64,000 bases of DNA from Gimesia sp. Lineage in GTDB: Bacteria > Planctomycetota > Planctomycetia > Planctomycetales > Planctomycetaceae. This document shows positions 1 to 64,000 of this stretch, one piece after another. The notes under the pieces were generated by a model. That model ran no database searches and was not told where the DNA came from. It worked only from the letters and a program-made list of their open reading frames with translations. Location of the stretch: the NCBI GenBank assembly GCA_002706765.1, contig PAJV01000013.1, positions 62,001-126,000 of the forward strand, written 5' to 3'. The translations under genes were made by a program, and so were the position numbers. Every line of letters starts with the position of its first letter. Positions within the stretch are counted from its first letter, which is position 1.

Positions 1-212
1 GTGGATCGATTGCGTTCTATGCTTTTGTCGGGACCAATAAGCTTGACGTGATGATTAACGTTGCGCCGTCTTCTGTAGATTCTTTGGCAGAGTTCAATTC
101 CCTCGACGATCTTCCAAATGCAGATCTATTTTCCAAACTTGAAGTCACATTTCTGTGTGAAGAGGGTTCCTTGAATTACGGAAATCGAGCGATCCGAATT
201 GAACGACCATAA
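1..212 (+). CDS. 3' end of an unidentified protein (partial)
   Basis: The third frame is open from the window edge to TAA at 210-212 and gives the last 69 residues of a protein (GSIAFYAFVG... to ...RAIRIERP). The other two frames have stops within the first 60 bases. The segment mixes hydrophobic strands with acidic turns and shows no motif I recognise. It is followed after seven bases by AGGACAC, a partial copy of the leader element described below, and then by a co-directional gene at 263, so it is probably the upstream member of a small operon. The start lies outside the window. Confidence 0.6.
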   Translation, partial: GSIAFYAFVGTNKLDVMINVAPSSVDSLAEFNSLDDLPNADLFSKLEVTFLCEEGSLNYGNRAIRIERP

Positions 213-219
213 TAAAGTC

Positions 220-229
220 AGGACACAAA
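220..229 (+). promoter_or_regulatory. degenerate copy of the AGGACACCGG intercistronic element
   Basis: AGGACAC followed by an A-run, seven bases after the stop at 210-212 and 33 bases before the GTG at 263. It matches the first seven bases of the element and its placement after a stop codon, but the CCGG half is missing, so this may be chance. Confidence 0.3.
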
Positions 230-262
230 AAAACATCAGCGTAATTTAGCAAAGGGAAAGCC

Positions 263-817
263 GTGAGTACATGTAACTATTGTGGGCGTTATTTTGTTTA
301 TCCAACAGACCATTTCCCTACCAGTCATGTCGATGCTTTTGCTGGCACTTATTGTAGCCTTCAATGCAAGAGTCAGGGAGAGGGGCATCAACAGAATGAA
401 AAGAAAGAGAACGCCGAAGTATTTTTCATGATTGTAGCCGGAGTAATCTCTTTAATTGCATTTGTACTTCCCCTAATCATAAAGGGGGGCTCGATGTTGT
501 TCTCTTGGATTCAAGTTCAATTATCGGGAACTCAATCAAATTCATTTGTTAGTCAGCAGACTCAAGAAACAGACGATTTAGAGATCAATATAGTTGATGA
601 GAGTGAACCAGTATCGTTTCCATCAACAACACCTCCCCATTCTCAACCAAGAAAGAATCGCCCGAAACAACTCCCTCCTGCTCTGCCAAAATCATTTTCT
701 TCAACGAAGCACAAATCGAAATCTAGCCCTCCACCAATTCCAAAAACGATTCGATCAAAAGCAGAACCGCCACCACTTCCAATGGATATAAGTCAAAAAA
801 AACCTCGATCACAATGA
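263..817 (+). CDS. membrane protein with N-terminal Cys-rich knuckle and Pro-rich tail
   Basis: 184 residues. The N-terminus has CNYC (C4, C7) and CSLQC (C31, C35), a spacing suited to one zinc site. A single hydrophobic segment follows at about 54-75. The C-terminal third (about 118-180) is rich in Pro, Lys and Ser (PPPIPK, PPPLP) and looks disordered. The GTG start at 263 is chosen because AAAGGGA lies a few bases upstream. The architecture suggests a single-pass membrane protein with a cytoplasmic zinc knuckle, possibly a docking protein. No family is recognised. The stop at 817 is followed after 13 bases by the AGGACACCGG element and the next gene, so the two are likely co-transcribed. 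Confidence 0.65.
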   Translation: MSTCNYCGRYFVYPTDHFPTSHVDAFAGTYCSLQCKSQGEGHQQNEKKENAEVFFMIVAGVISLIAFVLPLIIKGGSMLFSWIQVQLSGTQSNSFVSQQTQETDDLEINIVDESEPVSFPSTTPPHSQPRKNRPKQLPPALPKSFSSTKHKSKSSPPPIPKTIRSKAEPPPLPMDISQKKPRSQ

Positions 818-830
818 ACCGTCGCTCATT

Positions 831-840
831 AGGACACCGG
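831..840 (+). promoter_or_regulatory. AGGACACCGG intercistronic element, plus-strand copy
   Basis: Exact AGGACACCGG followed by CAAG, 13 bases after the stop at 817 and 48 bases before the ATG at 889. Same sequence, orientation and spacing as the copies at 15.6-20.3 kb, although the genes here are unrelated to that array. Confidence 0.7.
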
Positions 841-888
841 CAAGCCCATCCAACAATACATCCTGCAAATCCCAGATTGGAGAACCAC

Positions 889-2011
889 ATGTTTCGGTCG
901 AAAGTTTCTATCGTATCGCTGATATTGTTTTTGTTGATTTCAGTAACCGTTCAAGCAGAAGTCGTTTCCATTGAAGCAACGGTCAAATCTATTGATGCGA
1001 AAGCTCACACCATTACCGTCCAGAGAAAAGACAAAACAACAGAATTAGATGTCAGCCGCAAAGCAAAAATCACACTGCTCGATAAGGATGCAACACTTGA
1101 ATCACTGAAAGCCGGGCAAGAAGTCACATTAACATTCCACACAGAATTGGAGATCGTGCTAAAGATCGAAGCCAGTAAAGAGCCAGAAAAATCCGAGGTT
1201 TTGAATCTGTCGGAATTCAATACGAGTGAGACAGATATGACTCCGTGGCTGTCATCTGACGGCTTGACAATTTATTGGAGTGCGGGAACATTTCCTTCAG
1301 ATTGGTGGATCTGGACTGCTTCTCGAAAAGATGCAAGCTCATTGTTTAAAGACAAGAAGCGATTGTTTCGAGGGCATTCACCAGTCGTGAGTCACGACGG
1401 GTTAGAGTTAATTTTTAATGCTCCTGACTCTCCTAAATTCTTTGCTACTACAAGGGATTCGACAGAAGATGAGTTTCGTAGGCCAAGAGTGATTGAAGAA
1501 TTGCGATTTAACAAGGAAAATCAGTCCGCTCCTCGTTCGCTCTCACATGACGGGTTGAGTCTGTATTTTGATTATTTAGATAAGAAGCATAATCCAAAAT
1601 TCGAAATTTGGTTCACGACCCGAAAGAATCGTAATTCCGCTTGGAAGCCAGCCCAGCCTGTTAAGATATCTACACAAGATGCTTTGAAAGGATTGTCGTT
1701 CACTCAGCCCTTTCTGACGGACGATCAATTGGAGATGTATGTGGTCGTCGGAAAGGAATCTGAAAAGCCGAATATACGATTTGGCATCCTCTCAAGAAAA
1801 ACTCTTGATGCGCCTTTTTCGTCCATTCGATATATCGACCATCAAGGATGGCAAAGGCCCGTTTCCGAATTGCCTGACCCCACGCTACGTCCATGCCACG
1901 CAGGAACTATTCCTCATCTCAAGACTTCTCTTTCGGTCTGATGATGAAACCAAAAAGAACGGCATAGATTTGTGGGTGGTGAAGGACTTCATTCCTCCCC
2001 CAGCACCTTGA
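889..2011 (+). pseudogene. secreted PD40/TolB-like beta-propeller protein, interrupted by a one-base indel
   Basis: ATG 889 is chosen because it opens a clear signal peptide (FRSKVSIVSLILFLLISVTVQA) behind GGAGA; an in-frame ATG at 814 would bury it and cross the leader element. After an N-terminal beta-rich domain (about 25-105) come repeats of the WDxxD/PD40 kind (MTPWLSSDGLTIYW, SHDGLELIFNA, SHDGLSLYFDY). In its own frame the protein ends at 1941 with an unrelated tail. If one T is removed from the T5 run at 1815-1819, the frame continues through TPRYVHATQELF to a stop at 2011, giving about 373 residues and completing the last repeat. This is either a real frameshift or a homopolymer error. 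The likely role is an exported propeller; the ligand is unknown. Confidence 0.65.
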
Positions 2012-2048
2012 ATTGAAGCAACGACGTTATGGCTTCGCATAAACACTT

Positions 2049-2735
2049 TCAGTAGATCACCGACTCAATCGCATCGGCTGCAACACTCCGAACAGACGAA
2101 TTTTCATCGTTTAGCAGTCGCTTCAACGCAGGCACAGCTTCTTTGGCCAACTCGCCGAGTTGTCCGAGAAGCCATGCCGATTGGCATCGAATACCAAAGT
2201 CGTCGCTCTTCAAAGACTCAATCAGAATCGGAAGCAACTCATCGGCTTTCGATGGGTCGATCATCAGAATATGCCCCGCTGCCGATACACAGGCGAATTC
2301 GTCGTCACTTCCAATCCACTTCTCCAGAATTGGAACGGCCTCTTTCGCCTTCGTTCCGAGCCTTGCCACAGGTGCAAGGGCGGCGATCCTCACAATCCGG
2401 TCGGGGTCTTCGAGTGTCTTAATCATGGCTTGGAGTGCAGGTTCGGTATTTTGGTCGATGTGTTCGAGTATTTTGAGAGCGAAGATGCGAATATTGAAAT
2501 CGGGATCTTTGAGAACTTCGATGAGAGCAGGGATCGCCGCTTCACCGGATGGCAAAATCGCTTGCTCGGCGTCAAACACCCGGTCGGTATCAGGCCGATG
2601 GGCGAAGGTTTGGATGAATTCGATGATGTTATTGTTCATGTAGGTATCTATCCGTGAATTCTGGGAATTCCATTGCATCTGATGATTATCAATCGTGGTA
2701 CTGACCCACCCTTGGGTCTCTTCCATCTCCTTCAT
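2049..2735 (-). CDS. HEAT-repeat protein
   Basis: Up to 228 residues. From about residue 60 it is a series of roughly 38-residue helical-pair repeats (AAIPALIEVLKDPDFNIRIF, PALQAMIKTLEDPDRIVRI, AVPALKRLLNDENSSVR), the pattern of HEAT/PBS-lyase repeats, which serve as protein-interaction scaffolds. There is no signal peptide, so it is probably cytoplasmic. An internal Met at about residue 33 (MNNNIIEF) is an alternative start, since the first 30 residues are low in repeat character. It converges on the upstream plus-strand gene. A short remnant of the same repeat type occurs at 10572-10640. Confidence 0.75.
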   Translation of the reverse strand: MKEMEETQGWVSTTIDNHQMQWNSQNSRIDTYMNNNIIEFIQTFAHRPDTDRVFDAEQAILPSGEAAIPALIEVLKDPDFNIRIFALKILEHIDQNTEPALQAMIKTLEDPDRIVRIAALAPVARLGTKAKEAVPILEKWIGSDDEFACVSAAGHILMIDPSKADELLPILIESLKSDDFGIRCQSAWLLGQLGELAKEAVPALKRLLNDENSSVRSVAADAIESVIY

Positions 2736-2934
2736 GTTGGCAAGACTTTGGCAAATTGCGAATCATTCTGTTTTTGCGATGTCATCAGGATCATCAGAGG
2801 GTGGTTCGGGTTCCTTACAGTTCTTGCGGCATCTGCTTGGGTTATCTCGTAAATCATCGAGAATTTGGGATTCTCCTGCTGGCATGGTATAAAGTATTCT
2901 TGAAACTCATGATTTTATCGAGTGAGGATTTTCC

Positions 2935-3486
2935 ATGAATTATGACGAGTTTGTTTGGCATCCACGCTACACTGATGCGTCAAAACCTTCGGGGCACAAC
3001 ATACCTCTGAAAAAGGTTAAGGCTTCGTGCATAGCTCATTCCAATGAAACAATTTATCCAGACTCGGCGATTCCAGCGAACCTCGACAAGCAAACTCCGT
3101 CTTGTGTTCAGATTCACTATTACGTTGATATTCTAAAGCAATGCACGAAGTGCAAACGAAAATTCATTTTCTTCGCTCAAGAACAAAAATTCTGGTATGA
3201 AGAACTTGGTTTTGTAATCTATGCGGGGTGTTCTTCGTGTCCTGAGTGTCGAAAATTCAAACAAAAAACTCGACACACATTTCAAAGATATTCCGGTCTA
3301 GTCTCTAGGAATGAACTGTCTGACGAGTCACTCGCCTTTCTCGTGGACGATGTGATATTCCTTTGGCAAAACAAGATATTAAAAAATGAGCACAAGTTAG
3401 GACGAATCAAGAACATAGCAATCGAGCGTATTCCAAACCATGAAGCAACTAGAAGATTGCTGGAGTTGCCAGTCTTTCGCAAATAA
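2935..3486 (+). CDS. zinc-ribbon protein with PF13451-like core
   Basis: 183 residues. The centre (about 64-104) carries CTKCKRKFIFFAQEQKFWYEEL followed by SCPECRKFK, matching the small zinc-ribbon family with a CxxCxxxFxFxAxEQxFW signature. Four cysteines in two CxxC pairs are the likely metal ligands. The flanks are not recognised; the C-terminal 60 residues are helical. Proteins of this family are small and mostly uncharacterised, so no reaction is assigned. ATG 2935 follows GAGGA at a suitable distance. The gene stands alone, followed by a duplicated leader at 3526. Confidence 0.65.
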   Translation: MNYDEFVWHPRYTDASKPSGHNIPLKKVKASCIAHSNETIYPDSAIPANLDKQTPSCVQIHYYVDILKQCTKCKRKFIFFAQEQKFWYEELGFVIYAGCSSCPECRKFKQKTRHTFQRYSGLVSRNELSDESLAFLVDDVIFLWQNKILKNEHKLGRIKNIAIERIPNHEATRRLLELPVFRK

Positions 3487-3525
3487 ATATGGAAACCAAT
3501 CAACGGTGTTAGGAACACCTACTTC

Positions 3526-3657
3526 ACATTAAACATTGATTCTTACTGTGAGAGTGAGAAGTGGAAAAACAGATCAAAGTAGCATTTCAGAACATTAAAC
3601 ATTGATTCTTACTGTGAGAGTGAGAAGTGGAAAAACAGATCAAAGTAGCATTTCAGA
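3526..3657 (+). repeat. perfect 66-bp tandem duplication over a gene start
   Basis: Bases 3526-3591 are repeated exactly as 3592-3657. The unit contains a ribosome-binding region (GAGAGTGAGAA) and the first 10 codons of the gene at 3627. The first copy therefore creates a decoy GTG start at 3561 that reads ten codons of the real N-terminus, then three more from the junction, and stops at TGA 3603-3605. Confidence 0.95.
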
Positions 3658-4124
3658 AGTTGTCAAAGATTTGGGCTTATCCGCTAAAGCCGAAAGAGAT
3701 AAGGCGATGGCTCATGGAATCCAATGATTCAATGAATGAATTTAATGTCTACTTCATGCAGAAGGAACACGAATCTTACGGCGCTCTATCAGCACGTTTT
3801 ACTTTTCACGGAGACTTTTTGTTCCCAGTCTCTGTTTACGTTCATGCCACTGCCCCGTCTGATCGTGAAATGACAAGGGCGGTCTTGATGAATCATGCCC
3901 GACCAGCCCTGTGTCGGTGGTTGTCTGAAATTGACATGTCAGGAACTCTTACAAGCGACGAAACGAGGATTTTCACATCACCGCTACGAATTGAATTTTA
4001 TGTGTGTGAGGGTGGTGGTTTAAAAGTAGTTCGATTTGAGCAACGTAACAAAACCAAAAAAACAAGATTGAAACTGGGCTTGGAAAGTTGGAAACAAATC
4101 TCGGTTGAAACTATCGGGGGTTAA
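3627..4124 (+). CDS. unrecognised 165-residue cytoplasmic protein
   Basis: GTG start at 3627 in the second copy of the 66-bp repeat, preceded by GAGAGTGAGAA. The protein begins EKQIKVAFQK and is mixed alpha/beta with no signal peptide, cysteine cluster or recognisable motif. The middle segment (SARFTFHGDFLFPVSVYVHA) suggests a beta sheet. I cannot assign a family. Transcription may begin upstream of the duplication, in which case ribosomes could also load at the decoy start at 3561 and terminate after 14 codons, which might lower expression; that is inference. Confidence 0.55.
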   Translation: MEKQIKVAFQKLSKIWAYPLKPKEIRRWLMESNDSMNEFNVYFMQKEHESYGALSARFTFHGDFLFPVSVYVHATAPSDREMTRAVLMNHARPALCRWLSEIDMSGTLTSDETRIFTSPLRIEFYVCEGGGLKVVRFEQRNKTKKTRLKLGLESWKQISVETIGG

Positions 4125-4206
4125 ATTATTCGTCTCAATAAAGCGTTGAGGTCAGGATTGCTCCACCCCTTCATGACTGGTTGCCATGCGTGCCGCAATC
4201 TGTATG

Positions 4207-4488
4207 CTACCCACTCCCACTGCATCGCATCCACACATTCTCGAACTCTTGGTGCGTGATTTGCGTCGGAAGAAACTGAGGATCGGAGGCAATATTTTCG
4301 ATGGATGGTAGAGGCTCGATGCTTAGCTGGGTGTCGCCAGATGCTCTCTCGTGGTCAGCATAACCGACCTTGCCATCTCGATATTGTTCTACCTTTCTCA
4401 TTTCCATGCGATCTTCGTCGAGTTCTGAGTAGAGAAGAATCGGGTATAAATTGTTGCTGTGAAACCACTCGACTTTCAAGTATTCCAT
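4207..4488 (-). CDS. DUF6881-like small protein
   Basis: 93 residues. It begins MEYLKVEWFHSNN and continues ILLYSELDEDRMEMRKVEQY with RDGKVGYAD. This is the pattern of the DUF6881 family as I remember it: a strand, then P.LLYSE.D..R.E.RKVE.F.DG. The family is uncharacterised. AGAGGGA lies just upstream of ATG 4488, which supports an independent start. It overlaps the 3' part of the gene at 4355-4762 by 134 bases in another frame, which is unusual and suggests that the upstream gene has lost its original stop. Confidence 0.6.
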   Translation of the reverse strand: MEYLKVEWFHSNNLYPILLYSELDEDRMEMRKVEQYRDGKVGYADHERASGDTQLSIEPLPSIENIASDPQFLPTQITHQEFENVWMRCSGSG

Positions 4489-4762
4489 CGATTCCCTCTG
4501 CGGTCATCCATCGGGATCGGTCTACTGGGATAGAATCGGGCAGCCGTGGCTGTCCTCCACACTTTCCACATGCTTTTCCATCATTCTGTCCACACCACCG
4601 ACCACGCTTTGTTTTCTTGAAGTATTCGCAGTTTTCATTGTGCCTTACGTTGGATGATGTATTCAACCAAAACATTGTTTCGGGAGTATTGTCTGGTCTT
4701 CTCTTTCTGGCTCGATATTCCCAAGGAGGCAGTGGATTGGCATCAGCCACAACCACCATCAC
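4355..4762 (-). CDS. small Cys-rich protein with CGKCGG-type knuckle, aberrant C-terminus
   Basis: The central segment (about 30-70) reads FWLNTSSNVRHNENCEYFK followed by CGQNDGKACGKCGG, a compact Cys/His motif that probably binds zinc. The N-terminus (VVVADANPLPPWEYRARK) looks like a cleaved or truncated leader; the start is GTG 4762 or ATG 4759. After CGKCGG the frame runs on for about 65 low-complexity basic residues that overlap the DUF6881-like gene out of frame; a one-base shift would end it about a dozen codons later. I take the real protein to end near 4540. A related CxACGxCGG fragment lies at 29.1 kb. Confidence 0.45.
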   Translation of the reverse strand: MMVVVADANPLPPWEYRARKRRPDNTPETMFWLNTSSNVRHNENCEYFKKTKRGRWCGQNDGKACGKCGGQPRLPDSIPVDRSRWMTAEGIDGILESRVVSQQQFIPDSSLLRTRRRSHGNEKGRTISRWQGRLC

Positions 4763-4782
4763 AAGTAATGCCTGCTCTTGCC

Positions 4783-5302
4783 TTAACCTCTTCTATCTTG
4801 TGAAATATTACAATTGGGTATTGCTGCCTTCAATTTCATTACTCCCTCTTCCGTGACTTTAGTTCCTATCAAATTCAATAAAGTTAGTCTGGTAAGCCCT
4901 TTAAGATGTACAATTCCTGCATCACTGACGTTGGTGTATGAAAGGTCCCAATGCCGTCAGATTGGTCAGCCCTTTGAGATGCATAAGTCCTGCGTCAGTG
5001 ATGCCGGTGCGATAAAGGTTCACTGTCGTCAGACTGGTCAGCTCTTTAAGATGCAAAAGTTCTACGTCACTGATGGTGATGTAAGAAAAATCGACTCGAA
5101 TGACATTGCCTGTGTCATCACGATGAATCTGTCCCCTAAGTGCCTTAATCGCTTCGATTGCCTTTTTTTTCGAGTCGATATCAGGTTCCGGGGCGATCAC
5201 TGGTTTCGAATCGATAGCAGGTTCCGTGCTGGCAGCAGGTTCATCTGTGTATCCACACTCGCAACACAATAGAAGAAAAATGAATGTGTTGAAAATCTTC
5301 AT
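4783..5302 (-). pseudogene. leucine-rich-repeat lipoprotein with one-base frameshift
   Basis: The protein starts MKIFNTFIFLLLCCECG, a short leader with a lipobox-like LLCC, followed by a Glu/Pro-rich linker and then LRR units (LKELTSLTTVNLYRTGITDA, LKGLTNLTAL). The frame closes early at 4922. Removing one base from the CCC run at 4947-4949 (GGG on the coding strand) restores ALDLSYTNVSDAGIVHLKGL and continues to TAA at 4783, giving about 172 residues. The restored sequence matches the repeat consensus exactly, so the indel position is well supported. The likely role is a surface-anchored binding protein. It may be a true pseudogene or a sequencing error. Confidence 0.7.
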
Positions 5303-5422
5303 AGAATATAATTCTTGTGAAAAATGTGATGGACCGAATTAAGAAGCTTAAAAATCGAACAGATCGCTAACTCTGTAAAAGTTGATGGTATTGTTGTTAG
5401 ACATGTTATCAAAAAATGAGTT

Positions 5423-6874
5423 TTACCACATCAAAGGCTTTGATTCGTTCTTCCAAAACAACCAACGACGACGTTCGAGGTGTGTTGCAGTCCCAATGGC
5501 GAAGGGATCAGTTTCTCCTGTGTCCAAGTCAATGATGCTTAGAAAACCAGCGTATGTAGTAACGACAAGTTGCTTTCCGTCTCGACTAATATCAATGTCT
5601 CCCACGCTCGATCCTATAAAATGCTGCCATCTAAAATTACCATTCACATCAAATGCACGTAGATAACCGCTGGCATCACCTACAATAAACTCGTCATCTC
5701 GTGTGACAGCAGCGTAGACTCTGGACCCTTCTTCAAGTTGAACAAAGCGATCATCCGGCTCATAGGCTTCTGTCTTCAGACCGGGCAGGAGCCTTGTGGG
5801 AACTCCTATTGTCATTCCGTTGTAAAAGTGACACGAGTTGAAAGCAACCAATTTTCCATCAGAACTGAATACCGAAAAGTGTGGATATTCACTCATTGGA
5901 CCAATTTCACTGACGACTTCCAATGTCGTTGCATCGAAAACGAAGTGCATACTCGATTGGTGGCCAGCAGTAATGAGAGTCCCATCTGGAGAAATTGCTC
6001 CATGTTCCATAGAAAGGTCGTAGATGGGTGGGTCTTCAGGATATTCTTTCTTTAACCACTCGAAGTGTTCTTTCATTTCTGTTTTGGTTGGTAGCAACCG
6101 GAAAGCTCTTTCTTTAGTCAGAATGAATACTCCTTCTGGACTCACAAGCAGTGCCTTATCACCTGTATCAAAAGGCGTGATCTTAGTGATGGTTGGTGGT
6201 CCTTCATTCGGATCAACGGTAAACCCATTCGGCACGCCTTCATTTCCTTGGGGCCACTTCAACATTGACCTTACAGGTCCGCCCCATCCTTCTTGGATAG
6301 TGACTCCCTCGTGTCGAGCAAATGCAAACAGTTCATGGTTTGATGAGCGTCCAATCGAAATTATGTCTGACGAAAGCGGTTCCACTTTATCACCATCAAT
6401 AATGACAAATCGTCCATTCTCGAAAGGAGAGCCGATTCGTAGAACAATTTGACCATTATTTAACAACAATACAACGGGAAGACTCTGGGCATTCTTTTCA
6501 ATCAATCCGATGAACGGCCCATGAGCACGTGGAAATCTATTATGGAGGTCGTCAACATTTCCAGATTCATTCGCTCGTCGAATAGCGTCCAAGACGGCAG
6601 TTGCCATGGGCTCTCTTTTGTCTTTGGGCTCTGCTGATTCCGGGACATTTTCCCAGCCATCCTGTAACCCTTTCTGAATAAACCGATTCACCTCCGTCAC
6701 ATATCGTTGACTCTCTTGTCGCCAACGAAGAGATAGTTCATTTTCAGACAGTTCATCGGCGTTAAAAATATCGGATTCTTTTGGCATTGTAGTGTCCTCT
6801 TCTGGAAGGATGGAAGAACTGCATCCATCAAAACATACTATTGCTATCAGCAGCAATAATTGAATGGTTTTCAT
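5423..6874 (-). CDS. lipoprotein with WD40-like beta-propeller
   Basis: 483 residues. It begins MKTIQLLLLIAIVCFDGCSS, a lipoprotein signal with Cys at about residue 18. A helical, charged region follows to about 130. The rest is beta-rich with repeated blade-like segments (DGTLITAGHQSSMHFVFD, SSDGKLVAFNSCHF, RDDEFIVGDASGYLRAFD, SRDGKQLVVTTYAGFLSIID). The S/DG.(L)(V/I)....G.(L)..(F/I)D pattern is typical of quinoprotein/WD40-like propellers, here about six to seven blades. It is probably anchored in the outer or cytoplasmic membrane as a binding scaffold. No catalytic motif is seen. It is divergent from the TPR-AAA gene across a 344-bp gap. Confidence 0.75.
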   Translation of the reverse strand: MKTIQLLLLIAIVCFDGCSSSILPEEDTTMPKESDIFNADELSENELSLRWRQESQRYVTEVNRFIQKGLQDGWENVPESAEPKDKREPMATAVLDAIRRANESGNVDDLHNRFPRAHGPFIGLIEKNAQSLPVVLLLNNGQIVLRIGSPFENGRFVIIDGDKVEPLSSDIISIGRSSNHELFAFARHEGVTIQEGWGGPVRSMLKWPQGNEGVPNGFTVDPNEGPPTITKITPFDTGDKALLVSPEGVFILTKERAFRLLPTKTEMKEHFEWLKKEYPEDPPIYDLSMEHGAISPDGTLITAGHQSSMHFVFDATTLEVVSEIGPMSEYPHFSVFSSDGKLVAFNSCHFYNGMTIGVPTRLLPGLKTEAYEPDDRFVQLEEGSRVYAAVTRDDEFIVGDASGYLRAFDVNGNFRWQHFIGSSVGDIDISRDGKQLVVTTYAGFLSIIDLDTGETDPFAIGTATHLERRRWLFWKNESKPLMW

Positions 6875-7218
6875 TCTTGTTCTCTAACTATCGTCGTCGA
6901 TTTTGTAACCGAACTCGCACCAGCAAATCATTCAAAGTAGATGCACTGTTAGGTACTTCGGGTGACGTTAAGGACTCCTCGATATCTACAGGGTTCGAAA
7001 AAAATGGTTTAATTTAGAAATATCATGCGAACTATTAAGAGGCTCCTTTATGTCATGAAATCTGATTGCAAGCAACACATTTTCATATTTTAAGAGGTAT
7101 CAAAGCCTATCCTTTGATACTGAACATCGTAGAATAAATTAGAAGTGAAATCTGGTCTTTTGAATATGATTGAATCAATCCGTCATTTCTTAAATATTTT
7201 CGTGTGTAAGATAATTAA
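6875..7218. other. 344-bp divergent intergenic region
   Basis: AT-rich spacer between two divergent genes. It must hold promoters for both, but I see no convincing -35/-10 pair, operator palindrome or RNA structure. Confidence 0.5.
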
Positions 7219-9426
7219 ATGAGTGAAATAGACGCTGCTCAGAAACTCTATGAGCGTGGTGCGACCCACTTTGCTAGTGGAGAGCTTGAGCAGGCACTTC
7301 TCTGCTTTGACGAACTCTTACAACTCGATCCATTATCGGCTCAAGCTCACAATGGACGAGGAGCCGTACTTTTCTCACGAGGGGAGCTTGAGTCAACAAT
7401 TGCTGAATATAATGAGGCGATTCGTCTTGATGCCGATTATGCAAAAGCATATTTCAATAGAGGTCAGTATTTTATCGCTACGAAGCAATACGAGAGATCA
7501 ATTGAGGATTTCTCTCACTACATCGAATTGGGTGAAGAAAAAGCAGATGTGTATGGGAATCGTGGATACGTATATTTCTTGCAAGGCGAGACCAATGCAG
7601 CAATTTCGGACTTCGATCAATCGATTGAACTCGATGCAACAAGTGCATGGACTTTTAATTGCCGTGGATGTGCCCATTTCAAAATCGAGGATTTTGATTC
7701 AGCGATCAAAGACTACGAAGAAGCGATTCGCCTGAACCCAGATTATGCCAATGCTTATCTCAATCGGGGACGGGTATTCCACGAGATAGAGGAGTTTGAC
7801 CTAGCAATCTCCGACTTTGACAAATCACTGAGTCTCGAACCTGCGAATTCAGATGCTCTCTACTATCGAGCTATAACATGGTGGGAGAAGGATGAACTTC
7901 AAAAGGCGATTGAAGATTTGACTGAAGCGATCAGGCTCAACCCAAAGTTTCTGCGAGCCTACAAAAAGCGGTCCAGAATTTGGGACGAAATTGGCGAATC
8001 AGAAAAAGCTGAACAAGATCTTGACCGAGCCGATGAACTGACTAACAGTGAAACAAATCAAGGAAATAGTATGAACAATCGAAAAATATTAGTTTCTCAA
8101 TTGCTTGAAAAACACTTTGCTCCCACACCACTCGACAACATCATCATCACAGAACGCCGTTTTCCAGAACGTGTTCGTGCAGATCTACAAAAAGCAATAG
8201 ACTCGTTGGTGGCAGAACAGTCACAACTCCTTCATTTTTGCGGTGTGCGAAAGCAGCATCGTCACGAAGGCGTCAACTTTTCGGAGCTACTTCTTCAGGA
8301 TCGGCATGACCCTGCACTGTCGGTTCCTCCCCAATATGAAGAAATAGATGTTGGCGAAGATGAAACTGTAAGATGTCTAAAAGACGGACTGTGGTTGCTT
8401 GAACAAGACGGCCAGAAATATGCACTGTTCCTTGAACCGCCAAGTCAAATTGGAAGAATGACTGGGATTCGTTTTCAGGTCGCCACGGTCAATGACGAAT
8501 TCGGCACGAAGATTTCTGATACTTTTTTCAAACGACTAGAGAAGGCGATTTTCGAGTCGGCCTGCTATCGGGGAAAGATACTCTCGCTCGAACTACAAAA
8601 TGACTATATGGGAGTCTCATCGGGAATCACAGTTCACAAACTAAAAACTATCGACCGAGAGCAAGTAATACTTCCCCGTAAGACGCTTGAACTTCTCGAA
8701 AGGAATGTCATTCAATTCGTTGCTCAACGTGGCCGTCTCAATGAATTGGGGATTTCGACCAAGAAGGGTCTGCTATTTTATGGCCCTCCGGGAACTGGAA
8801 AAACGCATACCATTCATTTTTTGGCCGGGGCTTTAGAAGGACACACATCCCTTTTAATCTCGGCTGAACAGGTTAGTATGCTCAGCGAGTACATGACATT
8901 GGCACGATTGCTCCAACCAAGCATTGTCGTATTAGAAGATGTCGATCTCATCGCAAGAGAACGCACGACAATGAACGGCGGGTGTGAAGAAGTCCTCCTC
9001 AATAAGCTTCTGAACGAAATGGATGGACTCAAGCAGGATGCAGATATCCTCTTCATTCTGACGACCAACCGCCCGGAAACCCTAGAGTCAGCACTCGCAT
9101 CAAGACCGGGACGCATCGATCAGGCTATTGAATTCCCGCTTCCCGATGAAGAAGGCCGGGCAAAGCTCATTCGGTTGTATTCCTATGGCATCACTGTTTC
9201 TGATGATGTCGTGAAGAACACAGTCAAGAAGACCGAAAATGTAAGTGCAGCTTTCATAAAAGAATTGATGAGAAGATCAATGCAATTTCACCTCGAACGA
9301 GAAGATTCTTCGACCATTGAAATGCAAGACGTTGAGAATGCTATCGAAGAATTATTATTTAGCGGAGGGTCATTAAATCGCAAGCTGTTAGGAGCAGGTT
9401 TCGACGGTCAGGGTGGCGATGAATAA
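7219..9426 (+). CDS. TPR-AAA+ ATPase fusion
   Basis: 735 residues. Residues 1-275 are about eight 34-residue TPR units (ALLCFDELLQLDPLSAQAHN, AIKDYEEAIRLNPDYANAYL and others). A linker domain of about 230 residues precedes a C-terminal AAA+ module: Walker A GPPGTGKT near 519-527, Walker B VVLEDVDLI near 570, a sensor-1 region LTTNRPETLESAL near 613, and SRPGRIDQAIEFPLP as the arginine-finger region. The order and motifs match the classical FtsH/Cdc48/BCS1-type clade. ATPases of this clade remodel or unfold proteins; the TPR domain would recruit substrate. No protease motif or transmembrane segment is present. The partner is unknown. ATG 7219 is followed at once by the first repeat. Confidence 0.85.
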   Translation: MSEIDAAQKLYERGATHFASGELEQALLCFDELLQLDPLSAQAHNGRGAVLFSRGELESTIAEYNEAIRLDADYAKAYFNRGQYFIATKQYERSIEDFSHYIELGEEKADVYGNRGYVYFLQGETNAAISDFDQSIELDATSAWTFNCRGCAHFKIEDFDSAIKDYEEAIRLNPDYANAYLNRGRVFHEIEEFDLAISDFDKSLSLEPANSDALYYRAITWWEKDELQKAIEDLTEAIRLNPKFLRAYKKRSRIWDEIGESEKAEQDLDRADELTNSETNQGNSMNNRKILVSQLLEKHFAPTPLDNIIITERRFPERVRADLQKAIDSLVAEQSQLLHFCGVRKQHRHEGVNFSELLLQDRHDPALSVPPQYEEIDVGEDETVRCLKDGLWLLEQDGQKYALFLEPPSQIGRMTGIRFQVATVNDEFGTKISDTFFKRLEKAIFESACYRGKILSLELQNDYMGVSSGITVHKLKTIDREQVILPRKTLELLERNVIQFVAQRGRLNELGISTKKGLLFYGPPGTGKTHTIHFLAGALEGHTSLLISAEQVSMLSEYMTLARLLQPSIVVLEDVDLIARERTTMNGGCEEVLLNKLLNEMDGLKQDADILFILTTNRPETLESALASRPGRIDQAIEFPLPDEEGRAKLIRLYSYGITVSDDVVKNTVKKTENVSAAFIKELMRRSMQFHLEREDSSTIEMQDVENAIEELLFSGGSLNRKLLGAGFDGQGGDE

Positions 9427-9494
9427 ATTTGGCAATCAATCCTCCGATGTGATTGCAAAGTGACTAAATCTATCACCAGTTTGGAATCATCAAT

Positions 9495-10571
9495 ATGCTC
9501 AAACCAAAATCACATCGTGTTTCAAAACCGCTATGGTTCGGCATTCTTGCTGTCGTGATGATGATGTTGTGGGTGTTTCTGGCAGTCTGGTTTCCGTATC
9601 ACAGAGAGCAAGTTGCGATTAGGGAAATTGAGAAGTTAGGAGGGGAAGTTCAGACTTTTAAGTTTGGTCCTGTCTCGTCTGTGCATTTTTACAAAAGACC
9701 AATCAGTGATGAAGATCTGAAGCATCTCAAGAAGCACTTCATTGGATTGCCTAATCTCACAAGCTTGTCTGTCGTCAACAGAAGAGTCAGTGACGACGGA
9801 ATAAAGTACCTCAACAGCTTGTCGAATCTTAGATCTTTGGATCTCAATAAAACACAGATCAGTGATGAAGGGATAAAACATCTCAGCAGTTTGACGAATC
9901 TTACACATTTGCACCTCAATAACACACAGGTCGGTGACGAAGGCATCAAACATCTCAGCAGTTTGCCGAATCTTCAATTCTTGAACATCGTAAACACACA
10001 AGTTAGCGATGAAGGGATGAAAAATCTCGGCAGATTGCCAAATCTCCTACAGTTGAACCTCAATAACACACAGATCAGTGATGGTGGCCTGAAGCATCTC
10101 GGTGGTGTGACAAGTCTTAAGTATTTGTATCTCAATAACACACAGATCAGTGATGAAGGGCTAAAGCATCTTAGTGGTTTGACAAATCTCGAACAGTTGA
10201 ACCTTAATGGCACACAGATCAGCGATGGAGGTCTGAAGCATCTCGGTGGTGTGACAAGTCTTATGTATTTGTATCTCAATAACACACAGATCAGTGATGA
10301 AGGGATGAAAAATCTCGGCAGATTGCCAAATCTCCTACAGTTGAACCTCAATGACACACAGATCAGCGATGGTGGCCTGAAGCATCTCGGCGGAGTGACA
10401 AGTCTTAAGTATTTGTATCTCAATAACACACAGATCAGTGATGAAGGGCTGAAATATCTGAGCAGTTTGAAGAAGCTTCTCACGTTGTCTCTCAAAAACA
10501 CCAATGTCTCTGAAGAAGGCATAACAAAACTCCAGAAAGAACTGCCTCGTTTAAGCGATATTTCATATTGA
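9495..10571 (+). CDS. membrane-anchored leucine-rich-repeat protein
   Basis: 358 residues. A basic N-terminus and one hydrophobic segment (about 11-34, LWFGILAVVMMMLWVFLAVW) form an uncleaved anchor. From about residue 72 there are some twelve LRR units of 24 residues with consensus LKHLGGVTSLKYLYLNNTQISDEG. Several consecutive units are nearly identical at DNA level (for example around 10070-10160 and 10370-10440), a sign of recent repeat expansion by slippage or unequal crossover. The LRR domain is probably extracytoplasmic and used for binding. It lies 68 bp after the TPR-AAA gene on the same strand, so the two may be co-expressed. Confidence 0.8.
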   Translation: MLKPKSHRVSKPLWFGILAVVMMMLWVFLAVWFPYHREQVAIREIEKLGGEVQTFKFGPVSSVHFYKRPISDEDLKHLKKHFIGLPNLTSLSVVNRRVSDDGIKYLNSLSNLRSLDLNKTQISDEGIKHLSSLTNLTHLHLNNTQVGDEGIKHLSSLPNLQFLNIVNTQVSDEGMKNLGRLPNLLQLNLNNTQISDGGLKHLGGVTSLKYLYLNNTQISDEGLKHLSGLTNLEQLNLNGTQISDGGLKHLGGVTSLMYLYLNNTQISDEGMKNLGRLPNLLQLNLNDTQISDGGLKHLGGVTSLKYLYLNNTQISDEGLKYLSSLKKLLTLSLKNTNVSEEGITKLQKELPRLSDISY

Positions 10572-10640
10572 CTAACACCCGTCGAAATGTTCGAGTATTT
10601 TGAGAGCTAGAATGCCGAAGGTCGGGGGCAGGATCACGGG
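10572..10640 (-). pseudogene. HEAT-repeat gene remnant
   Basis: On the minus strand this short stretch reads PTFGILALKILEHFDGC and then stops at 10572-10574. It resembles the repeat FNIRIFALKILEHIDQ of the HEAT protein at 2049-2735, and the underlying DNA (TTCGAGTATTTTGAGAGC on the plus strand) is shared. No start or further repeats are present. Confidence 0.5.
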
Positions 10641-10786
10641 GAGCCTGAACCATACCCTCGACGACGTTTACTCATCGTCTCGAAAAAACGGCTGTTCGTT
10701 AAAGTCTTGATTTTGCATGGCGCACCTTCCTCTCGGGTTTGTAGTTGGACACCGATTGTTAGGGAAGGTTCACCCAGCGATATTGC

Positions 10787-12901
10787 TCAAGCAAGATATT
10801 GGCTTAGGATGATATCTGTATCAAATGCCGAGACCGTTCCCTCGTGCAAACCAAAAACGGTTTCTGCGTCCTTGATAGAATCAACGATTTCTCCCCGTGC
10901 CTCTGCGTGTATTAGGAACAAGTCGAAAAGAGTTGGTTTGTTGAGTTCAAGTATGGCACGTCCAATTTGACTGAAGCCAACAGAATTCTGGTGTGCGTTG
11001 TTTATCTGTGCATAACTTTTCAAGCCGAGATCGGCCCAATAGACTTTACGATTCAGAGCATCGATAATCAAAGGAACGCACGCCCTACTAGGGGAAGTAA
11101 TGTCAATTTTGTCCTGAACGGTCTTGGGCTCAAAGACTTCGCCAGAATTTGGCTTCTTTCTGACCATCCAGCCTCCAAAGCATTCTGGAAGTGAAACATA
11201 TGGTTGCCCCGAATATGACAATACACTCATGACAACATAGCGTGCTTTCATTTGCAGAGCGGACGGCAGATTCACGTCAATGAATTCACATGCTCCTTCT
11301 GGAGCCGAAGTGATATCTCCGCTATGGTAACATTGTCCATCCCTTAGATTGTAATAAGAGATGTCGCCTTGGCTTTCCCAGTTTTCATCGAAAAAGGAAG
11401 CAGATAGGTCGAGGTCAACTCGACTCGCCCACTCATCGTCTGCATCAATGTTTTTCCACCAACAGAAGAATCTAATAGTGTCTCCTTCAGGTAAGTCAAA
11501 TCTTGAACCACGAGATATGGCTCGCAACGATCTGCTGGCTGAACGCTGAGAGAATGGAACAATTTGATTTTTCAGTCGCTCATCGAGATAAACTTTTCCA
11601 AGAGAGGGCAGTTCTGTAAATCGTGCGAGAAGAATTTCACGAACACCATTATGAACAGCCTCAGAAATCCCTTCTGCCAGAGGTGCCAATGGACCATCCT
11701 TGACCTGTACTTTGGCCGCATTCCCTTTTGGGAAGAAAGCTCTATTTTCGATAACGTCACGAATTTGGAAATGGCACCATGTCTGTAACAGGACTGGCGT
11801 AGAAACTTGTGACGCAATCTCAAGAAAGCTCTTAACGATTGAATCCTGTTCGTTGTATGATCGCAATACATGGTCCAGCCGACGTGCAAAATCACCCGGT
11901 CGCTGTACCAGTAGTTGAATGGTCGTCTGAGGGATGCCCTCTCTGATTGCCTCTTCAATTTTTCCATTGAAGGTCTTGAAAGGTTTATTATTCCGAAGGA
12001 TATCAAATCCGTCGAAAGATTTGGGGAATTTCTTTTTAAAATCACCCGGATGCAATCGCTCGCCGAGTCGAATCCATCGATCCTTCCATCGAAGCATGTC
12101 TTCTGTTCTGCTCGAACCGGAGTTCTCTAAGCATCCAAGCAGGAACCGACGTTCTCGCTTTGAGAAGTTTCTAAACTTTGTAGGTTCTGCCAGTGAAGCA
12201 TCACCATCGGACATGACAACCGCCACACGAAGGACATCTGTGGCAGTTTTAATTGCCGGAATCAAACAGTCGGGCTGCGGCAAAGAGGCTACTAAGAATG
12301 CCAATGTTTCCTTTTGTGGTATCTTTTCTGGAATCAGCCCAGAGACATCTCGATGACTGGCGAACCAATCAAGAATATCTTTATCGGATTTCGAGATTGA
12401 AGAATTCGAGGCGGCTAGGTTTGTGAAAATGCTACTGAAATCTTCTTCAGAGCCAAGCTCGATCCAACGAAGAGTATGAAACTCTTCTAGCAATGGACGA
12501 GCCTCTTTCACATAGTTGGGAAGCACAACGAGACTTGGATCACCAATTGCATCTGAGACGATGAATCCGAAGTAGTGAGTGATTGCATTAAAGTATAGCT
12601 CTGCATCAGATGCTTCCATGACCTGTTTCGGAAAATTCGGATACATTGGATTGAATGTACGATGTGCTCCCACCAATTTCTGAAGTATGGGAAGAATCGT
12701 AGAATACCAAGATGCGAGTTCATCACTGGATAAACTCGAAAGACATTCCAAAATCGGAGTGCTCAAACCGAAACCAAGCGACTGCACATTTTTGGCAGCA
12801 GACGCAATCTCTTCTGACGTAGCACCTCCGTCACCTTCAGAGATTATGACCTTGAGGCTTTTCGTTAGGTAGATTTCTGTTTGATTGCGACTGGAAGTCA
12901 T
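10787..12901 (-). CDS. large stress-type protein with TerD-like region (MXAN_6230/SCO0854-like, no RING)
   Basis: 704 residues, cytoplasmic. The C-terminal third has a TerD-like stretch: RVDLDLSASFFDENW near 490, then YSGQPYVSLPECFGGWMVR near 560-577. After it comes CVPLIIDALNRKVYWADL. The N-terminal two thirds are helical (for example RWKDRWIRLGERLHPGDF). This layout recalls the MXAN_6230/SCO0854 family as I remember it, whose members carry a RING-type Cys cluster after the first helical domain; no such cysteines occur here. TerD-like domains are Ca2+-binding parts of tellurite/stress modules. It lies 256 bp downstream of, and on the same strand as, the Thg1/kinase pair, which suggests a shared RNA-damage or stress role. 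The family assignment comes from memory of motifs. Confidence 0.55.
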   Translation of the reverse strand: MTSSRNQTEIYLTKSLKVIISEGDGGATSEEIASAAKNVQSLGFGLSTPILECLSSLSSDELASWYSTILPILQKLVGAHRTFNPMYPNFPKQVMEASDAELYFNAITHYFGFIVSDAIGDPSLVVLPNYVKEARPLLEEFHTLRWIELGSEEDFSSIFTNLAASNSSISKSDKDILDWFASHRDVSGLIPEKIPQKETLAFLVASLPQPDCLIPAIKTATDVLRVAVVMSDGDASLAEPTKFRNFSKRERRFLLGCLENSGSSRTEDMLRWKDRWIRLGERLHPGDFKKKFPKSFDGFDILRNNKPFKTFNGKIEEAIREGIPQTTIQLLVQRPGDFARRLDHVLRSYNEQDSIVKSFLEIASQVSTPVLLQTWCHFQIRDVIENRAFFPKGNAAKVQVKDGPLAPLAEGISEAVHNGVREILLARFTELPSLGKVYLDERLKNQIVPFSQRSASRSLRAISRGSRFDLPEGDTIRFFCWWKNIDADDEWASRVDLDLSASFFDENWESQGDISYYNLRDGQCYHSGDITSAPEGACEFIDVNLPSALQMKARYVVMSVLSYSGQPYVSLPECFGGWMVRKKPNSGEVFEPKTVQDKIDITSPSRACVPLIIDALNRKVYWADLGLKSYAQINNAHQNSVGFSQIGRAILELNKPTLFDLFLIHAEARGEIVDSIKDAETVFGLHEGTVSAFDTDIILSQYLA

Positions 12902-13157
12902 AAGAATAAAAAAAGGTCGGGGAAGCTGTCAAAGTGGAATTCGTCCAAAGCGATAGAAGGAACCTTGACAATAGCCCAACCAGTCTCCCTTATATAAAAT
13001 GGACATCTGCATAACAAGCCGAATGTGTATCATTTTTCTTGATAGTACAGACACCTGACAAGCTCGAATTATTCGATAGAAAAATGAGAAAGGAATCGGA
13101 TGGACTATGATATAGTCATCCCTCGAATTTGAATATGGAGAAAGCCTCTTTGAAAGA

Positions 13158-13913
13158 TCAAAGTAACCTTTTCACGAACTCACTATATTCGTCCTTCATC
13201 GGCAGATCATAATCTTTCTTTATCCTCCGCCGCTGTGCCACAACATCCTCACCAGTGATGGGATTGATGGCGGGTTTCTCGTAATCTTCCCAGTACATGC
13301 CGATACCACGTTTTTGCCAGTTGGGGACATCGTTGAAATTGATGCCATATTGAAAAAGAAGTTCGTTTTTCTGACGGACTGAGAGCCCAAGTAATCGCTT
13401 GGTAGCAGCTTGCTCGTCCAGACATTCTTTACGAAGTGTCCAATAACAATATGCGCTTAAGGCATTTCTGGCAGCGTCTTCATTCCGCCAACGGAAATAA
13501 TCCACCACCAGTTCTACACTCGGCAATTGAGAGATTCGACAATCAAAAGTCGCCACCTCTCCAATTAAGAGAGAGAACTTGGCACTTGCTTCTGCTGCCA
13601 ATGTTGAGTTGTACTTACGGAGTTTTCTACCGAAGAGTTGATCTTCGAGAGAAAACAGCAAAGAAATCTCATCACTTTCGGTATAGGCGTAGAGTACCCG
13701 AAAACCACAAGTCATCAGTGATTCGGTGGTGGCCACCATCAGGTCTCGAAAGCATTGATCGAATGGAGCTTCAAACTGGCATACTTCTTTCGTCAATCGG
13801 GTGAAGCTGCGGCCATCCAGCCGAGCCACCATGAAGAGACCGGGGAGAACACAGTAATCGGCAGCGGTTTCAAAAACTCGCATTTTCTTATCAAGTTCGT
13901 CAAATTTCATCAT
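13158..13913 (-). CDS. Thg1-type tRNA(His) guanylyltransferase-like 3'-5' polymerase
   Basis: About 251 residues from ATG 13913, which has AGGA five bases upstream; an in-frame start at 13940 lies inside the upstream gene. Family hallmarks are ARLDGRSFTRLTK and YTESDEISLLF, which hold the two metal-binding aspartates (about D33 and D81). Thg1 and Thg1-like proteins add nucleotides in the 3'-5' direction to the 5' end of tRNA; bacterial members mostly repair truncated 5' ends. The length matches the family. The first 14 bases overlap the end of the P-loop kinase gene, so the two are translationally coupled. Together they could prepare and rebuild damaged RNA 5' ends; that pairing is inference. 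Confidence 0.85.
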   Translation of the reverse strand: MMKFDELDKKMRVFETAADYCVLPGLFMVARLDGRSFTRLTKEVCQFEAPFDQCFRDLMVATTESLMTCGFRVLYAYTESDEISLLFSLEDQLFGRKLRKYNSTLAAEASAKFSLLIGEVATFDCRISQLPSVELVVDYFRWRNEDAARNALSAYCYWTLRKECLDEQAATKRLLGLSVRQKNELLFQYGINFNDVPNWQKRGIGMYWEDYEKPAINPITGEDVVAQRRRIKKDYDLPMKDEYSEFVKRLL

Positions 13914-14346
13914 TCCATTCCTCGACGACGAATTCACCATTTTTTATTTGGACGTAAAACAATTGATCGAAGCCCTCGTCAAACGAAGGCAGTTCGAGTT
14001 TTGTAGCTTTCGATAATACTGCAACATCAGGAACTCGTTCCGTTTCCGAACGAGTCTCATTCCTTTTCAAACATTCCTCGATTACTGACTGAAAGTAATA
14101 TCCAACAACATCCAACCGGGCAGTTTTGGCAGCTTCAATGTACCTAGACCGATCTGCTCTAGTTGGGTTCGTGTTATCTATAACAAATTTTTGTTTAGCC
14201 TGAATGCACGCATCAAGAAGAAGCAGTTCTCTGTGGCGGGTTTTCAACAAGTCGAGGTTTATACGGACGTGTGTAGAGAAGAACCGCTCTTTGTAAAAGG
14301 ACGTTTTTCCCGACGCAGGCAAACCCATAAAGACGACCGCTTCCAT
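13900..14346 (-). CDS. P-loop kinase of the polynucleotide kinase/zeta-toxin type
   Basis: 148 residues. Walker A is GLPASGKT (8-15), followed by RINLD and FVIDNTNPTRADR (D57), an arrangement seen in the 5'-OH polynucleotide kinase and zeta-like families, where the DNT/N motif contacts the substrate. The C-terminal lid region has ECLKRNETRSETERVPD. The likely reaction is ATP-dependent phosphorylation of an RNA or nucleotide 5' end. The gene precedes and overlaps the Thg1-type gene by 14 bases, so 5'-end healing followed by 5'-end extension is a natural reading. A sugar or antibiotic kinase of the same fold cannot be excluded. Confidence 0.75.
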   Translation of the reverse strand: MEAVVFMGLPASGKTSFYKERFFSTHVRINLDLLKTRHRELLLLDACIQAKQKFVIDNTNPTRADRSRYIEAAKTARLDVVGYYFQSVIEECLKRNETRSETERVPDVAVLSKATKLELPSFDEGFDQLFYVQIKNGEFVVEEWNDEI

Positions 14347-14813
14347 TTTTTCTCACCATAATTTGCGAACCAATTCAGTGGACTGAGTGTCGAATTATCC
14401 CACGGCCCTCTTTTTAATCTTTAGAAAAGACACGTTTGAGATGACTTGCAAACTGACACTGAGAGTTCGTTATTGGTTCAAAGCATAACCGTTTAGCAAC
14501 AGTGAAGGAACAAGGTGTCATCCGTCGCTGGTCAGCGAAAGCTGGATTAAAAATGGGAGATTATACCTGTTATAATTCTGCGCAATCATACCTGCCGAAA
14601 TATTGCACCGGCGATTTTTTCGAGATTCAATCTGCATCAGTTTTTCAGCGTGGCGCAGGCGATTTGAAAGTTCTTCGATTAAAATAAAAGATAGGGGGGT
14701 ACACAGTGTGTAGCCAGCCTTCCCCACCCCCTTTCCTCCCCACTTTTCGAATCCAAGTTTCTCGGATTCTTTTTTTGTAACATCAGATTGAAGACCGAAG
14801 CTGATCCTGACGA
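14347..14813. other. 467-bp spacer between the kinase and recombinase genes
   Basis: No convincing gene. The only structure I can support is a hairpin with a T-run at 14749-14776. The spacer separates the RNA-repair pair from the mobile-element cassette and may contain its boundary, but no att core could be identified. Confidence 0.45.
14749..14776 (+). terminator. possible rho-independent terminator
   Basis: GAATCC at 14749-14754 pairs with GGATTC at 14764-14769 across a nine-base loop and is followed by seven T. The stem is short, and no plus-strand gene reads into it, so it could instead mark an element border. Confidence 0.35.
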
Positions 14814-15497
14814 TTAAACAACTTCGTACCGCCTCAAGACAGACCGCACCTGCACGTGATTCCATGATCGGCCACGGCGAGTCTCGTATCCGTCATCGTT
14901 GAGGTGTCTGGCAATGGCTCGCAGTGAAACACCTTCATCTCGAAGTTCCCTCATGATTGGATAGAGATCAGTGTAAGCAGAGTCGGCCTCTCTTCGTGCG
15001 GCTTCACCTGCCGCTGTTGCTCCTCTCCTACTCGCATCCATAGTCAGGTTACGACACTCAGGTCTGGACGCTCCAAGTTTACCACCACGAGCTTTGTAAG
15101 CTTTGAGCGCAGCCTTGGTACGCTCGCTGATCCGATGTGCTTCGTCCTGTGCAACCGCTGCCAAGATGTGAATGGTCAGATCGTTGGCACTTGGCTGATC
15201 ACAAGCAAGGAACTTGACGCCTGCCTCCATGAGACCACTCAAGAAGTGGACGTTGCGAGCCAGCCTGTCGAGCTTGGCGATGACAAGTGTGGCTTTGGAT
15301 CGACGGGCATGAGAAACTGCCTTCGCCAACTCTGGTCGTTCTGACCACTTGCCGGTCTCGACCTCGATGTACGACTTGAGGACTTGTGCCCCATGAGCAT
15401 TGGCAAACTGACTGACGGTGGCTTCTTGCCCTTCGAGCCCAAGTCCAGACTTGGCTTGCTTTGAAGTGGACACACGGTAGTAAGGCACGAGTTTCAA
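14814..15497 (-). CDS. serine recombinase (resolvase family)
   Basis: 227 residues. The N-terminal catalytic domain begins KLVPYYRVSTSKQ, with the nucleophile at S10 and the conserved Arg at R8. KLDRLARN and HILAAVAQDEAHRISERTK match the conserved helices of the family. The C-terminal segment (RAIARHLNDDGYETRRGRSW) is a helix-turn-helix. It is short, like Tn3/Hin resolvases, and lacks the large zinc domain of phiC31-type integrases. The start is TTG 15497 behind GGGAGA. The enzyme would resolve, invert or integrate DNA. It lies at the downstream end of the AGGACACCGG cassette array, with a 13-bp inverted repeat in its leader. Confidence 0.85.
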   Translation of the reverse strand: MKLVPYYRVSTSKQAKSGLGLEGQEATVSQFANAHGAQVLKSYIEVETGKWSERPELAKAVSHARRSKATLVIAKLDRLARNVHFLSGLMEAGVKFLACDQPSANDLTIHILAAVAQDEAHRISERTKAALKAYKARGGKLGASRPECRNLTMDASRRGATAAGEAARREADSAYTDLYPIMRELRDEGVSLRAIARHLNDDGYETRRGRSWNHVQVRSVLRRYEVV

Positions 15498-15520
15498 TGG
15501 ATTTCTCCCAATATCACGGG

Positions 15521-15562
15521 GTGGTAAAGAGCCTTCAACGAACGGTCAGGGCTTTTTACCAC
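15521..15562 (-). repeat. 13-bp inverted repeat in the recombinase leader
   Basis: GTGGTAAAGAGCC at 15521-15533 pairs with GGCTTTTTACCAC at 15550-15562 with one mismatch and a 16-base spacer. It lies between the leader element at 15599 and the recombinase start at 15497. It could be a recombination site, an operator or an RNA hairpin. A GTG inside one arm opens a 22-codon frame whose TGA overlaps the recombinase TTG (TTGA), a possible leader peptide. Confidence 0.5.
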
Positions 15563-15598
15563 TGGTTTTTTGATGAATGTGGCCTTCTTCAATACTTG

Positions 15599-15608
15599 CC
15601 GGTGTCCG
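15599..15608 (-). promoter_or_regulatory. leader element copy A (GGACACCGG)
   Basis: GGACACCGG followed by CAAG on the minus strand, with C instead of A at the first position. It lies 44 bases after the stop at 15652 and 101 bases before the recombinase TTG, the only long spacing in the array. Confidence 0.65.
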
Positions 15609-15651
15609 AAAGGTGAAGCTCCCATCCTTGAGAGCCCCACCATCCACGGAC

Positions 15652-15897
15652 CTATTCCGGGGAGAAAGAAAAGTAATAGCGAGGGCTGGCTTGAAACATC
15701 ACACTTCCCCGCACGTTGTCACATCGACGACGAACTCCCACAAAGGGGGACATGAAACCCGTCACTTCAAATTGCTCCTGCAACTCGGTCGTATCCCAAA
15801 CTTCGCCGTGCTTGGCTTCAAGATATTCCCGACTTCCTTCGACGGCATTGATCTGTGCCACCATCTCACGACGGATTGGTTCTGTTGGATCAGACAT
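15652..15897 (-). CDS. 81-residue cassette protein, unrecognised
   Basis: The start is ATG 15897 (MSDPTEPIRREMV), with AAGGAACGAAA upstream and the leader element 45 bases before it. The protein is mixed charge with two helices and a strand-rich C-terminus (VTGFMSPFVGVRRRCDN, GSVMFQASPRYYFSF). No family is recognised. It is part of the co-directional array between the recombinase and the ArdC-like gene and is probably an accessory gene of a mobile element. Confidence 0.6.
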   Translation of the reverse strand: MSDPTEPIRREMVAQINAVEGSREYLEAKHGEVWDTTELQEQFEVTGFMSPFVGVRRRCDNVRGSVMFQASPRYYFSFSPE

Positions 15898-15942
15898 TTT
15901 CGTTCCTTTCAAGGTTGAGTTGTTGTTTCCACAGTCGTCTTG

Positions 15943-15952
15943 CCGGTGTCCT
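15943..15952 (-). promoter_or_regulatory. leader element copy B (AGGACACCGG)
   Basis: Exact AGGACACCGG + CAAG on the minus strand, nine bases after the TGA at 15962-15964 and 45 bases before ATG 15897. Confidence 0.75.
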
Positions 15953-15961
15953 ACTTACCGA

Positions 15962-16396
15962 TCACTGGCACTTCGCAGCACGACGAGCACGACGTTTCTC
16001 TGCGGATCGCTGATGGTGCAGGAGAACTTGCTCCCGCCACTCTTCGTTGCCGCCGTACTGTTCGATGGGAACTATCTCCAGATATTTCATTGGGCAACTG
16101 AAATAGTAAGGACCACATGATTCTTCCATGTCCTTATAGCCCCATCCAAAATCACGCTGGTATCTCAATAAGTCGCACTGAATCCAGCGTTGTTTGGGAC
16201 TGGATTCAGTCCCGTCTTTGTTGAAAGTGCGTTCCCAAACACTCCAAAGAACGCCCGAAAAGCTGCCACCTCGATAGCAATGAGCAAGACAGGTGCTTGT
16301 GATAACGAGACCGTCAGTGTTGGTTCGTTCCCAACCTTCGGTTCGTTCCTCAATAAGTCCCTTTCGAGTGCTGCCATTTCTGAATAGCCATCCCAT
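15962..16396 (-). CDS. 144-residue cassette protein, unrecognised
   Basis: The frame is open from 16513, but ATG 16396 is chosen because CACAGGAG lies seven bases upstream and the leader element is 43 bases upstream. The protein begins MGWLFRNGSTRKGLIEE and has conserved-looking aromatics and cysteines (CLAHCYRGGSFSGVLWSVWE, CGPYYFSCPMKYL), then a very basic C-terminal helix (RSAEKRRARRAAK). I recall proteins of this type in plasmids and integrative elements but cannot name a family. The Cys content could suit a metal site. Confidence 0.6.
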   Translation of the reverse strand: MGWLFRNGSTRKGLIEERTEGWERTNTDGLVITSTCLAHCYRGGSFSGVLWSVWERTFNKDGTESSPKQRWIQCDLLRYQRDFGWGYKDMEESCGPYYFSCPMKYLEIVPIEQYGGNEEWREQVLLHHQRSAEKRRARRAAKCQ

Positions 16397-16439
16397 GTTT
16401 TTCTCCTGTGAAGAATGTTGTTGATTTACAACTCGTTTT

Positions 16440-16449
16440 CCGGTGTCCC
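16440..16449 (-). promoter_or_regulatory. leader element copy C (GGGACACCGG)
   Basis: One mismatch at the first base; followed by AAAA rather than CAAG. It lies 11 bases after the TGA at 16461-16463 and 43 bases before ATG 16396. Confidence 0.7.
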
Positions 16450-16460
16450 AAATAGGGCAA

Positions 16461-16775
16461 TCAGTATTCTTCGGGCAGGAGTAGTGTAGTTGCAGATCGA
16501 TGGCCGTTGTCATCTTCGGCTTCAGTGATGATCCAAATCTTGACGCCTTTCGAAGTCTTGAAAGACGACAAAATTCGGCTCCCGTCCTTCAAGGCTTCTC
16601 CATTGAGTTCGTGATCTTCATCGCAAAGATCACCCTGTTCAAGCTGTAAATGAAGTTTGAGAAAATCGGATGGCGACTGGCCACTTTGCTCAAGGGCCTC
16701 CAATGCACCCGGAGTGGCGACTACTGTTCCTAACTTAAATTTTGGACTGGTCGCTTTGCTGTTTTGATTGATCAT
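16461..16775 (-). CDS. 104-residue mobile-element protein (type I plasmid hypothetical)
   Basis: The core KFKLGTVVATPGALEAL with a later WIITEAEDD and the end TTLLLPEEY is a pattern I recall in many plasmid and integrative-element hypothetical proteins, usually about 100 residues. Its function is unknown, but its presence supports a mobile origin for this array. ATG 16775 lies 42 bases after the leader element, with AGAAAGCG upstream. The stop TGA precedes leader copy C. Confidence 0.65.
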   Translation of the reverse strand: MINQNSKATSPKFKLGTVVATPGALEALEQSGQSPSDFLKLHLQLEQGDLCDEDHELNGEALKDGSRILSSFKTSKGVKIWIITEAEDDNGHRSATTLLLPEEY

Positions 16776-16817
16776 GTTTTCGCTTTCTGGTTAGAGATGG
16801 TTTGTCTGGTTTCTTTC

Positions 16818-16827
16818 CCGGTGTCCT
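16818..16827 (-). promoter_or_regulatory. leader element copy D (AGGACACCGG)
   Basis: Exact 10-mer followed by GAAA. Its first A is the last base of the TAA stop at 16827-16829, and it lies 42 bases before ATG 16775. Confidence 0.75.
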
Positions 16828-17042
16828 TACCAGTCCTCATCACCACCGTAATACCCAAAATATTCATCGCAGCATTCGAAGTCTTCGAGTTCCTGTTGCG
16901 CCAACATTTCATCCCACGGTTCATCTATTTCTGGAAGCTCCGAGAACTCATCTTCGAATTCAATTGCGGCCTGTTCATCAAGGATATCGCCATAGCCACC
17001 GTTCAAATGGTCTTCCATAAATTGGTCTAATAAGTCGTCCAT
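16827..17042 (-). CDS. 71-residue very acidic cassette protein
   Basis: MDDLLDQFMEDHLNGGYGD to the end GYYGGDEDW. About a third of residues are Asp or Glu, with few basic residues. Strongly acidic small proteins of mobile elements are sometimes DNA mimics that block restriction or nucleoid proteins (Ocr, ArdA and similar). That role fits the nearby ArdC-like gene but is not shown by any family motif. ATG 17042 has CAGGAG upstream and the leader element 47 bases before it. TAA overlaps leader copy D. Confidence 0.6.
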   Translation of the reverse strand: MDDLLDQFMEDHLNGGYGDILDEQAAIEFEDEFSELPEIDEPWDEMLAQQELEDFECCDEYFGYYGGDEDW

Positions 17043-17089
17043 CGTGTTGCTCCTGTGATTAAGTGATTTGTTATTTGACGACTTGCTTC

Positions 17090-17099
17090 CCGGTGTCCT
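17090..17099 (-). promoter_or_regulatory. leader element copy E (AGGACACCGG)
   Basis: Exact 10-mer followed by GAAG, six bases after the TAA at 17106-17108 and 47 bases before ATG 17042. Confidence 0.75.
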
Positions 17100-17105
17100 G
17101 CTGGC

Positions 17106-17504
17106 TTAATCCCGATAGCAGAACTTGGTCGGATTCATGCCATCTTTGGGGAGACCGTCACCGAAATATCGGCATGGAAACGGAGTCTCCGTTCCTTCTG
17201 CCCCGTGGATCATCAGATGATCGAGGTCGATCACCTGACCTGACGGCCCGTAGTTACAGGTCTCGGCGTCGTAATCGGCGAGATCGTCTTCAGACACAAT
17301 GATGTTGTGACCGTATTTTTCGTTGCCTGCGAGTTCGTCGATGGCATCCTGAATGGTGTCTGCTTCTACGATAAGAAACAGTGGCCAATACGATCCCCCG
17401 ATTTCGACAAGCCATGTCTTGCCAAACCAGTCGCCCGGATTGATTACGGGGATGTCTTTCAGTTCGTGGCCGTTGAATATCGCACATGATTTTACCTCGC
17501 TCAT
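17106..17504 (-). CDS. 132-residue cassette protein, unrecognised
   Basis: The frame is open from 17546, but ATG 17504 (MSEVKSCAIFNGHEL) is chosen because GGAG lies eight bases upstream and leader copy F is 45 bases upstream. The protein contains GSYWPLFLIVEADTIQDAIDELA with ...KYGHNIIVSEDDLADYD and ends in a Cys/aromatic-rich tail. The pattern of a strand, DA.DEL., then a strand is seen in small mobile-element proteins. No function is assigned. Confidence 0.6.
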   Translation of the reverse strand: MSEVKSCAIFNGHELKDIPVINPGDWFGKTWLVEIGGSYWPLFLIVEADTIQDAIDELAGNEKYGHNIIVSEDDLADYDAETCNYGPSGQVIDLDHLMIHGAEGTETPFPCRYFGDGLPKDGMNPTKFCYRD

Positions 17505-17549
17505 TATTTGAACTCCGTTATGAGTTGGACTGTTGTGATAACTCACTTC

Positions 17550-17559
17550 CCGGTGTCCT
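17550..17559 (-). promoter_or_regulatory. leader element copy F (AGGACACCGG)
   Basis: Exact 10-mer followed by GAAG. The TAG stop at 17558-17560 is contained in TAGGACACCGG; ATG 17504 follows after 45 bases. Confidence 0.75.
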
Positions 17560-18496
17560 ACTCATTATGTTCAGCACGGAGACGCTGGAGACAACGATAG
17601 AAACTTGCTCTCGATTTTCCCGTAACTTGCCTCCATGCCTTCTCTTGCTCTTGCACGCTATCGGGATGTTTCTGAATTGCGTTTTGCAGAAGTCGCAAAT
17701 CCTTAGTTTTGCTATCGAGACGCTTCGTCGATTCGTTCTTTCGTCCAAGAGTCTGCAACTGACTTTTGATCATTGGTCGCCAATCGATGCCTTCTCCACG
17801 TGCGTAATTAAGCTTCCGCAATGAAGGACCGAGTAATCTCATTGAAAGTTGCCGGTCATCGGAGTTCTCTGCGATGTAATCGATCACCATACCGCAATCT
17901 TCGGGTGTCAGATGATGGAATCCCTTTTGCGAAATGGACCGCATCAAATCGATTACTTCAGCATTGGTTGCAGATAGTTCAAACAGGTCACATCGGCTAA
18001 GCACAGCTTTGAAAGCGTCGTTACGAGGAATGACATTGGCCGCAAAGATGAATCGTGCGGTTGTCTCGAAAGATGAAGGAAGGCCATCAGGAAGCTGTGA
18101 CGATCCGTAACAAACTGTTCGAGGTGATCCCCACAAACAACTCCTTAACAATCCAAGATGTGGCATCGACGAATACATGGAATCGCAATCATCGAAAAAT
18201 AATGTCTCCTCTCCACGAAGCCGGAAGAGGGTTGTGTACAAAGCCAGAGGCGTGATGTGCGAATTGATTAAGATCGGTTCGATGCCTTCTTCATCCAAAA
18301 TATGGAGAATGGTGCGGCTTTTGCCCAAGCCTCCTTGGGCTCCAAAAACGAAGAGAGCGTGATTGTGTTTGCGAGCCACTAGCCGTACATGATGTGCAAG
18401 AAGTTGCTGTCTTTCTTCCAGAGCGGTTACAGATTTTTCCACAATGGAATTTTGGAAAAATGGATTCTGGTCATTGTTGTCATTAGGCATGTTCAT
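17558..18496 (-). CDS. AAA-type ATPase of the mobile cassette
   Basis: 312 residues from ATG 18496, chosen because GGAG lies upstream and leader copy G is 47 bases upstream; the frame extends to 18574 but would cross the element. Walker A is GAQGGLGKS (about 52-60), Walker B TLFFDDCDS (about 98-106), and a sensor-like RFIFAANVIPRND follows. The C-terminus is helical and ends with a helix-turn-helix-like stretch (KAWRQVTGKSRASFYRCL). The ATPase could act in replication, partition or DNA transport of the element. The closest analogy is plasmid/phage AAA helicase-loader types; no precise family is claimed. Confidence 0.7.
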   Translation of the reverse strand: MNMPNDNNDQNPFFQNSIVEKSVTALEERQQLLAHHVRLVARKHNHALFVFGAQGGLGKSRTILHILDEEGIEPILINSHITPLALYTTLFRLRGEETLFFDDCDSMYSSMPHLGLLRSCLWGSPRTVCYGSSQLPDGLPSSFETTARFIFAANVIPRNDAFKAVLSRCDLFELSATNAEVIDLMRSISQKGFHHLTPEDCGMVIDYIAENSDDRQLSMRLLGPSLRKLNYARGEGIDWRPMIKSQLQTLGRKNESTKRLDSKTKDLRLLQNAIQKHPDSVQEQEKAWRQVTGKSRASFYRCLQRLRAEHNE

Positions 18497-18543
18497 TTCA
18501 AAATCTCCATTGCGAAGTTGATTGTGTCTTGTTGGTTCTCTTG

Positions 18544-18553
18544 CCGGTGTCCT
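18544..18553 (-). promoter_or_regulatory. leader element copy G (AGGACACCGG)
   Basis: Exact 10-mer followed by CAAG. TAG at 18552-18554 is contained in TAGGACACCGG; ATG 18496 follows after 47 bases. Confidence 0.75.
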
Positions 18554-18959
18554 ACTCCAGCCCCATCGCTGCACGCCCGATGTACTCGCCGTATTCGTTT
18601 ATCCCCAGTACGGTAAAAATGCTGGACTGGAGCGAAGTGGCTGCGTCCCAAATATCGTCAGCACTGTGGCTGTCGGTGTCTTGGAACTCTGTGTCGCCCA
18701 TTCGTCGTAACAGAACGCATAGGGAGTGCGGCGTGACGGAGCAGTGTCCATTTTCGAACACGTTCTGCGGATCGCAGACCGCTTCAAGGTGACTATCAAT
18801 TCCCTGATTTATGCATTGAGCAATTGCCGCCCATTCGAGCGAACAGCGGATCGTCATTGTGAAAGGGTTGCTGTCGGTGAGTTCAATGGCTTGAAGCACT
18901 GTGGAATAATTGACCTGCAAAAGCTGTGAGTTGCAGATGTTGTTGAGTTGGATTGTCAT
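18552..18959 (-). CDS. 135-residue cassette protein, unrecognised
   Basis: Begins MTIQLNNICNSQLLQVNYST. The sequence is helical with several Cys and Ser residues and no recognisable motif (AAIAQCINQGIDSHLEAV, SVTPHSLCVLLRRMGD). ATG 18959 has GGAGAATAAAC upstream, and leader copy H ends 42 bases upstream. It is the gene just upstream of the cassette ATPase and separated from it only by the element-containing leader. Confidence 0.55.
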   Translation of the reverse strand: MTIQLNNICNSQLLQVNYSTVLQAIELTDSNPFTMTIRCSLEWAAIAQCINQGIDSHLEAVCDPQNVFENGHCSVTPHSLCVLLRRMGDTEFQDTDSHSADDIWDAATSLQSSIFTVLGINEYGEYIGRAAMGLE

Positions 18960-19001
18960 GTTTATTCTCCATCAGAAGATTGTTTTCGTGTTACGGACTT
19001 G

Positions 19002-19011
19002 CCGGTGTCCT
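19002..19011 (-). promoter_or_regulatory. leader element copy H (AGGACACCGG)
   Basis: Exact 10-mer followed by CAAG, 42 bases before ATG 18959. In the frame ending PPERVK the base triplet before GACACC is CAG rather than the TAG seen in copies F and G. Confidence 0.75.
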
Positions 19012-19012
19012 G

Positions 19013-19179
19013 TTTCACCCTTTCGGGAGGGAGAAAAAGACCAAGTGGATCGCTGTTAATGATCGCTGGGGACTTCAAGGCTTTACAGAGGCAGTGGAGC
19101 ACCGTTGCTCGCTGACCAGCCCGAGACAACGGTTCCGTTCTGCTTGTGGGCGTCAAAGCCGAAGCACCTTAACGATCAT
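19013..19179 (-). pseudogene. decayed small cassette gene
   Basis: ATG 19179 lies exactly 45 bases after leader copy I, as expected for a cassette gene, but its frame stops after eight codons (MIVKVLRL). Two other frames carry protein-like pieces: FGFDAHKQNGTVVSGW, then SPAIINSDPLGLFLPPERVK. Joining them needs two frame changes, and the last codon before copy H is CAG where TAG would end the protein. I read this as a small gene disrupted by indels and loss of its stop. A non-coding RNA is an alternative. Confidence 0.4.
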
Positions 19180-19224
19180 GATCAGCGATCCAGCTTGGCT
19201 GTCCCGATCAGGACGAAAGGCTTG

Positions 19225-19234
19225 CCGGTGTCCT
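19225..19234 (-). promoter_or_regulatory. leader element copy I (AGGACACCGG)
   Basis: Exact 10-mer followed by CAAG, nine bases after the TGA at 19244-19246 and 45 bases before ATG 19179. Confidence 0.75.
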
Positions 19235-19243
19235 GAAAGCCGA

Positions 19244-20131
19244 TCACACAACCAACGTCAGTTTTTCAACCGACGACTGGCGGAAGGCCAGCAGGTAATC
19301 TGCGGCTTTTGATGCGTGGGATGCTGCCTTGAAAATGAAGCTGGGATCGTTCTTCATTTCTCGAAGCCAACTTTGCACGTAACTGGTCACGCCTGAAAGA
19401 TCGTCACTGGCGGGGACGCCGACTTCGCAGCAGATGTAGCAAGAACCGATTTCCGCAACGAGTTCTTCAAAGGCGTAACTCAATTCAGAGCGATTCAGTC
19501 GGTGTGATGCTCCACTCCAATGCACCAGTTCGTGAGTAGCCGTGCTGTAGAAGTCATTCACGTTGGGAAACTGATTTCGCATCGGTAATTGGATATGGTC
19601 TGTGGTAGGCGAATAGTATGCCCGATTGCCACCATATCTGATGTCAGCTTCAGTAGCGTCTATGAGTGCATCGGCTTCGTCGTGGGAATCATCCATGTCG
19701 GTCGTGCTGTCACCATGACCAACTCGTAGATGATCAAGACCATCTGTTTGTTCGACATTGAAAACGTGGTAGATACGCAAAAGCGGGATGGTTTCTTCAC
19801 GTTCTTCACCAGCCACCTTTTGATTCTTGACTGGAATATTTTTGTAGAATGTGATTGCTGTTCCTTTTTCGCCACGCTTAACATTAGCACCCAGTTGTTG
19901 GATCTGCTTGTAGGTGCCCCACCACTTTGATTGATACCCGTGATTCATCCGGCTGATTTCCAGCAGGATCGGATTCACGCCCGAGTATCGGTTTGCGCTC
20001 ACAGCGTTTGTCGGTAGTCCTACATTTGGGTCATTGCTCCACGACTGACGCCACGGGAGCGTGTTGCCCGACTTTAAGGCGTCTACGATTTGTTGAGAGA
20101 TGTTTTGGCGAATTTCTTTTGTGCTTGGCAT
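19244..20131 (-). CDS. ArdC-like antirestriction protein / zincin-type metallopeptidase
   Basis: 295 residues. The N-terminal half is the ArdC-type ssDNA-binding domain (LPWRQSW, NRYSGVNPILLEI, KWWGTYKQIQQLGANVKRGE). The C-terminal half is a zincin-like domain with HELVH at 200-204 and EELVAE near 223 for the third ligand, followed by SWLREMKNDPSFIFKAAS. ArdC proteins are carried by conjugative plasmids and protect incoming DNA against host restriction. An acidic insert (about 140-162, STTDMDDSHDEAD) separates the domains. ATG 20131 lies 47 bases after leader copy J. This gene is the best sign that the array belongs to a transferable element. Confidence 0.85.
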   Translation of the reverse strand: MPSTKEIRQNISQQIVDALKSGNTLPWRQSWSNDPNVGLPTNAVSANRYSGVNPILLEISRMNHGYQSKWWGTYKQIQQLGANVKRGEKGTAITFYKNIPVKNQKVAGEEREETIPLLRIYHVFNVEQTDGLDHLRVGHGDSTTDMDDSHDEADALIDATEADIRYGGNRAYYSPTTDHIQLPMRNQFPNVNDFYSTATHELVHWSGASHRLNRSELSYAFEELVAEIGSCYICCEVGVPASDDLSGVTSYVQSWLREMKNDPSFIFKAASHASKAADYLLAFRQSSVEKLTLVV

Positions 20132-20178
20132 GGCATTGTGCTTTCACTGTTGAGTGGGTTGATGTTACGAAGCCGTTG

Positions 20179-20188
20179 CCGGTGTCCT
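20179..20188 (-). promoter_or_regulatory. leader element copy J (AGGACACCGG)
   Basis: Exact 10-mer followed by CAAC, 47 bases before the ArdC-like ATG 20131. Confidence 0.75.
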
Positions 20189-20244
20189 TTTATCTGGGAG
20201 TTGCCTTCTCTTGTGATGAAATGTTTACGGCAAACTTTTACTTG
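20189..20244 (-). other. leader without a gene (probable deletion scar)
   Basis: Between copies K and J there are only 56 bases. They contain a normal-looking leader ending in a ribosome-binding site (AAGAGAAGG) but no start codon or gene before copy J begins. It looks as if a cassette gene was lost between the two elements. Confidence 0.5.
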
Positions 20245-20254
20245 CCGGTGTCCT
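20245..20254 (-). promoter_or_regulatory. leader element copy K (AGGACACCGG)
   Basis: Exact 10-mer followed by CAAG; the most upstream copy in the array and the only one without a gene or gene relic behind it. Confidence 0.75.
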
Positions 20255-20658
20255 ATTACTGCCGTGGCGAGCAACTCGGGAATCTCGTGAGAAACGAGAA
20301 AAGACCGCTTATCGCAAATGCTCAAATGAGAATTTGAACCAATCTGCGACGAAAATGGGTCTTTGAGGCGATGGAATGTGGAGAGAATATGACTATATTT
20401 GTAGCGTCTTACGGCATATCGCAGGTGAAGGCGGCGTAGTGAGTCTCATTTTTCACGAGATCCGACAGAACGATGGCATGGAGTGCAAATAAAGGTAAGT
20501 TCTTGTTTCGCCAATACCGGGCATTGCGATAACTCGGTTTTAATGTCGCCCCATGAGGTCGGTATCAAGCTGATCGGCATTCTGCTTTCAATGCTGGAGA
20601 ATGTCGAAGGTCGAAAGTGCGCCGATCCGAGGGATACCTACAAACGGTTGATCAGGGT
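20255..20658. other. 404-bp spacer upstream of the cassette array
   Basis: No gene I can support on either strand. It should contain the promoter for the array if the array is one transcript, and possibly the other end of the mobile element. No terminal repeats were recognised. Confidence 0.4.
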
Positions 20659-21057
20659 TCAGTCGTCCCCGAGCGCATCGTAGCATGCCAATAATTTGCG
20701 TCCGACATCTTCAGGCACTCCGAGTGCTTCCACGTCTTCAACGCCGGTGGAGATGAAGAGCAAGGCAGCGAGCAACTTCTTTTCGTCTTCGTCTGGCAAC
20801 AGTTCATCGCCGAGATATTTTTCGTGGTAGGTGATCCATGCGGCGGCGATGCTGCACCAGATGGCGACCTCAACTTCGGGCGAAGCGTCCCGCATAAAGC
20901 TGATTTCGAATTGTTCGAGCGACGTGCTGACGTAAGAGCCGATTACTTTGTGAACCGCTTCGATTTGTTGGAGCAGTTTTGGTGGCAACGATTCGTTACG
21001 AATTGGACCGGGACGAAGTTTCTTCGGATCGACTGGTTCTGGATCAGGTATATTCAT
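20659..21057 (-). CDS. 132-residue helical protein, unrecognised
   Basis: MNIPDPEPVDPKKLRPGPIR, then an amphipathic helical domain (LPPKLLQQIEAVHKVIGSY, EVEVAIWCSIAAAWITYHEKY, EKKLLAALLFISTGVEDVE) and an acidic end. It is cytoplasmic with no metal or nucleotide motif. The Pro-rich start followed by an all-helical body is a common planctomycete orphan style. ATG 21057 is used. It is separated from the VOC gene upstream by 81 bases and could be co-transcribed with it. Confidence 0.55.
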   Translation of the reverse strand: MNIPDPEPVDPKKLRPGPIRNESLPPKLLQQIEAVHKVIGSYVSTSLEQFEISFMRDASPEVEVAIWCSIAAAWITYHEKYLGDELLPDEDEKKLLAALLFISTGVEDVEALGVPEDVGRKLLACYDALGDD

Positions 21058-21138
21058 TCGGCATCTTCATCCAACTTTTTCAAAGCCCACTGAACCGCAT
21101 TCCTCTCGATTGACGCTTTCTTAAGGAAACGGGAATTC

Positions 21139-21465
21139 TTATTTTTGCCCTACACGAAGGCGGTTTCCGTCAGGGTCGGTGAGTGATACTTCCCGGCACC
21201 ATGGCTGCTCTGTGACCGCAACTCCAAACTCTTCGGCGATTGCATCCACGTCGTACACATAAAAGTAAACGAGAGAATTGGGTGTTGCATCCCCCTTGTG
21301 TTCGGATAGATGAAGAAGGATGTCTCCTCGCCTCAAGAATGCGTAGATGGGGAGGTTCGGGGCGAATTGATGTTCCCCTTCAAGCTCAAAGCCGAGGCGT
21401 TCATACCACTTGGCGGTGGCACGGGCATCAGTCACTCGAAAGATTGGAACCAGTTGCTCAGACAT
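21139..21465 (-). CDS. VOC-family protein (glyoxalase/bleomycin-resistance fold)
   Basis: 108 residues from ATG 21465 (MSEQLVPIFRVTDARATAKW), chosen over the in-frame 21525 start because the homologous fold begins here and GAGGA precedes it. RVTDARATAKWYERLGFELE and LVYFYVYDVDAIAEEFGVAV are the beta-alpha-beta units of the vicinal-oxygen-chelate fold; the end SLTDPDGNRLRVGQ is characteristic of the bleomycin-resistance branch. Such proteins bind and sequester a compound or act as metal-dependent lyases or dioxygenases. The ligand cannot be told from the sequence. Confidence 0.8.
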   Translation of the reverse strand: MSEQLVPIFRVTDARATAKWYERLGFELEGEHQFAPNLPIYAFLRRGDILLHLSEHKGDATPNSLVYFYVYDVDAIAEEFGVAVTEQPWCREVSLTDPDGNRLRVGQK

Positions 21466-22295
21466 GAAGCTGTCCTCTAAAATGTTCTTTGTACTACTCC
21501 TTCTCGGTTGCAGAAAAACCAGCACTTCTGATGGTGTTTATAATATACCATCTCTCGGAAACTCACAACGGGATGGCGGGGACACGACCGCCCGTTTGCT
21601 CTTGAAGTCTACGGTGATTTCAAACGACCAACGAGAATCACTACTGCTGTTCTCAAAGATGGGTTTCTGGCCGGCCTTTTCTCTCCACTGCTTTCCCTTC
21701 TTCTTTGCAACTGCCTGACCTGCCGTAACTCGCTCTGCTATGATCTCGGTCTCAAGGTGGTAAGAATCTATTCTCAAGAGCAGTTATGATTTGATTTGTG
21801 ATTTCGCTTCTGATTATTTGATTTCGTGACACTGGCCGTCTCCTGATAGAGGTTGAGTTGATCGACATTACTTAAGAAATATTTATGAGGGACATAAAGA
21901 TGTATCTCAGAGAGAATTGAGATGGTGGCTAGAAGATGAGAATTAAGGGAATGAGATTGCGGAATTGAGACTGGTTCGACCCAAAGCCTTCCCACCTATA
22001 AACCCTATAATTATAGGTGTTTACTGAGGCCTGCTGGATGGCTGATGTAATGGAGTCTCAAATTTCAATGAGATCGGGGAATCAAAACACGTGTGGGTAA
22101 AAGAGTGAGACCCCGAAATATTAAGACCCAGATTAAATGAGTTTAATATGACTTTTCAATAGTAGTTATATTTTCTTTTCCCATTCATCCTAATGTGTTG
22201 ATTAACAGTAGAGTGCACTGGTATAGTGGGGTTGACCGTTTGATTGTAATTATGAAGTCAAAAGAATTTATGATGACTGATTTTGGAGATGTGTA
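21466..22295. other. 830-bp gene-poor region
   Basis: Divergent spacer between the VOC gene and the secreted protein at 22296. It becomes AT-rich after 21.8 kb. Apart from an inverted repeat at 21993-22019 I see no gene or RNA. Confidence 0.45.
21993..22019. repeat. 9-bp perfect inverted repeat
   Basis: CACCTATAA (21993-22001) and TTATAGGTG (22011-22019) form a perfect stem with a nine-base loop. There is no T-run, so an operator or element end is as likely as a terminator. Confidence 0.5.
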
Positions 22296-23282
22296 ATGAA
22301 ACTGAGCTGGGCCATTTCAATATGTATCACTATCACTATTCAGGCGAATGCAAATGAACCTTCCGCAACTCCAGATTCTTCAATATCCGATGATGTGAAA
22401 CAAGTAATTGAAGTCTTCGAAACCAAAAGGGAGGAATACGAGAAAGAGCAAGAGGAGAATATTGAATCCCTTAAAAACGGTAAGCCTGTTGCGTCCCCAA
22501 ATGAGGCAGCAGCTATGAAGCGATATAATGATTTCTATACCAATAATCCTGCACTGCGAAGATTTGAACCTTCATCAAGGGGTAGAATTGAAAGTGAAAG
22601 GGCAAGAGCAAGAGGCTTAAATGCGGCAGCAGCCAAGAAACGAGAAGAGCAAATTAAGAAAATTGAGGCAAAAAGTCGTTTACAATCTCGCCAGATTTTT
22701 ATTCCACACTATGGAGATAAAGAAGTAAGTGAGTTTGCCAGTCTAGCTTACCGGGCTCATTTGCCGGGACAAAACATTAAAGAGAAACTTGGACTGGAGT
22801 CAGTTGGTTTATATGTGGGTAGCTTTAAAATTGTGAAAATTCTCAATAACAATATGGCTTATGCAAAAGCTCGGGATGAGTTTAACAGTTATTCAGATGG
22901 AGTATGCATAGAAGGCGATACTAAGAATTTAGAGGAAGGAACAGAAGTATTTCTTAATCAAAGCCTATATTTTATCCCTAATATCACAGAAGTTTCTTTT
23001 CAATCAGGGGAAAATTCATTCGTAAGGAACAAGCATTGCCTTCTTTTAAAACCTTTCCCACACAAAATTGAAGAACTAACATCAGCATGGGAGCTTTTAA
23101 GCAAGGGAGTGGATAACCAAGATGATCTTGACGAGAAAAAAGCTGCCAGCAGCCTGCGTTCAGCAAAGCTGTTTTTGAAAGTAAATCCTGCCAAGGGAAA
23201 ATCTAGGCTTCGAGAAATTCTTAAAAAATATCCAGAGTCTAAAGCGGCAAAGGAAGCCCAGAAAATACTGAATCGACTATAG
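22296..23282 (+). CDS. secreted protein with coiled coil and TPR-like C-terminus
   Basis: 328 residues. The first 20 residues (MKLSWAISICITITIQANA) are a signal peptide. A highly charged helical region follows (about 30-130, for example EEYEKEQEENIESL and ARARGLNAAAAKKREEQIKK), probably a coiled coil. The centre (130-250) is beta-rich and unrecognised. The C-terminal 50 residues (AKLFLKVNPAKGKSRLREIL, KYPESKAAKEAQKIL) form a TPR-like helical pair often found at the end of planctomycete secreted proteins. It is probably periplasmic. ATG 22296 has GGAGATG upstream. Confidence 0.65.
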   Translation: MKLSWAISICITITIQANANEPSATPDSSISDDVKQVIEVFETKREEYEKEQEENIESLKNGKPVASPNEAAAMKRYNDFYTNNPALRRFEPSSRGRIESERARARGLNAAAAKKREEQIKKIEAKSRLQSRQIFIPHYGDKEVSEFASLAYRAHLPGQNIKEKLGLESVGLYVGSFKIVKILNNNMAYAKARDEFNSYSDGVCIEGDTKNLEEGTEVFLNQSLYFIPNITEVSFQSGENSFVRNKHCLLLKPFPHKIEELTSAWELLSKGVDNQDDLDEKKAASSLRSAKLFLKVNPAKGKSRLREILKKYPESKAAKEAQKILNRL

Positions 23283-23488
23283 AGAGTTCAGGGCTTTAGA
23301 ACCGGCTACAGTTTTACTTTTCAGTTTTGAGTAAAAGTTGATTCGATTAATGAAAGTGTTTGAACATTTCGAAGTCAAAGTAGTTGCTGGATGATCAACT
23401 TTTATTGCTATTAACAATATATTATCTGAATTATAGGCTTGAATCAATTCTCGATAATGAGGATGGTTAATTATGAGGTAGGAATATT

Positions 23489-23647
23489 ATGGCTTCTTCA
23501 ACTGTACCATGTCCTCACTGTGGTAATACAGGATCGTACGATACTCGTAATACTCAAAATTCGTCTATTGTTGTGAATTGCCGCCATTGTCATAAGAATT
23601 TTTATATCGAAATTCGAAGTGGGCAGGTTCAAAGTGTGAGAAAGTAG
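23489..23647 (+). CDS. 52-residue zinc-ribbon protein
   Basis: A short gene: MASSTVPCPHCGNTGSYDTR, ending GQVQSVRK. CPHC and CRHC give a four-Cys zinc ribbon with a 25-residue spacing. ATG 23489 is preceded by GAGGTAGGA. A stand-alone ribbon of this size is a plausible small adaptor or RNA/DNA-binding protein. No family name is claimed. The gene converges on the truncated gene at 23668. Confidence 0.6.
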   Translation: MASSTVPCPHCGNTGSYDTRNTQNSSIVVNCRHCHKNFYIEIRSGQVQSVRK

Positions 23648-23667
23648 AGAGTGTTAGATGGGTTTAT

Positions 23668-24396
23668 TCAATGTCTGGAAACCCCCTCATACTGTTTCGA
23701 GCTAACCCGAACATACTGAACCGAACTCAACTTCATCCGATCAGACAGATCATGGCCGCCGCCCAAAACAATCACACTGATCCCCTTTTCTTTCATCAAG
23801 ATCTTGATCATTTCATCTTCCCGTTTCTCTTCGCCATCTTTATCAAATCGAACCTTACCATCTTTGCCCACAGGATTAGCCTTTTCAAATGCTTCGGCAC
23901 TTTCAAGAGGCAAAACAGATTCTAACATTGCAGAGATCTCCAACTGAGCGGCTGCTCCCATCTGTAAACAGTCCCTGCGATACTGTTCTTTCAAAAACAG
24001 ATCTATGACTCCGTCACCTTCTGGGACTTCAAATTCCCGAAGCGTTTTGATGAAGCTGTTGAAGGCACTCAGATTCTTTTCAGTGAGTCCTTCCAGAGAC
24101 ACAGACCGAACATCGTGTTTTTCGATCAAGTAACGCAGGATCTGTTTTTGCTCTTTCTGGACCGCTTCGACATCATTCAGGAATTCAAGATACTGCTTTT
24201 CAATTTCAGCTTCAGTGGCAAAATCTTCTTGGGAAACGAAGTGCCAATTTAACAGATGAATGATGATCTGCTTTGGTTTGAATTTTGTTGGTGTGGAAGT
24301 GACGGAATGGACTTCGGGGAGCTTGCAAAGCTGTCGGCTTGCAACATCTTCGTGGATTGAAGATGTTGCAGAATCTTGATCTCCGAGAGACCAAAG
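23668..24396 (-). pseudogene. 5'-truncated conserved planctomycete-type protein
   Basis: An intact frame runs from 24396 to the stop at 23668 but has no proper start in its conserved part. The body reads PKQIIIHLLNWHFVSQEDFA, then EFLNDVEAVQKEQKQILRYL and VRSVSLEGLTEKN, and ends with ISVIVLGGGHDLSDRM. I recall this style (a WHFV... motif with LLR.LI..H....V..EGLT) in secreted planctomycete proteins that start with a signal peptide. Here the N-terminal 30 or so residues are gone, and the sequence upstream of about 24310 is instead an antisense LRR fragment. The first Met is at 24129, deep inside the conserved region. Probably a pseudogene left by recombination. Confidence 0.5.
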
Positions 24397-24492
24397 TCAC
24401 TCCAAGGCATCGCTGTACTGCAAAAAGCCCTACCAACCTGCGAGATTTCAAGCGATTTCGAAAGGAAATCTCCAACCCAATTAACACGATAA
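24324..24492 (+). pseudogene. leucine-rich-repeat gene fragment
   Basis: Reads GLQHLRGLKMLQNLDLRETK in one frame and, after a one-base shift, GIAVLQKALPTCEISSD to a stop at 24490-24492. Together these form the last LRR and the typical C-terminal cap of such proteins. There is no upstream part, so it is a 3' fragment with a frameshift. Confidence 0.55.
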
Positions 24493-24788
24493 CTTCGGTC
24501 ATCAGATCTGTGGCAATTCAGAATATTGACTTCAAATCCCAGCGAATAAATGAGAAATAATTCTGAAAACACAGCAAAAGCCAAGCCAAAACAGGCTATA
24601 TTCACAGAAATTTCACACATGAAATGTACTATAGTGCATTAAAATGTTTTTTAAATCTGCACCTGAAAAATAGCACAATAGGTGTCAAAATGTTTAGATT
24701 TTGCTTGTCTCCGCATTTTTGGCCTCTTAATATGTAGCCTACTTTTCTCTTAAATATCTCCGACAGTTGCTCAATTAACAGGTATAAA

Positions 24789-25073
24789 ATGAAAGAGATA
24801 ATGTTAGTAATTGTGCTGATTATTGCGTGTATAGGGATTACTCAACAAGTCCAGCAGATGCTTTACACTGATTCACAAGGACAACCTTTGAGCACCTACA
24901 CAAAGAGAAAAACAAAGCCATTGGAAAAGGCATTTATTGAGCGACTGCAAATTACTGGTGAACTTGGCTGGAAAAAAAATCCAGAGCTTGTAAAGCGATA
25001 TGAAGAATTAGAGAAAATGCAATATGAATCTAAGGAAGATGATGATGTTAATTTTGCATTACTCGCTAAATAA
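24789..25073 (+). CDS. small membrane-anchored protein
   Basis: 94 residues. MKEIMLVIVLIIACIGITQQ is a hydrophobic segment that could be a signal anchor; the rest is hydrophilic, basic in the middle and helical (KPLEKAFIERLQITGELGWK, KRYEELEKMQYESKED). No family is recognised. It is followed 21 bases later by a good terminator, which supports a real transcription unit. Confidence 0.55.
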   Translation: MKEIMLVIVLIIACIGITQQVQQMLYTDSQGQPLSTYTKRKTKPLEKAFIERLQITGELGWKKNPELVKRYEELEKMQYESKEDDDVNFALLAK

Positions 25074-25093
25074 ATTCCAACAGTTGGAAAATT

Positions 25094-25128
25094 AAAAGCC
25101 CTACTGAATTATTTCAGAGGGCTTTTTT
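25094..25128 (+). terminator. rho-independent terminator
   Basis: AAAAGCCCT (25094-25102) pairs with AGGGCTTTT (25118-25126), loop of 15 bases, ending in six T. It lies just after the gene ending at 25073. Confidence 0.8.
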
Positions 25129-25257
25129 ATTTCATATCCCCAAAAAATATGAATCAAACAAAATATACTGTACGTGATCATAATGACTGAAATAGACCTG
25201 CGTTGTGACTTGATTTAATAGGACGATTACGATTATTGAACTTTTAGGAGAAACAGT

Positions 25258-25788
25258 ATGGATTGGGAGAATGTCTTTCAGTACGTTGCCAAAGATATAC
25301 CTGCGACGGTAGACGATATTACTTATCTCCAAAAGTCCGTACTCGCCCCGCTGACGAAGAGCGAGATTGTCGAGATCAATTCACAGCAGCAGAATCCGTT
25401 TTCGGTGTCTGACCCTTTGCACGAAAAGTACCAGACAATCGATCCGTCAAAGTGGGACATTCCCATGCGACAGTTTCCAGATGCGTTTGTTGCATTTCTC
25501 GAGTGGTCAAACGGCGGGAACTTTCTTAGGGGCGAACGTGAATTCAACATGTTCTGTACAAAGTCGATTAGGGGATACTTGCTTGCGTACCAGATACCAG
25601 CGTACATGCCGGGGGCAGTACCTTTCGCTTTCGATGGAGGTAGGGAGTTCTACCTCTTTGATATGAGAGAAGAGATGAATGATGGTGAATACCCCATTCT
25701 GATGGCACACAGTGAAAGTCTGGGGTGGGACCAAGACGATGCAATCAGAATTGCCGACACTTTCATAGAAGCCATTACTGAATCTTGA
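25258..25788 (+). CDS. SMI1/KNR4 (SUKH) family protein
   Basis: 176 residues. The conserved end of the SUKH fold is clear: GAVPFAFDGGREFYLFDMRE. Before it come FPDAFVAFLEWSNGGNFL and RGYLLAYQIPAYM. SUKH proteins often act as immunity proteins for contact-dependent toxins. No toxin gene is adjacent, so here it may be an orphan immunity gene. ATG 25258 has TAGGAG nine bases upstream. The full length fits the family. Confidence 0.75.
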   Translation: MDWENVFQYVAKDIPATVDDITYLQKSVLAPLTKSEIVEINSQQQNPFSVSDPLHEKYQTIDPSKWDIPMRQFPDAFVAFLEWSNGGNFLRGEREFNMFCTKSIRGYLLAYQIPAYMPGAVPFAFDGGREFYLFDMREEMNDGEYPILMAHSESLGWDQDDAIRIADTFIEAITES

Positions 25789-26128
25789 GGAAAGCGATCT
25801 CTGATAGATAATGGCTCTGATTGATTCTTGAAATGCCATGACCATATCCATCGTTCTCAGGATCGTTTTTCTGGTCAATCACTTTTGGGACAATCTGACG
25901 TTCATTTCCAAACACATTTCTTCGAGTGCATTCCAGCAAATCCGACTTTTATGTTTATAGCGATCCCGTCTCTCCACTTTCCGCTCAAGAACACAACATC
26001 GTACCATTTACGTGTTTTACCTCCACACAAGGTGCCAAAACTTAAACTAAGGTTTAATTGTATTCCCGAAAATTCCGTCGAAACGTCAGTTGGATTATGA
26101 CTGCGTTTAATTGGTAGGAGTTATTCGA
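25789..26128. other. 340-bp spacer
   Basis: Between the SMI1-like gene and the response regulator. No gene, hairpin or repeat I would support. Confidence 0.4.
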
Positions 26129-26593
26129 ATGAAACATGTGGCAAAGGAGAATAAAATCACAATAGATCATAAATCTTACGCAACTACCAGCGAATCTGAT
26201 TCGCCTCAGATCGGAACCCCTGTTGAAAGTCTGCAAGTATTGCTTACCGAAGACTGTCCAGACCAAGGGCGTCTCTATCTTGGGTTCCTTCAAATGGCAG
26301 GAGCAGAAGTCACTTTGGAGTGCTGTGGGCGGTCGGCAGTCGATGTCGTAAGAAAAACACCGAAGTTTTTTGATGTCATCGTGATGGATTTCCAAATGCC
26401 GGAACTTGATGGAATTGAATCCACCAGACAACTGCGTGAACTTGGGTATGGAGGTCCAATCATTGCTATGACAGCGTTTGGTTCAGAAGAATTGAAACAG
26501 TCTTGGTTTCAAGCAGGTTGCAATGAGTATCTCGAAAAACCGTTGAAGAAGAGTGAACTTCTTGTTGCCGTTATTCACCACATGAAAGTTTGA
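26129..26593 (+). CDS. response-regulator receiver domain protein
   Basis: 154 residues from ATG 26129 (AGGAG eight bases upstream; an in-frame TTG at 26111 is less likely). The receiver fold is complete: acidic pair E41/D42 (LLTEDCPDQ), phospho-acceptor D87 in VIVMDFQMPELDG, T115 (IAMTAFG) and K137 (LEKPLKK). About 33 extra residues precede it and there is no output domain, so it is a single-domain regulator that probably signals by protein contact or within a phosphorelay. No kinase gene is nearby. Confidence 0.85.
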   Translation: MKHVAKENKITIDHKSYATTSESDSPQIGTPVESLQVLLTEDCPDQGRLYLGFLQMAGAEVTLECCGRSAVDVVRKTPKFFDVIVMDFQMPELDGIESTRQLRELGYGGPIIAMTAFGSEELKQSWFQAGCNEYLEKPLKKSELLVAVIHHMKV

Positions 26594-26810
26594 AAGTTAG
26601 CCGTACGAGGCATACCTGTGTGACCTATCAACGCCAGAAATAACCACGAGATCTCTACTGCTTTTGTTTCATGCCTTTAACATCTGGCCAATCAGATGGA
26701 AATGGGCATTGAACCCAAGCTATCTGCTCAGGTCCGCCAAATTCCGTACAACTCTCGCCTACACCGAATTGCATCAATTTCATTCGACTATGAAATTTGA
26801 ATGCAACGCA

Positions 26811-27236
26811 TCAGTAGATCAGCGTGATTGCAAAACGGGTATCGAGATCGGAATAAGATTCCAAAGTTTCTTTCAGAAGAACAAGTTCCTCTTGAATCTC
26901 TTCTTTGGTAAACGATTCAAAATCCTCATCCTTGCAATCAGCTATGCGTTTGATCAAATAGTCTACCGTTTCAATTCCGTCCTCTATTACGAAGTAGAGC
27001 GACGGTGAAGAATCTGGATCGTGATGAACGAATTCACTTAAAGGAATAACTTTGATCTCGCTGGCCAGCCTGTCCAGCGTATCAAGTTCCAAGGGGAAAT
27101 AATTAAACTCGTTGAAGCTGTTGTCTACTTCTTCGTTGTCGAACACAGGGCAGTACGCCATACCCATGAGATAGCCTTTTCTTTGAGTAAAAGGAAGAAT
27201 CTGAAACCGCATAACGATGAGATCCACAGCATTCAA
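26811..27236 (-). CDS. 141-residue acidic protein, unrecognised
   Basis: MNAVDLIVMRFQILPFTQRK, then GYLMGMAYCPVFDNEEVDNS and FNYFPLELDTLDRLASEIKVIP. The mixed alpha/beta protein ends in an acidic helical region. Small acidic single-domain proteins of this kind are often immunity or adaptor proteins, but I see no family signature. ATG 27236 is the only good start. It stands alone in an AT-rich region. Confidence 0.5.
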   Translation of the reverse strand: MNAVDLIVMRFQILPFTQRKGYLMGMAYCPVFDNEEVDNSFNEFNYFPLELDTLDRLASEIKVIPLSEFVHHDPDSSPSLYFVIEDGIETVDYLIKRIADCKDEDFESFTKEEIQEELVLLKETLESYSDLDTRFAITLIY

Positions 27237-27407
27237 TTCTGTCTATCCCAGTAAAACAAATATAAGCTTCTGATCGTCCAGATCAATCACTTTTGGTATT
27301 TTACAAACTGTACTCATGAGGTCTGCTTTAATATCCAGAAATTTGACTGGAAATAATCTTCCATCGTATCAGGTGTAATTACCCTCCTGATTTTTACCGG
27401 GAGATGG

Positions 27408-27779
27408 TCAAACACGAATACCTTGATCTCCAACTTTCATAGCCCGCTCCATTTTTTCTTTCACCTCAGTCTGATCCTGTGGATCGACTACCCAATGATA
27501 AAAAACGTAGCCATTTATGTTGGTCATACCCTGTGAGACAAAAACACCACTGACAATGCATTCATAAACGTTAAAGTCTTCATCAGTAATCATGATGGTA
27601 TGACCTTCTTGAGCTAGTATATTCGCAGACAGGTTGAATGTGTCAGGTAGCAATCGTCCCCGATTGAAAACATCACCTCCGAGAGATGGTTTTCGGAAAG
27701 TTTTGCTCTGCTCTTTCCGTATTTCGAAAGAGTGTATCAGCACAAGAGCATTATCGTCCGTGATATAGAAGTATTGCAT
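27408..27779 (-). CDS. 123-residue beta-rich protein, unrecognised
   Basis: MQYFYITDDNALVLIHSFEI and ILAQEGHTIMITDEDFNVYE with GYVFYHWVVDPQDQ. The sequence is mostly short strands with an acidic, helical C-terminus. It is cytoplasmic with no cysteines or nucleotide motif. ATG 27779 has GGAGGTAGAACAAC upstream, a strong ribosome-binding site, which makes the gene credible despite the lack of a family. Confidence 0.55.
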   Translation of the reverse strand: MQYFYITDDNALVLIHSFEIRKEQSKTFRKPSLGGDVFNRGRLLPDTFNLSANILAQEGHTIMITDEDFNVYECIVSGVFVSQGMTNINGYVFYHWVVDPQDQTEVKEKMERAMKVGDQGIRV

Positions 27780-28469
27780 GTTGTTCTACCTCCATATTAG
27801 TTAATAGATTGTGAGCGTTTTTCAATGTCAAAATGATCTTATCCTGCCATTGCTCAATTCAGATTTGATTGGAAATCCTTTTCACTTTTAATTGGGCATC
27901 TTGCGCAAATTCAAGACTGGTATCGATTCGCTGATACCGGAATTTATTGAAAAGAGAAAAACTGAAAAGATCAATTGTGAGATATGATTCGAGATCATCC
28001 AGAGAACTGAAAAAACAGAATTCTCTTAATTTTCTTTTGTAATAAAGGCTTTACTGTTAGTGTGATTTCTATGTCAACTTCGTAGTTATCAAATGTGTTG
28101 ACTACATAGATTCGCAGTTACTTTAGCCCTATTCTGTGATCTCTTCAAAGCGAAAGCGAAATGAATATCAGATGTATTCTCATGGAGTAGGTATCTGTTG
28201 ATTATTGATAGAAATTATTGTCTTTTCAAGCTCTTAAAACGTCTGGGGATTAAATATTCTCTTTTTAATACTTGACGAATCAATAAAGTGAAAATTCATA
28301 CTTTCCTTTATTTATTCAACTGCGTTTCTGTTTCGTTTCCTTAAACTTTGCGATCTGCTGTTTTTAAGTCCTCTATCTCCTTGGAAATAAAGATATTGCA
28401 TTTGGCTATCCAATTAAAAACACATTTGTTCTAAAATGGTCCTTTGTGTTTTTTGGGAGGTAAATACCA
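27780..28469. other. 690-bp AT-rich divergent region without a gene
   Basis: Between two divergent genes. Composition is clearly AT-rich with runs of T and A. I see no ORF of note, no tRNA-like cloverleaf and no clear palindrome. Confidence 0.45.
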
Positions 28470-29078
28470 GTGACATATAATTATAAACCGGAAGAACTAA
28501 TTGAAGAAATCTATATAGACGGCGTTCAATCTCAAGCTGGAATCAGTGCCATTAAAGAGTTGTCGCAATTTGGCAAAGAGGGGGTTGATGCCATCATATT
28601 ATCACTAGAATATCCGTCACAAACTTCACTTTCTGCTCGTGACCTGATGGATTCGATTTCAGAAACATTCTGGGCATTGGCACGGGACAATTCAGTTTAC
28701 CTGATCGATTTAATGTTAGAAGGAAGACTCAGCAAAACGTGGTGTTATCCTGCACTTGGAAATGCGACAACTGAACGATCAATCGATGTGTTGATAAATG
28801 GATTGTCCGAGAAAGAATCCATGCTGCGGTGGCTGTGTGTGGAAGCATTGATCCAACGAAAACCAGAGCGTGCCATCAGCCCGTTAGTGGAAAGACTGAA
28901 AGATCGCTCCGAGTTAGTAAAATCTTCAATCGTGACAGCAATGAAGCATCATAAATGGTTGCGAACACCTGACGCTCTCCCTCTCCTCAAAAGTATCAGG
29001 GAAAAATGTCCCGGAACTTGGAATTGTGCTGGGGAAGTCATTGATTTGATTACAGAAGAAAATACAAAAATGAAGTAA
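28470..29078 (+). CDS. HEAT-like repeat protein
   Basis: 202 residues. GTG 28470 is preceded by GGGAGG at good distance. The helical pairs AISAIKELSQFGKEGVDAII-like, ERSIDVLINGLSEKESMLRW and PERAISPLVERLKDRSELVK fit HEAT/PBS-lyase repeats. It is probably a cytoplasmic scaffold. The repeat is more diverged than in the protein at 2049. The end overlaps a decayed Cys-rich frame on the other strand. Confidence 0.65.
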   Translation: MTYNYKPEELIEEIYIDGVQSQAGISAIKELSQFGKEGVDAIILSLEYPSQTSLSARDLMDSISETFWALARDNSVYLIDLMLEGRLSKTWCYPALGNATTERSIDVLINGLSEKESMLRWLCVEALIQRKPERAISPLVERLKDRSELVKSSIVTAMKHHKWLRTPDALPLLKSIREKCPGTWNCAGEVIDLITEENTKMK

Positions 29079-29271
29079 CCAAGTATGCTGTCCGATTTAT
29101 GAAAGAATAATGCTCGTTGCCCCCACCACATCTGCCACATGCTTTACAATCATTCTGTCCAGATAACCGACAACATTGATCAATTCCTGTTTGTTGTGGT
29201 CGCTTCCTTGGTTTTGTCCAAGTTTCTGTATAGACTAAATTTCTGTGGTTGAGCAGCCTGAACCCGTTGTG
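29050..29271 (-). pseudogene. decayed Cys-rich CGRCGG knuckle gene
   Basis: An open minus-strand frame without a start reads NLVYTETWTKPRKRPQQT, then GIDQCCRLSGQNDCKACGRCGG, and continues to a stop at 29050 inside the neighbouring gene. The GQND.KACG.CGG knuckle matches the one in the small protein at 4355-4762. There is no ATG or ribosome-binding site, so it is a remnant of the same gene family. Confidence 0.45.
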
Positions 29272-29312
29272 TCAGACGCTCCAGAAAAACTTTTTTATGA
29301 ATCGGATTGAAG

Positions 29313-29510
29313 ATGGCAGAAGGCACAATCAAGAGACTGACGGACAAAGGTTTTGGCTTTATCGACACAGGGAGCGGCAAGGACTTATTCTTCCACTCGT
29401 CGAACGTCGAAGGGGTAAGCTACGATGATCTCTATGAAGGACAACGAGTTTCGTTCACCGAAGGACGTGGGCAGAAGGGGCCGATGGCGGAGAACGTCAA
29501 GCCGGTCTAA
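29313..29510 (+). CDS. cold-shock domain protein (CspA family)
   Basis: 65 residues from ATG 29313. It is a complete single cold-shock domain: [15 protein letters not shown] (RNP1 KGFGFID) and [12 protein letters not shown] (RNP2 DLFFHSS), ending [10 protein letters not shown]. Such proteins bind single-stranded RNA and DNA and melt RNA structure. The length matches the family. A strong terminator follows 28 bases after the stop, so this is a monocistronic unit. Confidence 0.93.
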
Positions 29511-29537
29511 ACGCTGAAAACGATTCAGAAAACCAAG

Positions 29538-29565
29538 AAGCCGACGAATTTCGTCGGCTTTTTTT
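29538..29565 (+). terminator. rho-independent terminator
   Basis: AAGCCGACGA (29538-29547) pairs perfectly with TCGTCGGCTT (29551-29560) across a three-base loop, followed by five more T. It ends the cold-shock gene. Confidence 0.92.
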
Positions 29566-29703
29566 CTGGAGTCCAATTATTTCGTGGTGTAGTACGATGA
29601 AAACTTTCATGTTACTATTTCCCATTTCTCCAGATCAAGATGATTTCTAAATAACGAAAAGATGTTTCAAGTAAAAACTGCTGTTGTATGCAGTTCAAGT
29701 TGA

Positions 29704-30321
29704 TTACATTTTGTTCTTTAAGATTTCTTTTTTCCATAAAGTAATGTTCTTGTCGTATATTCCCTTTACTTCAAGATACCAATCAGGTGGGTTTCCATAC
29801 CATAGTTCCCCAAGCAGACCAGCGTCGCTACAGTCAAAGAAGAAGTCGATGGGATCTCCATGTCTCGAATCTTTCAGAAAATCATAGTCCCTTAAAACAG
29901 GGGTAAACAGCCAGTTCATCTCATGAAAGATGGTCATAGAATTGTCCGCTGCACGAATCGCAGAATCGTAACCTTCATCCAGAAAATCATTGGCAATATA
30001 TGCTGTGGCTTTGAAAGCATGAGCAGCCGAAATTGCGGAAGCCTTGGTTTTGGAAGTAACATCCTTTTCTGAAAGTTCAGTGGCATAACTGAGAAGTTCA
30101 TCTGCATTGAGGGAGGCGTCCTCCGCTTCATTAAAGGATATGTTCAGATTCAACGAATCATCGATTTCAAGAACAAATCGTTTATATTGATACGAAGCTT
30201 GATTACAAAGGCACAAGAATGGCTGCACTCTCAAAGCACACCGGGTTGCATATGCGGCGATTGAGGGAGGCGAAAGCGTTCTTAGCATTTTTTCTGTAGG
30301 CAATGTATATTCTTTTTTCAT
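29704..30321 (-). CDS. 205-residue helical protein, unrecognised
   Basis: MKKEYTLPTEKMLRTLSPPS, then long Ala-rich helices (SKTKASAISAAHAFKATAYI and DSAIRAADNSMTIF) and an aromatic C-terminus (GLLGELWYGNPPDWYLEVKG). It looks like an all-helical cytoplasmic protein. No family is recognised. ATG 30321 has GAGAGGT upstream. The start overlaps the truncated gene described next, so it may have replaced that gene's 3' half. Confidence 0.55.
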   Translation of the reverse strand: MKKEYTLPTEKMLRTLSPPSIAAYATRCALRVQPFLCLCNQASYQYKRFVLEIDDSLNLNISFNEAEDASLNADELLSYATELSEKDVTSKTKASAISAAHAFKATAYIANDFLDEGYDSAIRAADNSMTIFHEMNWLFTPVLRDYDFLKDSRHGDPIDFFFDCSDAGLLGELWYGNPPDWYLEVKGIYDKNITLWKKEILKNKM

Positions 30322-30470
30322 TGGGAGAACCTCTCAACGGGAATGTAATTACGATCTGCTCGTAATCCTGGTCGAGGCACAGCAGGTCGCAAAGGATCAA
30401 CTTCCGCTCGGCAGCGGTCAGTTTGAGCGGCACTTTCTCGCCGGTTTGAATTTGTTTTTTTGATGGTCAT
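30322..30470 (-). pseudogene. truncated and frameshifted small gene (VPLKLTAAERKLIL type)
   Basis: From ATG 30470 the frame reads MTIKKTNSN and then drifts. Removing one base from the A7 run (T7 at 30455-30461 on the plus strand) gives MTIKKQIQTGEKVPLKLTAA, then ERKLILCDLLCLDQDYEQIV. After that the homology ends at the start of the next gene. I recall the LKLT..ERKL.L.DL.CLD motif in planctomycete small proteins. Both the indel and the missing C-terminus mark it as a pseudogene. Confidence 0.45.
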
Positions 30471-30617
30471 AATAGATTCCTTGTAGTTGTCGAAGCTCGA
30501 TTCTACCAGCTTCAACTGGCTACCGCTAGATTCTACGAAAGTCTGCTACCTGATTTGCTTTCGTATATCTGACACCTTTTAACCAGTTTCAAAGTTCCTG
30601 CCTATCACGGCGGGCGG

Positions 30618-31385
30618 TCACATTTCTAAGATGACAGTTCCATCGGGCTCGATCGTTACTTTATGCACATTATCCTGGCCTACAGCATGAATCAATTTCT
30701 GGAGTGAATCGACCTGCTTGTTCGACTCAACTACACCATAGTCGGTCCTAACATTTGGATAACGGCGTGTTCGTTCGAGGGCTGCCGAGACGACTGTTCT
30801 CGCAACAGTATTTTCCCAGTCATCATTTTGCATTACATCCATCAATTCCTGTGATGCGATATACTCCTGAGCAGCCAATTTCTCCAGAAGTGATGTGCGG
30901 TTAAGCATGACCGTGAAGATAGTCTGACAAGTCGATTTATTCCCACTATTGACTTCGCACACTTCTCGGCAGAGCGATTCTCTGCTTCCCTCATATATCC
31001 AGTCGTTATCAGAAAAGAGCTTGCAAATCTGGATGGCCATTTTACCCTGTTCGGATTTGGCGGGAACTTTTTGGATGAATCCGCTACGACTTTCTTGATT
31101 AACCCGGCGCTGTTCACTTGATACAATATTTTCAATGGTATATTCCCAGTCTTGCTTGTTCATCAACGTCTTCAGCTTCTTTGTGGCTGTGTAGGTTTTT
31201 ACATCTCGGTCGAGATCCAAGTATCCACAGCGACGATGCATCAAGGAAAGGGCATTACGAGCTACGGTTGAATACTGAGTCGAAGCAAAGTGTGCAGCAA
31301 TCTCATTGCCGCTGCTTACCCAGTCATGCTGTTTAAGAAAGTCACAGATCGGTGGTGCAACTCTGCCAGTCTTGGTTATCTTCAT
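30618..31385 (-). CDS. protein with two tandem ~90-residue winged-helix-like repeats
   Basis: About 255 residues from ATG 31385 (AAGGATG upstream). Two similar halves are visible: ICDFLKQHDWVSSGNEIAAH ... LKTLMNKQDWEYTIENIVSS (about 13-88) and ICKLFSDNDWIYEGSRESLC ... LMDVMQNDDWENTVARTVVS (about 118-205). Each half looks like a winged-helix domain ending in a DWE helix. The tail has VTIEPDGTVILE, a beta hairpin. A DNA-binding role is likely but unproven. It is the last gene of a six-gene minus-strand set headed at 36243. Confidence 0.6.
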   Translation of the reverse strand: MKITKTGRVAPPICDFLKQHDWVSSGNEIAAHFASTQYSTVARNALSLMHRRCGYLDLDRDVKTYTATKKLKTLMNKQDWEYTIENIVSSEQRRVNQESRSGFIQKVPAKSEQGKMAIQICKLFSDNDWIYEGSRESLCREVCEVNSGNKSTCQTIFTVMLNRTSLLEKLAAQEYIASQELMDVMQNDDWENTVARTVVSAALERTRRYPNVRTDYGVVESNKQVDSLQKLIHAVGQDNVHKVTIEPDGTVILEM

Positions 31386-31485
31386 TGCCAATTCATCCTT
31401 TTTATTAAAGTAGTCAAAAGAAGTTCAAACATGGTTTACAGTTATTAGGTCAACCGAACTACTCGAAGTCAGTTCGATGTCAAAA

Positions 31486-32817
31486 TCATGCAGTCTTGAT
31501 ATCCTGCGAAGCGGCTGGTTTAATCTCACCTGCGATTGCTTTCCCTTCCTTCGCATCTTTGATAACCTCGGCCAGCCGGTGCTGGCCAATACGAACGTTT
31601 TGCTCCTCAATATCGCAACCGATGAATCGACGTCCGAGTTCGTAGGCGGCGATGCCATTGGTAAAGCTTCCACTAAAAGGGTCGCAAACCATCTCTCCTG
31701 GATCGGTGAAGATTTCGACAAGATCACGGGAAACATCGAGCGGCTGTTGCCAGTCGTGGAAATCCTTTTCCTTCTTGTGAGCCCAGCGAATATCAGTGAA
31801 GCCTTGTCGCCCTTGGTATGCTTCTTTCGCAAACACAACTATTGGACGCCACCCGCCTCGTCCGCCTATATGTCGGATGTAGGTCTTTCCTGTGTCGATC
31901 AAAAGCGAAATTGTCCAGACATACTCCAGATGTTTTGCCAGTGCAGACATGATTTGAGGAAGATGAGAAATTCCTGAGTAGCTGACTAAAACGCCGCCTG
32001 GTGCGAGGATTCGAGCAGCAAATTTTCCCAGATCCTCCCACAATGGCAGTGCTGACTTAGCATAGGGCGGGTCCGTGATAACCAGTCGAACGGACTGGTC
32101 GGTCATATTCAGGTCACGAAAATCCGAATGGAACAATTTCACTCCCTTTAAACATTGGTTTGGAACGCTGGAGTTAATTCTCTGTTCCCTTTGCTTCCTT
32201 CGAACCAGCCCCTCAGCATCTCGCACAGTCATCGATTTACGTGGAACATCATCGCCAAGTTGTTTCATTGCTTCCTGGGCTCGACCAGTGGTTCGCTTGT
32301 TCTGTGTAAGAATATGCGGCAAAGGATATGTCCCTCCATTTCGACGGCGGGTGCGTTCCATTCGTGGAATTTCCCCCTTTGCCACGAGTTCATCCCGTAC
32401 GCTCCTCACTGTCTTTTTCGTTGTACCGCAAATCTCCGCAAGCTGTGTGTTGGACATTTCTGGATCACTTCTGAGTTCATTGCCGATAATTCGGCGGCGT
32501 TCCTGGCGGCTAATCTGGCGACGAACGAGGTTGACTGAAAGTACAAAACGACGCTTTTCGTTCTCAGTCATTTGTCCCACTGTTTGCACCTTGAGAGGTT
32601 CTTTAATTTTCAAAATGCTGTGAGCCAATTGTCGATGATGACCATCGAGGATATTCCCGTCGCAGTCTTGAATGATCGGCACCTGGACCTGTTGCTGTTG
32701 TTGAATACTTTGCAGGAGAGCAGCGAACTCGGATTTCGGCATCCAGCCCAATACTTGGTACATCCCCTTATCTTGGGGCGGGTAATTGTCGAGGATCATC
32801 TGGTTTTCGTTGTTCAT
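31486..32817 (-). CDS. ParB-like / DNA methyltransferase fusion
   Basis: 443 residues. The N-terminus is a ParB/sulfiredoxin-type domain (WMPKSEFAALLQSIQ, IIQDCDGNILDGHHRQLA, residues 25-66). A helix-turn-helix follows (MSNTQLAEICGTTKKTVRSV, 121-140). The C-terminal half is an amino-DNA methyltransferase with DPPY at 249-252 and DPFSGSFTNGIAAYELGRRF near 375-395, in the beta-group order (catalytic motif first). It would methylate adenine N6 or cytosine N4 at a site picked partly by the N-terminal module. Such fusions occur in phages and integrative elements. ATG 32817 is used; the ribosome-binding site is weak. Confidence 0.85.
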   Translation of the reverse strand: MNNENQMILDNYPPQDKGMYQVLGWMPKSEFAALLQSIQQQQQVQVPIIQDCDGNILDGHHRQLAHSILKIKEPLKVQTVGQMTENEKRRFVLSVNLVRRQISRQERRRIIGNELRSDPEMSNTQLAEICGTTKKTVRSVRDELVAKGEIPRMERTRRRNGGTYPLPHILTQNKRTTGRAQEAMKQLGDDVPRKSMTVRDAEGLVRRKQREQRINSSVPNQCLKGVKLFHSDFRDLNMTDQSVRLVITDPPYAKSALPLWEDLGKFAARILAPGGVLVSYSGISHLPQIMSALAKHLEYVWTISLLIDTGKTYIRHIGGRGGWRPIVVFAKEAYQGRQGFTDIRWAHKKEKDFHDWQQPLDVSRDLVEIFTDPGEMVCDPFSGSFTNGIAAYELGRRFIGCDIEEQNVRIGQHRLAEVIKDAKEGKAIAGEIKPAASQDIKTA

Positions 32818-32893
32818 GATTAAGATTCCATAATGTGTGTGTACGAACCTGTTCTTTCGAAAATGGCAAACAGCGATCTACTTCACGTGTTGA

Positions 32894-33436
32894 TTACTGA
32901 GGCAACCGATCTACTCGTTCTTTCGGAAGTGGAAAAACGTGTCGGCATCCACCCTTCGCACGTTCACCGCAATAGGCTTCCGCAAGCGGACGTTTTCCAT
33001 CGCATTTCAGACAACGCTTGGTGAATCCCGCTGGTTGCGTTTTGCTGACAACCCATTCGATTAGCTCAGCATGAGACAACAAGACAATGTATGATTCATT
33101 CTTGTTATTGCGTTGGCGAGATCGAGTACGGATCATATCTGCCGATGTAAGCGATGCCTTAGCCCAGTCAACTGTATTCATCCATTTGGGACGACCTCTT
33201 ACGATTCGCTTGTCAGCCTTGCCAAAGATCGGGCCAAAGATCTTTTTCACGATGGTCAGAAACTCTTCATTGCGAATCCAGCCTCTGTGATCATCCAGAA
33301 CTCGTAGCAGGAGTTCTCTATAGCTTGCAGCGCTGATTTCCTGATTAGCATTTGGCCGATGCATCTCTTGCCAGGTTTTAGGATCTGATAGATCATAAGT
33401 TTCGTATTTGTGAGATTGTTTCAAGTGTTTATTCAT
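32894..33436 (-). CDS. winged-helix protein with C-terminal zinc ribbon, unrecognised
   Basis: 180 residues. The middle (YRELLLRVLDDHRGWIRNEE, GRPKWMNTVDWAKASLTSAD) looks like a helical DNA-binding domain. The end carries KRCLKCDGKRPLAEAYCG and GGCRHVF, a four-Cys set suited to zinc. ATG 33436 has AGAAGGTC upstream. Together with its ParB-methyltransferase neighbour it may belong to replication or control of a mobile element; that is inference from context. Confidence 0.55.
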   Translation of the reverse strand: MNKHLKQSHKYETYDLSDPKTWQEMHRPNANQEISAASYRELLLRVLDDHRGWIRNEEFLTIVKKIFGPIFGKADKRIVRGRPKWMNTVDWAKASLTSADMIRTRSRQRNNKNESYIVLLSHAELIEWVVSKTQPAGFTKRCLKCDGKRPLAEAYCGERAKGGCRHVFPLPKERVDRLPQ

Positions 33437-33547
33437 TTAAATGACCTTCTGATGAACGCACAACAGATGCGTAGTATGGGAAAAGGAAGTGGTTGGCTTG
33501 GCTTCAGACTGGCCAACCATGAGACGATTACGGTTGAGTAGTTCAGA

Positions 33548-34276
33548 TCACTCTTCCATCGTGATGCGAATATCTGAGAGTGGAAGATTAGAAAGTCTTC
33601 CTGTGAATTCGATCACACTCGGATGAAGCGGAAGGCAGATGTCTCCGTTGAGATAAGATGTCGCCAAATAATCGCATACGCCGTAATGCATTTGTTTTAA
33701 AGTGAGTTCAGCGATTTCGGGCGCTATGTCAAATAAACCATTAGCAGCTTCTGTGAGACGATCGAAAAATACTTCCCGAGATGCACTTCCTACATATTGC
33801 AGAATTCGAACTACATCCTCGTCAGTGAGCGAGTCGAGCGTTGTCGTTACGTCTGCATCCAGGTTTATAATTCCGTCTTCGATATGTTGTCGGACAGTCT
33901 CCAGTGAAGAGGCTCCAGGATCAATAACTCGGAGGAATACGAGTATCTTATCAATAACAGAATCGTGGTAAGGTAGAAGTTGCTTAGAATGCATCTTAGC
34001 CTGTACGGCGAATTTCTTCTCCAGTTCACGAAGCTTGCTCTGTGAAGTCTTAGAATCATCTTTGGCTTTTTGAATTTCTTTCGACGTGGCAGCGAGTTTT
34101 ACCTGCAAATGTTCTCGATGTTGCGTTTCGTCGGCCAGTGAATTTTGGAGAGATGTAAATTCCCTTCGAGTCTCACCAGCAGTACGATGTAATTCCTCTG
34201 CAAGATAAACTTTTTCCTTCGGTAGAGAATTCCGCAAATCCTGAACAAGTTTTTGGAATCGTTTTTTGGTTTTCAT
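33548..34276 (-). CDS. coiled-coil protein, unrecognised
   Basis: 242 residues from ATG 34276 (AAGGATAAAACA upstream; the frame extends to 34324 without support). Residues 1-105 form a long coiled coil (RREFTSLQNSLADETQHREH, SKLRELEKKFAVQAKMHSKQ). The remainder is helical and acidic (DPGASSLETVRQHIEDGIIN). No catalytic motif. It could be a structural or partner protein for the neighbouring DNA-binding genes. Confidence 0.55.
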   Translation of the reverse strand: MKTKKRFQKLVQDLRNSLPKEKVYLAEELHRTAGETRREFTSLQNSLADETQHREHLQVKLAATSKEIQKAKDDSKTSQSKLRELEKKFAVQAKMHSKQLLPYHDSVIDKILVFLRVIDPGASSLETVRQHIEDGIINLDADVTTTLDSLTDEDVVRILQYVGSASREVFFDRLTEAANGLFDIAPEIAELTLKQMHYGVCDYLATSYLNGDICLPLHPSVIEFTGRLSNLPLSDIRITMEE

Positions 34277-34462
34277 TGTTTTATCCTTATTAGATTGGTC
34301 CTTTTGCGCAGACCGAAAGCGCATGGGAGGTGTTCTGGTTCTCGTAAAAATGATTCTGGGATCGAGAAAGTAGTGAGCAGTAATCTGCTACTGGCATCCA
34401 TAATTGCCTTGTCGCTATCACTGCTCTCGTTTCTTGCGTGTCCCTCGCTTCTGCTGATGTTT

Positions 34463-35287
34463 CTACATTTGCGACCGACTGCAACGCCAGTCATGGATCG
34501 CCTCGGTGATCTGTTTGTAGGTCAATGCATTCAAATCGATATCCGACCAAAAAACGGCAATGCACGCCTCACAGAACCACACAGGATGTGCTTTCGTGGG
34601 TTCTTCGAGCACCTCGGCGACGTGCTTGGCAACCATTTCATATGGAAACGGATACTTGGCAAGATAGTCAGCCCAATTGTCGGGAATTGAGTCTTCAATT
34701 TTTGAAGAACGAGCATCGTCGTGGGCCATCTCACGCTCAAATTGGCGATGTTCACCCCGCAGGTTTTTCTTCTCTATTATCGCTTGGGCCTGTTGCATAC
34801 ATCGCTCAAGGCGATCCTCGTAGTCAGTGAATTTGTGTCGGTAAGCCGTTTTAAAGGAAATCAATTGGGCTTCGAATCGATCGATTTCACCTTGCTGATA
34901 CCAGTTGGCGACCATGCCATATGGATCGATACCCAGGTTCGCAAGTTCTTGCCGCTCTGCCTCACGCTGTTTCTGTTCTCGTTGCTGTCGGTTCCTTTTG
35001 TTGGATTCTCTTTTCGCTGATGGGTTTCGCTTGGTGCGTGCCTCGATTTCATCCAATAGCTTTGGAGCACTAATCTTTGACACGATAACTCCATCAGTTT
35101 CGGGTTTGTAACCCCGCCTTTTGCTTCCGGTGAATCCAATCAATGCATCAGCATACTTGATTCCAAGTTTTCGACAGAGCGGCTGGAGACGCTTACCTGA
35201 AACATGAACATAGCGTTTTGGTAAGCCATTTCGGATATCCACGTTTGCATAAAAGTTGGCTATTTTAAGTAGAAGTTGATTGCTCAT
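34463..35287 (-). CDS. basic protein with central coiled coil, unrecognised
   Basis: 274 residues. The N-terminus (LKIANFYANVDIRNGLPKRY, KRLQPLCRKLGIKYADALIG) is basic. The centre is a very charged helix (SAKRESNKRNRQQREQKQRE). The C-terminus has WFCEACIAVFW, a possible half metal site, and a final helix. A nucleic-acid-binding role is plausible from charge only. ATG 35287 has AAAGGAAACGTC upstream. An 8-bp inverted repeat lies in its leader. Confidence 0.5.
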   Translation of the reverse strand: MSNQLLLKIANFYANVDIRNGLPKRYVHVSGKRLQPLCRKLGIKYADALIGFTGSKRRGYKPETDGVIVSKISAPKLLDEIEARTKRNPSAKRESNKRNRQQREQKQREAERQELANLGIDPYGMVANWYQQGEIDRFEAQLISFKTAYRHKFTDYEDRLERCMQQAQAIIEKKNLRGEHRQFEREMAHDDARSSKIEDSIPDNWADYLAKYPFPYEMVAKHVAEVLEEPTKAHPVWFCEACIAVFWSDIDLNALTYKQITEAIHDWRCSRSQM

Positions 35288-35307
35288 GACGTTTCCTTTT
35301 GTGATTG

Positions 35308-35349
35308 TGCGTCACCCTCGGCGCATACCGGTGGCCCAGAAGTGACGCA
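35308..35349 (-). repeat. 8-bp inverted repeat in a leader
   Basis: TGCGTCAC (35308-35315) and GTGACGCA (35342-35349), a perfect pair separated by 26 bases, 20 bp upstream of ATG 35287. It could be an operator or an RNA hairpin controlling that gene. Confidence 0.5.
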
Positions 35350-35643
35350 GTGGTTTTTAAGACATTCAGGACTGAGGTCAGCCCTGCGACCAGACACATG
35401 GTTGGTCAAAGGTACCGCAGATCAGAGCACTCATTTCTGTCGAGGCATAGGTATCTTACTGAGAGTTGTCGAGGTGTTAAGTAAGTATTTTGCCGTTGCC
35501 GATGGCAAATAATTTCCACTTTACATTCGTACTTTTTCCAGTAGGAGTCGTCGTAAGTCGAGAAATCGTGTTGATCAGGCGGTGGCGAAATCCTTTCCAA
35601 ACCAATCAAAAAAAAGTTTATTTTTGATAAATCCATGCCTCCG

Positions 35644-36243
35644 TCAACATACTTGCTTGATTAGCTCTGGATCAGAAGACAACGGAGACTTCGGCCATAA
35701 GTTCGTCAAACAGGGGCCATCAAGCAGCCAACTATCCAAGAGGCGAGGCTCTTCGGCAAAGGCAGGGCCTTCGGATGTCTCCACGATGGGAAGGCTGGCT
35801 CGTTCTGCCTCAACTGTTTTCTGAATCTGGGCCAATCGTTCTTCCGAAACTTCCTCGTATCGGCCTGGTTGCTTGAAAGCGATTTCAACTTTCTGGATCT
35901 GATCTGTGGGCACACCATCAAATGCGAAGTACCAATTCCTGTGCTCTTGATTCGGAGCCATCTTTCGCACCCAGGATCGTTTGACCTGGAACTTCTTTCT
36001 CATCTGACGAAAGCTCATCAAATGTTCGTTGGGTAAATCAACAAGGATGCGAACTCTTGTCTTGTCCAAGTAGTTGGATTTATTCCAGTCAGAGTTGCCT
36101 CTTGCCGTCCCGTCTTTGGTCAGATTTACTGCTTGCGGAATAAATCTATAGGCATAAGGTCCGATGGGAACCTCGCCCCGACTGAGACCCTCTCGCATGA
36201 TCTGTGGCAGATGAAGAAGACTGGTGAAGTGGTACAGCAACAT
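35644..36243 (-). CDS. possible ADP-ribosyltransferase-fold protein (DarT-like start)
   Basis: 199 residues from ATG 36243 (GGGAG upstream); the frame is open to 36441 but that part is the repeated leader. The start LLYHFTSLLHLPQIMREGLS and the following AVNLTKDGTA resemble the first strands of ART/DarT-type folds (a YHFT.. strand, IL..GL helix, then NLT..). RVRILVDLPNEHLMSF and YFAFDGVPTDQIQKVEIAF continue an alpha/beta pattern. I cannot identify the catalytic Glu, so the call is tentative. First gene of the minus-strand set; its leader is duplicated upstream. Confidence 0.4.
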   Translation of the reverse strand: MLLYHFTSLLHLPQIMREGLSRGEVPIGPYAYRFIPQAVNLTKDGTARGNSDWNKSNYLDKTRVRILVDLPNEHLMSFRQMRKKFQVKRSWVRKMAPNQEHRNWYFAFDGVPTDQIQKVEIAFKQPGRYEEVSEERLAQIQKTVEAERASLPIVETSEGPAFAEEPRLLDSWLLDGPCLTNLWPKSPLSSDPELIKQVC

Positions 36244-36370
36244 GATAATTCGCTCCCTGGAAGGACGCCCTGGTTCGATTCTGCGTAGGGCCTTGCAGTC
36301 TGGCCGCAACATGCAACCTGTCGTCTTGCAAGGTACAGAGCCACTGTATCTGTAACCGTACCCGTAACCA
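36234..36370 (-). repeat. 137-bp leader repeat, copy 1
   Basis: Leader and first codons of the gene at 36243. It aligns without gaps, over the same length, with 36427-36563; by eye about four bases in five are identical, and stretches such as GGGCCTTGCAG and CTGTATCTGTAACCG are exact. Confidence 0.75.
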
Positions 36371-36426
36371 CCAGAGAGAGACTTCGAAAGTGAACGAATC
36401 TCACCGATTGGCCGATTACTGAGAGA

Positions 36427-36563
36427 ACAGCTACATGACAAATCGCTCTCTAAAAGGACGCCCTAATTCGTTTCTGCATAGGGCCTTGCAGACTGGCTGT
36501 CACTTGCTGCCAGTCGCTTTTCAAGGTACCGTGGAACTGTATCTGTAACCGCTTCTGTAACCA
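36427..36563 (-). repeat. 137-bp leader repeat, copy 2 (gene relic)
   Basis: Same leader as copy 1, but the start codon is followed at once by a stop (ATG TAG, where copy 1 has ATG TTG). The gene body behind it is missing. It also contains a stem GACTGGC/GCCAGTC. Direct duplicate with a dead start. Confidence 0.7.
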
Positions 36564-36579
36564 TTCAAGGAGAGGTCGT

Positions 36580-37173
36580 GTGACTGTCAGCAAATCCAGT
36601 CAGATTCGGGAGATATTGAGGCAAGAACCTGATCTCACTCCGTGCGAGATTCAAACTGTGTTGGCAGATAAAGGAGTCGAAGTCAGCCGCAATCTCTGCA
36701 AGGTCGTTCGGCACCGAGAGCAGCAATCGGCGGCGAGCAGCAAGCCCCCGACGGAGCGTCAGCTCCGTCGGGGGGAGACAAGAATGAGCAGAACAGTGTA
36801 TCGGCTCAGCAAAGAAGACTGGGCTGTCTGGGATTTCGTCGAAAGGTATGCAAAGAGACTGGAAACCCCTGGCCTAGAACTTCATGTCATGGATGGGAGA
36901 CTCATTCGTATGCAGCGGAAAGTTCGTCAATGGCTTGAAGCTGTCTCCACCAGAAATGCCAGGCGAAGAAGAGAAAATATTCTTGACCAGTTCATTGTTG
37001 ATCTTTGTAGACACTGTCCCAAACCAGAAAAGAATGAGAGATTACCACGACCAGTAATTAGAAAGAGGCCAACCAAGAATGAAAGTGATTCAGAGCCACA
37101 TAGGCGTCTGACAGAGGAGGAACGAGAATCTCGAATAAAGCAGAGACCCTTGAAGAAGGATGTAGAGGAATAA
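36580..37173 (+). CDS. basic helix-turn-helix-like protein
   Basis: 197 residues. GTG 36580 lies behind AGGAGAGG. The N-terminus (SSQIREILRQEPDLTPCEIQ, TVLADKGVEVSRNLCKVV) has helix-turn-helix character and is probably DNA-binding. The centre (LSKEDWAVWDFVERYAKRLE) is helical; the C-terminus is highly basic and disordered. A 13-bp perfect hairpin is embedded in codons 56-65 and encodes KPPTERQLRR. It is divergent from the ART-like gene across the repeated leader, so it may be the regulator of the minus-strand set. Confidence 0.55.
   Translation: MTVSKSSQIREILRQEPDLTPCEIQTVLADKGVEVSRNLCKVVRHREQQSAASSKPPTERQLRRGETRMSRTVYRLSKEDWAVWDFVERYAKRLETPGLELHVMDGRLIRMQRKVRQWLEAVSTRNARRRRENILDQFIVDLCRHCPKPEKNERLPRPVIRKRPTKNESDSEPHRRLTEEERESRIKQRPLKKDVEE
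36745..36774. repeat. perfect 13-bp hairpin inside a coding region
   Basis: CCCCCGACGGAGC (36745-36757), loop GTCA, GCTCCGTCGGGGG (36762-36774). It is GC-rich within a gene of lower GC, in frame, and looks like an inserted palindromic element. Confidence 0.85.
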
Positions 37174-37264
37174 TCACATAACTGGTTACACAGCCATTCA
37201 TAGCTTCCAAGGAAGTCGTCGAGTGCAGAAGTATTTTGAAGATCGCTTGCCAAAGTAATTACCT

Positions 37265-39751
37265 CTAATCTGCTTTCAAATCCTGAGCTTTTCGAGTGGG
37301 CAGGCAAAGCACGACATTTGGCCACAATAGACCATGAAACCCAAGCCAGCCCTCAAACGAAGACTCCAAGTCTTCTTTATTACCAGCATCTACAGATCCC
37401 AGAACTTTAGCTACTCTTGAGGCAATATCTTGGAATCCAGTTAGATCGATCACATACAGTTCAGCGGGGGGACTTGCAAGATTCGAAACTTCGAGTTCGT
37501 AACCAATAATGGCGTGACGACGGGGCCTACTACTAAATTTATCTTTTACCCATTGAGCGTGTATGTGGGACTGACCGATTTCTGTCTTAGAATAAGTCGA
37601 AGATCGCTTCTTACCTGTTTTCAAATCGAATCCCCATACCTGAACTTCCCCGACCTTCCCAACCCATAAGTTGTCAGGTCCCCCTTCTTTGTCATGGCAG
37701 GTTGATTCAAGCCCGAGCAACTTACCCAGGAGTTCCATTGCTTTTTCCGCTTTGTCTGTCTCGTCACCGTACACCAAATCTTGTTGCACTGTATTAATCC
37801 ATGAAGCCATCTTTACCTTTTGTGAACGATACATTGCTGCAAGTACCTGTGCTTGAAAGCCAACAGTCGCAACCTTCGGTGGCTTGAACATTCTGTCCCG
37901 GTGTTCAGATGGCCGAATCAAATCAGATCGGTTAGCAGCAGCATCAGCAAATGCCTGTAATGCCGTTTGTTGATCTCCACAACATAGATGAGCGAGCCCT
38001 TCAAATTGCTTGTACCATGCTCCGAGTTTCTTGTCTTTGATATTACCTCGGTCAGACAACTCCGAATATACGTCAATCGCTGATGAAAAATCGCCATCCC
38101 ATATTGCTCTGTACGCCTTTCTTTCATCCAAAAGCATTTGGGGATACCAATCATCAGTTGCAACCGCAGGCATGGTCTTCATAGAATCAATATACTGCTT
38201 GTATGCATTGTCCCAGTCTTCATCACCCGTTAGTACGCCGTGGAGTAACTCATCCTCGGTCACCTCACCTTTCTCAATCTCCTTTTTGAGTTCGATACCA
38301 AAGCTGATCTGTTGTTGAACCAGGATCGGGAGATATGACCGATTTTTAGGATTCAGGATCCAATCCTTCAGGTCACAGCCAACGAGAATTACCGCACCAT
38401 GATCGGTATTACTGCGAAAAATGCGCCCAATTGCTTGAACTATTCGAGTCGCTGTGTGCCCAACTCTGATTGCATCAACATTCGTTCCTTCATCAATGAA
38501 GCGTTCAAAGAGACTCTCGCCTCTCGGCAAACGATCAAGGATTAAGATTCGGCAAGCATCACCAGGTAAATCAATGCCATCGTATCTCGCTACCAGTCCT
38601 AACAGACGTGATTCATCAGAGTTTGCAAACTCTTCAATGGCGTCGTCTCCTTCGTTTTTATCGAAGATTTCGGAAGGCCACTGCTTAGCTTTGCTAGTTG
38701 ACGGAGAGATTACACAAGCTTTCTCATCTTCGATCAACGAAAGTGTTGCATCTCGTTGATCCTCGTCGCTCTCACCAGAAGCGAATAGAAAAAGTCGCTG
38801 AGCATCCCCTGATTTTCCTCCAGGCGTTACAACTTCTGGATTTAAAAGACCAAAGGTGCGTGCGAATGATGCTTGAGACGGCAGTGTTGCAGTCAGGTAA
38901 ACACGTCTTACATCGCTTTGAAAATAAGGAAGTGTATGTAATGGTATGACCGATGGAGAAATTTCGATTCCACGAGCGCTGATGATGACACAGCAGTGTT
39001 GTAGATGATCCGAAAGGTGACTCCACACATACTTGAGATTTTTATCATTCGGTACATCTACTTCAACAAGAATATTTCGTAATTCCTGGGCATGTTTCCA
39101 GACTGCATACATTGGAACAAAAAGTAATGATGTTTGGGATCCTTCTGATATGTCCTCCAATCTCGACATACCATATGTGTTTGAAAAATGGGGTTTGAAG
39201 AGATTTACAATTTTATCAAAGGCTACTGAATCTGGGGTAATGGTCAGTGTGAAACGATCTCGAATGCTTGCTTCTGCAACATGCGCATCATCAAAGATAA
39301 ACGCACCAATGTCTTTGTCCTTAAATGTAGAATATCCATTGAAAACCGCTGCATAGTTGGTAATGCAGAAAGTTTCGGCGGCCAGAAACTCATCTTGTCT
39401 ATGCCACGCAAAGTTGTATCGTGAAGCTGGCTTGATAGCCAACTCATGTGCTCTTTTTATCGTTTGCTCGACAAGCTGATTGTTCGCAACAACGTAAACG
39501 ACTCTTCGATTCAGTTCGTGAAGTAACGACTGAGCGATCAATAGTCCGACTAACGTTTTACCACCCCCTGTGTTCATCTCGATAACTACATCATCGATCG
39601 TTCTTTTCTTGTACCAATTACGTAGCGCTTCGGCCTGTGGATCCCAAATGTTTTTAATTGAGCCTCGTAGTGTGATATTGTCAAAGATTTTACGGGGATG
39701 CACTTCCCTCTCGCCGCCGGAACTAGATAGTTTTAAATTTTTGAGGCTCAT
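37265..39751 (-). CDS. superfamily 2 DEAD/DEAH-type helicase of the defence island
   Basis: 828 residues. Walker A TGGGKT (61-66), motif II DDAH (154-157), VYLTATLPS as motif III, and QAIGRIFRS near 445 as motif VI define a two-lobe SF2 helicase. About 350 further residues follow: a helical region and then a beta-rich end with WVGKVGEVQVWGFDLKTGK and YELEVSNLASPPAELYVIDL. A ...E.Q.W.F.LKTG.K arrangement could be a nuclease-like fold, but I cannot assign residues. ATG 39751 has AAAGGAT upstream. It is divergent from an XRE regulator and is probably an antiphage or restriction helicase; the DNA or RNA substrate is unknown. Confidence 0.7.
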   Translation of the reverse strand: MSLKNLKLSSSGGEREVHPRKIFDNITLRGSIKNIWDPQAEALRNWYKKRTIDDVVIEMNTGGGKTLVGLLIAQSLLHELNRRVVYVVANNQLVEQTIKRAHELAIKPASRYNFAWHRQDEFLAAETFCITNYAAVFNGYSTFKDKDIGAFIFDDAHVAEASIRDRFTLTITPDSVAFDKIVNLFKPHFSNTYGMSRLEDISEGSQTSLLFVPMYAVWKHAQELRNILVEVDVPNDKNLKYVWSHLSDHLQHCCVIISARGIEISPSVIPLHTLPYFQSDVRRVYLTATLPSQASFARTFGLLNPEVVTPGGKSGDAQRLFLFASGESDEDQRDATLSLIEDEKACVISPSTSKAKQWPSEIFDKNEGDDAIEEFANSDESRLLGLVARYDGIDLPGDACRILILDRLPRGESLFERFIDEGTNVDAIRVGHTATRIVQAIGRIFRSNTDHGAVILVGCDLKDWILNPKNRSYLPILVQQQISFGIELKKEIEKGEVTEDELLHGVLTGDEDWDNAYKQYIDSMKTMPAVATDDWYPQMLLDERKAYRAIWDGDFSSAIDVYSELSDRGNIKDKKLGAWYKQFEGLAHLCCGDQQTALQAFADAAANRSDLIRPSEHRDRMFKPPKVATVGFQAQVLAAMYRSQKVKMASWINTVQQDLVYGDETDKAEKAMELLGKLLGLESTCHDKEGGPDNLWVGKVGEVQVWGFDLKTGKKRSSTYSKTEIGQSHIHAQWVKDKFSSRPRRHAIIGYELEVSNLASPPAELYVIDLTGFQDIASRVAKVLGSVDAGNKEDLESSFEGWLGFHGLLWPNVVLCLPTRKAQDLKAD

Positions 39752-39876
39752 CCTAATCCTTTCAAGTTACGTGCGTTTACTTTTCTGTTTGGTAGATGGA
39801 AGATGGGTCTTTTGGGGACGGTTAATTGTTCGTTTGCCTTTTCCAGTCGGCACGTACCCCTCAGCCCTCATCTATT

Positions 39877-40074
39877 TTAACTGGGAGAGAAATCGGGGCG
39901 TTTGAATTTTCGTTTTTCATCATGCCAAGCATAGAACTCGTCAATGATTGTCTTGTTGGTTGCATCTCTGGAACGCAGAACAAAACGACTTCTGTAGGCG
40001 TTTGCGTTGCAGTAATGTTGTCTGCGCAGTACAAATAATGTACTATTTTGGGGAATGATGAGCAACCAGCACAA
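39877..40074 (-). CDS. possible small ORF or remnant in the divergent region
   Basis: 65 codons from TTG 40074, with an end that looks protein-like (YRSRFVLRSRDATNKTIIDE, FYAWHDEKRKFKRP). There is no clear ribosome-binding site, and it would start only 21 bp from the divergent XRE gene. It may be a remnant of a larger gene. Confidence 0.25.
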   Translation of the reverse strand: MCWLLIIPQNSTLFVLRRQHYCNANAYRSRFVLRSRDATNKTIIDEFYAWHDEKRKFKRPDFSPS

Positions 40075-40095
40075 GGGGCCAGGAACAGAAATGCA

Positions 40096-40440
40096 ATGAC
40101 TTTTGGCGAACGAATCCGTGAACTTCGAAAGGCGAAGGGGCTGACTCTGCGGGAACTCGCCCCAAAGGTCGAAGTTGGGTTCTCATATCTCTCTCGTATA
40201 GAAAATGGGAAGCTCAACTACGGGGATTACCCAAGTGAGTCGCTGATTCACCGTCTTGCCCAAGTTCTGGATGCCAGCGAAGACGAACTGCTCATTCTCG
40301 CTGAGAAGATCCCAGAGCGAATCAAACAGCGGGTCTTTGAGCATCCAAATGAGTTTCGGGTACTCGCCGAGTTGTCTGATCAACAGCTTCAACAACTTGT
40401 CGCAAATATTCACAATCCGAAACAGAAACGATCAGAATGA
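40096..40440 (+). CDS. XRE-family transcriptional regulator (island copy 1)
   Basis: 114 residues from ATG 40096. The N-terminal helix-turn-helix is clear: MTFGERIRELRKAKGLTLRE with FSYLSRIENGKLNYGDYPSE. The C-terminal half (VLDASEDELLILAEKIPERI) is a dimerisation-type region. It resembles the regulator at 57339 along its whole length, including LIHRLAQVLDA/LIHKLASVLDA. It diverges from the helicase gene and is probably its repressor or a shared controller of the island. GTACAAATAATGTAC, an imperfect palindrome at about 40027-40041, is a candidate operator. Confidence 0.85.
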   Translation: MTFGERIRELRKAKGLTLRELAPKVEVGFSYLSRIENGKLNYGDYPSESLIHRLAQVLDASEDELLILAEKIPERIKQRVFEHPNEFRVLAELSDQQLQQLVANIHNPKQKRSE

Positions 40441-40552
40441 AAATGGTTCTCTTCCCAGCGGAAACTAGGATTCCCGCTCGCAATTGAATTTAACTTCGTG
40501 TCAGCGTCTCTGAACGGGCATATATAAGCATAGCAAATATTGATATAGCAAA

Positions 40553-43500
40553 TCACACAATTTTATTCGATTGCCAAGCGGCGATTGTTGAAATGTACTC
40601 GTCCGCAGCAATAGGATTGAATTTGAATCGATGTTGTATCACTGCAACAAGTGTTCTAATCGTTGGAAGAATTCGTCGGCCCTCAACCAGACAATTCAAT
40701 ATTTGAGATATGATTGTATCCCGCCGAATAGACATGATGGGCTGGTTCGATAATTCGAGAAAAAAATTGACGGCAACGGCTATTGCCGAATCAGTTTTAC
40801 TTTCATACCCATTGAGTCGCTGGGACACTGCTATAAATGGTTCATTTGGTAACCATTCAGCTTTTTGTGCCGAGTATGTGAGAACACCAGAGTCAATTGT
40901 GATGTGCCGATACCCAAGTTCGATCAATGACACAACAACAGAATCATATTCTGAGCGCTCTAAACCCTGGTTTTGGAAAGAATGCAGAAGAAGAATCTGC
41001 GTCCATACACCTTCAATGCCAAGCTCCGTTTTTGCAATTACCCGAAGAAGAAAATCGTCTGACAAGAGCACATGCCCTGGCGACTTAGAGATAAGTACGG
41101 TATCGATATTTTCTTCGCCTAGAAGCTTGCCTCGCTCTTTGACATACGCTCTCTCAGTTTGAAGTGATTCTGTAACCGGAAGGATGTCACATTCAGCTCT
41201 TATCCATTTGATAAGCGATTCTAATTTCTCAATCGAGTTTTTAATGGATTCCTCTGTCACTTCCTGGCGAATGATATGCTCATTTTCCTTGGCAATGGTT
41301 TCATAGCCATGTGGATTGATAAGTTCACGTTTGTGAAGAATGTCACTCAATACGTCAATCGTTGATTGGGCCACTCCAATTCTTCCGTATAACTTGACGA
41401 TCTGATCTACAGCCCCAATGGAATGAAGGGTCAAAAGTGATACGACATCCACAACAAGTTTTGGCCTATTTTCAAGCAGTGCAAGGGCCTGCTGACGTTC
41501 ATCCTCACCACCATGAGAACATCGAAGTGATAGATCCTTGTGAGTCGTCAACCGGGTCCACAAATCAACAATGTTATCACCGATAAGATGCGAAAGATGT
41601 CCGATAGTCATCCGACCCGATAAATACACATCAAGTGCAGCTTGAGTTACATAGGAAGATTTATTGACTTCCTCCATTATGGATTCGGCTGCCATGCGTG
41701 CACCTTCTTCCCCTTTTGGAAATTTAAATGCCACGAATCCTTCAATCTCTGGAAAATTTACTTCTAGAATCGCAGCACTTTCTTGGCAGGCATGGAGAAA
41801 CTTGCTCTTGATCTCGACAATCCTACCCTTCGTTACTTCAGGTGCTCCTGATTTAAGAGGAACCTCATCCCCCACTTTCTTATTGATCAGTCGCTTTGCA
41901 AGATCATGGTTTATCTGAAGCTCATTCCTTGAAATATCTGCATCTTCACGATCGTCAATGATGTACCATGCCCGGTCTCCAGTAATATCTTCTACGCAAA
42001 CCGCTACACCATTTGAAACAATGTCTGCTCCTAGCCAGCGTTTTTCAGTGTGTCCTCCAAGAAAAATCGACTGAATATAACGCAAGTGAACGTTACCGTT
42101 ATTGGGATGAGAGCGTCGAATCTCGTAGAGTAACTCTGTGGATTCACGATGTCTTCCTCGAGCAGCTTGTAAATTGGCAATTTGAATTGCACAGGCTGTT
42201 GGAATCGCACTTAACGATGGTGGTTTCGCAAGAAACTCATCTACTTTATTATCCTGACCACGCCGGAGATTTATAACTGCAAGCCGGACACACATAACAT
42301 CGTCATCAGGAAAATGTTTCAAATAATTCAAACATATTTCTTCTGCTTTAGGGAGATCGCCAATCTCCTCATAGATAGCTGTTTCCATCTCGCTGGCGTA
42401 TTGCAGTGGACCATTAGCCTCTCGGAGTGATTGGCAGATCTCCAAGGCTCGATCCAGCTTGTCTCCTTCATAGCAGGAGTAGAGCAAGCGGCGAGTATTG
42501 GGTGTGTCAGCGGTAGGGTCGGAGACTTTTTCATAGATAGTCGCCGCTTGAGTGTACATTTCAAATTCATAATAAGCATCGGCCAGAATCCACAATTGCG
42601 TGGTCGGTGTGGAATCTGAAACGCATCGCTGTGCTTCCGAAAGAACCGCAAGAGATTCTTCAGAAAGTCGTTGCCCTCGACGAATACGAGCCGCCTCTAC
42701 CAGATCGACAATATCGTTTGGGTTCACTTCAACGACCTCGTCAGACAGCTTTCGTGCCTCTACATATCTCTGTTCTACAATATAATTGTGAACCAGGATT
42801 TGGTTTGCTTTATGTCGGAGTTCTAAAGATGGCGAAGTTTTGAGAAACGTTTTTAGCTCATCGGTAATGGCGTCCACACCATCTCGTTCAGCAACCAATT
42901 CGGCTCGGTATAATGGCGCAAAGGGAAGATTTTCGGGGCGCTTCAATAAGCCCATCAACTCGATTGCTCGATCCTTGTCTCCTATTGCTTCAGCAACGAG
43001 CGCACGTTGAAAAACTGCGATTGGCAATCCTGGTTCGATGGAAAGCGCTTCGTCAAGATCGTTTTCTGCTCCTTTATAATCGCCCAAAATTCGTCTTGCC
43101 AATGCTCTGTTGACAAGATAGCTAATTCTAGTTCTCCTAACTTCAGGCTCCTTGAAGCAATCAAGAGAGTCGTCCAAAAGGGATTTTGCTTCTTCAAGTA
43201 ATGCCCGTTCTTCGGCAGAGGGGTGTCCAATTCTAATTCCAGAACCTTCAACCTGTGTCAAACTCCCAAGAATAACATTCGCCAAGGCCGCTTTCGAATC
43301 GGGAGATGGATTCTCTCCATACTCGACCGATTTGCGAAACCACTTGATCGCCTCATCAAGAGATTCTCTTTCCTGGGCAGATACTCCCAATGCGAAGGCG
43401 ACTTCATGGTGATCAAGAAGATCTTCAGGGAGTGATTCGATGATTTCAAGCAATGACTTATCAGTCGAAGAGTGAATGTATGCGATTTGGGCACGAATAC

Positions 43501-44464
43501 TTGCTGGATGGCTTTTAAGAACAAACTCCGCAGTATTTTGAGCATTCTCGTCTTGCCCAGTGAGCAAGTAGGCAATGGCACAGTTGCAAAGTATCTTTTC
43601 GTTTTGCTCATCGTGTTGCCGTGCCTCAAAAAATGAATTAGCCGCTTCACGCTCTAATCCGAGACGTAACTGTGCAGCTCCCATGCAGTTGATGAATTGG
43701 GCCTTCAGACTTTCTGTTGCGTGAGACCAAAGAGTCGTTCTTTGGCTCTCCAGATATCTAAGTGCTTCTGCCGGTTTGTGATCTTCGATCAACTGACGAG
43801 CATAATTCAGTGTAGCTTCATTCTGTGGTGCCAGTAGTCCAGATATATCACAAATAATTAGAGGATGCATTCCGCCTGATTCGGAAAAGGTTTTATCAAA
43901 ATGACTGAGGATAGTCTTGACATTCTTTGCACCTTCCTCCAACTGCAATTGATTTGACTTCTCAATTCTGTCAAAGCCCTCTTTCAGGAGCTTCGTATGA
44001 GAAAAGTCGGGATAATGCTTTGCGATGACATTCGGATACTTGCCAATAGTTTCAACAATGTCCTCCCAAGACCATATCGATACGACATACTTTCGCTTTC
44101 GGTGACGGTTTGTGATTTTTCGGGCAAGCTCTTGGAGTTTCGCATCTCTTGGAGCCGTGGTTGCGAGAATAAACTCCGTTATTTGTGGATTGAACCGTTT
44201 TGCTTTTTTGTATTCTTCTTTAACTTCTTCCTCTGTCACCTGACTCTCAGTATAGTTGTCCTTTCCCTTACATTGTACTCCAGCCCACTCGTCCCCTTGA
44301 TTCGGCCTGCCGAACACATCAACTCCTTTCTGACGCTGCCCCTGTCGCCCATTCTTCTGTGTGTTTGGGTCATTCCATATCTCTCCCCACAGGTCGCAAC
44401 ATAGAGATTCGAAGTCTTGCCAGTTCTTTGGCGGTGGAATCTGTAGGCTGGAAAATGTTGGCAA
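40553..44464 (-). CDS. Mrr-like nuclease / TPR / GreAB-C / PIN conflict protein
   Basis: 1303 residues from TTG 44464 (AGAGGATAATCAA upstream). The N-terminus is a restriction-endonuclease-like domain: FESLCCDLWGEIW, GRQGQRQKGVDVFGRP and EWAGVQCKGK (D49, Q64, K66 of a (D/E)..QxK site). Residues about 210-760 are TPR-like helical pairs. KKVGDEVPLKSGAPEVTKGRI near 860-885 resembles the GreA/GreB C-terminal domain, and KLVVDVVSLLTLHSIG near 1000 with LLSDDFLLR near 1130 marks a PIN-type nuclease. This matches the TPR-GreAB-C-PIN architecture described for conflict systems, with an added DNA-nuclease head. It could both cut nucleic acid and sense RNA polymerase. It sits beside the SMEK gene. Confidence 0.65.
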   Translation of the reverse strand: MPTFSSLQIPPPKNWQDFESLCCDLWGEIWNDPNTQKNGRQGQRQKGVDVFGRPNQGDEWAGVQCKGKDNYTESQVTEEEVKEEYKKAKRFNPQITEFILATTAPRDAKLQELARKITNRHRKRKYVVSIWSWEDIVETIGKYPNVIAKHYPDFSHTKLLKEGFDRIEKSNQLQLEEGAKNVKTILSHFDKTFSESGGMHPLIICDISGLLAPQNEATLNYARQLIEDHKPAEALRYLESQRTTLWSHATESLKAQFINCMGAAQLRLGLEREAANSFFEARQHDEQNEKILCNCAIAYLLTGQDENAQNTAEFVLKSHPASIRAQIAYIHSSTDKSLLEIIESLPEDLLDHHEVAFALGVSAQERESLDEAIKWFRKSVEYGENPSPDSKAALANVILGSLTQVEGSGIRIGHPSAEERALLEEAKSLLDDSLDCFKEPEVRRTRISYLVNRALARRILGDYKGAENDLDEALSIEPGLPIAVFQRALVAEAIGDKDRAIELMGLLKRPENLPFAPLYRAELVAERDGVDAITDELKTFLKTSPSLELRHKANQILVHNYIVEQRYVEARKLSDEVVEVNPNDIVDLVEAARIRRGQRLSEESLAVLSEAQRCVSDSTPTTQLWILADAYYEFEMYTQAATIYEKVSDPTADTPNTRRLLYSCYEGDKLDRALEICQSLREANGPLQYASEMETAIYEEIGDLPKAEEICLNYLKHFPDDDVMCVRLAVINLRRGQDNKVDEFLAKPPSLSAIPTACAIQIANLQAARGRHRESTELLYEIRRSHPNNGNVHLRYIQSIFLGGHTEKRWLGADIVSNGVAVCVEDITGDRAWYIIDDREDADISRNELQINHDLAKRLINKKVGDEVPLKSGAPEVTKGRIVEIKSKFLHACQESAAILEVNFPEIEGFVAFKFPKGEEGARMAAESIMEEVNKSSYVTQAALDVYLSGRMTIGHLSHLIGDNIVDLWTRLTTHKDLSLRCSHGGEDERQQALALLENRPKLVVDVVSLLTLHSIGAVDQIVKLYGRIGVAQSTIDVLSDILHKRELINPHGYETIAKENEHIIRQEVTEESIKNSIEKLESLIKWIRAECDILPVTESLQTERAYVKERGKLLGEENIDTVLISKSPGHVLLSDDFLLRVIAKTELGIEGVWTQILLLHSFQNQGLERSEYDSVVVSLIELGYRHITIDSGVLTYSAQKAEWLPNEPFIAVSQRLNGYESKTDSAIAVAVNFFLELSNQPIMSIRRDTIISQILNCLVEGRRILPTIRTLVAVIQHRFKFNPIAADEYISTIAAWQSNKIV

Positions 44465-44590
44465 TTGATTATCCTCTGTCGTTTTGTAACGTAACCGTAC
44501 ACCAGAACCGTTGTAGGCGCAAGGTTTAGAATCTCGGGTTTCATCACGTTTCCCACACAGGAGTTTGTAACGCCGTTCTTAGTCCTGCCC

Positions 44591-45583
44591 CTATCGAAGA
44601 ACACCACGGATTATTTTCATCCCATGTTGTAGGAAGACAGCGTTCATGCGATCTGTAATTTCCTGCCTCTTTGCATTGAACAGATCGTAAGTGGCTTCGC
44701 ATTCGAAGTTGGCGCTGTTGTTGTGGATGTCGATTTCTGGCGGTGCTCCACCTTTTGAAATGGTTCGCTTACGGAATTCTGCAAGAAGGTCTCTTAGCAG
44801 ATGGTAAACATTCTCCAGCGCATCGCCCGTTGGAGAATCATCAAAGTCATGTCGTGACTTTGTGACAGTCTGGCTGTCCAGGACGCCGCTATTTAATACG
44901 CTCACAGCTTCTTCGCACTGGAGTTGGAAACGCTCGTAGTTTCGTTCGTCCCTCCAGTTGTCCTGCATGAAGGGGCTATCGAAGTGCCTGCGATACACTT
45001 CTAACGCTTGTTGATCTGTGTGCGGAATTGCAGACTCAATACCTGAGCCAACGGTAAGTTCTTGCGAGATGATTTGTACAAGCGCATTCAACTTTGGTGT
45101 CGTGAGAGAATCTGCATGTTTCACCAAGTCTTTTATATCCAAAATGTCTTTTTGTGGATCAAAAGTCAGTTTCGGATTCCACTTTAGCGTGGTGTATCGC
45201 TTTTGCTTTTTACCAAACACAATGAAGCGAATATGGTCATAATCCTTTATGCTGATCTTCGGTTGATTCCCGTTCTTAGTTTTGTAGTTTGGATCACATC
45301 TGTCGAGAGTAGATTGAATCTTCGTTCGATTTCCGTTCGACGTGACTTGGAATGCCATACGTTTGGCAGCGTCGCCCAAATCTAGTGCGGGATAGTTCTG
45401 GGTAACCTTGTTTAGGTCGATCAGTGAAAGGTCGTATGCCTCGTTGAGAAATCGACAGAAAAAGTGTTCTGAAATGGTGTGGATGTTAAAAAGATGCAGA
45501 AGAGATTCAAGCTCGCATACCGTCTTGATCCAAGTCAAGGAGTTACAAATTGTTCTAAGCAGCTTTTCACGTTTGTATAGCAT
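44591..45583 (-). CDS. SMEK-domain protein
   Basis: 330 residues. The N-terminal domain reads ESLLHLFNIHTISEHFFCRF, then LNEAYDLSLIDLNKVTQNYP with LDLGDAAKRMAFQVTSNGNR. This is the SMEK-domain pattern as I remember it (sE.ff..lLN.....L..LN....N.p.iDLgd...r.AfQVTs), found in bacterial defence genes and thought to be nuclease-like or a sensor. The C-terminal half (YERFQLQCEEAVSVLNSGVL, LRDLLAEFRKRTISKGGAPP) is helical and unrecognised. ATG 45583. It lies between the restriction operon and the TPR/GreAB-C/PIN gene, 126 bp upstream of the latter, and may act with it. Confidence 0.65.
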   Translation of the reverse strand: MLYKREKLLRTICNSLTWIKTVCELESLLHLFNIHTISEHFFCRFLNEAYDLSLIDLNKVTQNYPALDLGDAAKRMAFQVTSNGNRTKIQSTLDRCDPNYKTKNGNQPKISIKDYDHIRFIVFGKKQKRYTTLKWNPKLTFDPQKDILDIKDLVKHADSLTTPKLNALVQIISQELTVGSGIESAIPHTDQQALEVYRRHFDSPFMQDNWRDERNYERFQLQCEEAVSVLNSGVLDSQTVTKSRHDFDDSPTGDALENVYHLLRDLLAEFRKRTISKGGAPPEIDIHNNSANFECEATYDLFNAKRQEITDRMNAVFLQHGMKIIRGVLR

Positions 45584-45651
45584 TGAATCGGCTTTCCAAG
45601 GTTAGTGATTCACTTTGTCACTCCAAAAACTCTTGTGTCGAGACTGTCCTC

Positions 45652-46341
45652 TCACAAATCCATACCTGCACCATTCGTACGCAGCCATTCTTTTCGGGTA
45701 GCATAGTCGGGCATCACTTTGTCTACCTCATTCCAGAACGTTTGGGTGTGGTTCGGTTGAATCAGGTGTGCCAGTTCGTGGACGACAATGTAATCTAACA
45801 CTGATGGCGGTGCCATCATGCACTTCCAGTGGAAGTTGATGTTGCCATCGGACGTGCATGAGGCCCAGCGATTCTTCAATTCCATGATCTTCACGACATT
45901 CGCTTTCACGCCCATGCGATCCTGGTAATAGGCAACTCGTTGGGGAATCCGATTCTTTCCCTTCTCCCTGAAGAACTCCTTGAAGGCGGCATCCGCATTC
46001 GGAGCGGAGCCGTTGTTCGATAGCAAGCAGAAGTATCCATCCTTGAGCAGCAACGGAGATTCTTGTTCATCGACAAGCTTCAGCCGATAGGAACGCCCGA
46101 GGTACATGAACCCTTCGCCGTTGACGTAATCTCTTTGGACACGGGTCGCATTCAGATCTTCCCACTCTGCAAGATTCCGATAAATCCACTTCCGCTTGCC
46201 TTCGAGAAGTTCTTCCACCTGTGAATTCGAGAGTTCTTCGGGAACGAGCACGGACACCTTCCCGTCCCGCTCGATGTAAATACTGGCGGTCTTACGCTGG
46301 CTACGCTGCAACGTGTACTTGATGTCCTTGAACTGCGCCAT
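45652..46341 (-). CDS. YgjP-like metallopeptidase (DUF45)
   Basis: 229 residues. The zincin motif HELAH lies at 188-192 (VVHELAHLIQPNHTQTFW), with H198 as the third ligand. IMELKNRWASCTSDGNINF precedes it, matching the YgjP/DUF45 pattern. The gene starts at ATG 46341, and TGATG overlaps the stop of hsdR, so it is translationally coupled. Peptidases of this family are often encoded next to type I restriction genes; the reason is unknown, perhaps control of HsdR levels. No signal peptide. Confidence 0.85.
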   Translation of the reverse strand: MAQFKDIKYTLQRSQRKTASIYIERDGKVSVLVPEELSNSQVEELLEGKRKWIYRNLAEWEDLNATRVQRDYVNGEGFMYLGRSYRLKLVDEQESPLLLKDGYFCLLSNNGSAPNADAAFKEFFREKGKNRIPQRVAYYQDRMGVKANVVKIMELKNRWASCTSDGNINFHWKCMMAPPSVLDYIVVHELAHLIQPNHTQTFWNEVDKVMPDYATRKEWLRTNGAGMDL

Positions 46342-49300
46342 CACTCGATGATGTCCTTGTGCCGTTTCTTAGCGAGTTGGGTGATCTCAGTGACGAGCTT
46401 GTCGCTGTGTTTGATGATCTCGTCAACTCCAGTTGCCAGCAGAAGGTCGGATAACTCTCCTCGCAGGCTGCTGACCTCAGGGGGATTGTTCCAAAAGTTG
46501 ACGATGTCGATGGTCTTCTCAAGCTGTTCCAGGATGTCAGCGACAAGATGCTTCACATGATCGATATGCTCATATGGGACTTCATCCTGAAATGCCACTG
46601 TCCCGATCATGTCGTAGAAGGGGGCGGCCTTGCGACTCACCCCTTCGATCTCTTCCTTTCGGCCTGTCTTGGCTTCGTCTCTCAAATCAAACAGGCCTTT
46701 TGCAAGATCGTCCCAATTATCTTTGTGCTGTTGGATCAGTTCTTCCAGCTTCTCGCTGAGTTTCTGATAGAAAGCCGGGTCTTCATCAAACTTGACTTTG
46801 CAGTGCTTTCGTATGGCGTGTTCCATTTCGCTGGCGACTGCTTTTGAAGATTTGTTTTTATCCAGTTCCTGGATGAATCTAGGAGACAACAACTCGACGG
46901 GAGGAATCTTCGGGTTGATCCCCAAGCTGATCAGGTGCTCGTCGATCAGCTTGCGAACTTTTTCTCCCGCACCAGAGATGTTGAGCGTGTCATCTTTGTA
47001 GCGTTCTTTGACCTTGACCAGTATATAACCGAATCGCTTCACAGGAACTTTGAACGGGTTGGCGGCGGCGTTGGGAAGGATGATGTCCATACTTTGCATG
47101 AACTTCTTCAAGTAAACCTCGAAGTTGGCTCGAAGTTTGATGTCCTCCATCTTTTCGATAGCTGATTCCAACACCTCAAACTCGGCAGTTGCCTCATGAA
47201 TTCGCTGTTCTACAAAGTCTTCAATCCTCAAAACGTCCGCATCCTTGAAGAGGTTGATCAATCGGCGGTAGCGAGATTCCAAAACCGGAAGTTCGACGCT
47301 GATGTCCTGGAGTGATTCCTCGATATCCTTCTGATCGGAGGCTGCATAGATCGACAATGCTTCCTTCAAGTGATTCGAGAGGCCGATGTAGTCGATAATG
47401 TAGCCACGGCTCTTCCCTTTGGCGACTCGATTCACACGGGCGATCGTTTGCAGGAGGTTGTGTGACTTGACCTTCTTATCGATGTACATCACCTGTTCGA
47501 TTGGGGCATCAAAGCCAGTCAGCAACATGTCGCACACAACCAGGAAAGCCACGCCCGTATTCGCTTTCTCAGCATCATCGAAGTTGAAGGCTCGTTTGAA
47601 ATTCTCGACCGCATCAACTTCTTTGGCATGCTTTCTCGCTGCTGTGATAATTGCGGATTCGTTGGTTCCTTCTGACGAAATCACCACGACTGACTTGAGG
47701 AATGCGATCTGCTTGCAGAGATCATCATCTCGGTGAAGCTGACGTTCATCGTCATAGAGCTTTGTAGGATCGCCGGTCCAGATTGGCTTGTCGTGTTCGA
47801 CGGAAAGCCTTGCGGCAAGAGCCTCATCGATGAACTTCTTGTACTTTACGGCCGCCATCTTGGAAGAGCAGACGACTTGTGCCTTGAAGCCATTGGGCAG
47901 GATGTTGTCGATGTAGTGATTGACCAGGTCTTCGGCGATTTCCTGGATACGTTTATCGGCCTCAAGAATGTCGCCACTGGTCCCCCATTTCTTTTTGAGT
48001 TCCAGAACTTCCTCGGCGGTTCGTTCCTTCATCAAGTCATCGAATTGGCGGCCTTCTTTTTCGGCCATCTTCCGTAGCTTGGCAATGTTCTCGGCCTTCC
48101 GCATTTGTGACTCAACATGTTGCTGAGCAGCATCATCGACTTTGGTGTCGAACTCATGCTTGTGGTCAATTGCCGAATCGGCCGTTTTGCCTTCGTAGAG
48201 AATCTGGACGGTCGCCCCATCCTCGACCGCATCCTGCAACTTGTATTTGTCGATGTACTGTCCGAAGCGTTTCTTCGTTTTCTGAGCGACAACCTCATCA
48301 TCCTTGACTGCAATCAAGGGCGTACCGGTGAACGCCAAGCGAGTGGCATTGGGGAATGCCTCGAACAGGTTGTCACCCAGATCGCCGGATTGAGAGCGAT
48401 GAGCTTCGTCGATCATCAGCAGAATTCGCTCTGACGAATTCACCACGCCGAAGTTTTCGAACTTCGGGATGTCCAAGGCGCTTTCCAGATACTCTGGAGC
48501 ATCGGAGTTCTGGACTTCCTGGAACTTGTGAACCATGACCATGTTCAAGTTGGACAGGTCCGTGGAGAGCTTCTCCCGCAACTCAGCGGTGCTGTTGATG
48601 AAAGTGACTTTCTCGCCAGTCAGCGAGGCCGTCGTTCCCAGTTGCTCCTCTAGGTCGGTGCGGTCATTGAGCAGACAGACTTTGAAGTCTTTCAGGTCGT
48701 CGCACATGCGCAGCTTGCGGATCAGGAAGACCATCGTGAGGCTCTTTCCCGATCCTTGCGTATGCCAGATGACGCCAGAGCGATCGGCAGGTGTCTTCTT
48801 AGTCCGTAGCTGGTCAATGATCTTCAGCATGGCCCGATACTGCTGATAGCGGCAGACCACCTTGGCTCGAACCTTTCCGACATCCATAAAGATTGTGCAA
48901 TTACGGACGATGTCGAGTAAAGTCTCTTTGGGGAGCATTCCCTGGATCAATGTCTCTTGATCACGGACTTTTCCAAGGGGTGGATCGAAAGTACGATACT
49001 TCTCGGGAAAGATGTCACGCCAAGGATAGAAGTATTCTTCATCGGTGGATGTGACTGTGCCGAACTCGCATCTGTCACCGCTGGTGCGGATGACGAACTG
49101 GTTCGAATAGAAGAGCCGTGGTTCACCTTCACGCAATCCGGCTGCATGTGTTTCTCTCCGTTGAGCGGTGTATCGCATCAACTGGCGAAAAGCCTCGTAC
49201 ATCGGGTTGGCTTCAACTTGATTGACGTCTTTCGCCTCAACAACAACGAGTGGGATGCCATTCACGAAGAGGACGATGTCGGGAACGATGAAGCTCTTCA

Positions 49301-49727
49301 CGCAGCCCGGTGTGTCCAGCCGGAACTGGTTCATCGCTAGGAAATGATTTCGATCGGCGTCGTGGAAGTCGATCAACTTGACGTTGGGATACTCTTCGCC
49401 AGTTAGTTCGTTGACATCAACCTGGCTGCGATGGAGTAAAGCCTGCACCTTCTCGTTTATCTCCCGCAGGCTTGTTCCCGACTGATGGGCCAGTTCAGCG
49501 TAGAGTTCTTCAAGCTGCTTGTCAGTGAGCCATTCTTTGCCATTTTCGGTCAAGTTGATGGCCCGAACGCTTTTGAAGAAGATGTCCTTCAGCAGCACTT
49601 CACGGAAGCTGGCCCGCAAACTCGTCGTCGGGTCCGTGGGAATGCCGACACCCTGGTCGATCACGTCCCAGTCGAGGTCAGTCAACTGGTCGAGGAACGG
49701 CTTCTCTACGTAGGTGTATTCGGACAT
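46341..49727 (-). CDS. hsdR: type I restriction endonuclease subunit R
   Basis: 1128 residues, the usual size. The nuclease centre is at D150 with VVVEAKD (E164, K166), then Walker A QGSGKS (324-329) and DEAHRSQSG as motif II, followed by the helicase lobe to about 800 (MLLTGFDAPIEQVMYIDKKV and TIARVNRVAKGKSRGYIID). It cuts unmodified DNA after ATP-driven translocation, together with HsdM and HsdS. It starts two bases after the GmrSD-type gene and overlaps the peptidase gene by one base. The C-terminal 250 residues are the helical domain that docks to the methylase. Confidence 0.95.
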   Translation of the reverse strand: MSEYTYVEKPFLDQLTDLDWDVIDQGVGIPTDPTTSLRASFREVLLKDIFFKSVRAINLTENGKEWLTDKQLEELYAELAHQSGTSLREINEKVQALLHRSQVDVNELTGEEYPNVKLIDFHDADRNHFLAMNQFRLDTPGCVKSFIVPDIVLFVNGIPLVVVEAKDVNQVEANPMYEAFRQLMRYTAQRRETHAAGLREGEPRLFYSNQFVIRTSGDRCEFGTVTSTDEEYFYPWRDIFPEKYRTFDPPLGKVRDQETLIQGMLPKETLLDIVRNCTIFMDVGKVRAKVVCRYQQYRAMLKIIDQLRTKKTPADRSGVIWHTQGSGKSLTMVFLIRKLRMCDDLKDFKVCLLNDRTDLEEQLGTTASLTGEKVTFINSTAELREKLSTDLSNLNMVMVHKFQEVQNSDAPEYLESALDIPKFENFGVVNSSERILLMIDEAHRSQSGDLGDNLFEAFPNATRLAFTGTPLIAVKDDEVVAQKTKKRFGQYIDKYKLQDAVEDGATVQILYEGKTADSAIDHKHEFDTKVDDAAQQHVESQMRKAENIAKLRKMAEKEGRQFDDLMKERTAEEVLELKKKWGTSGDILEADKRIQEIAEDLVNHYIDNILPNGFKAQVVCSSKMAAVKYKKFIDEALAARLSVEHDKPIWTGDPTKLYDDERQLHRDDDLCKQIAFLKSVVVISSEGTNESAIITAARKHAKEVDAVENFKRAFNFDDAEKANTGVAFLVVCDMLLTGFDAPIEQVMYIDKKVKSHNLLQTIARVNRVAKGKSRGYIIDYIGLSNHLKEALSIYAASDQKDIEESLQDISVELPVLESRYRRLINLFKDADVLRIEDFVEQRIHEATAEFEVLESAIEKMEDIKLRANFEVYLKKFMQSMDIILPNAAANPFKVPVKRFGYILVKVKERYKDDTLNISGAGEKVRKLIDEHLISLGINPKIPPVELLSPRFIQELDKNKSSKAVASEMEHAIRKHCKVKFDEDPAFYQKLSEKLEELIQQHKDNWDDLAKGLFDLRDEAKTGRKEEIEGVSRKAAPFYDMIGTVAFQDEVPYEHIDHVKHLVADILEQLEKTIDIVNFWNNPPEVSSLRGELSDLLLATGVDEIIKHSDKLVTEITQLAKKRHKDIIE

Positions 49728-49729
49728 GG

Positions 49730-51559
49730 TTATTCCTCAATCAGCGAGGTCTTCCAGACCTCCTTGGCGAGTTCCGCTAACATCTCCTGGCGATCATCGA
49801 TCTCGGCAGCCGTCCATTGGTCGTAAGACCTCAGCTTCTCGTTGATGCGAGTGATGCTGGAGTTCTTTCCAACTTCGGTCTTCTCGACAATGCTGGATGT
49901 CAGGTAGTGCTTGCATTTCTTGTACTCAGCCTGCTTGTCTTCAAAGAAGCCGTTGCTGGCCACGATGTTGATTGGCTTCTCCAGCAACGTGAAATTCCCA
50001 AGCCGGTTTTTGTACTCGTCGTAGTCCGTTTCGGGATTGCTCTGGAGGAAACTCTGCCGCAATTCCGGTTGAGGTGTGTTCGGAAGGATGTGTTCCATTT
50101 CCAGGACCGTGTATAGGTCCAACGAACCTGGCACAGTCACTCCCTTGTAAGCCATGTCAACATGCTGGGTCAGTTTCGCCAAGAAGTAGCGAGTCCGGTA
50201 CTGCTGCATCGAACGTAGGGTGTACCGCTTCAGTGCATCTGCCAGTTCGCCGGTCTTCGCCTGCATGCTGGCTCGGAACTGGTTTTCGATGAACTCGTTG
50301 AGTTTCTTCTTTTGCTCGGATTCGTCTTCCAATTTAGCGATCTCTCGCAACTCATCTGCCCAAATTGAGAAGTTGCGTTCCAGCACCCTGGTCGGCGTCT
50401 TTGTGAAAATGTAGAAGAACAGGAAACTCTCCAACTGTTCCACGAAATGGTCGAATAGCGGCTTCGGGATGTTGGCAATTGCCAGCAGCAAGACGTAGTG
50501 CAAGCTGAATGCACCACCACACATTTTCTTCATGTTCGCCATCGGAACATTGGTTTTGCCGTCATTGCCTTGCCCAGCCGCAAACGCCAGGTAGCTTTCC
50601 ACATTGCGAATGATCTTCCGCACAAACTCGAAGGGTTTGTCTTTGTAGCCACACAGGTCTGCGTTTTCTTTTTGGATAAACCAGTCGTATATCTCGTCTT
50701 CCCGAATAATCTGATCCTTGTTGCGGATCTTGTAATTCGCCATGAGGAAATATCGCAGGAACCGGAGCGGCTTCTCCTTGTCTTTCTCCAGAGGTGCTGT
50801 GATCTTCTTCCACTCATTTTTCAGCTTCGTAAATTCCTTCTGATCGACCTGTGTGAAGAGCAGGTTTTTGAGCAGATCCATTGGGTTCAACCCGACGCCC
50901 CGCTCGTTGATTGTCTCAAAGATTTTCAAGGCGCTACTGACATCGGTCGAAATCTGAATGAAGACTACGTGGTTGGCGAGATACCACCACAGTTCCTTCA
51001 GGCTCGCCTCATCCTCGTAGTTGTCCAACAAATACCGGTAGACCGTCCCATAAGCATTCAGCAGATTATCCAACGAACCAAAGCGTGGAATGGCGGACTG
51101 CTGGACAGCCACGGCAACCTTTTCTGGTGTGTCATTCGTTTTTACGAGGCAGACCATCAACTCGTCGGCGTTCTCATAGCGAGGTTCCAGCTTCAAACTC
51201 GTCTCGATGCCTGACTTGGTCGTGAAACTGGTGGAGAGCAATCCATTGACGAGTTCGTAGTGTTCTGGGCTGTCTTTGAAACGATGACGCAGCGCACACA
51301 GCAGAAGGAAGAAGGTCGTCAGACGCTGCTGCCCGTCAATGACATCGTACTGGTTCTTCCGAGCACCGGGAGATACCAGAATCATGCCAATGAAGTATTC
51401 CTTATCGGTGCCTGATTCGATTTGATCATCTATGTCGTCGAGCAGTTGCTGAACTTCCTTGTCCGTCCAGACATATTCTCGTTGGTAATCCGGCACGACG
51501 TAGAAGCATTCTTTGAAAGCTTCCTCGATGCTGTACTTGTGATTTTCAATTCGTGCCAT
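49730..51559 (-). CDS. GmrSD-type DUF262/HNH (DUF1524) protein
   Basis: 609 residues. The N-terminal DUF262 domain is marked by VPDYQREYVWTDKEVQQLLD and YDVIDGQQRLTTF (75-82), the GmrS-type nucleotide-binding motif. The C-terminal DUF1524 domain has LEMEHILPNTPQPE near 488 and DEYKNRLGNFTLLEKPINIV, an HNH-like nuclease with the DH/N..N arrangement. Proteins of this type restrict modified DNA, as in GmrSD and BrxU. The stop of the GIY-YIG gene overlaps this start (TAATG). Its presence inside a type I operon suggests that it complements the methylation-dependent system by attacking modified phage DNA. Confidence 0.85.
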   Translation of the reverse strand: MARIENHKYSIEEAFKECFYVVPDYQREYVWTDKEVQQLLDDIDDQIESGTDKEYFIGMILVSPGARKNQYDVIDGQQRLTTFFLLLCALRHRFKDSPEHYELVNGLLSTSFTTKSGIETSLKLEPRYENADELMVCLVKTNDTPEKVAVAVQQSAIPRFGSLDNLLNAYGTVYRYLLDNYEDEASLKELWWYLANHVVFIQISTDVSSALKIFETINERGVGLNPMDLLKNLLFTQVDQKEFTKLKNEWKKITAPLEKDKEKPLRFLRYFLMANYKIRNKDQIIREDEIYDWFIQKENADLCGYKDKPFEFVRKIIRNVESYLAFAAGQGNDGKTNVPMANMKKMCGGAFSLHYVLLLAIANIPKPLFDHFVEQLESFLFFYIFTKTPTRVLERNFSIWADELREIAKLEDESEQKKKLNEFIENQFRASMQAKTGELADALKRYTLRSMQQYRTRYFLAKLTQHVDMAYKGVTVPGSLDLYTVLEMEHILPNTPQPELRQSFLQSNPETDYDEYKNRLGNFTLLEKPINIVASNGFFEDKQAEYKKCKHYLTSSIVEKTEVGKNSSITRINEKLRSYDQWTAAEIDDRQEMLAELAKEVWKTSLIEE

Positions 51560-52440
51560 TATCTGGTCCCTGTTGATTCTTCTGTTTCTGCCACGGAAGA
51601 GATTTCATCTTGAAGTTGTTTTAATGTGGTGCCGTCCTCAAGTTTCCACTCATCCCGTCCGTTGGTTGTACGCCCGGTTACAACGCAACCTGCTGTGGAT
51701 GGTGATTTGAAGACGTGGTCCTGTATGAATTGATCATCCACAATCACCCCCTGTTCTTTCAGGTCTCTCCGCATCGACACTGCGTACTGATGTTGGGATG
51801 GTACATCTGTCGGAGCGATCTGTGACCCTTTCACCACCACAAAGCCCTTGGGATCTTCGTAGCCCCTGGCTTCACTGCCACGGCCTTTGATGTACAGTAG
51901 ATTCTGAGGTGGAATTGATGTCTCTGTCTTCTCAAAGATACTGAGACCCAGCAACGGAAATATGCTAAGCATGTCGAGCAGAAAACTCTCCACATCTGCC
52001 GTCTCTGCTTCTGAGAGCGTCGGCGGAAAAGAAGGCTGGTCGCTATAGAGTTTGCATTGTTTGGCCGCTTTAGCCAGTTCTAAAAGGCGTGCTTCAAGAT
52101 GCTTGACATGAGCTTTGTTGAGGCTGCTGTCCTTGGTGACAAAGAAAATGGCCCAATCCCAAAAGTCCTTTTGACTGTAATGGGAGCCAAGCCGTTTCTT
52201 CACTACGTCACTCTCTCCAACGTAAATGGTCGGCATTGAACTGTCGTCTGAAGTTCCAATGAGCACATAGACGCCCGTGCGTTCAAACTCGGGCCGACTG
52301 ACAACCTGTTTGAAAATACTCCTGTTGAAAACAACACCGATTCCAGTCCAATTCGATTTTTCGACCAGGCGCAGACCGTCTGGGTCGCCATCGGGGATGA
52401 AGATGCGGATTGAGAAGGGCCGTTGATGGTTATCAGGCAT
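51559..52440 (-). CDS. GIY-YIG nuclease-like protein with DUF4357-like end
   Basis: 293 residues. GVYVLIGTSDDSSMPTIYVG is the GIY-YIG core at about 56-75, with ESDVVKKRLGSHYSQKDFWD continuing the fold. The central helical part (VKHLEARLLELAKAAKQCKL) is followed by a C-terminal segment (TAGCVVTGRTTNGRDEWKLE) with DUF4357 character. The fold can cut DNA, but several family members are only structural; here the Tyr residues are kept. Overlaps of a few bases on both sides place it inside the restriction operon. Confidence 0.8.
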   Translation of the reverse strand: MPDNHQRPFSIRIFIPDGDPDGLRLVEKSNWTGIGVVFNRSIFKQVVSRPEFERTGVYVLIGTSDDSSMPTIYVGESDVVKKRLGSHYSQKDFWDWAIFFVTKDSSLNKAHVKHLEARLLELAKAAKQCKLYSDQPSFPPTLSEAETADVESFLLDMLSIFPLLGLSIFEKTETSIPPQNLLYIKGRGSEARGYEDPKGFVVVKGSQIAPTDVPSQHQYAVSMRRDLKEQGVIVDDQFIQDHVFKSPSTAGCVVTGRTTNGRDEWKLEDGTTLKQLQDEISSVAETEESTGTR

Positions 52441-53183
52441 GGGTGATCTCCTGTTCCTCTGGCCCAGCCAAGATTGATATGGGAGCCCAGCAGAACTGAG
52501 AACTTACTTCAGGCCATTCTTTTTCAGCGCATCGAGGCAGCTTTGGGTTGGAGTTATCAAATGGATTTCGTTCATCCTTTGTGATAGCAGCGAAGTAGAC
52601 TCGATCATCACACTTTGCCAACAGGTCAGTGAAGTTCTTGACTCCATCAACGATTTTCAGTCGTCGCCAGGAACCGGGCCAGTCTTCATCAATCTCATCG
52701 TCTTTATAGAATGGATCGCCGCCAACATCCTTATAAAAGTTTCTGAAGACAGGAGTCTCTTGAAGGTATTTCACATTGTTGTGGGTTGTGAATGATCGAT
52801 TTATATAAAGTAGAGCAAAACGCCACTTCAATTCGAGTTGACCCTGAAGTGTTGAGTTGTATGACTTACCTCGGCAACTCTTTTCGTAAGTTTCGTTGAG
52901 CTTGACCTCCAAGAACAACATCGTGGGATCAGGGCACTCAACGTAGATGGCTCCATCGGGACAGCCGAAGCCTTGTTTACCGAGGTCCAGTTCGCTGAAG
53001 ATGATCGCCTTGGGGAAGCCGGTAAGATTTGCAAATGGACTTTCACATCCTGCTGGGAAGTGGAATCGTTTGAGGAACTCTGGAATGCAGGCCGGGAGGT
53101 GAGTGAACATGAACCAGGACATCAAGCCTCGTTCGCTGTAACAGCCGAACTGGCAGTTGCTGGAAGCTGGTTTGATGAACATC

Positions 53184-53191
<8 letters not shown>
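52433..53191 (-). CDS. PD-(D/E)XK-like nuclease of the type I operon
   Basis: 252 residues from ATG 53191, which overlaps the end of hsdS by eight bases. GFGCPDGAIYVECPDPTMLF followed by LEVKLNETYEK gives D79, E95 and K97 of a PD-(D/E)XK-like site (D ... ExK). Several cysteines occur (CQFGCYSERGL near 12, CAEKEWPEVSSQFCWAP near 220). No Pfam family is recalled. It could be an extra nuclease or a regulator of the restriction complex. The alternative start at 53209 lies in hsdS. Confidence 0.55.
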
Positions 53192-57222
<4,031 letters not shown>

Positions 57223-57338
57223 TCATCCCTTTTCAGGGTTGCGTTTTGCGATTTGGTTACGTCTTGATGCTTGCCTTTTTACTGCAAGTAGCGTACGTTG
57301 TTTTGGACGATTTTGCAATTAGCAGGGTGAGGGAACGA

Positions 57339-57677
57339 ATGCGATTCGGCGAGAAAATTCGAGAACTTCGAAAGAAGAAGAGTTTGAGTCAGGAGTCTCT
57401 GGCAAAGTTGGTCGGCATCACCGCCCCGTATCTTTCGAAGGTGGAAAATCATCGTCTCGACTTCGGAGAGCATCCGGCCGAGAAGTTGATCCATAAACTG
57501 GCAAGTGTTCTTGATGCGGACGAAACTGAATTGCTGCTCTTGGCCGAAAAGGTGCCACCAAATATCCGCCAGCGATTGTTCGAACGCCCTGAGATATTCA
57601 GTCAGATTGCTGAGCTTGATGATGAGGAATTAGATCTTCTGATTTTACACATCTTAGATAGACCGAAGCAGGTTTGA
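57339..57677 (+). CDS. XRE-family transcriptional regulator (island copy 2)
   Basis: 112 residues from ATG 57339 (GAGGGA upstream). MRFGEKIRELRKKKSLSQES and APYLSKVENHRLDFGEHPAE show the HTH; VLDADETELLLLAEKVPPNI is the second half. It is a clear paralogue of the regulator at 40096. It diverges from hsdM, so it probably represses or times the restriction operon, a job like that of C proteins. Its TGA overlaps the ATG of the following hydrolase gene (TGATG). Confidence 0.85.
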   Translation: MRFGEKIRELRKKKSLSQESLAKLVGITAPYLSKVENHRLDFGEHPAEKLIHKLASVLDADETELLLLAEKVPPNIRQRLFERPEIFSQIAELDDEELDLLILHILDRPKQV

Positions 57678-58489
57678 TGAAAATCCTCTTCCTTCACGGA
57701 TGGCATAGTGTCGTGGGTGGCGTCAAACCGACTTATCTGATGAGTCCTGGTCACACTGTAATAAATCCTGCCCTGGATGACGACAACTTCGACGCTGCCG
57801 TCCAAACTACTCAAGCGGAGTATGACCAACACCACCCCAATGTAATTGTCGGTTCTTCCCGTGGTGGAGCCGTCGCCATGAACATCGAAAGTGGTGACAC
57901 TCCCCTTATATTGCTCTGTCCAGCATGGAAGAATTGGGGGACTGTCACATCCACAAAAAGGAAAACAACGATCCTTCACAGTCGGATGGATGATGTCATT
58001 CCTTTCAAAGACAGCGAGGAGCTTGTAGCAAACAGCAAACTTCGTGAGGGAGCGTTGATTGAGGTTGGCAACGATCATCGACTGGCTGATTCAAAATCCC
58101 TTGAAACAATGCTGGGGGCGGCAATCGAATCATGTATTCCCTCAATCACTGATAATCTTGAAGAAATGTTGCAACAAGAATGGGCTGGATTGTGCTACAC
58201 GGCATCGGTGCGCTGGGTCACCCGTCCGACGAATTCTGAATGGGTTCTCGTTCATGGTAAAGCAGGAAGGGAATCGGTTGGACGGCGGATTGATCATGCC
58301 TGGTGCGAGCATAATGACCAAGTTGTCGATTTAACGATGCCAGTTGGAAATCGGATGTTTGATCGGAGAGAGTATTATCGGATCTTTGAGCCGGAAGTCA
58401 TCAAGAAGTATTCCGCCCAGGATACCCGTTGGTTGATTATAAAAAATGGGCATGATGGTCCGTGGGACGAATCTGAACAGTTAAGCTAG
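57677..58489 (+). CDS. alpha/beta hydrolase with extra C-terminal domain
   Basis: 270 residues from ATG 57677, coupled to the XRE gene through TGATG. MKILFLHGWHSVVGGVKPTY, IVGSSRGGAVAMNI (nucleophile Ser), RMDDVIPFKD (Asp) and GNDHRLAD (His) form the full triad of a small YqiA-like esterase. The last 110 residues (HGKAGRESVGRRIDHAWCEH, NDQVVDLTMPVGNRMFD) look like a separate papain/transglutaminase-like fragment with HAWCE..D.VVDLT. The esterase may act on a small molecule or protein ester; no direct link to restriction is shown. Confidence 0.75.
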   Translation: MKILFLHGWHSVVGGVKPTYLMSPGHTVINPALDDDNFDAAVQTTQAEYDQHHPNVIVGSSRGGAVAMNIESGDTPLILLCPAWKNWGTVTSTKRKTTILHSRMDDVIPFKDSEELVANSKLREGALIEVGNDHRLADSKSLETMLGAAIESCIPSITDNLEEMLQQEWAGLCYTASVRWVTRPTNSEWVLVHGKAGRESVGRRIDHAWCEHNDQVVDLTMPVGNRMFDRREYYRIFEPEVIKKYSAQDTRWLIIKNGHDGPWDESEQLS

Positions 58490-59025
58490 ATACCGTTACT
58501 GACGTATTGCTGTCCATTTTATGGCCAATTCTTGTGCGATTCTCTCGCACTTCGAAATACGCCATTTGGACATAGTGCATCGGACTACTGAATGGTGATC
58601 GGGGAATTACACCGATTCATCATTGACATAGGTCATCTGGTGCTGTTTGTAGATATTTTGGCCAAGAAGGCACTGAAACCGATCTCAGAGAACTCGATCA
58701 ATAATTGGTTTATGAGTACTGGAATTCAATTGCACAATCACTTCGTGGAACTTGTCTTCGAATAGCCATGCGAGAATGCCAATAACGAGCGTCATTCGCA
58801 AATTGGATTAGGCAACCGGACAAAACTTGTGCTTGCAAAGTATTTAGACTCGGCATGCCTTTTCTGAAAACCCATGCACACTCGCATTTATACTTGTATA
58901 GGAATGGGGCGCAGTCGCTTGAAAGAAGAGGTCGAAAATGCATTACGTTGGTAAGAAATCTGAAAATAATCCATGCGTTAACGATATATTGAAGTTCCCC
59001 AGAAATAGTGGGCGCTGCGTTTAGG
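58490..59025. other. 536-bp spacer before the IS element
   Basis: No gene I would support. Likely the 3' flank of the hydrolase gene and the insertion site of the IS3-type element. No terminator hairpin or target-site duplication was recognised. Confidence 0.45.
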
Positions 59026-59885
59026 TTATACTGCCTGCTCAATCATTTCGGGGCTCTGATAGTCCAGAGATGAATGGAGCCTTTCACGATTGTAAAACAC
59101 TTCGATGTACTCGAAGATGCTGTGCCGGGCTGATGTACGTGTTTCGTATTTCTGGCGATGAATCAATTCTTTCTTGAGTGTTGCAAAAAAGCTTTCCATC
59201 ACCGCATTATCCCAACAGTCTCCCTTGCGGCTCATGCTACACTGAATCCCGTTGACTTTAAGGGTTCTCTGATACGCTTCACTGCAATACTGACTGCCAC
59301 GATCAGAGTGGTGTAACAGACTCCCTTTCGGGCAGCGACGGATGATCGCCATTTGCAGCGCATCCAAAACCAGTTCCTTCGTCATCTGTGAAGACATGCT
59401 CCAGCCAACCACTTTGCGTGAATACAGATCGATAACAAGGCCAGGTATAACCAGCCCTGATTGGTCCAAACGTAGGTAATATTTGAGACCCAGGTCTGGT
59501 TCGGTCCTGTCGACTGGTCAAACTGTCGATTCAACACATTCGCTGCCACGGGATCAGAATGGTTGGAGTCAGTGGTGACCTGGTATTTCTTCTTGATTCG
59601 GGCTTGGATACCCGCTTCCTGCATCACTTTGGCAACGGTGTACTCGCTGCAGGGGGTGTCTTGAGAAAGGAGTTCCCTGTGAACACGAGGCGAGCCATAA
59701 TTGTCGTTATGCTTCGTATTGTGAATGACTTTAATTTGCTCCTGGAGAGACTTCCGATTTTGTGAACGACAGCTGAGAGGCCTTCGTTGCCAACGATAAT
59801 AGCCGCTACGTGAAACTTGAAGAACCTGACACATCAGGCAAATCTTCCAGACGGTTTCATGTTCTTCGATGAAGCGGAATCTCAT
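59026..59885 (-). pseudogene. IS3-type transposase orfB, frameshifted
   Basis: The first part (59382-59885) reads MRFRFIEEHETVWKICLMCQ, VSRSGYYRWQRRPLS, HNDNYGSPRVHRELL and [19 protein letters not shown]. The second part (59026-59469) continues [60 protein letters not shown] and [15 protein letters not shown]. The rve-type integrase core with its catalytic D, D and E is complete over the two frames. Adding one base near 59436 joins them, so this is a single gene with a one-base deletion. Confidence 0.8.
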
Positions 59886-60171
59886 TGATTTTCTCTGGCA
59901 AAGAAGGCCGTCGCTTTTTTAATGTGTCTCGTTCCATACGCAGACGCTTCACTTCTTCACGCAGAAGCTTGAGTTCATCATTCTCGTTATCACTTTCCGA
60001 TTGGGAGAACTTTGTCTTCCAGCGATGAATCAGGTTCTCATTAATATCCAGGCTGCGTGCCACTTCAGCAGCTTTGAAGCCTTGCTCGGTGACCCAGTGG
60101 ACTATGTGGGCGTTGGCCGTTGAAATCTTTCTTCGAGGTCTGACCTGGTAACGATGAGTGGCCCAAGGCAA
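59857..60171 (-). pseudogene. IS3-type transposase orfA, frameshifted near its end
   Basis: Reads PRRKISTANAHIVHWVTEQG with KAAEVARSLDINENLIHRWK, a helix-turn-helix, then ELKLLREEVKRLRMERDTLK. After the lysines it drifts into KRRPSLPEKINEI. One more A in the A6 run at 59915-59920 gives LKKATAFFARENQ and a TGA that overlaps the orfB ATG, the usual arrangement. This looks like an indel rather than the programmed frameshift, though the latter cannot be ruled out. Confidence 0.65.
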
Positions 60172-60540
60172 TCACACCCTCCGCTCAGAGGCATGGAACT
60201 CATTCTGAATCGCATTAAAAGCGGCTCGTTTTGGGAAAGGCTTATAACTTTCACTCCGAGATATATAATTCAACATCGTGTTGTCCAGAGACAGATCGAC
60301 GTCCAATTCTTTCAGTTGTTTGTTCTCGTCTGGCCTCTTTCGATTTCATGCCGTCGTATTGATTTCGATAGCGATAATAAGTGGATTCACTGACTCCGAG
60401 ATTCTACACGACGGAAACCAACTCTTTGCCAGCATTTAGCATCGCATCAGCATCACACAATTTGCTAACATTCTGCTCGGGGTTATAACGTTTCTTCGCT
60501 TGTTCATAATAAGTTATCCTCGTCAAAAAGACGCTGAGAA
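60172..60540 (-). pseudogene. remnant of a second IS3-type orfA
   Basis: In broken frames the minus strand reads KRRNVITPEQ-like and YNPEQNVSKLCDADAMLNAG, then (after a stop) NLGVSESTYYRYRNQYDGMK, and in another frame ENKQLKELDVDLSLDNTMLN. The pattern KRY.PEQ....L..AD..L..G, LG.S..TYYRWR..YGGM and L.KLV.DL.LD..MLK is that of IS3-family orfA. It has an internal stop and at least one frameshift. Confidence 0.6.
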
Positions 60541-60597
60541 CCTTCATAACAATTGGAACCGATATTGATAAGCAGACCACAAAGATAACATAAGCTA

Positions 60598-61851
60598 TTA
60601 ATAGATCGTTCTTAATTGATATCGATATCCTTGCTCCTTAACATCATACCAGTGGGTACACCATTGCCCAACGGCTTCGATTGGACCAGAAATACTATGA
60701 TCGCCTCTTTGAGTGCGAATTTCAATTGCCTGCAATGCGACATCATAATCTTCATAGTATTGATAATATAAATCCCCAATATCTCTTATCCCTAGAATAT
60801 AATCGTTCCATTTGTCATTACCCCAGAGCATACCAAGTGCCCCGGTCAATATTTCGAATCCTGAACTGGTTAAACAGACCGTGTGGTTAGCAACTGGATC
60901 GCCAACAAAACTGATACAGTTAGTTGTGCAAGCCTTGATTTGTTCTACAAGTTCAACATCAGTCGTTTGAGCTACTCGAGCCCATTTTTGTGATAAGACT
61001 CTGCTCATAATTGCTTTTGAGTCGTATGATGACTTTCCAGGAGATTCATAGAGAATATCTGCCAATAACTCTTCCAAACGAAACTGCATCATACTCCCAC
61101 CATACCCGAATAGGTCTGAGATCAGTGCTAGGCAAATTATTTCAGCAATTGAGTTGATCTCCAATTCCGTTTGAATCGCTTTTTGTGCAAATAAATAACG
61201 AGGCTGAACTGCTAATACGAACCCTAAAAAAAATCCAAATAGATCAGGTCCTTCAATAAAATTTCGTAAATTGAAACTATTTGAATTCACATACTCAGAA
61301 TTGGTTTCAACAATCTCTACTTGATACCCTCTCAAAAAGGTAGTCCAGGGAGTGTGTTGCCATGCCATACAGCTTTGAGGTTCATGCAGAACTAGGTAAT
61401 TTTGATGGTATTGTTTTTTTGTTACGGATTCCAATGCCTGAATTGTCAAAGCAAAGATTTGTTTGTGCCATTCAACTACTACAGAATACTCTCGCAATGA
61501 AGAAATTTGGGCACCAGATTTAGCTATTCTTTGGTCTTTGATCTTTTGCAAACAATCGAAACCTTTTTTTGTCAGATCTATGCTACCAGGTGAAGGCCAA
61601 CCGAAGATAGGGCCATGAATATTCTTACTATTCAACTTTATTTTCATTCTGTCTAAAAAAGCACGCTCTATTATATGAACATATTCACCTTTAATCAGAA
61701 ATTCTAATCCGCTCTCTATTTCAGACTTTGACGGAATTACTAAACCATACAAATTTGCATAATTGATTGTAGACCTTTGAATCAAAAATGGACTTGGCTG
61801 TTCCATATAAATAGTTTCGAGAACTAATTCTTCTGGTGATTTAAGTTTCAC
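60598..61851 (-). CDS. 417-residue protein with winged-helix-like N-terminus, unrecognised
   Basis: MKLKSPEELVLETIYMEQPS, then ESGLEFLIKGEYVHIIERAF and GSIDLTKKGFDCLQKIKDQR form a winged-helix-like module (residues 1-100). The middle (VVEWHKQIFALTIQALESVT and FLRGYQVEIVETNSEY) and the helical end (FLGFVLAVQPRYLFAQKAI) are unfamiliar. No catalytic motif. AT-rich, like its neighbours. ATG 61851. Could be a regulator or an abortive-infection type protein, but this is not shown. Confidence 0.5.
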   Translation of the reverse strand: MKLKSPEELVLETIYMEQPSPFLIQRSTINYANLYGLVIPSKSEIESGLEFLIKGEYVHIIERAFLDRMKIKLNSKNIHGPIFGWPSPGSIDLTKKGFDCLQKIKDQRIAKSGAQISSLREYSVVVEWHKQIFALTIQALESVTKKQYHQNYLVLHEPQSCMAWQHTPWTTFLRGYQVEIVETNSEYVNSNSFNLRNFIEGPDLFGFFLGFVLAVQPRYLFAQKAIQTELEINSIAEIICLALISDLFGYGGSMMQFRLEELLADILYESPGKSSYDSKAIMSRVLSQKWARVAQTTDVELVEQIKACTTNCISFVGDPVANHTVCLTSSGFEILTGALGMLWGNDKWNDYILGIRDIGDLYYQYYEDYDVALQAIEIRTQRGDHSISGPIEAVGQWCTHWYDVKEQGYRYQLRTIY

Positions 61852-61921
61852 AATGGACTTTCGGATGGATAAAGTTCCTGAGGCACATTGAATCCCGCTG
61901 AAAGGCTGCCCTAAATAACGT

Positions 61922-62608
61922 TTAACTGAAGCTACGAACTACTAATCGACGACTAAGTGGTTGAAGACCACGAGGGTGCTGTTCAGCGTATTCGTTTAGC
62001 TCTGTGGTATAATTAGATGATACAATTGCTTCTTTTTTCATCACGAACCAATTTACATCTTCTGAATATGGATAGCTGGTTAGTGATCCTTCGTAATGAA
62101 ACCAATTCTGCATATCGACTGTTTCTCCACCAGGTAAGACAGGAAAAAACTTGCCTGGAGTAATTTGATGAGAAGGACTTTTTGTTGACTTCCCCATCAG
62201 TTTAAGATTTTTCCTTGTTAGGAGCCCTTTACTAAATTCATCAAGTCCATGTTTCGAAGGAAGAGTATCTGATATTCGATAAAGAATGCCAATTACAACC
62301 TTGGGGTCATCTAATGTGCCAGCAACTGGGGTATGAAGAAAATGAACTTCATAATCACTTGGATCATCTGTATCAACAAGATGCTCAGAACAATGGTGAA
62401 TATGGACAAAATCCAATTTAAACTTACGTCCTCTGAATTGAATAAGCGGAGGATTACTTGATTCCAGTTTGAAATTACCATGAGCAGGAATATGACCAAC
62501 AAATTCCCCTTGATAACTTTGTTCTAAGGGATATTCAATTGACAAAAGATTTTCTGAAGAAGTCAATGGCAAGGCTGTTTCGGTAACTAATTTGATCGGT
62601 GACTGCAT
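61922..62608 (-). CDS. alpha-type carbonic anhydrase-like protein
   Basis: 228 residues. The family marks are QSPI at the start (2-5), FVHIHHCSEHLVD with H69 and H71 as zinc ligands, YEVHFLH with E87 and the third ligand H89, and WFHYEGSLTSYPYSEDVNWF near 180. It should hydrate CO2 to bicarbonate. Unlike most bacterial alpha enzymes it has no visible signal peptide (it starts MQSPIKLVTE), so it would be cytoplasmic, or the start lies elsewhere. It sits between two unrecognised genes on the same strand. Confidence 0.8.
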   Translation of the reverse strand: MQSPIKLVTETALPLTSSENLLSIEYPLEQSYQGEFVGHIPAHGNFKLESSNPPLIQFRGRKFKLDFVHIHHCSEHLVDTDDPSDYEVHFLHTPVAGTLDDPKVVIGILYRISDTLPSKHGLDEFSKGLLTRKNLKLMGKSTKSPSHQITPGKFFPVLPGGETVDMQNWFHYEGSLTSYPYSEDVNWFVMKKEAIVSSNYTTELNEYAEQHPRGLQPLSRRLVVRSFS

Positions 62609-62726
62609 CGTTAAAATATCTTTCGTAAATTGTGAGATTTAAGTCCAAACTGAAGACTATAGTCGCTCAGGAATGAAGAGAATATTCATCAATATGCGAT
62701 GACATCTATATGAAACAATTAAACCC

Positions 62727-63953
62727 TTACTTTTCAGTCTTCAATAATTCACTGGTAGCATCCAAGATCTCAGAACAACTCTTTTCATCCATGAAATCAA
62801 ACCGGTTAGTTTTCAAAACTGCCTGAGCACGCAATTGCAGTACGTTAGCAATTTCAGACTGTACTTTCAGAGTATTAGTTTTATCTTTGAGACGTTTCAG
62901 TAAATAACTTCTGCCTGTGGAATGGAATGACAACAGAGAAAGATTGATGCGTCGCTCTGTCGGATCATTAAAGCTTATCTGGTCTCGAAACCAACGTTCC
63001 ATCACAGCCGTTGGTACTTGAGGTAGCTGGTTTAATCGAATCATTGTTTCAACTGCGATTCGCTCTGTTTCACTGCTTGGGGAGCTTGTCTCGATAACTT
63101 CGATACATTTATCGATATGGTTTTTTCCACATGGCCATTGCCAGCGACTCCACAATATCGCCTGATAAAATATCTTATCTTTCAGTCGTTCTTCGATTGC
63201 CCAAGCATTTTCATTGTCAAAAAATGGAGGATGTCCCAAGTCACCCAATGCGTCCAAATATTGAATTTTTAATGTGAGCGGTGCCATCTCATTATAAAGG
63301 ATATATTTTATGCTGTGATAGAAAAGAATCGTTGTATCATCAGGTCCAAAAGCCGCTTCCAATTCACGCCATTTCATGGATGGATCATCGGGATATATCC
63401 CTTCCTTCAAAGAGTGATCTGCAATCCATGTCGTCATTTGCAAAATTTGGAGTACGATGAGTTTGAGTGTGTTGTCATCAATTTCTTCTATCGGTAGTGA
63501 GCGAGACATCTCAGGCGGTTCCAGGCATGATGAATTCAAATAAACAAGTCGTTCCCTTGTATTCAGATCCTTATAGTTCTTAATGGCACTGAAATTGACA
63601 TTATTCCCAAATGGGTGAAAAGCAGTTGTGGCATACCATAGTATTTCAGGCTTAGACTGGTTTTCGAAATTCGGTTTATTTACCTTTCGAAATCCAACTG
63701 ACAATTGTTTTTCAATACTCTCAACTGAGACCTGTGGTAACCGAATTGTATTTGAATGCTTTGTTTGAAAAGAACGAAAACACCAAATTGATTTCTTACT
63801 TCCCTGCGCCCGCACTTCTCCGAGCACTGCCCCGTACCGAATTGCATCATCTGGTGAACGAAACCGTATGCGGATACTCGTTCCGTTTGATTTGTTTAAA
63901 ATCAGTGTATTAGTGACCTCATCCCAGCTTACCTGGGGAATTTCACCTGACAT
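62727..63953 (-). CDS. 408-residue helical protein, unrecognised
   Basis: MSGEIPQVSWDEVTNTLILN and KSNGTSIRIRFRSPDDAIRY give a beta-rich first 100 residues; the rest is helical and HEAT-like in places (ETERIAVETMIRLNQLPQVP, LLSFHSTGRSYLLKRLKDKT). No catalytic motif or signal peptide. ATG 63953. It is in the same direction as the carbonic anhydrase gene, 118 bp upstream of it. Function unknown. Confidence 0.55.
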   Translation of the reverse strand: MSGEIPQVSWDEVTNTLILNKSNGTSIRIRFRSPDDAIRYGAVLGEVRAQGSKKSIWCFRSFQTKHSNTIRLPQVSVESIEKQLSVGFRKVNKPNFENQSKPEILWYATTAFHPFGNNVNFSAIKNYKDLNTRERLVYLNSSCLEPPEMSRSLPIEEIDDNTLKLIVLQILQMTTWIADHSLKEGIYPDDPSMKWRELEAAFGPDDTTILFYHSIKYILYNEMAPLTLKIQYLDALGDLGHPPFFDNENAWAIEERLKDKIFYQAILWSRWQWPCGKNHIDKCIEVIETSSPSSETERIAVETMIRLNQLPQVPTAVMERWFRDQISFNDPTERRINLSLLSFHSTGRSYLLKRLKDKTNTLKVQSEIANVLQLRAQAVLKTNRFDFMDEKSCSEILDATSELLKTEK

Positions 63954-64000
63954 TATCCCATTGATTAGCGAAAGAAAGTCATATCGAATAAAGCCTGTAT

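What the first reader, a model, noticed from the sequence alone, without database searches (positions are those of the whole stretch)
15599..20254. A conserved AGGACACCGG leader element precedes every gene in an eleven-copy array
Between 15.6 and 20.3 kb the 10-mer AGGACACCGG occurs eleven times on the minus strand, nine times exactly and twice with a change at the first base. It always sits in the short gap between consecutive co-directional genes. In eight clear cases and at one relic the distance from the element to the start codon is 42-48 nt, and the gap continues with an A/C-rich stretch and an AGGAG-like site. In copies D, F and G the stop of the gene before it is part of the element (TAAGGACACCGG or TAGGACACCGG). 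A fixed element with fixed leader length in front of unrelated genes suggests an intercistronic processing, translation-control or promoter signal, or modular cassettes that recombine at the element. I know of no described system with this sequence.
Basis: partly seen in the sequence, partly recalled or inferred. Interest (0 to 1): 0.88.

Follow-up and report, generated by a model that had tools for sequence, protein, structure and literature searches.

The report
Private gene-header code in planctomycete islands
A short one-way DNA tag sits about 45 letters ahead of most genes in a family of mobile-looking gene islands in planctomycete bacteria, and most islands have their own spelling of the tag, which looks like a shared on/off address for the whole island.

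Summary
In detail: 11 oriented copies of AGGACACCGG (9 exact), 42-47 nt from the start codon in all eight short-leader protein modules. The array belongs to a family of 6-7 kb planctomycete islands for which I found no description: conserved head, header-led modules (ArdC first, usually a structured RNA next, an AAA+ protein, small unknowns), a recombinase at the downstream end, a tail. The header has a private spelling in most islands, repeated inside each (GGACACCGGCAAG, GGACACCGGCCAG, GGACACCAACTAC, TGACACCCGCAA, CATACCCACTAC, ACACCTGTTAG). In 16 islands 64 of 101 module starts lie 41-55 nt from the core (random positions 2%; 0 of 147 ORFs outside islands). It is not the terminal recombinase's site: recombinase type (three serine, one tyrosine) and spelling are decoupled both ways, and there is no dyad. 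Modules that appear exchanged between islands carry the local header. Of 8 clean module gains/losses, 5 break in it, so it is also a joint. Best reading: a directional expression-control site (promoter/operator or stoperator-like) with an unidentified reader; RNA-level action is the main rival.

The parts
20255..20461 (-). HEAD: conserved region upstream of the first element, with motif GTGAAAAATGAGACT (20442-20456) and an 18-bp inverted repeat (arms 20282-20299 / 20444-20461)
   Evidence: motif (up to 3 mismatches) 159-223 nt before the first element in 15 of 15 islands with a defined first element; alignments; inverted repeat
20245..20254 (-). element copy 1 (first of doublet)
   Evidence: a doublet also in G002, G003, G007, G049, G141
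20179..20188 (-). element copy 2, header of module A
19244..20131 (-). module A: ArdC-type anti-restriction protein
   Evidence: Pfam ArdcN 9.6e-35 and MPTase-PolyVal 5.7e-39
19225..19234 (-). element copy, header of non-coding module B
19012..19225 (-). module B: structured non-coding RNA with a U-run after the main stem
   Evidence: fold z -5.05; 23 of 58 consensus pairs with a change on both sides in 6 sequences; no Rfam match
19002..19011 (-). element copy, header of module C
18552..18959 (-). module C, unknown protein
   Evidence: homologs in G007 and G030; no Pfam
18544..18553 (-). element copy, header of module D (overlaps stop of C)
17558..18496 (-). module D: AAA+ ATPase-like protein
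   Evidence: structure model mean pLDDT 83.8; Foldseek RuvB/clamp-loader-like, query-normalised TM below 0.5 in the 50 rows shown; no Pfam
17550..17559 (-). element copy, header of module E (overlaps stop of D)
17106..17504 (-). module E, unknown protein
   Evidence: found in 8 of 16 islands
17090..17099 (-). element copy, header of module F
16827..17042 (-). module F, small acidic unknown protein
   Evidence: found in 10 of 16 islands
16818..16827 (-). element copy, header of module G (overlaps stop of F)
16461..16775 (-). module G, unknown protein
   Evidence: found in 14 of 16 islands
16440..16449 (-). element copy (first base G), header of module H
15962..16396 (-). module H, unknown protein
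   Evidence: found in 11 of 16 islands
15943..15952 (-). element copy, header of module I
15652..15897 (-). module I, 81-aa unknown protein
   Evidence: found in 13 of 16 islands; start as
15599..15608 (-). element copy (first base C), upstream of the recombinase
   Evidence: junction of the G002-only insertion
14814..15497 (-). terminal serine recombinase, 227 aa (TTG start)
   Evidence: Pfam Resolvase 1.8e-27
14530..14784 (-). TAIL: conserved segment after the recombinase (approximate ends)
   Evidence: retained in G003 although its recombinase is of another subfamily; alignment
831..840 (+). exact element copy on the opposite strand before a cargo gene (start near 889)
   Evidence: two more + copies lie just left of the window
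21790..22072 (-). relic of a second island head resembling the TGACACCC class, with a decayed ArdC start

Best explanation
The AGGACACCGG element is the core of a ~13-nt directional module header. It usually lies soon after the stop of one module and about 45 nt before the start codon (or a few nt before the RNA structure) of the next, in a family of planctomycete gene islands. I think it is a DNA-level expression-control site, a promoter core or operator/stoperator-like site, through which an island-tuned factor switches the modules of that island together, as one would expect for anti-defence genes headed by ArdC. Shown: position, orientation, spacing, presence before a non-coding RNA, one repeated spelling in most islands, local spelling on modules related across islands, decoupling from the recombinase. 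Inferred: that a protein reads it, that it acts on transcription, that modules were exchanged rather than only diverged, and that the genes serve establishment. Short-homology recombination between identical headers then adds and removes modules as a by-product.
For: Spacing: 64 of 101 module starts at 41-55 nt and 91 of 101 with an own-class element within 150 nt, against 2.0% and 17.6% for random positions. Outside islands 0 of 147 ORFs have [AGT]GACACC at 41-55 nt (0.26 expected by density, so the core is not a general host signal). Information is confined to about 13 asymmetric positions. Spellings repeat inside islands and differ between them; G000 and G007 each hold two spellings; the local spelling also marks reverse-strand copies beside the islands of G000 and L168. 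Modules related across spellings carry the local one: D type 2 in G049/G030/G005 (64-83% identical, 43-49% to other D), and G003's ArdC (41-43% to its spelling-mates). It precedes non-coding module B. HEAD in 15 of 15. Precedents: stoperators, sequences before ardC and establishment operons on pLS20-family plasmids.
Against: No reader was found: no module is both universal and tracks the spelling. No second box accompanies the element. Spacing exceptions: D 28-30 nt in TGACACCC islands (four), H 66-71 nt in that class, 227-aa recombinases 106 nt, tyrosine recombinases 70 and 90 nt; 10 of 101 starts have no element within 150 nt, among them the 191-aa recombinase in 4 of 4 islands and two recombinase matches that probably lie outside the arrays. 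Islands are related, so the 101 starts are not independent. In L174 only the core GGACACC is constant, and the TGACACCC class is loose. Terminator-like hairpins occur on both sides (12 of 71 before, 12 of 125 after). No relaxase of two families in 5 of 5 host-genus genomes tested, so the establishment frame is unproven. No transcript data.
Confidence: 0.47

Rival explanations
1. RNA-level leader signal: the element is transcribed and acts in the mRNA leader (processing cut, antitermination loading or translation control), giving each module its own mature 5' end.
For: Shared leader length to the start codon; A/C-rich leaders with a Shine-Dalgarno-like site; hairpins with T-runs between element and start of H in the TGACACCC class, which would need read-through; elements flank module B on both sides.
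Against: It also precedes a non-coding RNA and a 66-bp spacer, so it is not tied to a start codon; no conserved structure around it was seen; island-private spelling would need an island-specific RNA reader, and I saw no complementary segment in B by eye (no systematic search was run).
Confidence: 0.27
2. Recombination joint: the element is the site at which modules are inserted, excised or exchanged, as attC sites are in integrons.
For: 5 of 8 distinct clean indels between islands have their junction in the element, with 9-36 bp overlap; a recombinase was found downstream of the modules in 15 of 16 islands.
Against: Recombinase subfamily and element spelling are decoupled both ways: 191-aa serine enzymes (76-82% identical across spellings) with three spellings, ~200-aa serine enzymes (69-81%) with three, a tyrosine recombinase (74%) with two; no dyad arms; header kept where coding regions differ; recombination alone does not explain the start-codon spacing.
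Confidence: 0.13
3. Passive homology: headers are copies of one ancestral leader, kept alike by ectopic recombination, with no dedicated function beyond an ordinary leader.
For: Some leaders resemble each other beyond the element (F of one island and H of another 76-80% over 53-59 nt); microhomology-type indels.
Against: Likeness across modules mostly stops after about 13 nt; opposite-strand copies kilobases away share the spelling; modules related across islands carry the local header.
Confidence: 0.1

Closest known systems
Stoperators of cluster A mycobacteriophages (PMC6550527, PMC9283540: passages read)
   Same: 13-nt asymmetric sites, oriented with transcription, in short intergenic spaces, with a spelling that differs between relatives and correlates with the repressor
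   Different: Here the sites keep a ~45-nt distance to start codons, head most modules including an RNA, lie in bacterial islands, and no repressor is identified
Start-associated sequences (SAS/ESAS) of cluster K mycobacteriophages (PMC3203893: passages read)
   Same: An asymmetric 13-nt repeat before many gene starts, mostly in one orientation, function unknown
   Different: SAS sits immediately upstream of the start (GGGATAGGAGCCC); here it is ~45 nt upstream, unrelated in sequence, and spelled differently per island
EGeRS1/EGeRS2 before establishment operons of pLS20-family plasmids (PMC8708921: abstract and passages read)
   Same: A repeated upstream sequence marks ardC and other variable establishment genes as one regulon
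   Different: EGeRS are about 140-750 bp and precede operons; here a 13-nt header precedes single genes; no relaxase of two families in the host-genus genomes tested
Integrons (general knowledge, recalled)
   Same: Array of gene modules with a recombinase at one end and a repeated site between modules
   Different: Recombinase type varies, no attC-like structure, the site is tied to the start codon, local header kept where genes differ

Membership tests
Cluster A stoperator system | ~13-nt asymmetric site, one orientation, short intergenic spaces | tested here: met
Cluster A stoperator system | spelling differs between relatives | tested here: met
   extension not constant in L174
Cluster A stoperator system | cognate repressor encoded by the element | tested here: inconclusive
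   no module is universal and tracks the spelling; flanks inspected only for L168 and G030 and around the window
Cluster A stoperator system | site blocks transcription when bound | not testable with these tools
   needs experiment
SAS/ESAS | GGGATAGGAGCCC-like site immediately before start codons | tested here: not met
   different sequence, ~45 nt upstream
EGeRS establishment regulon | repeated upstream sequence before ardC and other genes | tested here: met
   ArdC is module A; same header before other modules
EGeRS establishment regulon | conjugative element with relaxase | tested here: not met
   PF03432 0 of 8 genomes; TrwC 0 of 5 host-genus genomes, 2 of 8 in all, nearest about 78 kb from the G030 island; other relaxase families not tested
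Integron | one IntI-type tyrosine integrase for all arrays | tested here: not met
   three serine subfamilies and one tyrosine type
Integron | attC site with imperfect dyad | tested here: not met
   information profile shows no dyad arms
sigma-70 promoter | -35/-10 pair with 16-18 nt spacing | tested here: not met
   no second conserved box; scan finds 4 sites against 6.6 expected, none formed by the element
Known structured RNA (module B) | match to an Rfam family | tested here: not met
   window 13000-21500, E up to 1: none; five other loci, gathering threshold: one tRNA only

The most novel reading that the evidence does not exclude
Planctomycete islands use a per-island 'address code': genes and RNAs that live in an island stand behind that island's private 13-nt header, captured or exchanged genes end up under the local address, and a not yet known reader of matching specificity (or the structured RNA B with a protein) switches the whole island, so that several islands in one cell are controlled independently.
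Probability: 0.3. Interest if true: 0.88.

Novelty: new variant of a known kind. Interest (0 to 1): 0.72.

Why it matters
It defines a recognisable family of islands, apparently undescribed, in a phylum whose mobile DNA is little known, with ArdC, a structured RNA unmatched in Rfam, several unknown small proteins that are candidate anti-defence genes, and interchangeable recombinases. It also gives a simple sequence handle for finding such islands and assigning unknown genes to one regulon.

Tried and rejected
Chance or codon effect: rejected for the clusters. Taken as the likely cause of scattered copies of GGACACCGGSAAG in other family genomes (94 of 170 genomes, usually 1-2 copies, with the reversed control also hitting many, place list truncated) and in viral contigs (34 and 13 stretches, one exact match each; one of them, L101, had three looser copies, not followed). 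Lone copies in G001, G005, G006, G008 and G009 were judged chance from their isolation, not tested further.

Recombinase site: rejected. Reader among island proteins: none fits. Guide-RNA reading by B: compared by eye only. sigma-70 promoter: no second box. Single-strand promoter in the HEAD: inconclusive, 6 of 15 heads at z -2 or below on either strand, range -3.3 to +1.2. Conjugative leading region: no relaxase of two families in the host-genus genomes tested. Empty integration site: not found, the flanks are themselves accessory. Hairpins beside the element: not decisive. D in plasmids: none; phages: relatives below 60% identity, about 30% in the rows shown; viral contigs: 2 at 26%. tRNA as integration site: one tRNA in each of L156, L151 and L042 (the last unassigned), none in the other 13 of 16 loci; not pursued.

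Limits: start codons were chosen by rule and 6 modules without a start were left out of the 101. The HEAD motif was derived from the islands in which it was counted. 'Replaced' segments without clean junctions were not counted among the 8 indels; one pairwise view of the G007-only segment (G003 against G007) was scored as lacking the element because the printed stretch ended inside it, and the G007 duplication, scored as element because its 327-bp overlap spans some, I counted as not at the element. L170, L171 (element-like site before D only), L172 and G138 (no clear array) were left out of the spacing count.
Full report
OBSERVATION. All eight modules with short leaders have 42-47 nt between the 10-mer and the start codon. 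Three nuances matter. The first two copies form a doublet 66 bp apart. One copy heads a non-coding module. One precedes a recombinase with a longer leader (106 nt from the core). In the whole 7.9-Mb genome GGACACCGGSAAG occurs 12 times, 11 within C13:59.7-82.3 kb (the array, plus three plus-strand copies before other genes on its other side), and 0 times for the reversed control.

SAME ARRAY IN RELATIVES. Among 17 genomes of the genus, nine hold the pattern and four carry a cluster (G000, G002, G003, G007); the others hold lone copies. The four arrays are largely collinear but differ by whole modules. Of 8 distinct clean length differences, 5 have their junction in the element, with a 9-36 bp overlap covering it: loss of B+C in G002, a 960-bp segment only in G002, loss of C in G003, a 555-bp segment only in G007, and module loss in G000:C71, an island of another spelling. 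Three do not: H loss in G005, a 74-bp difference at what looks like a decayed element, and a head+ArdC duplication in G007.

A FAMILY OF ISLANDS. Searching with module D (17 of 170 family genomes at E 1e-5 or better; 8 of 392 in a phylum sample at 1e-20; 9 loci in the named collection, 8 titled as planctomycetes and one as an unnamed bacterium) led to further arrays with homologous modules: ArdC, B, [C], D, [E], G, F, H, I, recombinase, with presence varying from island to island. G and F are in the opposite order in the TGACACCC class. In L174 only GGACACC is constant. The information is confined to about 13 positions without dyad arms. G000 and G007 each carry islands of two spellings.

SPACING. 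In 16 islands, 101 module starts could be placed (6 could not). 91 have an own-class element within 150 nt and 64 have it at 41-55 nt (ACC to start); random positions give 17.6% and 2.0%. The islands are related, so these are not independent. Outside islands 0 of 147 ORFs of 150 aa or more have the core at 41-55 nt, 0.26 being expected, so it is not a general host signal. Exceptions are systematic: D at 28-30 and H at 66-71 nt in the TGACACCC class, where the H leader holds a terminator-like hairpin with a T-run between element and start.

HEAD, TAIL, RECOMBINASE, RNA. A motif near GTGAAANTTGAGACT (up to 3 mismatches) lies 159-223 nt before the first element in 15 of 15 islands with a defined first element. 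A segment after the recombinase is conserved inside the two main classes, less clearly across classes. A recombinase was found downstream of the modules in 15 of the 16 islands (not in L174), of four kinds: serine 227 aa, serine 191 aa, serine ~200 aa, tyrosine ~245 aa (domains checked for ten of them; the rest by similarity). The ~200-aa kind has an own-class header 41-51 nt before its start in 6 of 6 islands, the 191-aa kind none within 150 nt in 4 of 4. Kind and spelling are decoupled both ways: 191-aa enzymes (76-82% identical across spellings) with three spellings, ~200-aa enzymes (69-81%) with three, tyrosine enzymes (74%) with two, and one spelling (TGACACCC) with three kinds. Module B is a structured RNA (z -5.05; 23 of 58 consensus pairs with changes on both sides among six sequences), unmatched in Rfam. 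Of the 15 islands with ArdC and D, six hold the long form and five a compact hairpin in its place; G002 has lost it, G141 and L168 have a protein module there, and G151 was not resolved. D is an AAA+ protein.

MODULES DIFFER, HEADERS STAY. D of a second type (64-83% identical among themselves, 43-49% to the rest) occurs in G049, G030 and G005 behind three spellings; in G005 it stands behind the leader typical of its own class. G003's ArdC is 41-43% identical to that of its spelling-mates yet has their doublet, header and leader; exchange is the simpler reading, deep divergence is not excluded. G151's G is closer to G030's (60%) than to its own class (44-48%) (leaders).

MECHANISM. A directional, short, position-constrained, island-private site before unrelated genes and an RNA, beside ArdC, is best explained as an expression-control site for the island. 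Transcription-level control is favoured because the site also heads a non-coding RNA and because cluster A stoperators show such asymmetric, oriented sites whose spelling differs between relatives (passages of PMC6550527 and PMC9283540). RNA-level action remains open. Recombination at headers is real but probably secondary. The conjugative-establishment idea taken from pLS20 plasmids (PMC8708921) lacks support from relaxases of two families in the host genus.

NOVELTY. Searches for the sequence (34 papers hold the 10-mer; the 20 listed look unrelated from their titles), for planctomycete repeats or islands, for leading regions, for start-associated sequences and for stoperators showed no description; only open-licence papers are searchable. 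The genus name is not given by the tools; Gimesia is my guess from genome size and was used only as a search word.

Noticed in passing
window 21790-22072 (-): Relic of a second island head resembling the TGACACCC class, with a decayed ArdC start and a destroyed element, upstream of the array.
   Followed up: partly
window 831-1941 (+) and G000:C13:59744, 60853: Three plus-strand copies of the same spelling precede cargo genes (membrane protein, GYF-like protein by eye, weakly CusF-like/PD40-like protein) convergent with the array; G007 has homologs of two of these segments.
   Followed up: partly
window 13158-14346 (-): A Thg1-type tRNA guanylyltransferase next to an AAA_33 P-loop kinase; the pair also follows the G003 island (93% DNA identity).
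   Followed up: partly
window 10787-12901 (-): 704-aa protein matching NCBIfam MXAN_6230/SCO0854 RING-domain family (4e-132, below its curated cut-off).
   Followed up: no
L155 1930-4386 (+): 818-aa protein that looks like a primase-polymerase lies upstream of the G030 island (by eye, not searched).
   Followed up: no
window 19012-19225 (-): The apical part of RNA B holds a near-palindrome (CTGGCCAG in G007, G003, G049 and L174), which could allow pairing of two copies.
   Followed up: no
L014 8707 (+) (G000:C56): A single perfect GGACACCGGCAAG overlapping a TAG, about 2 kb before a distant (25%) D relative.
   Followed up: partly
L039 9530-10900: G007 has a duplicated head + doublet with a truncated ArdC-like ORF and an unknown gene.
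   Followed up: no
window 14619-14799: The tail holds an inverted repeat with arms ~149 nt apart, much like the head's (144 nt).
   Followed up: no
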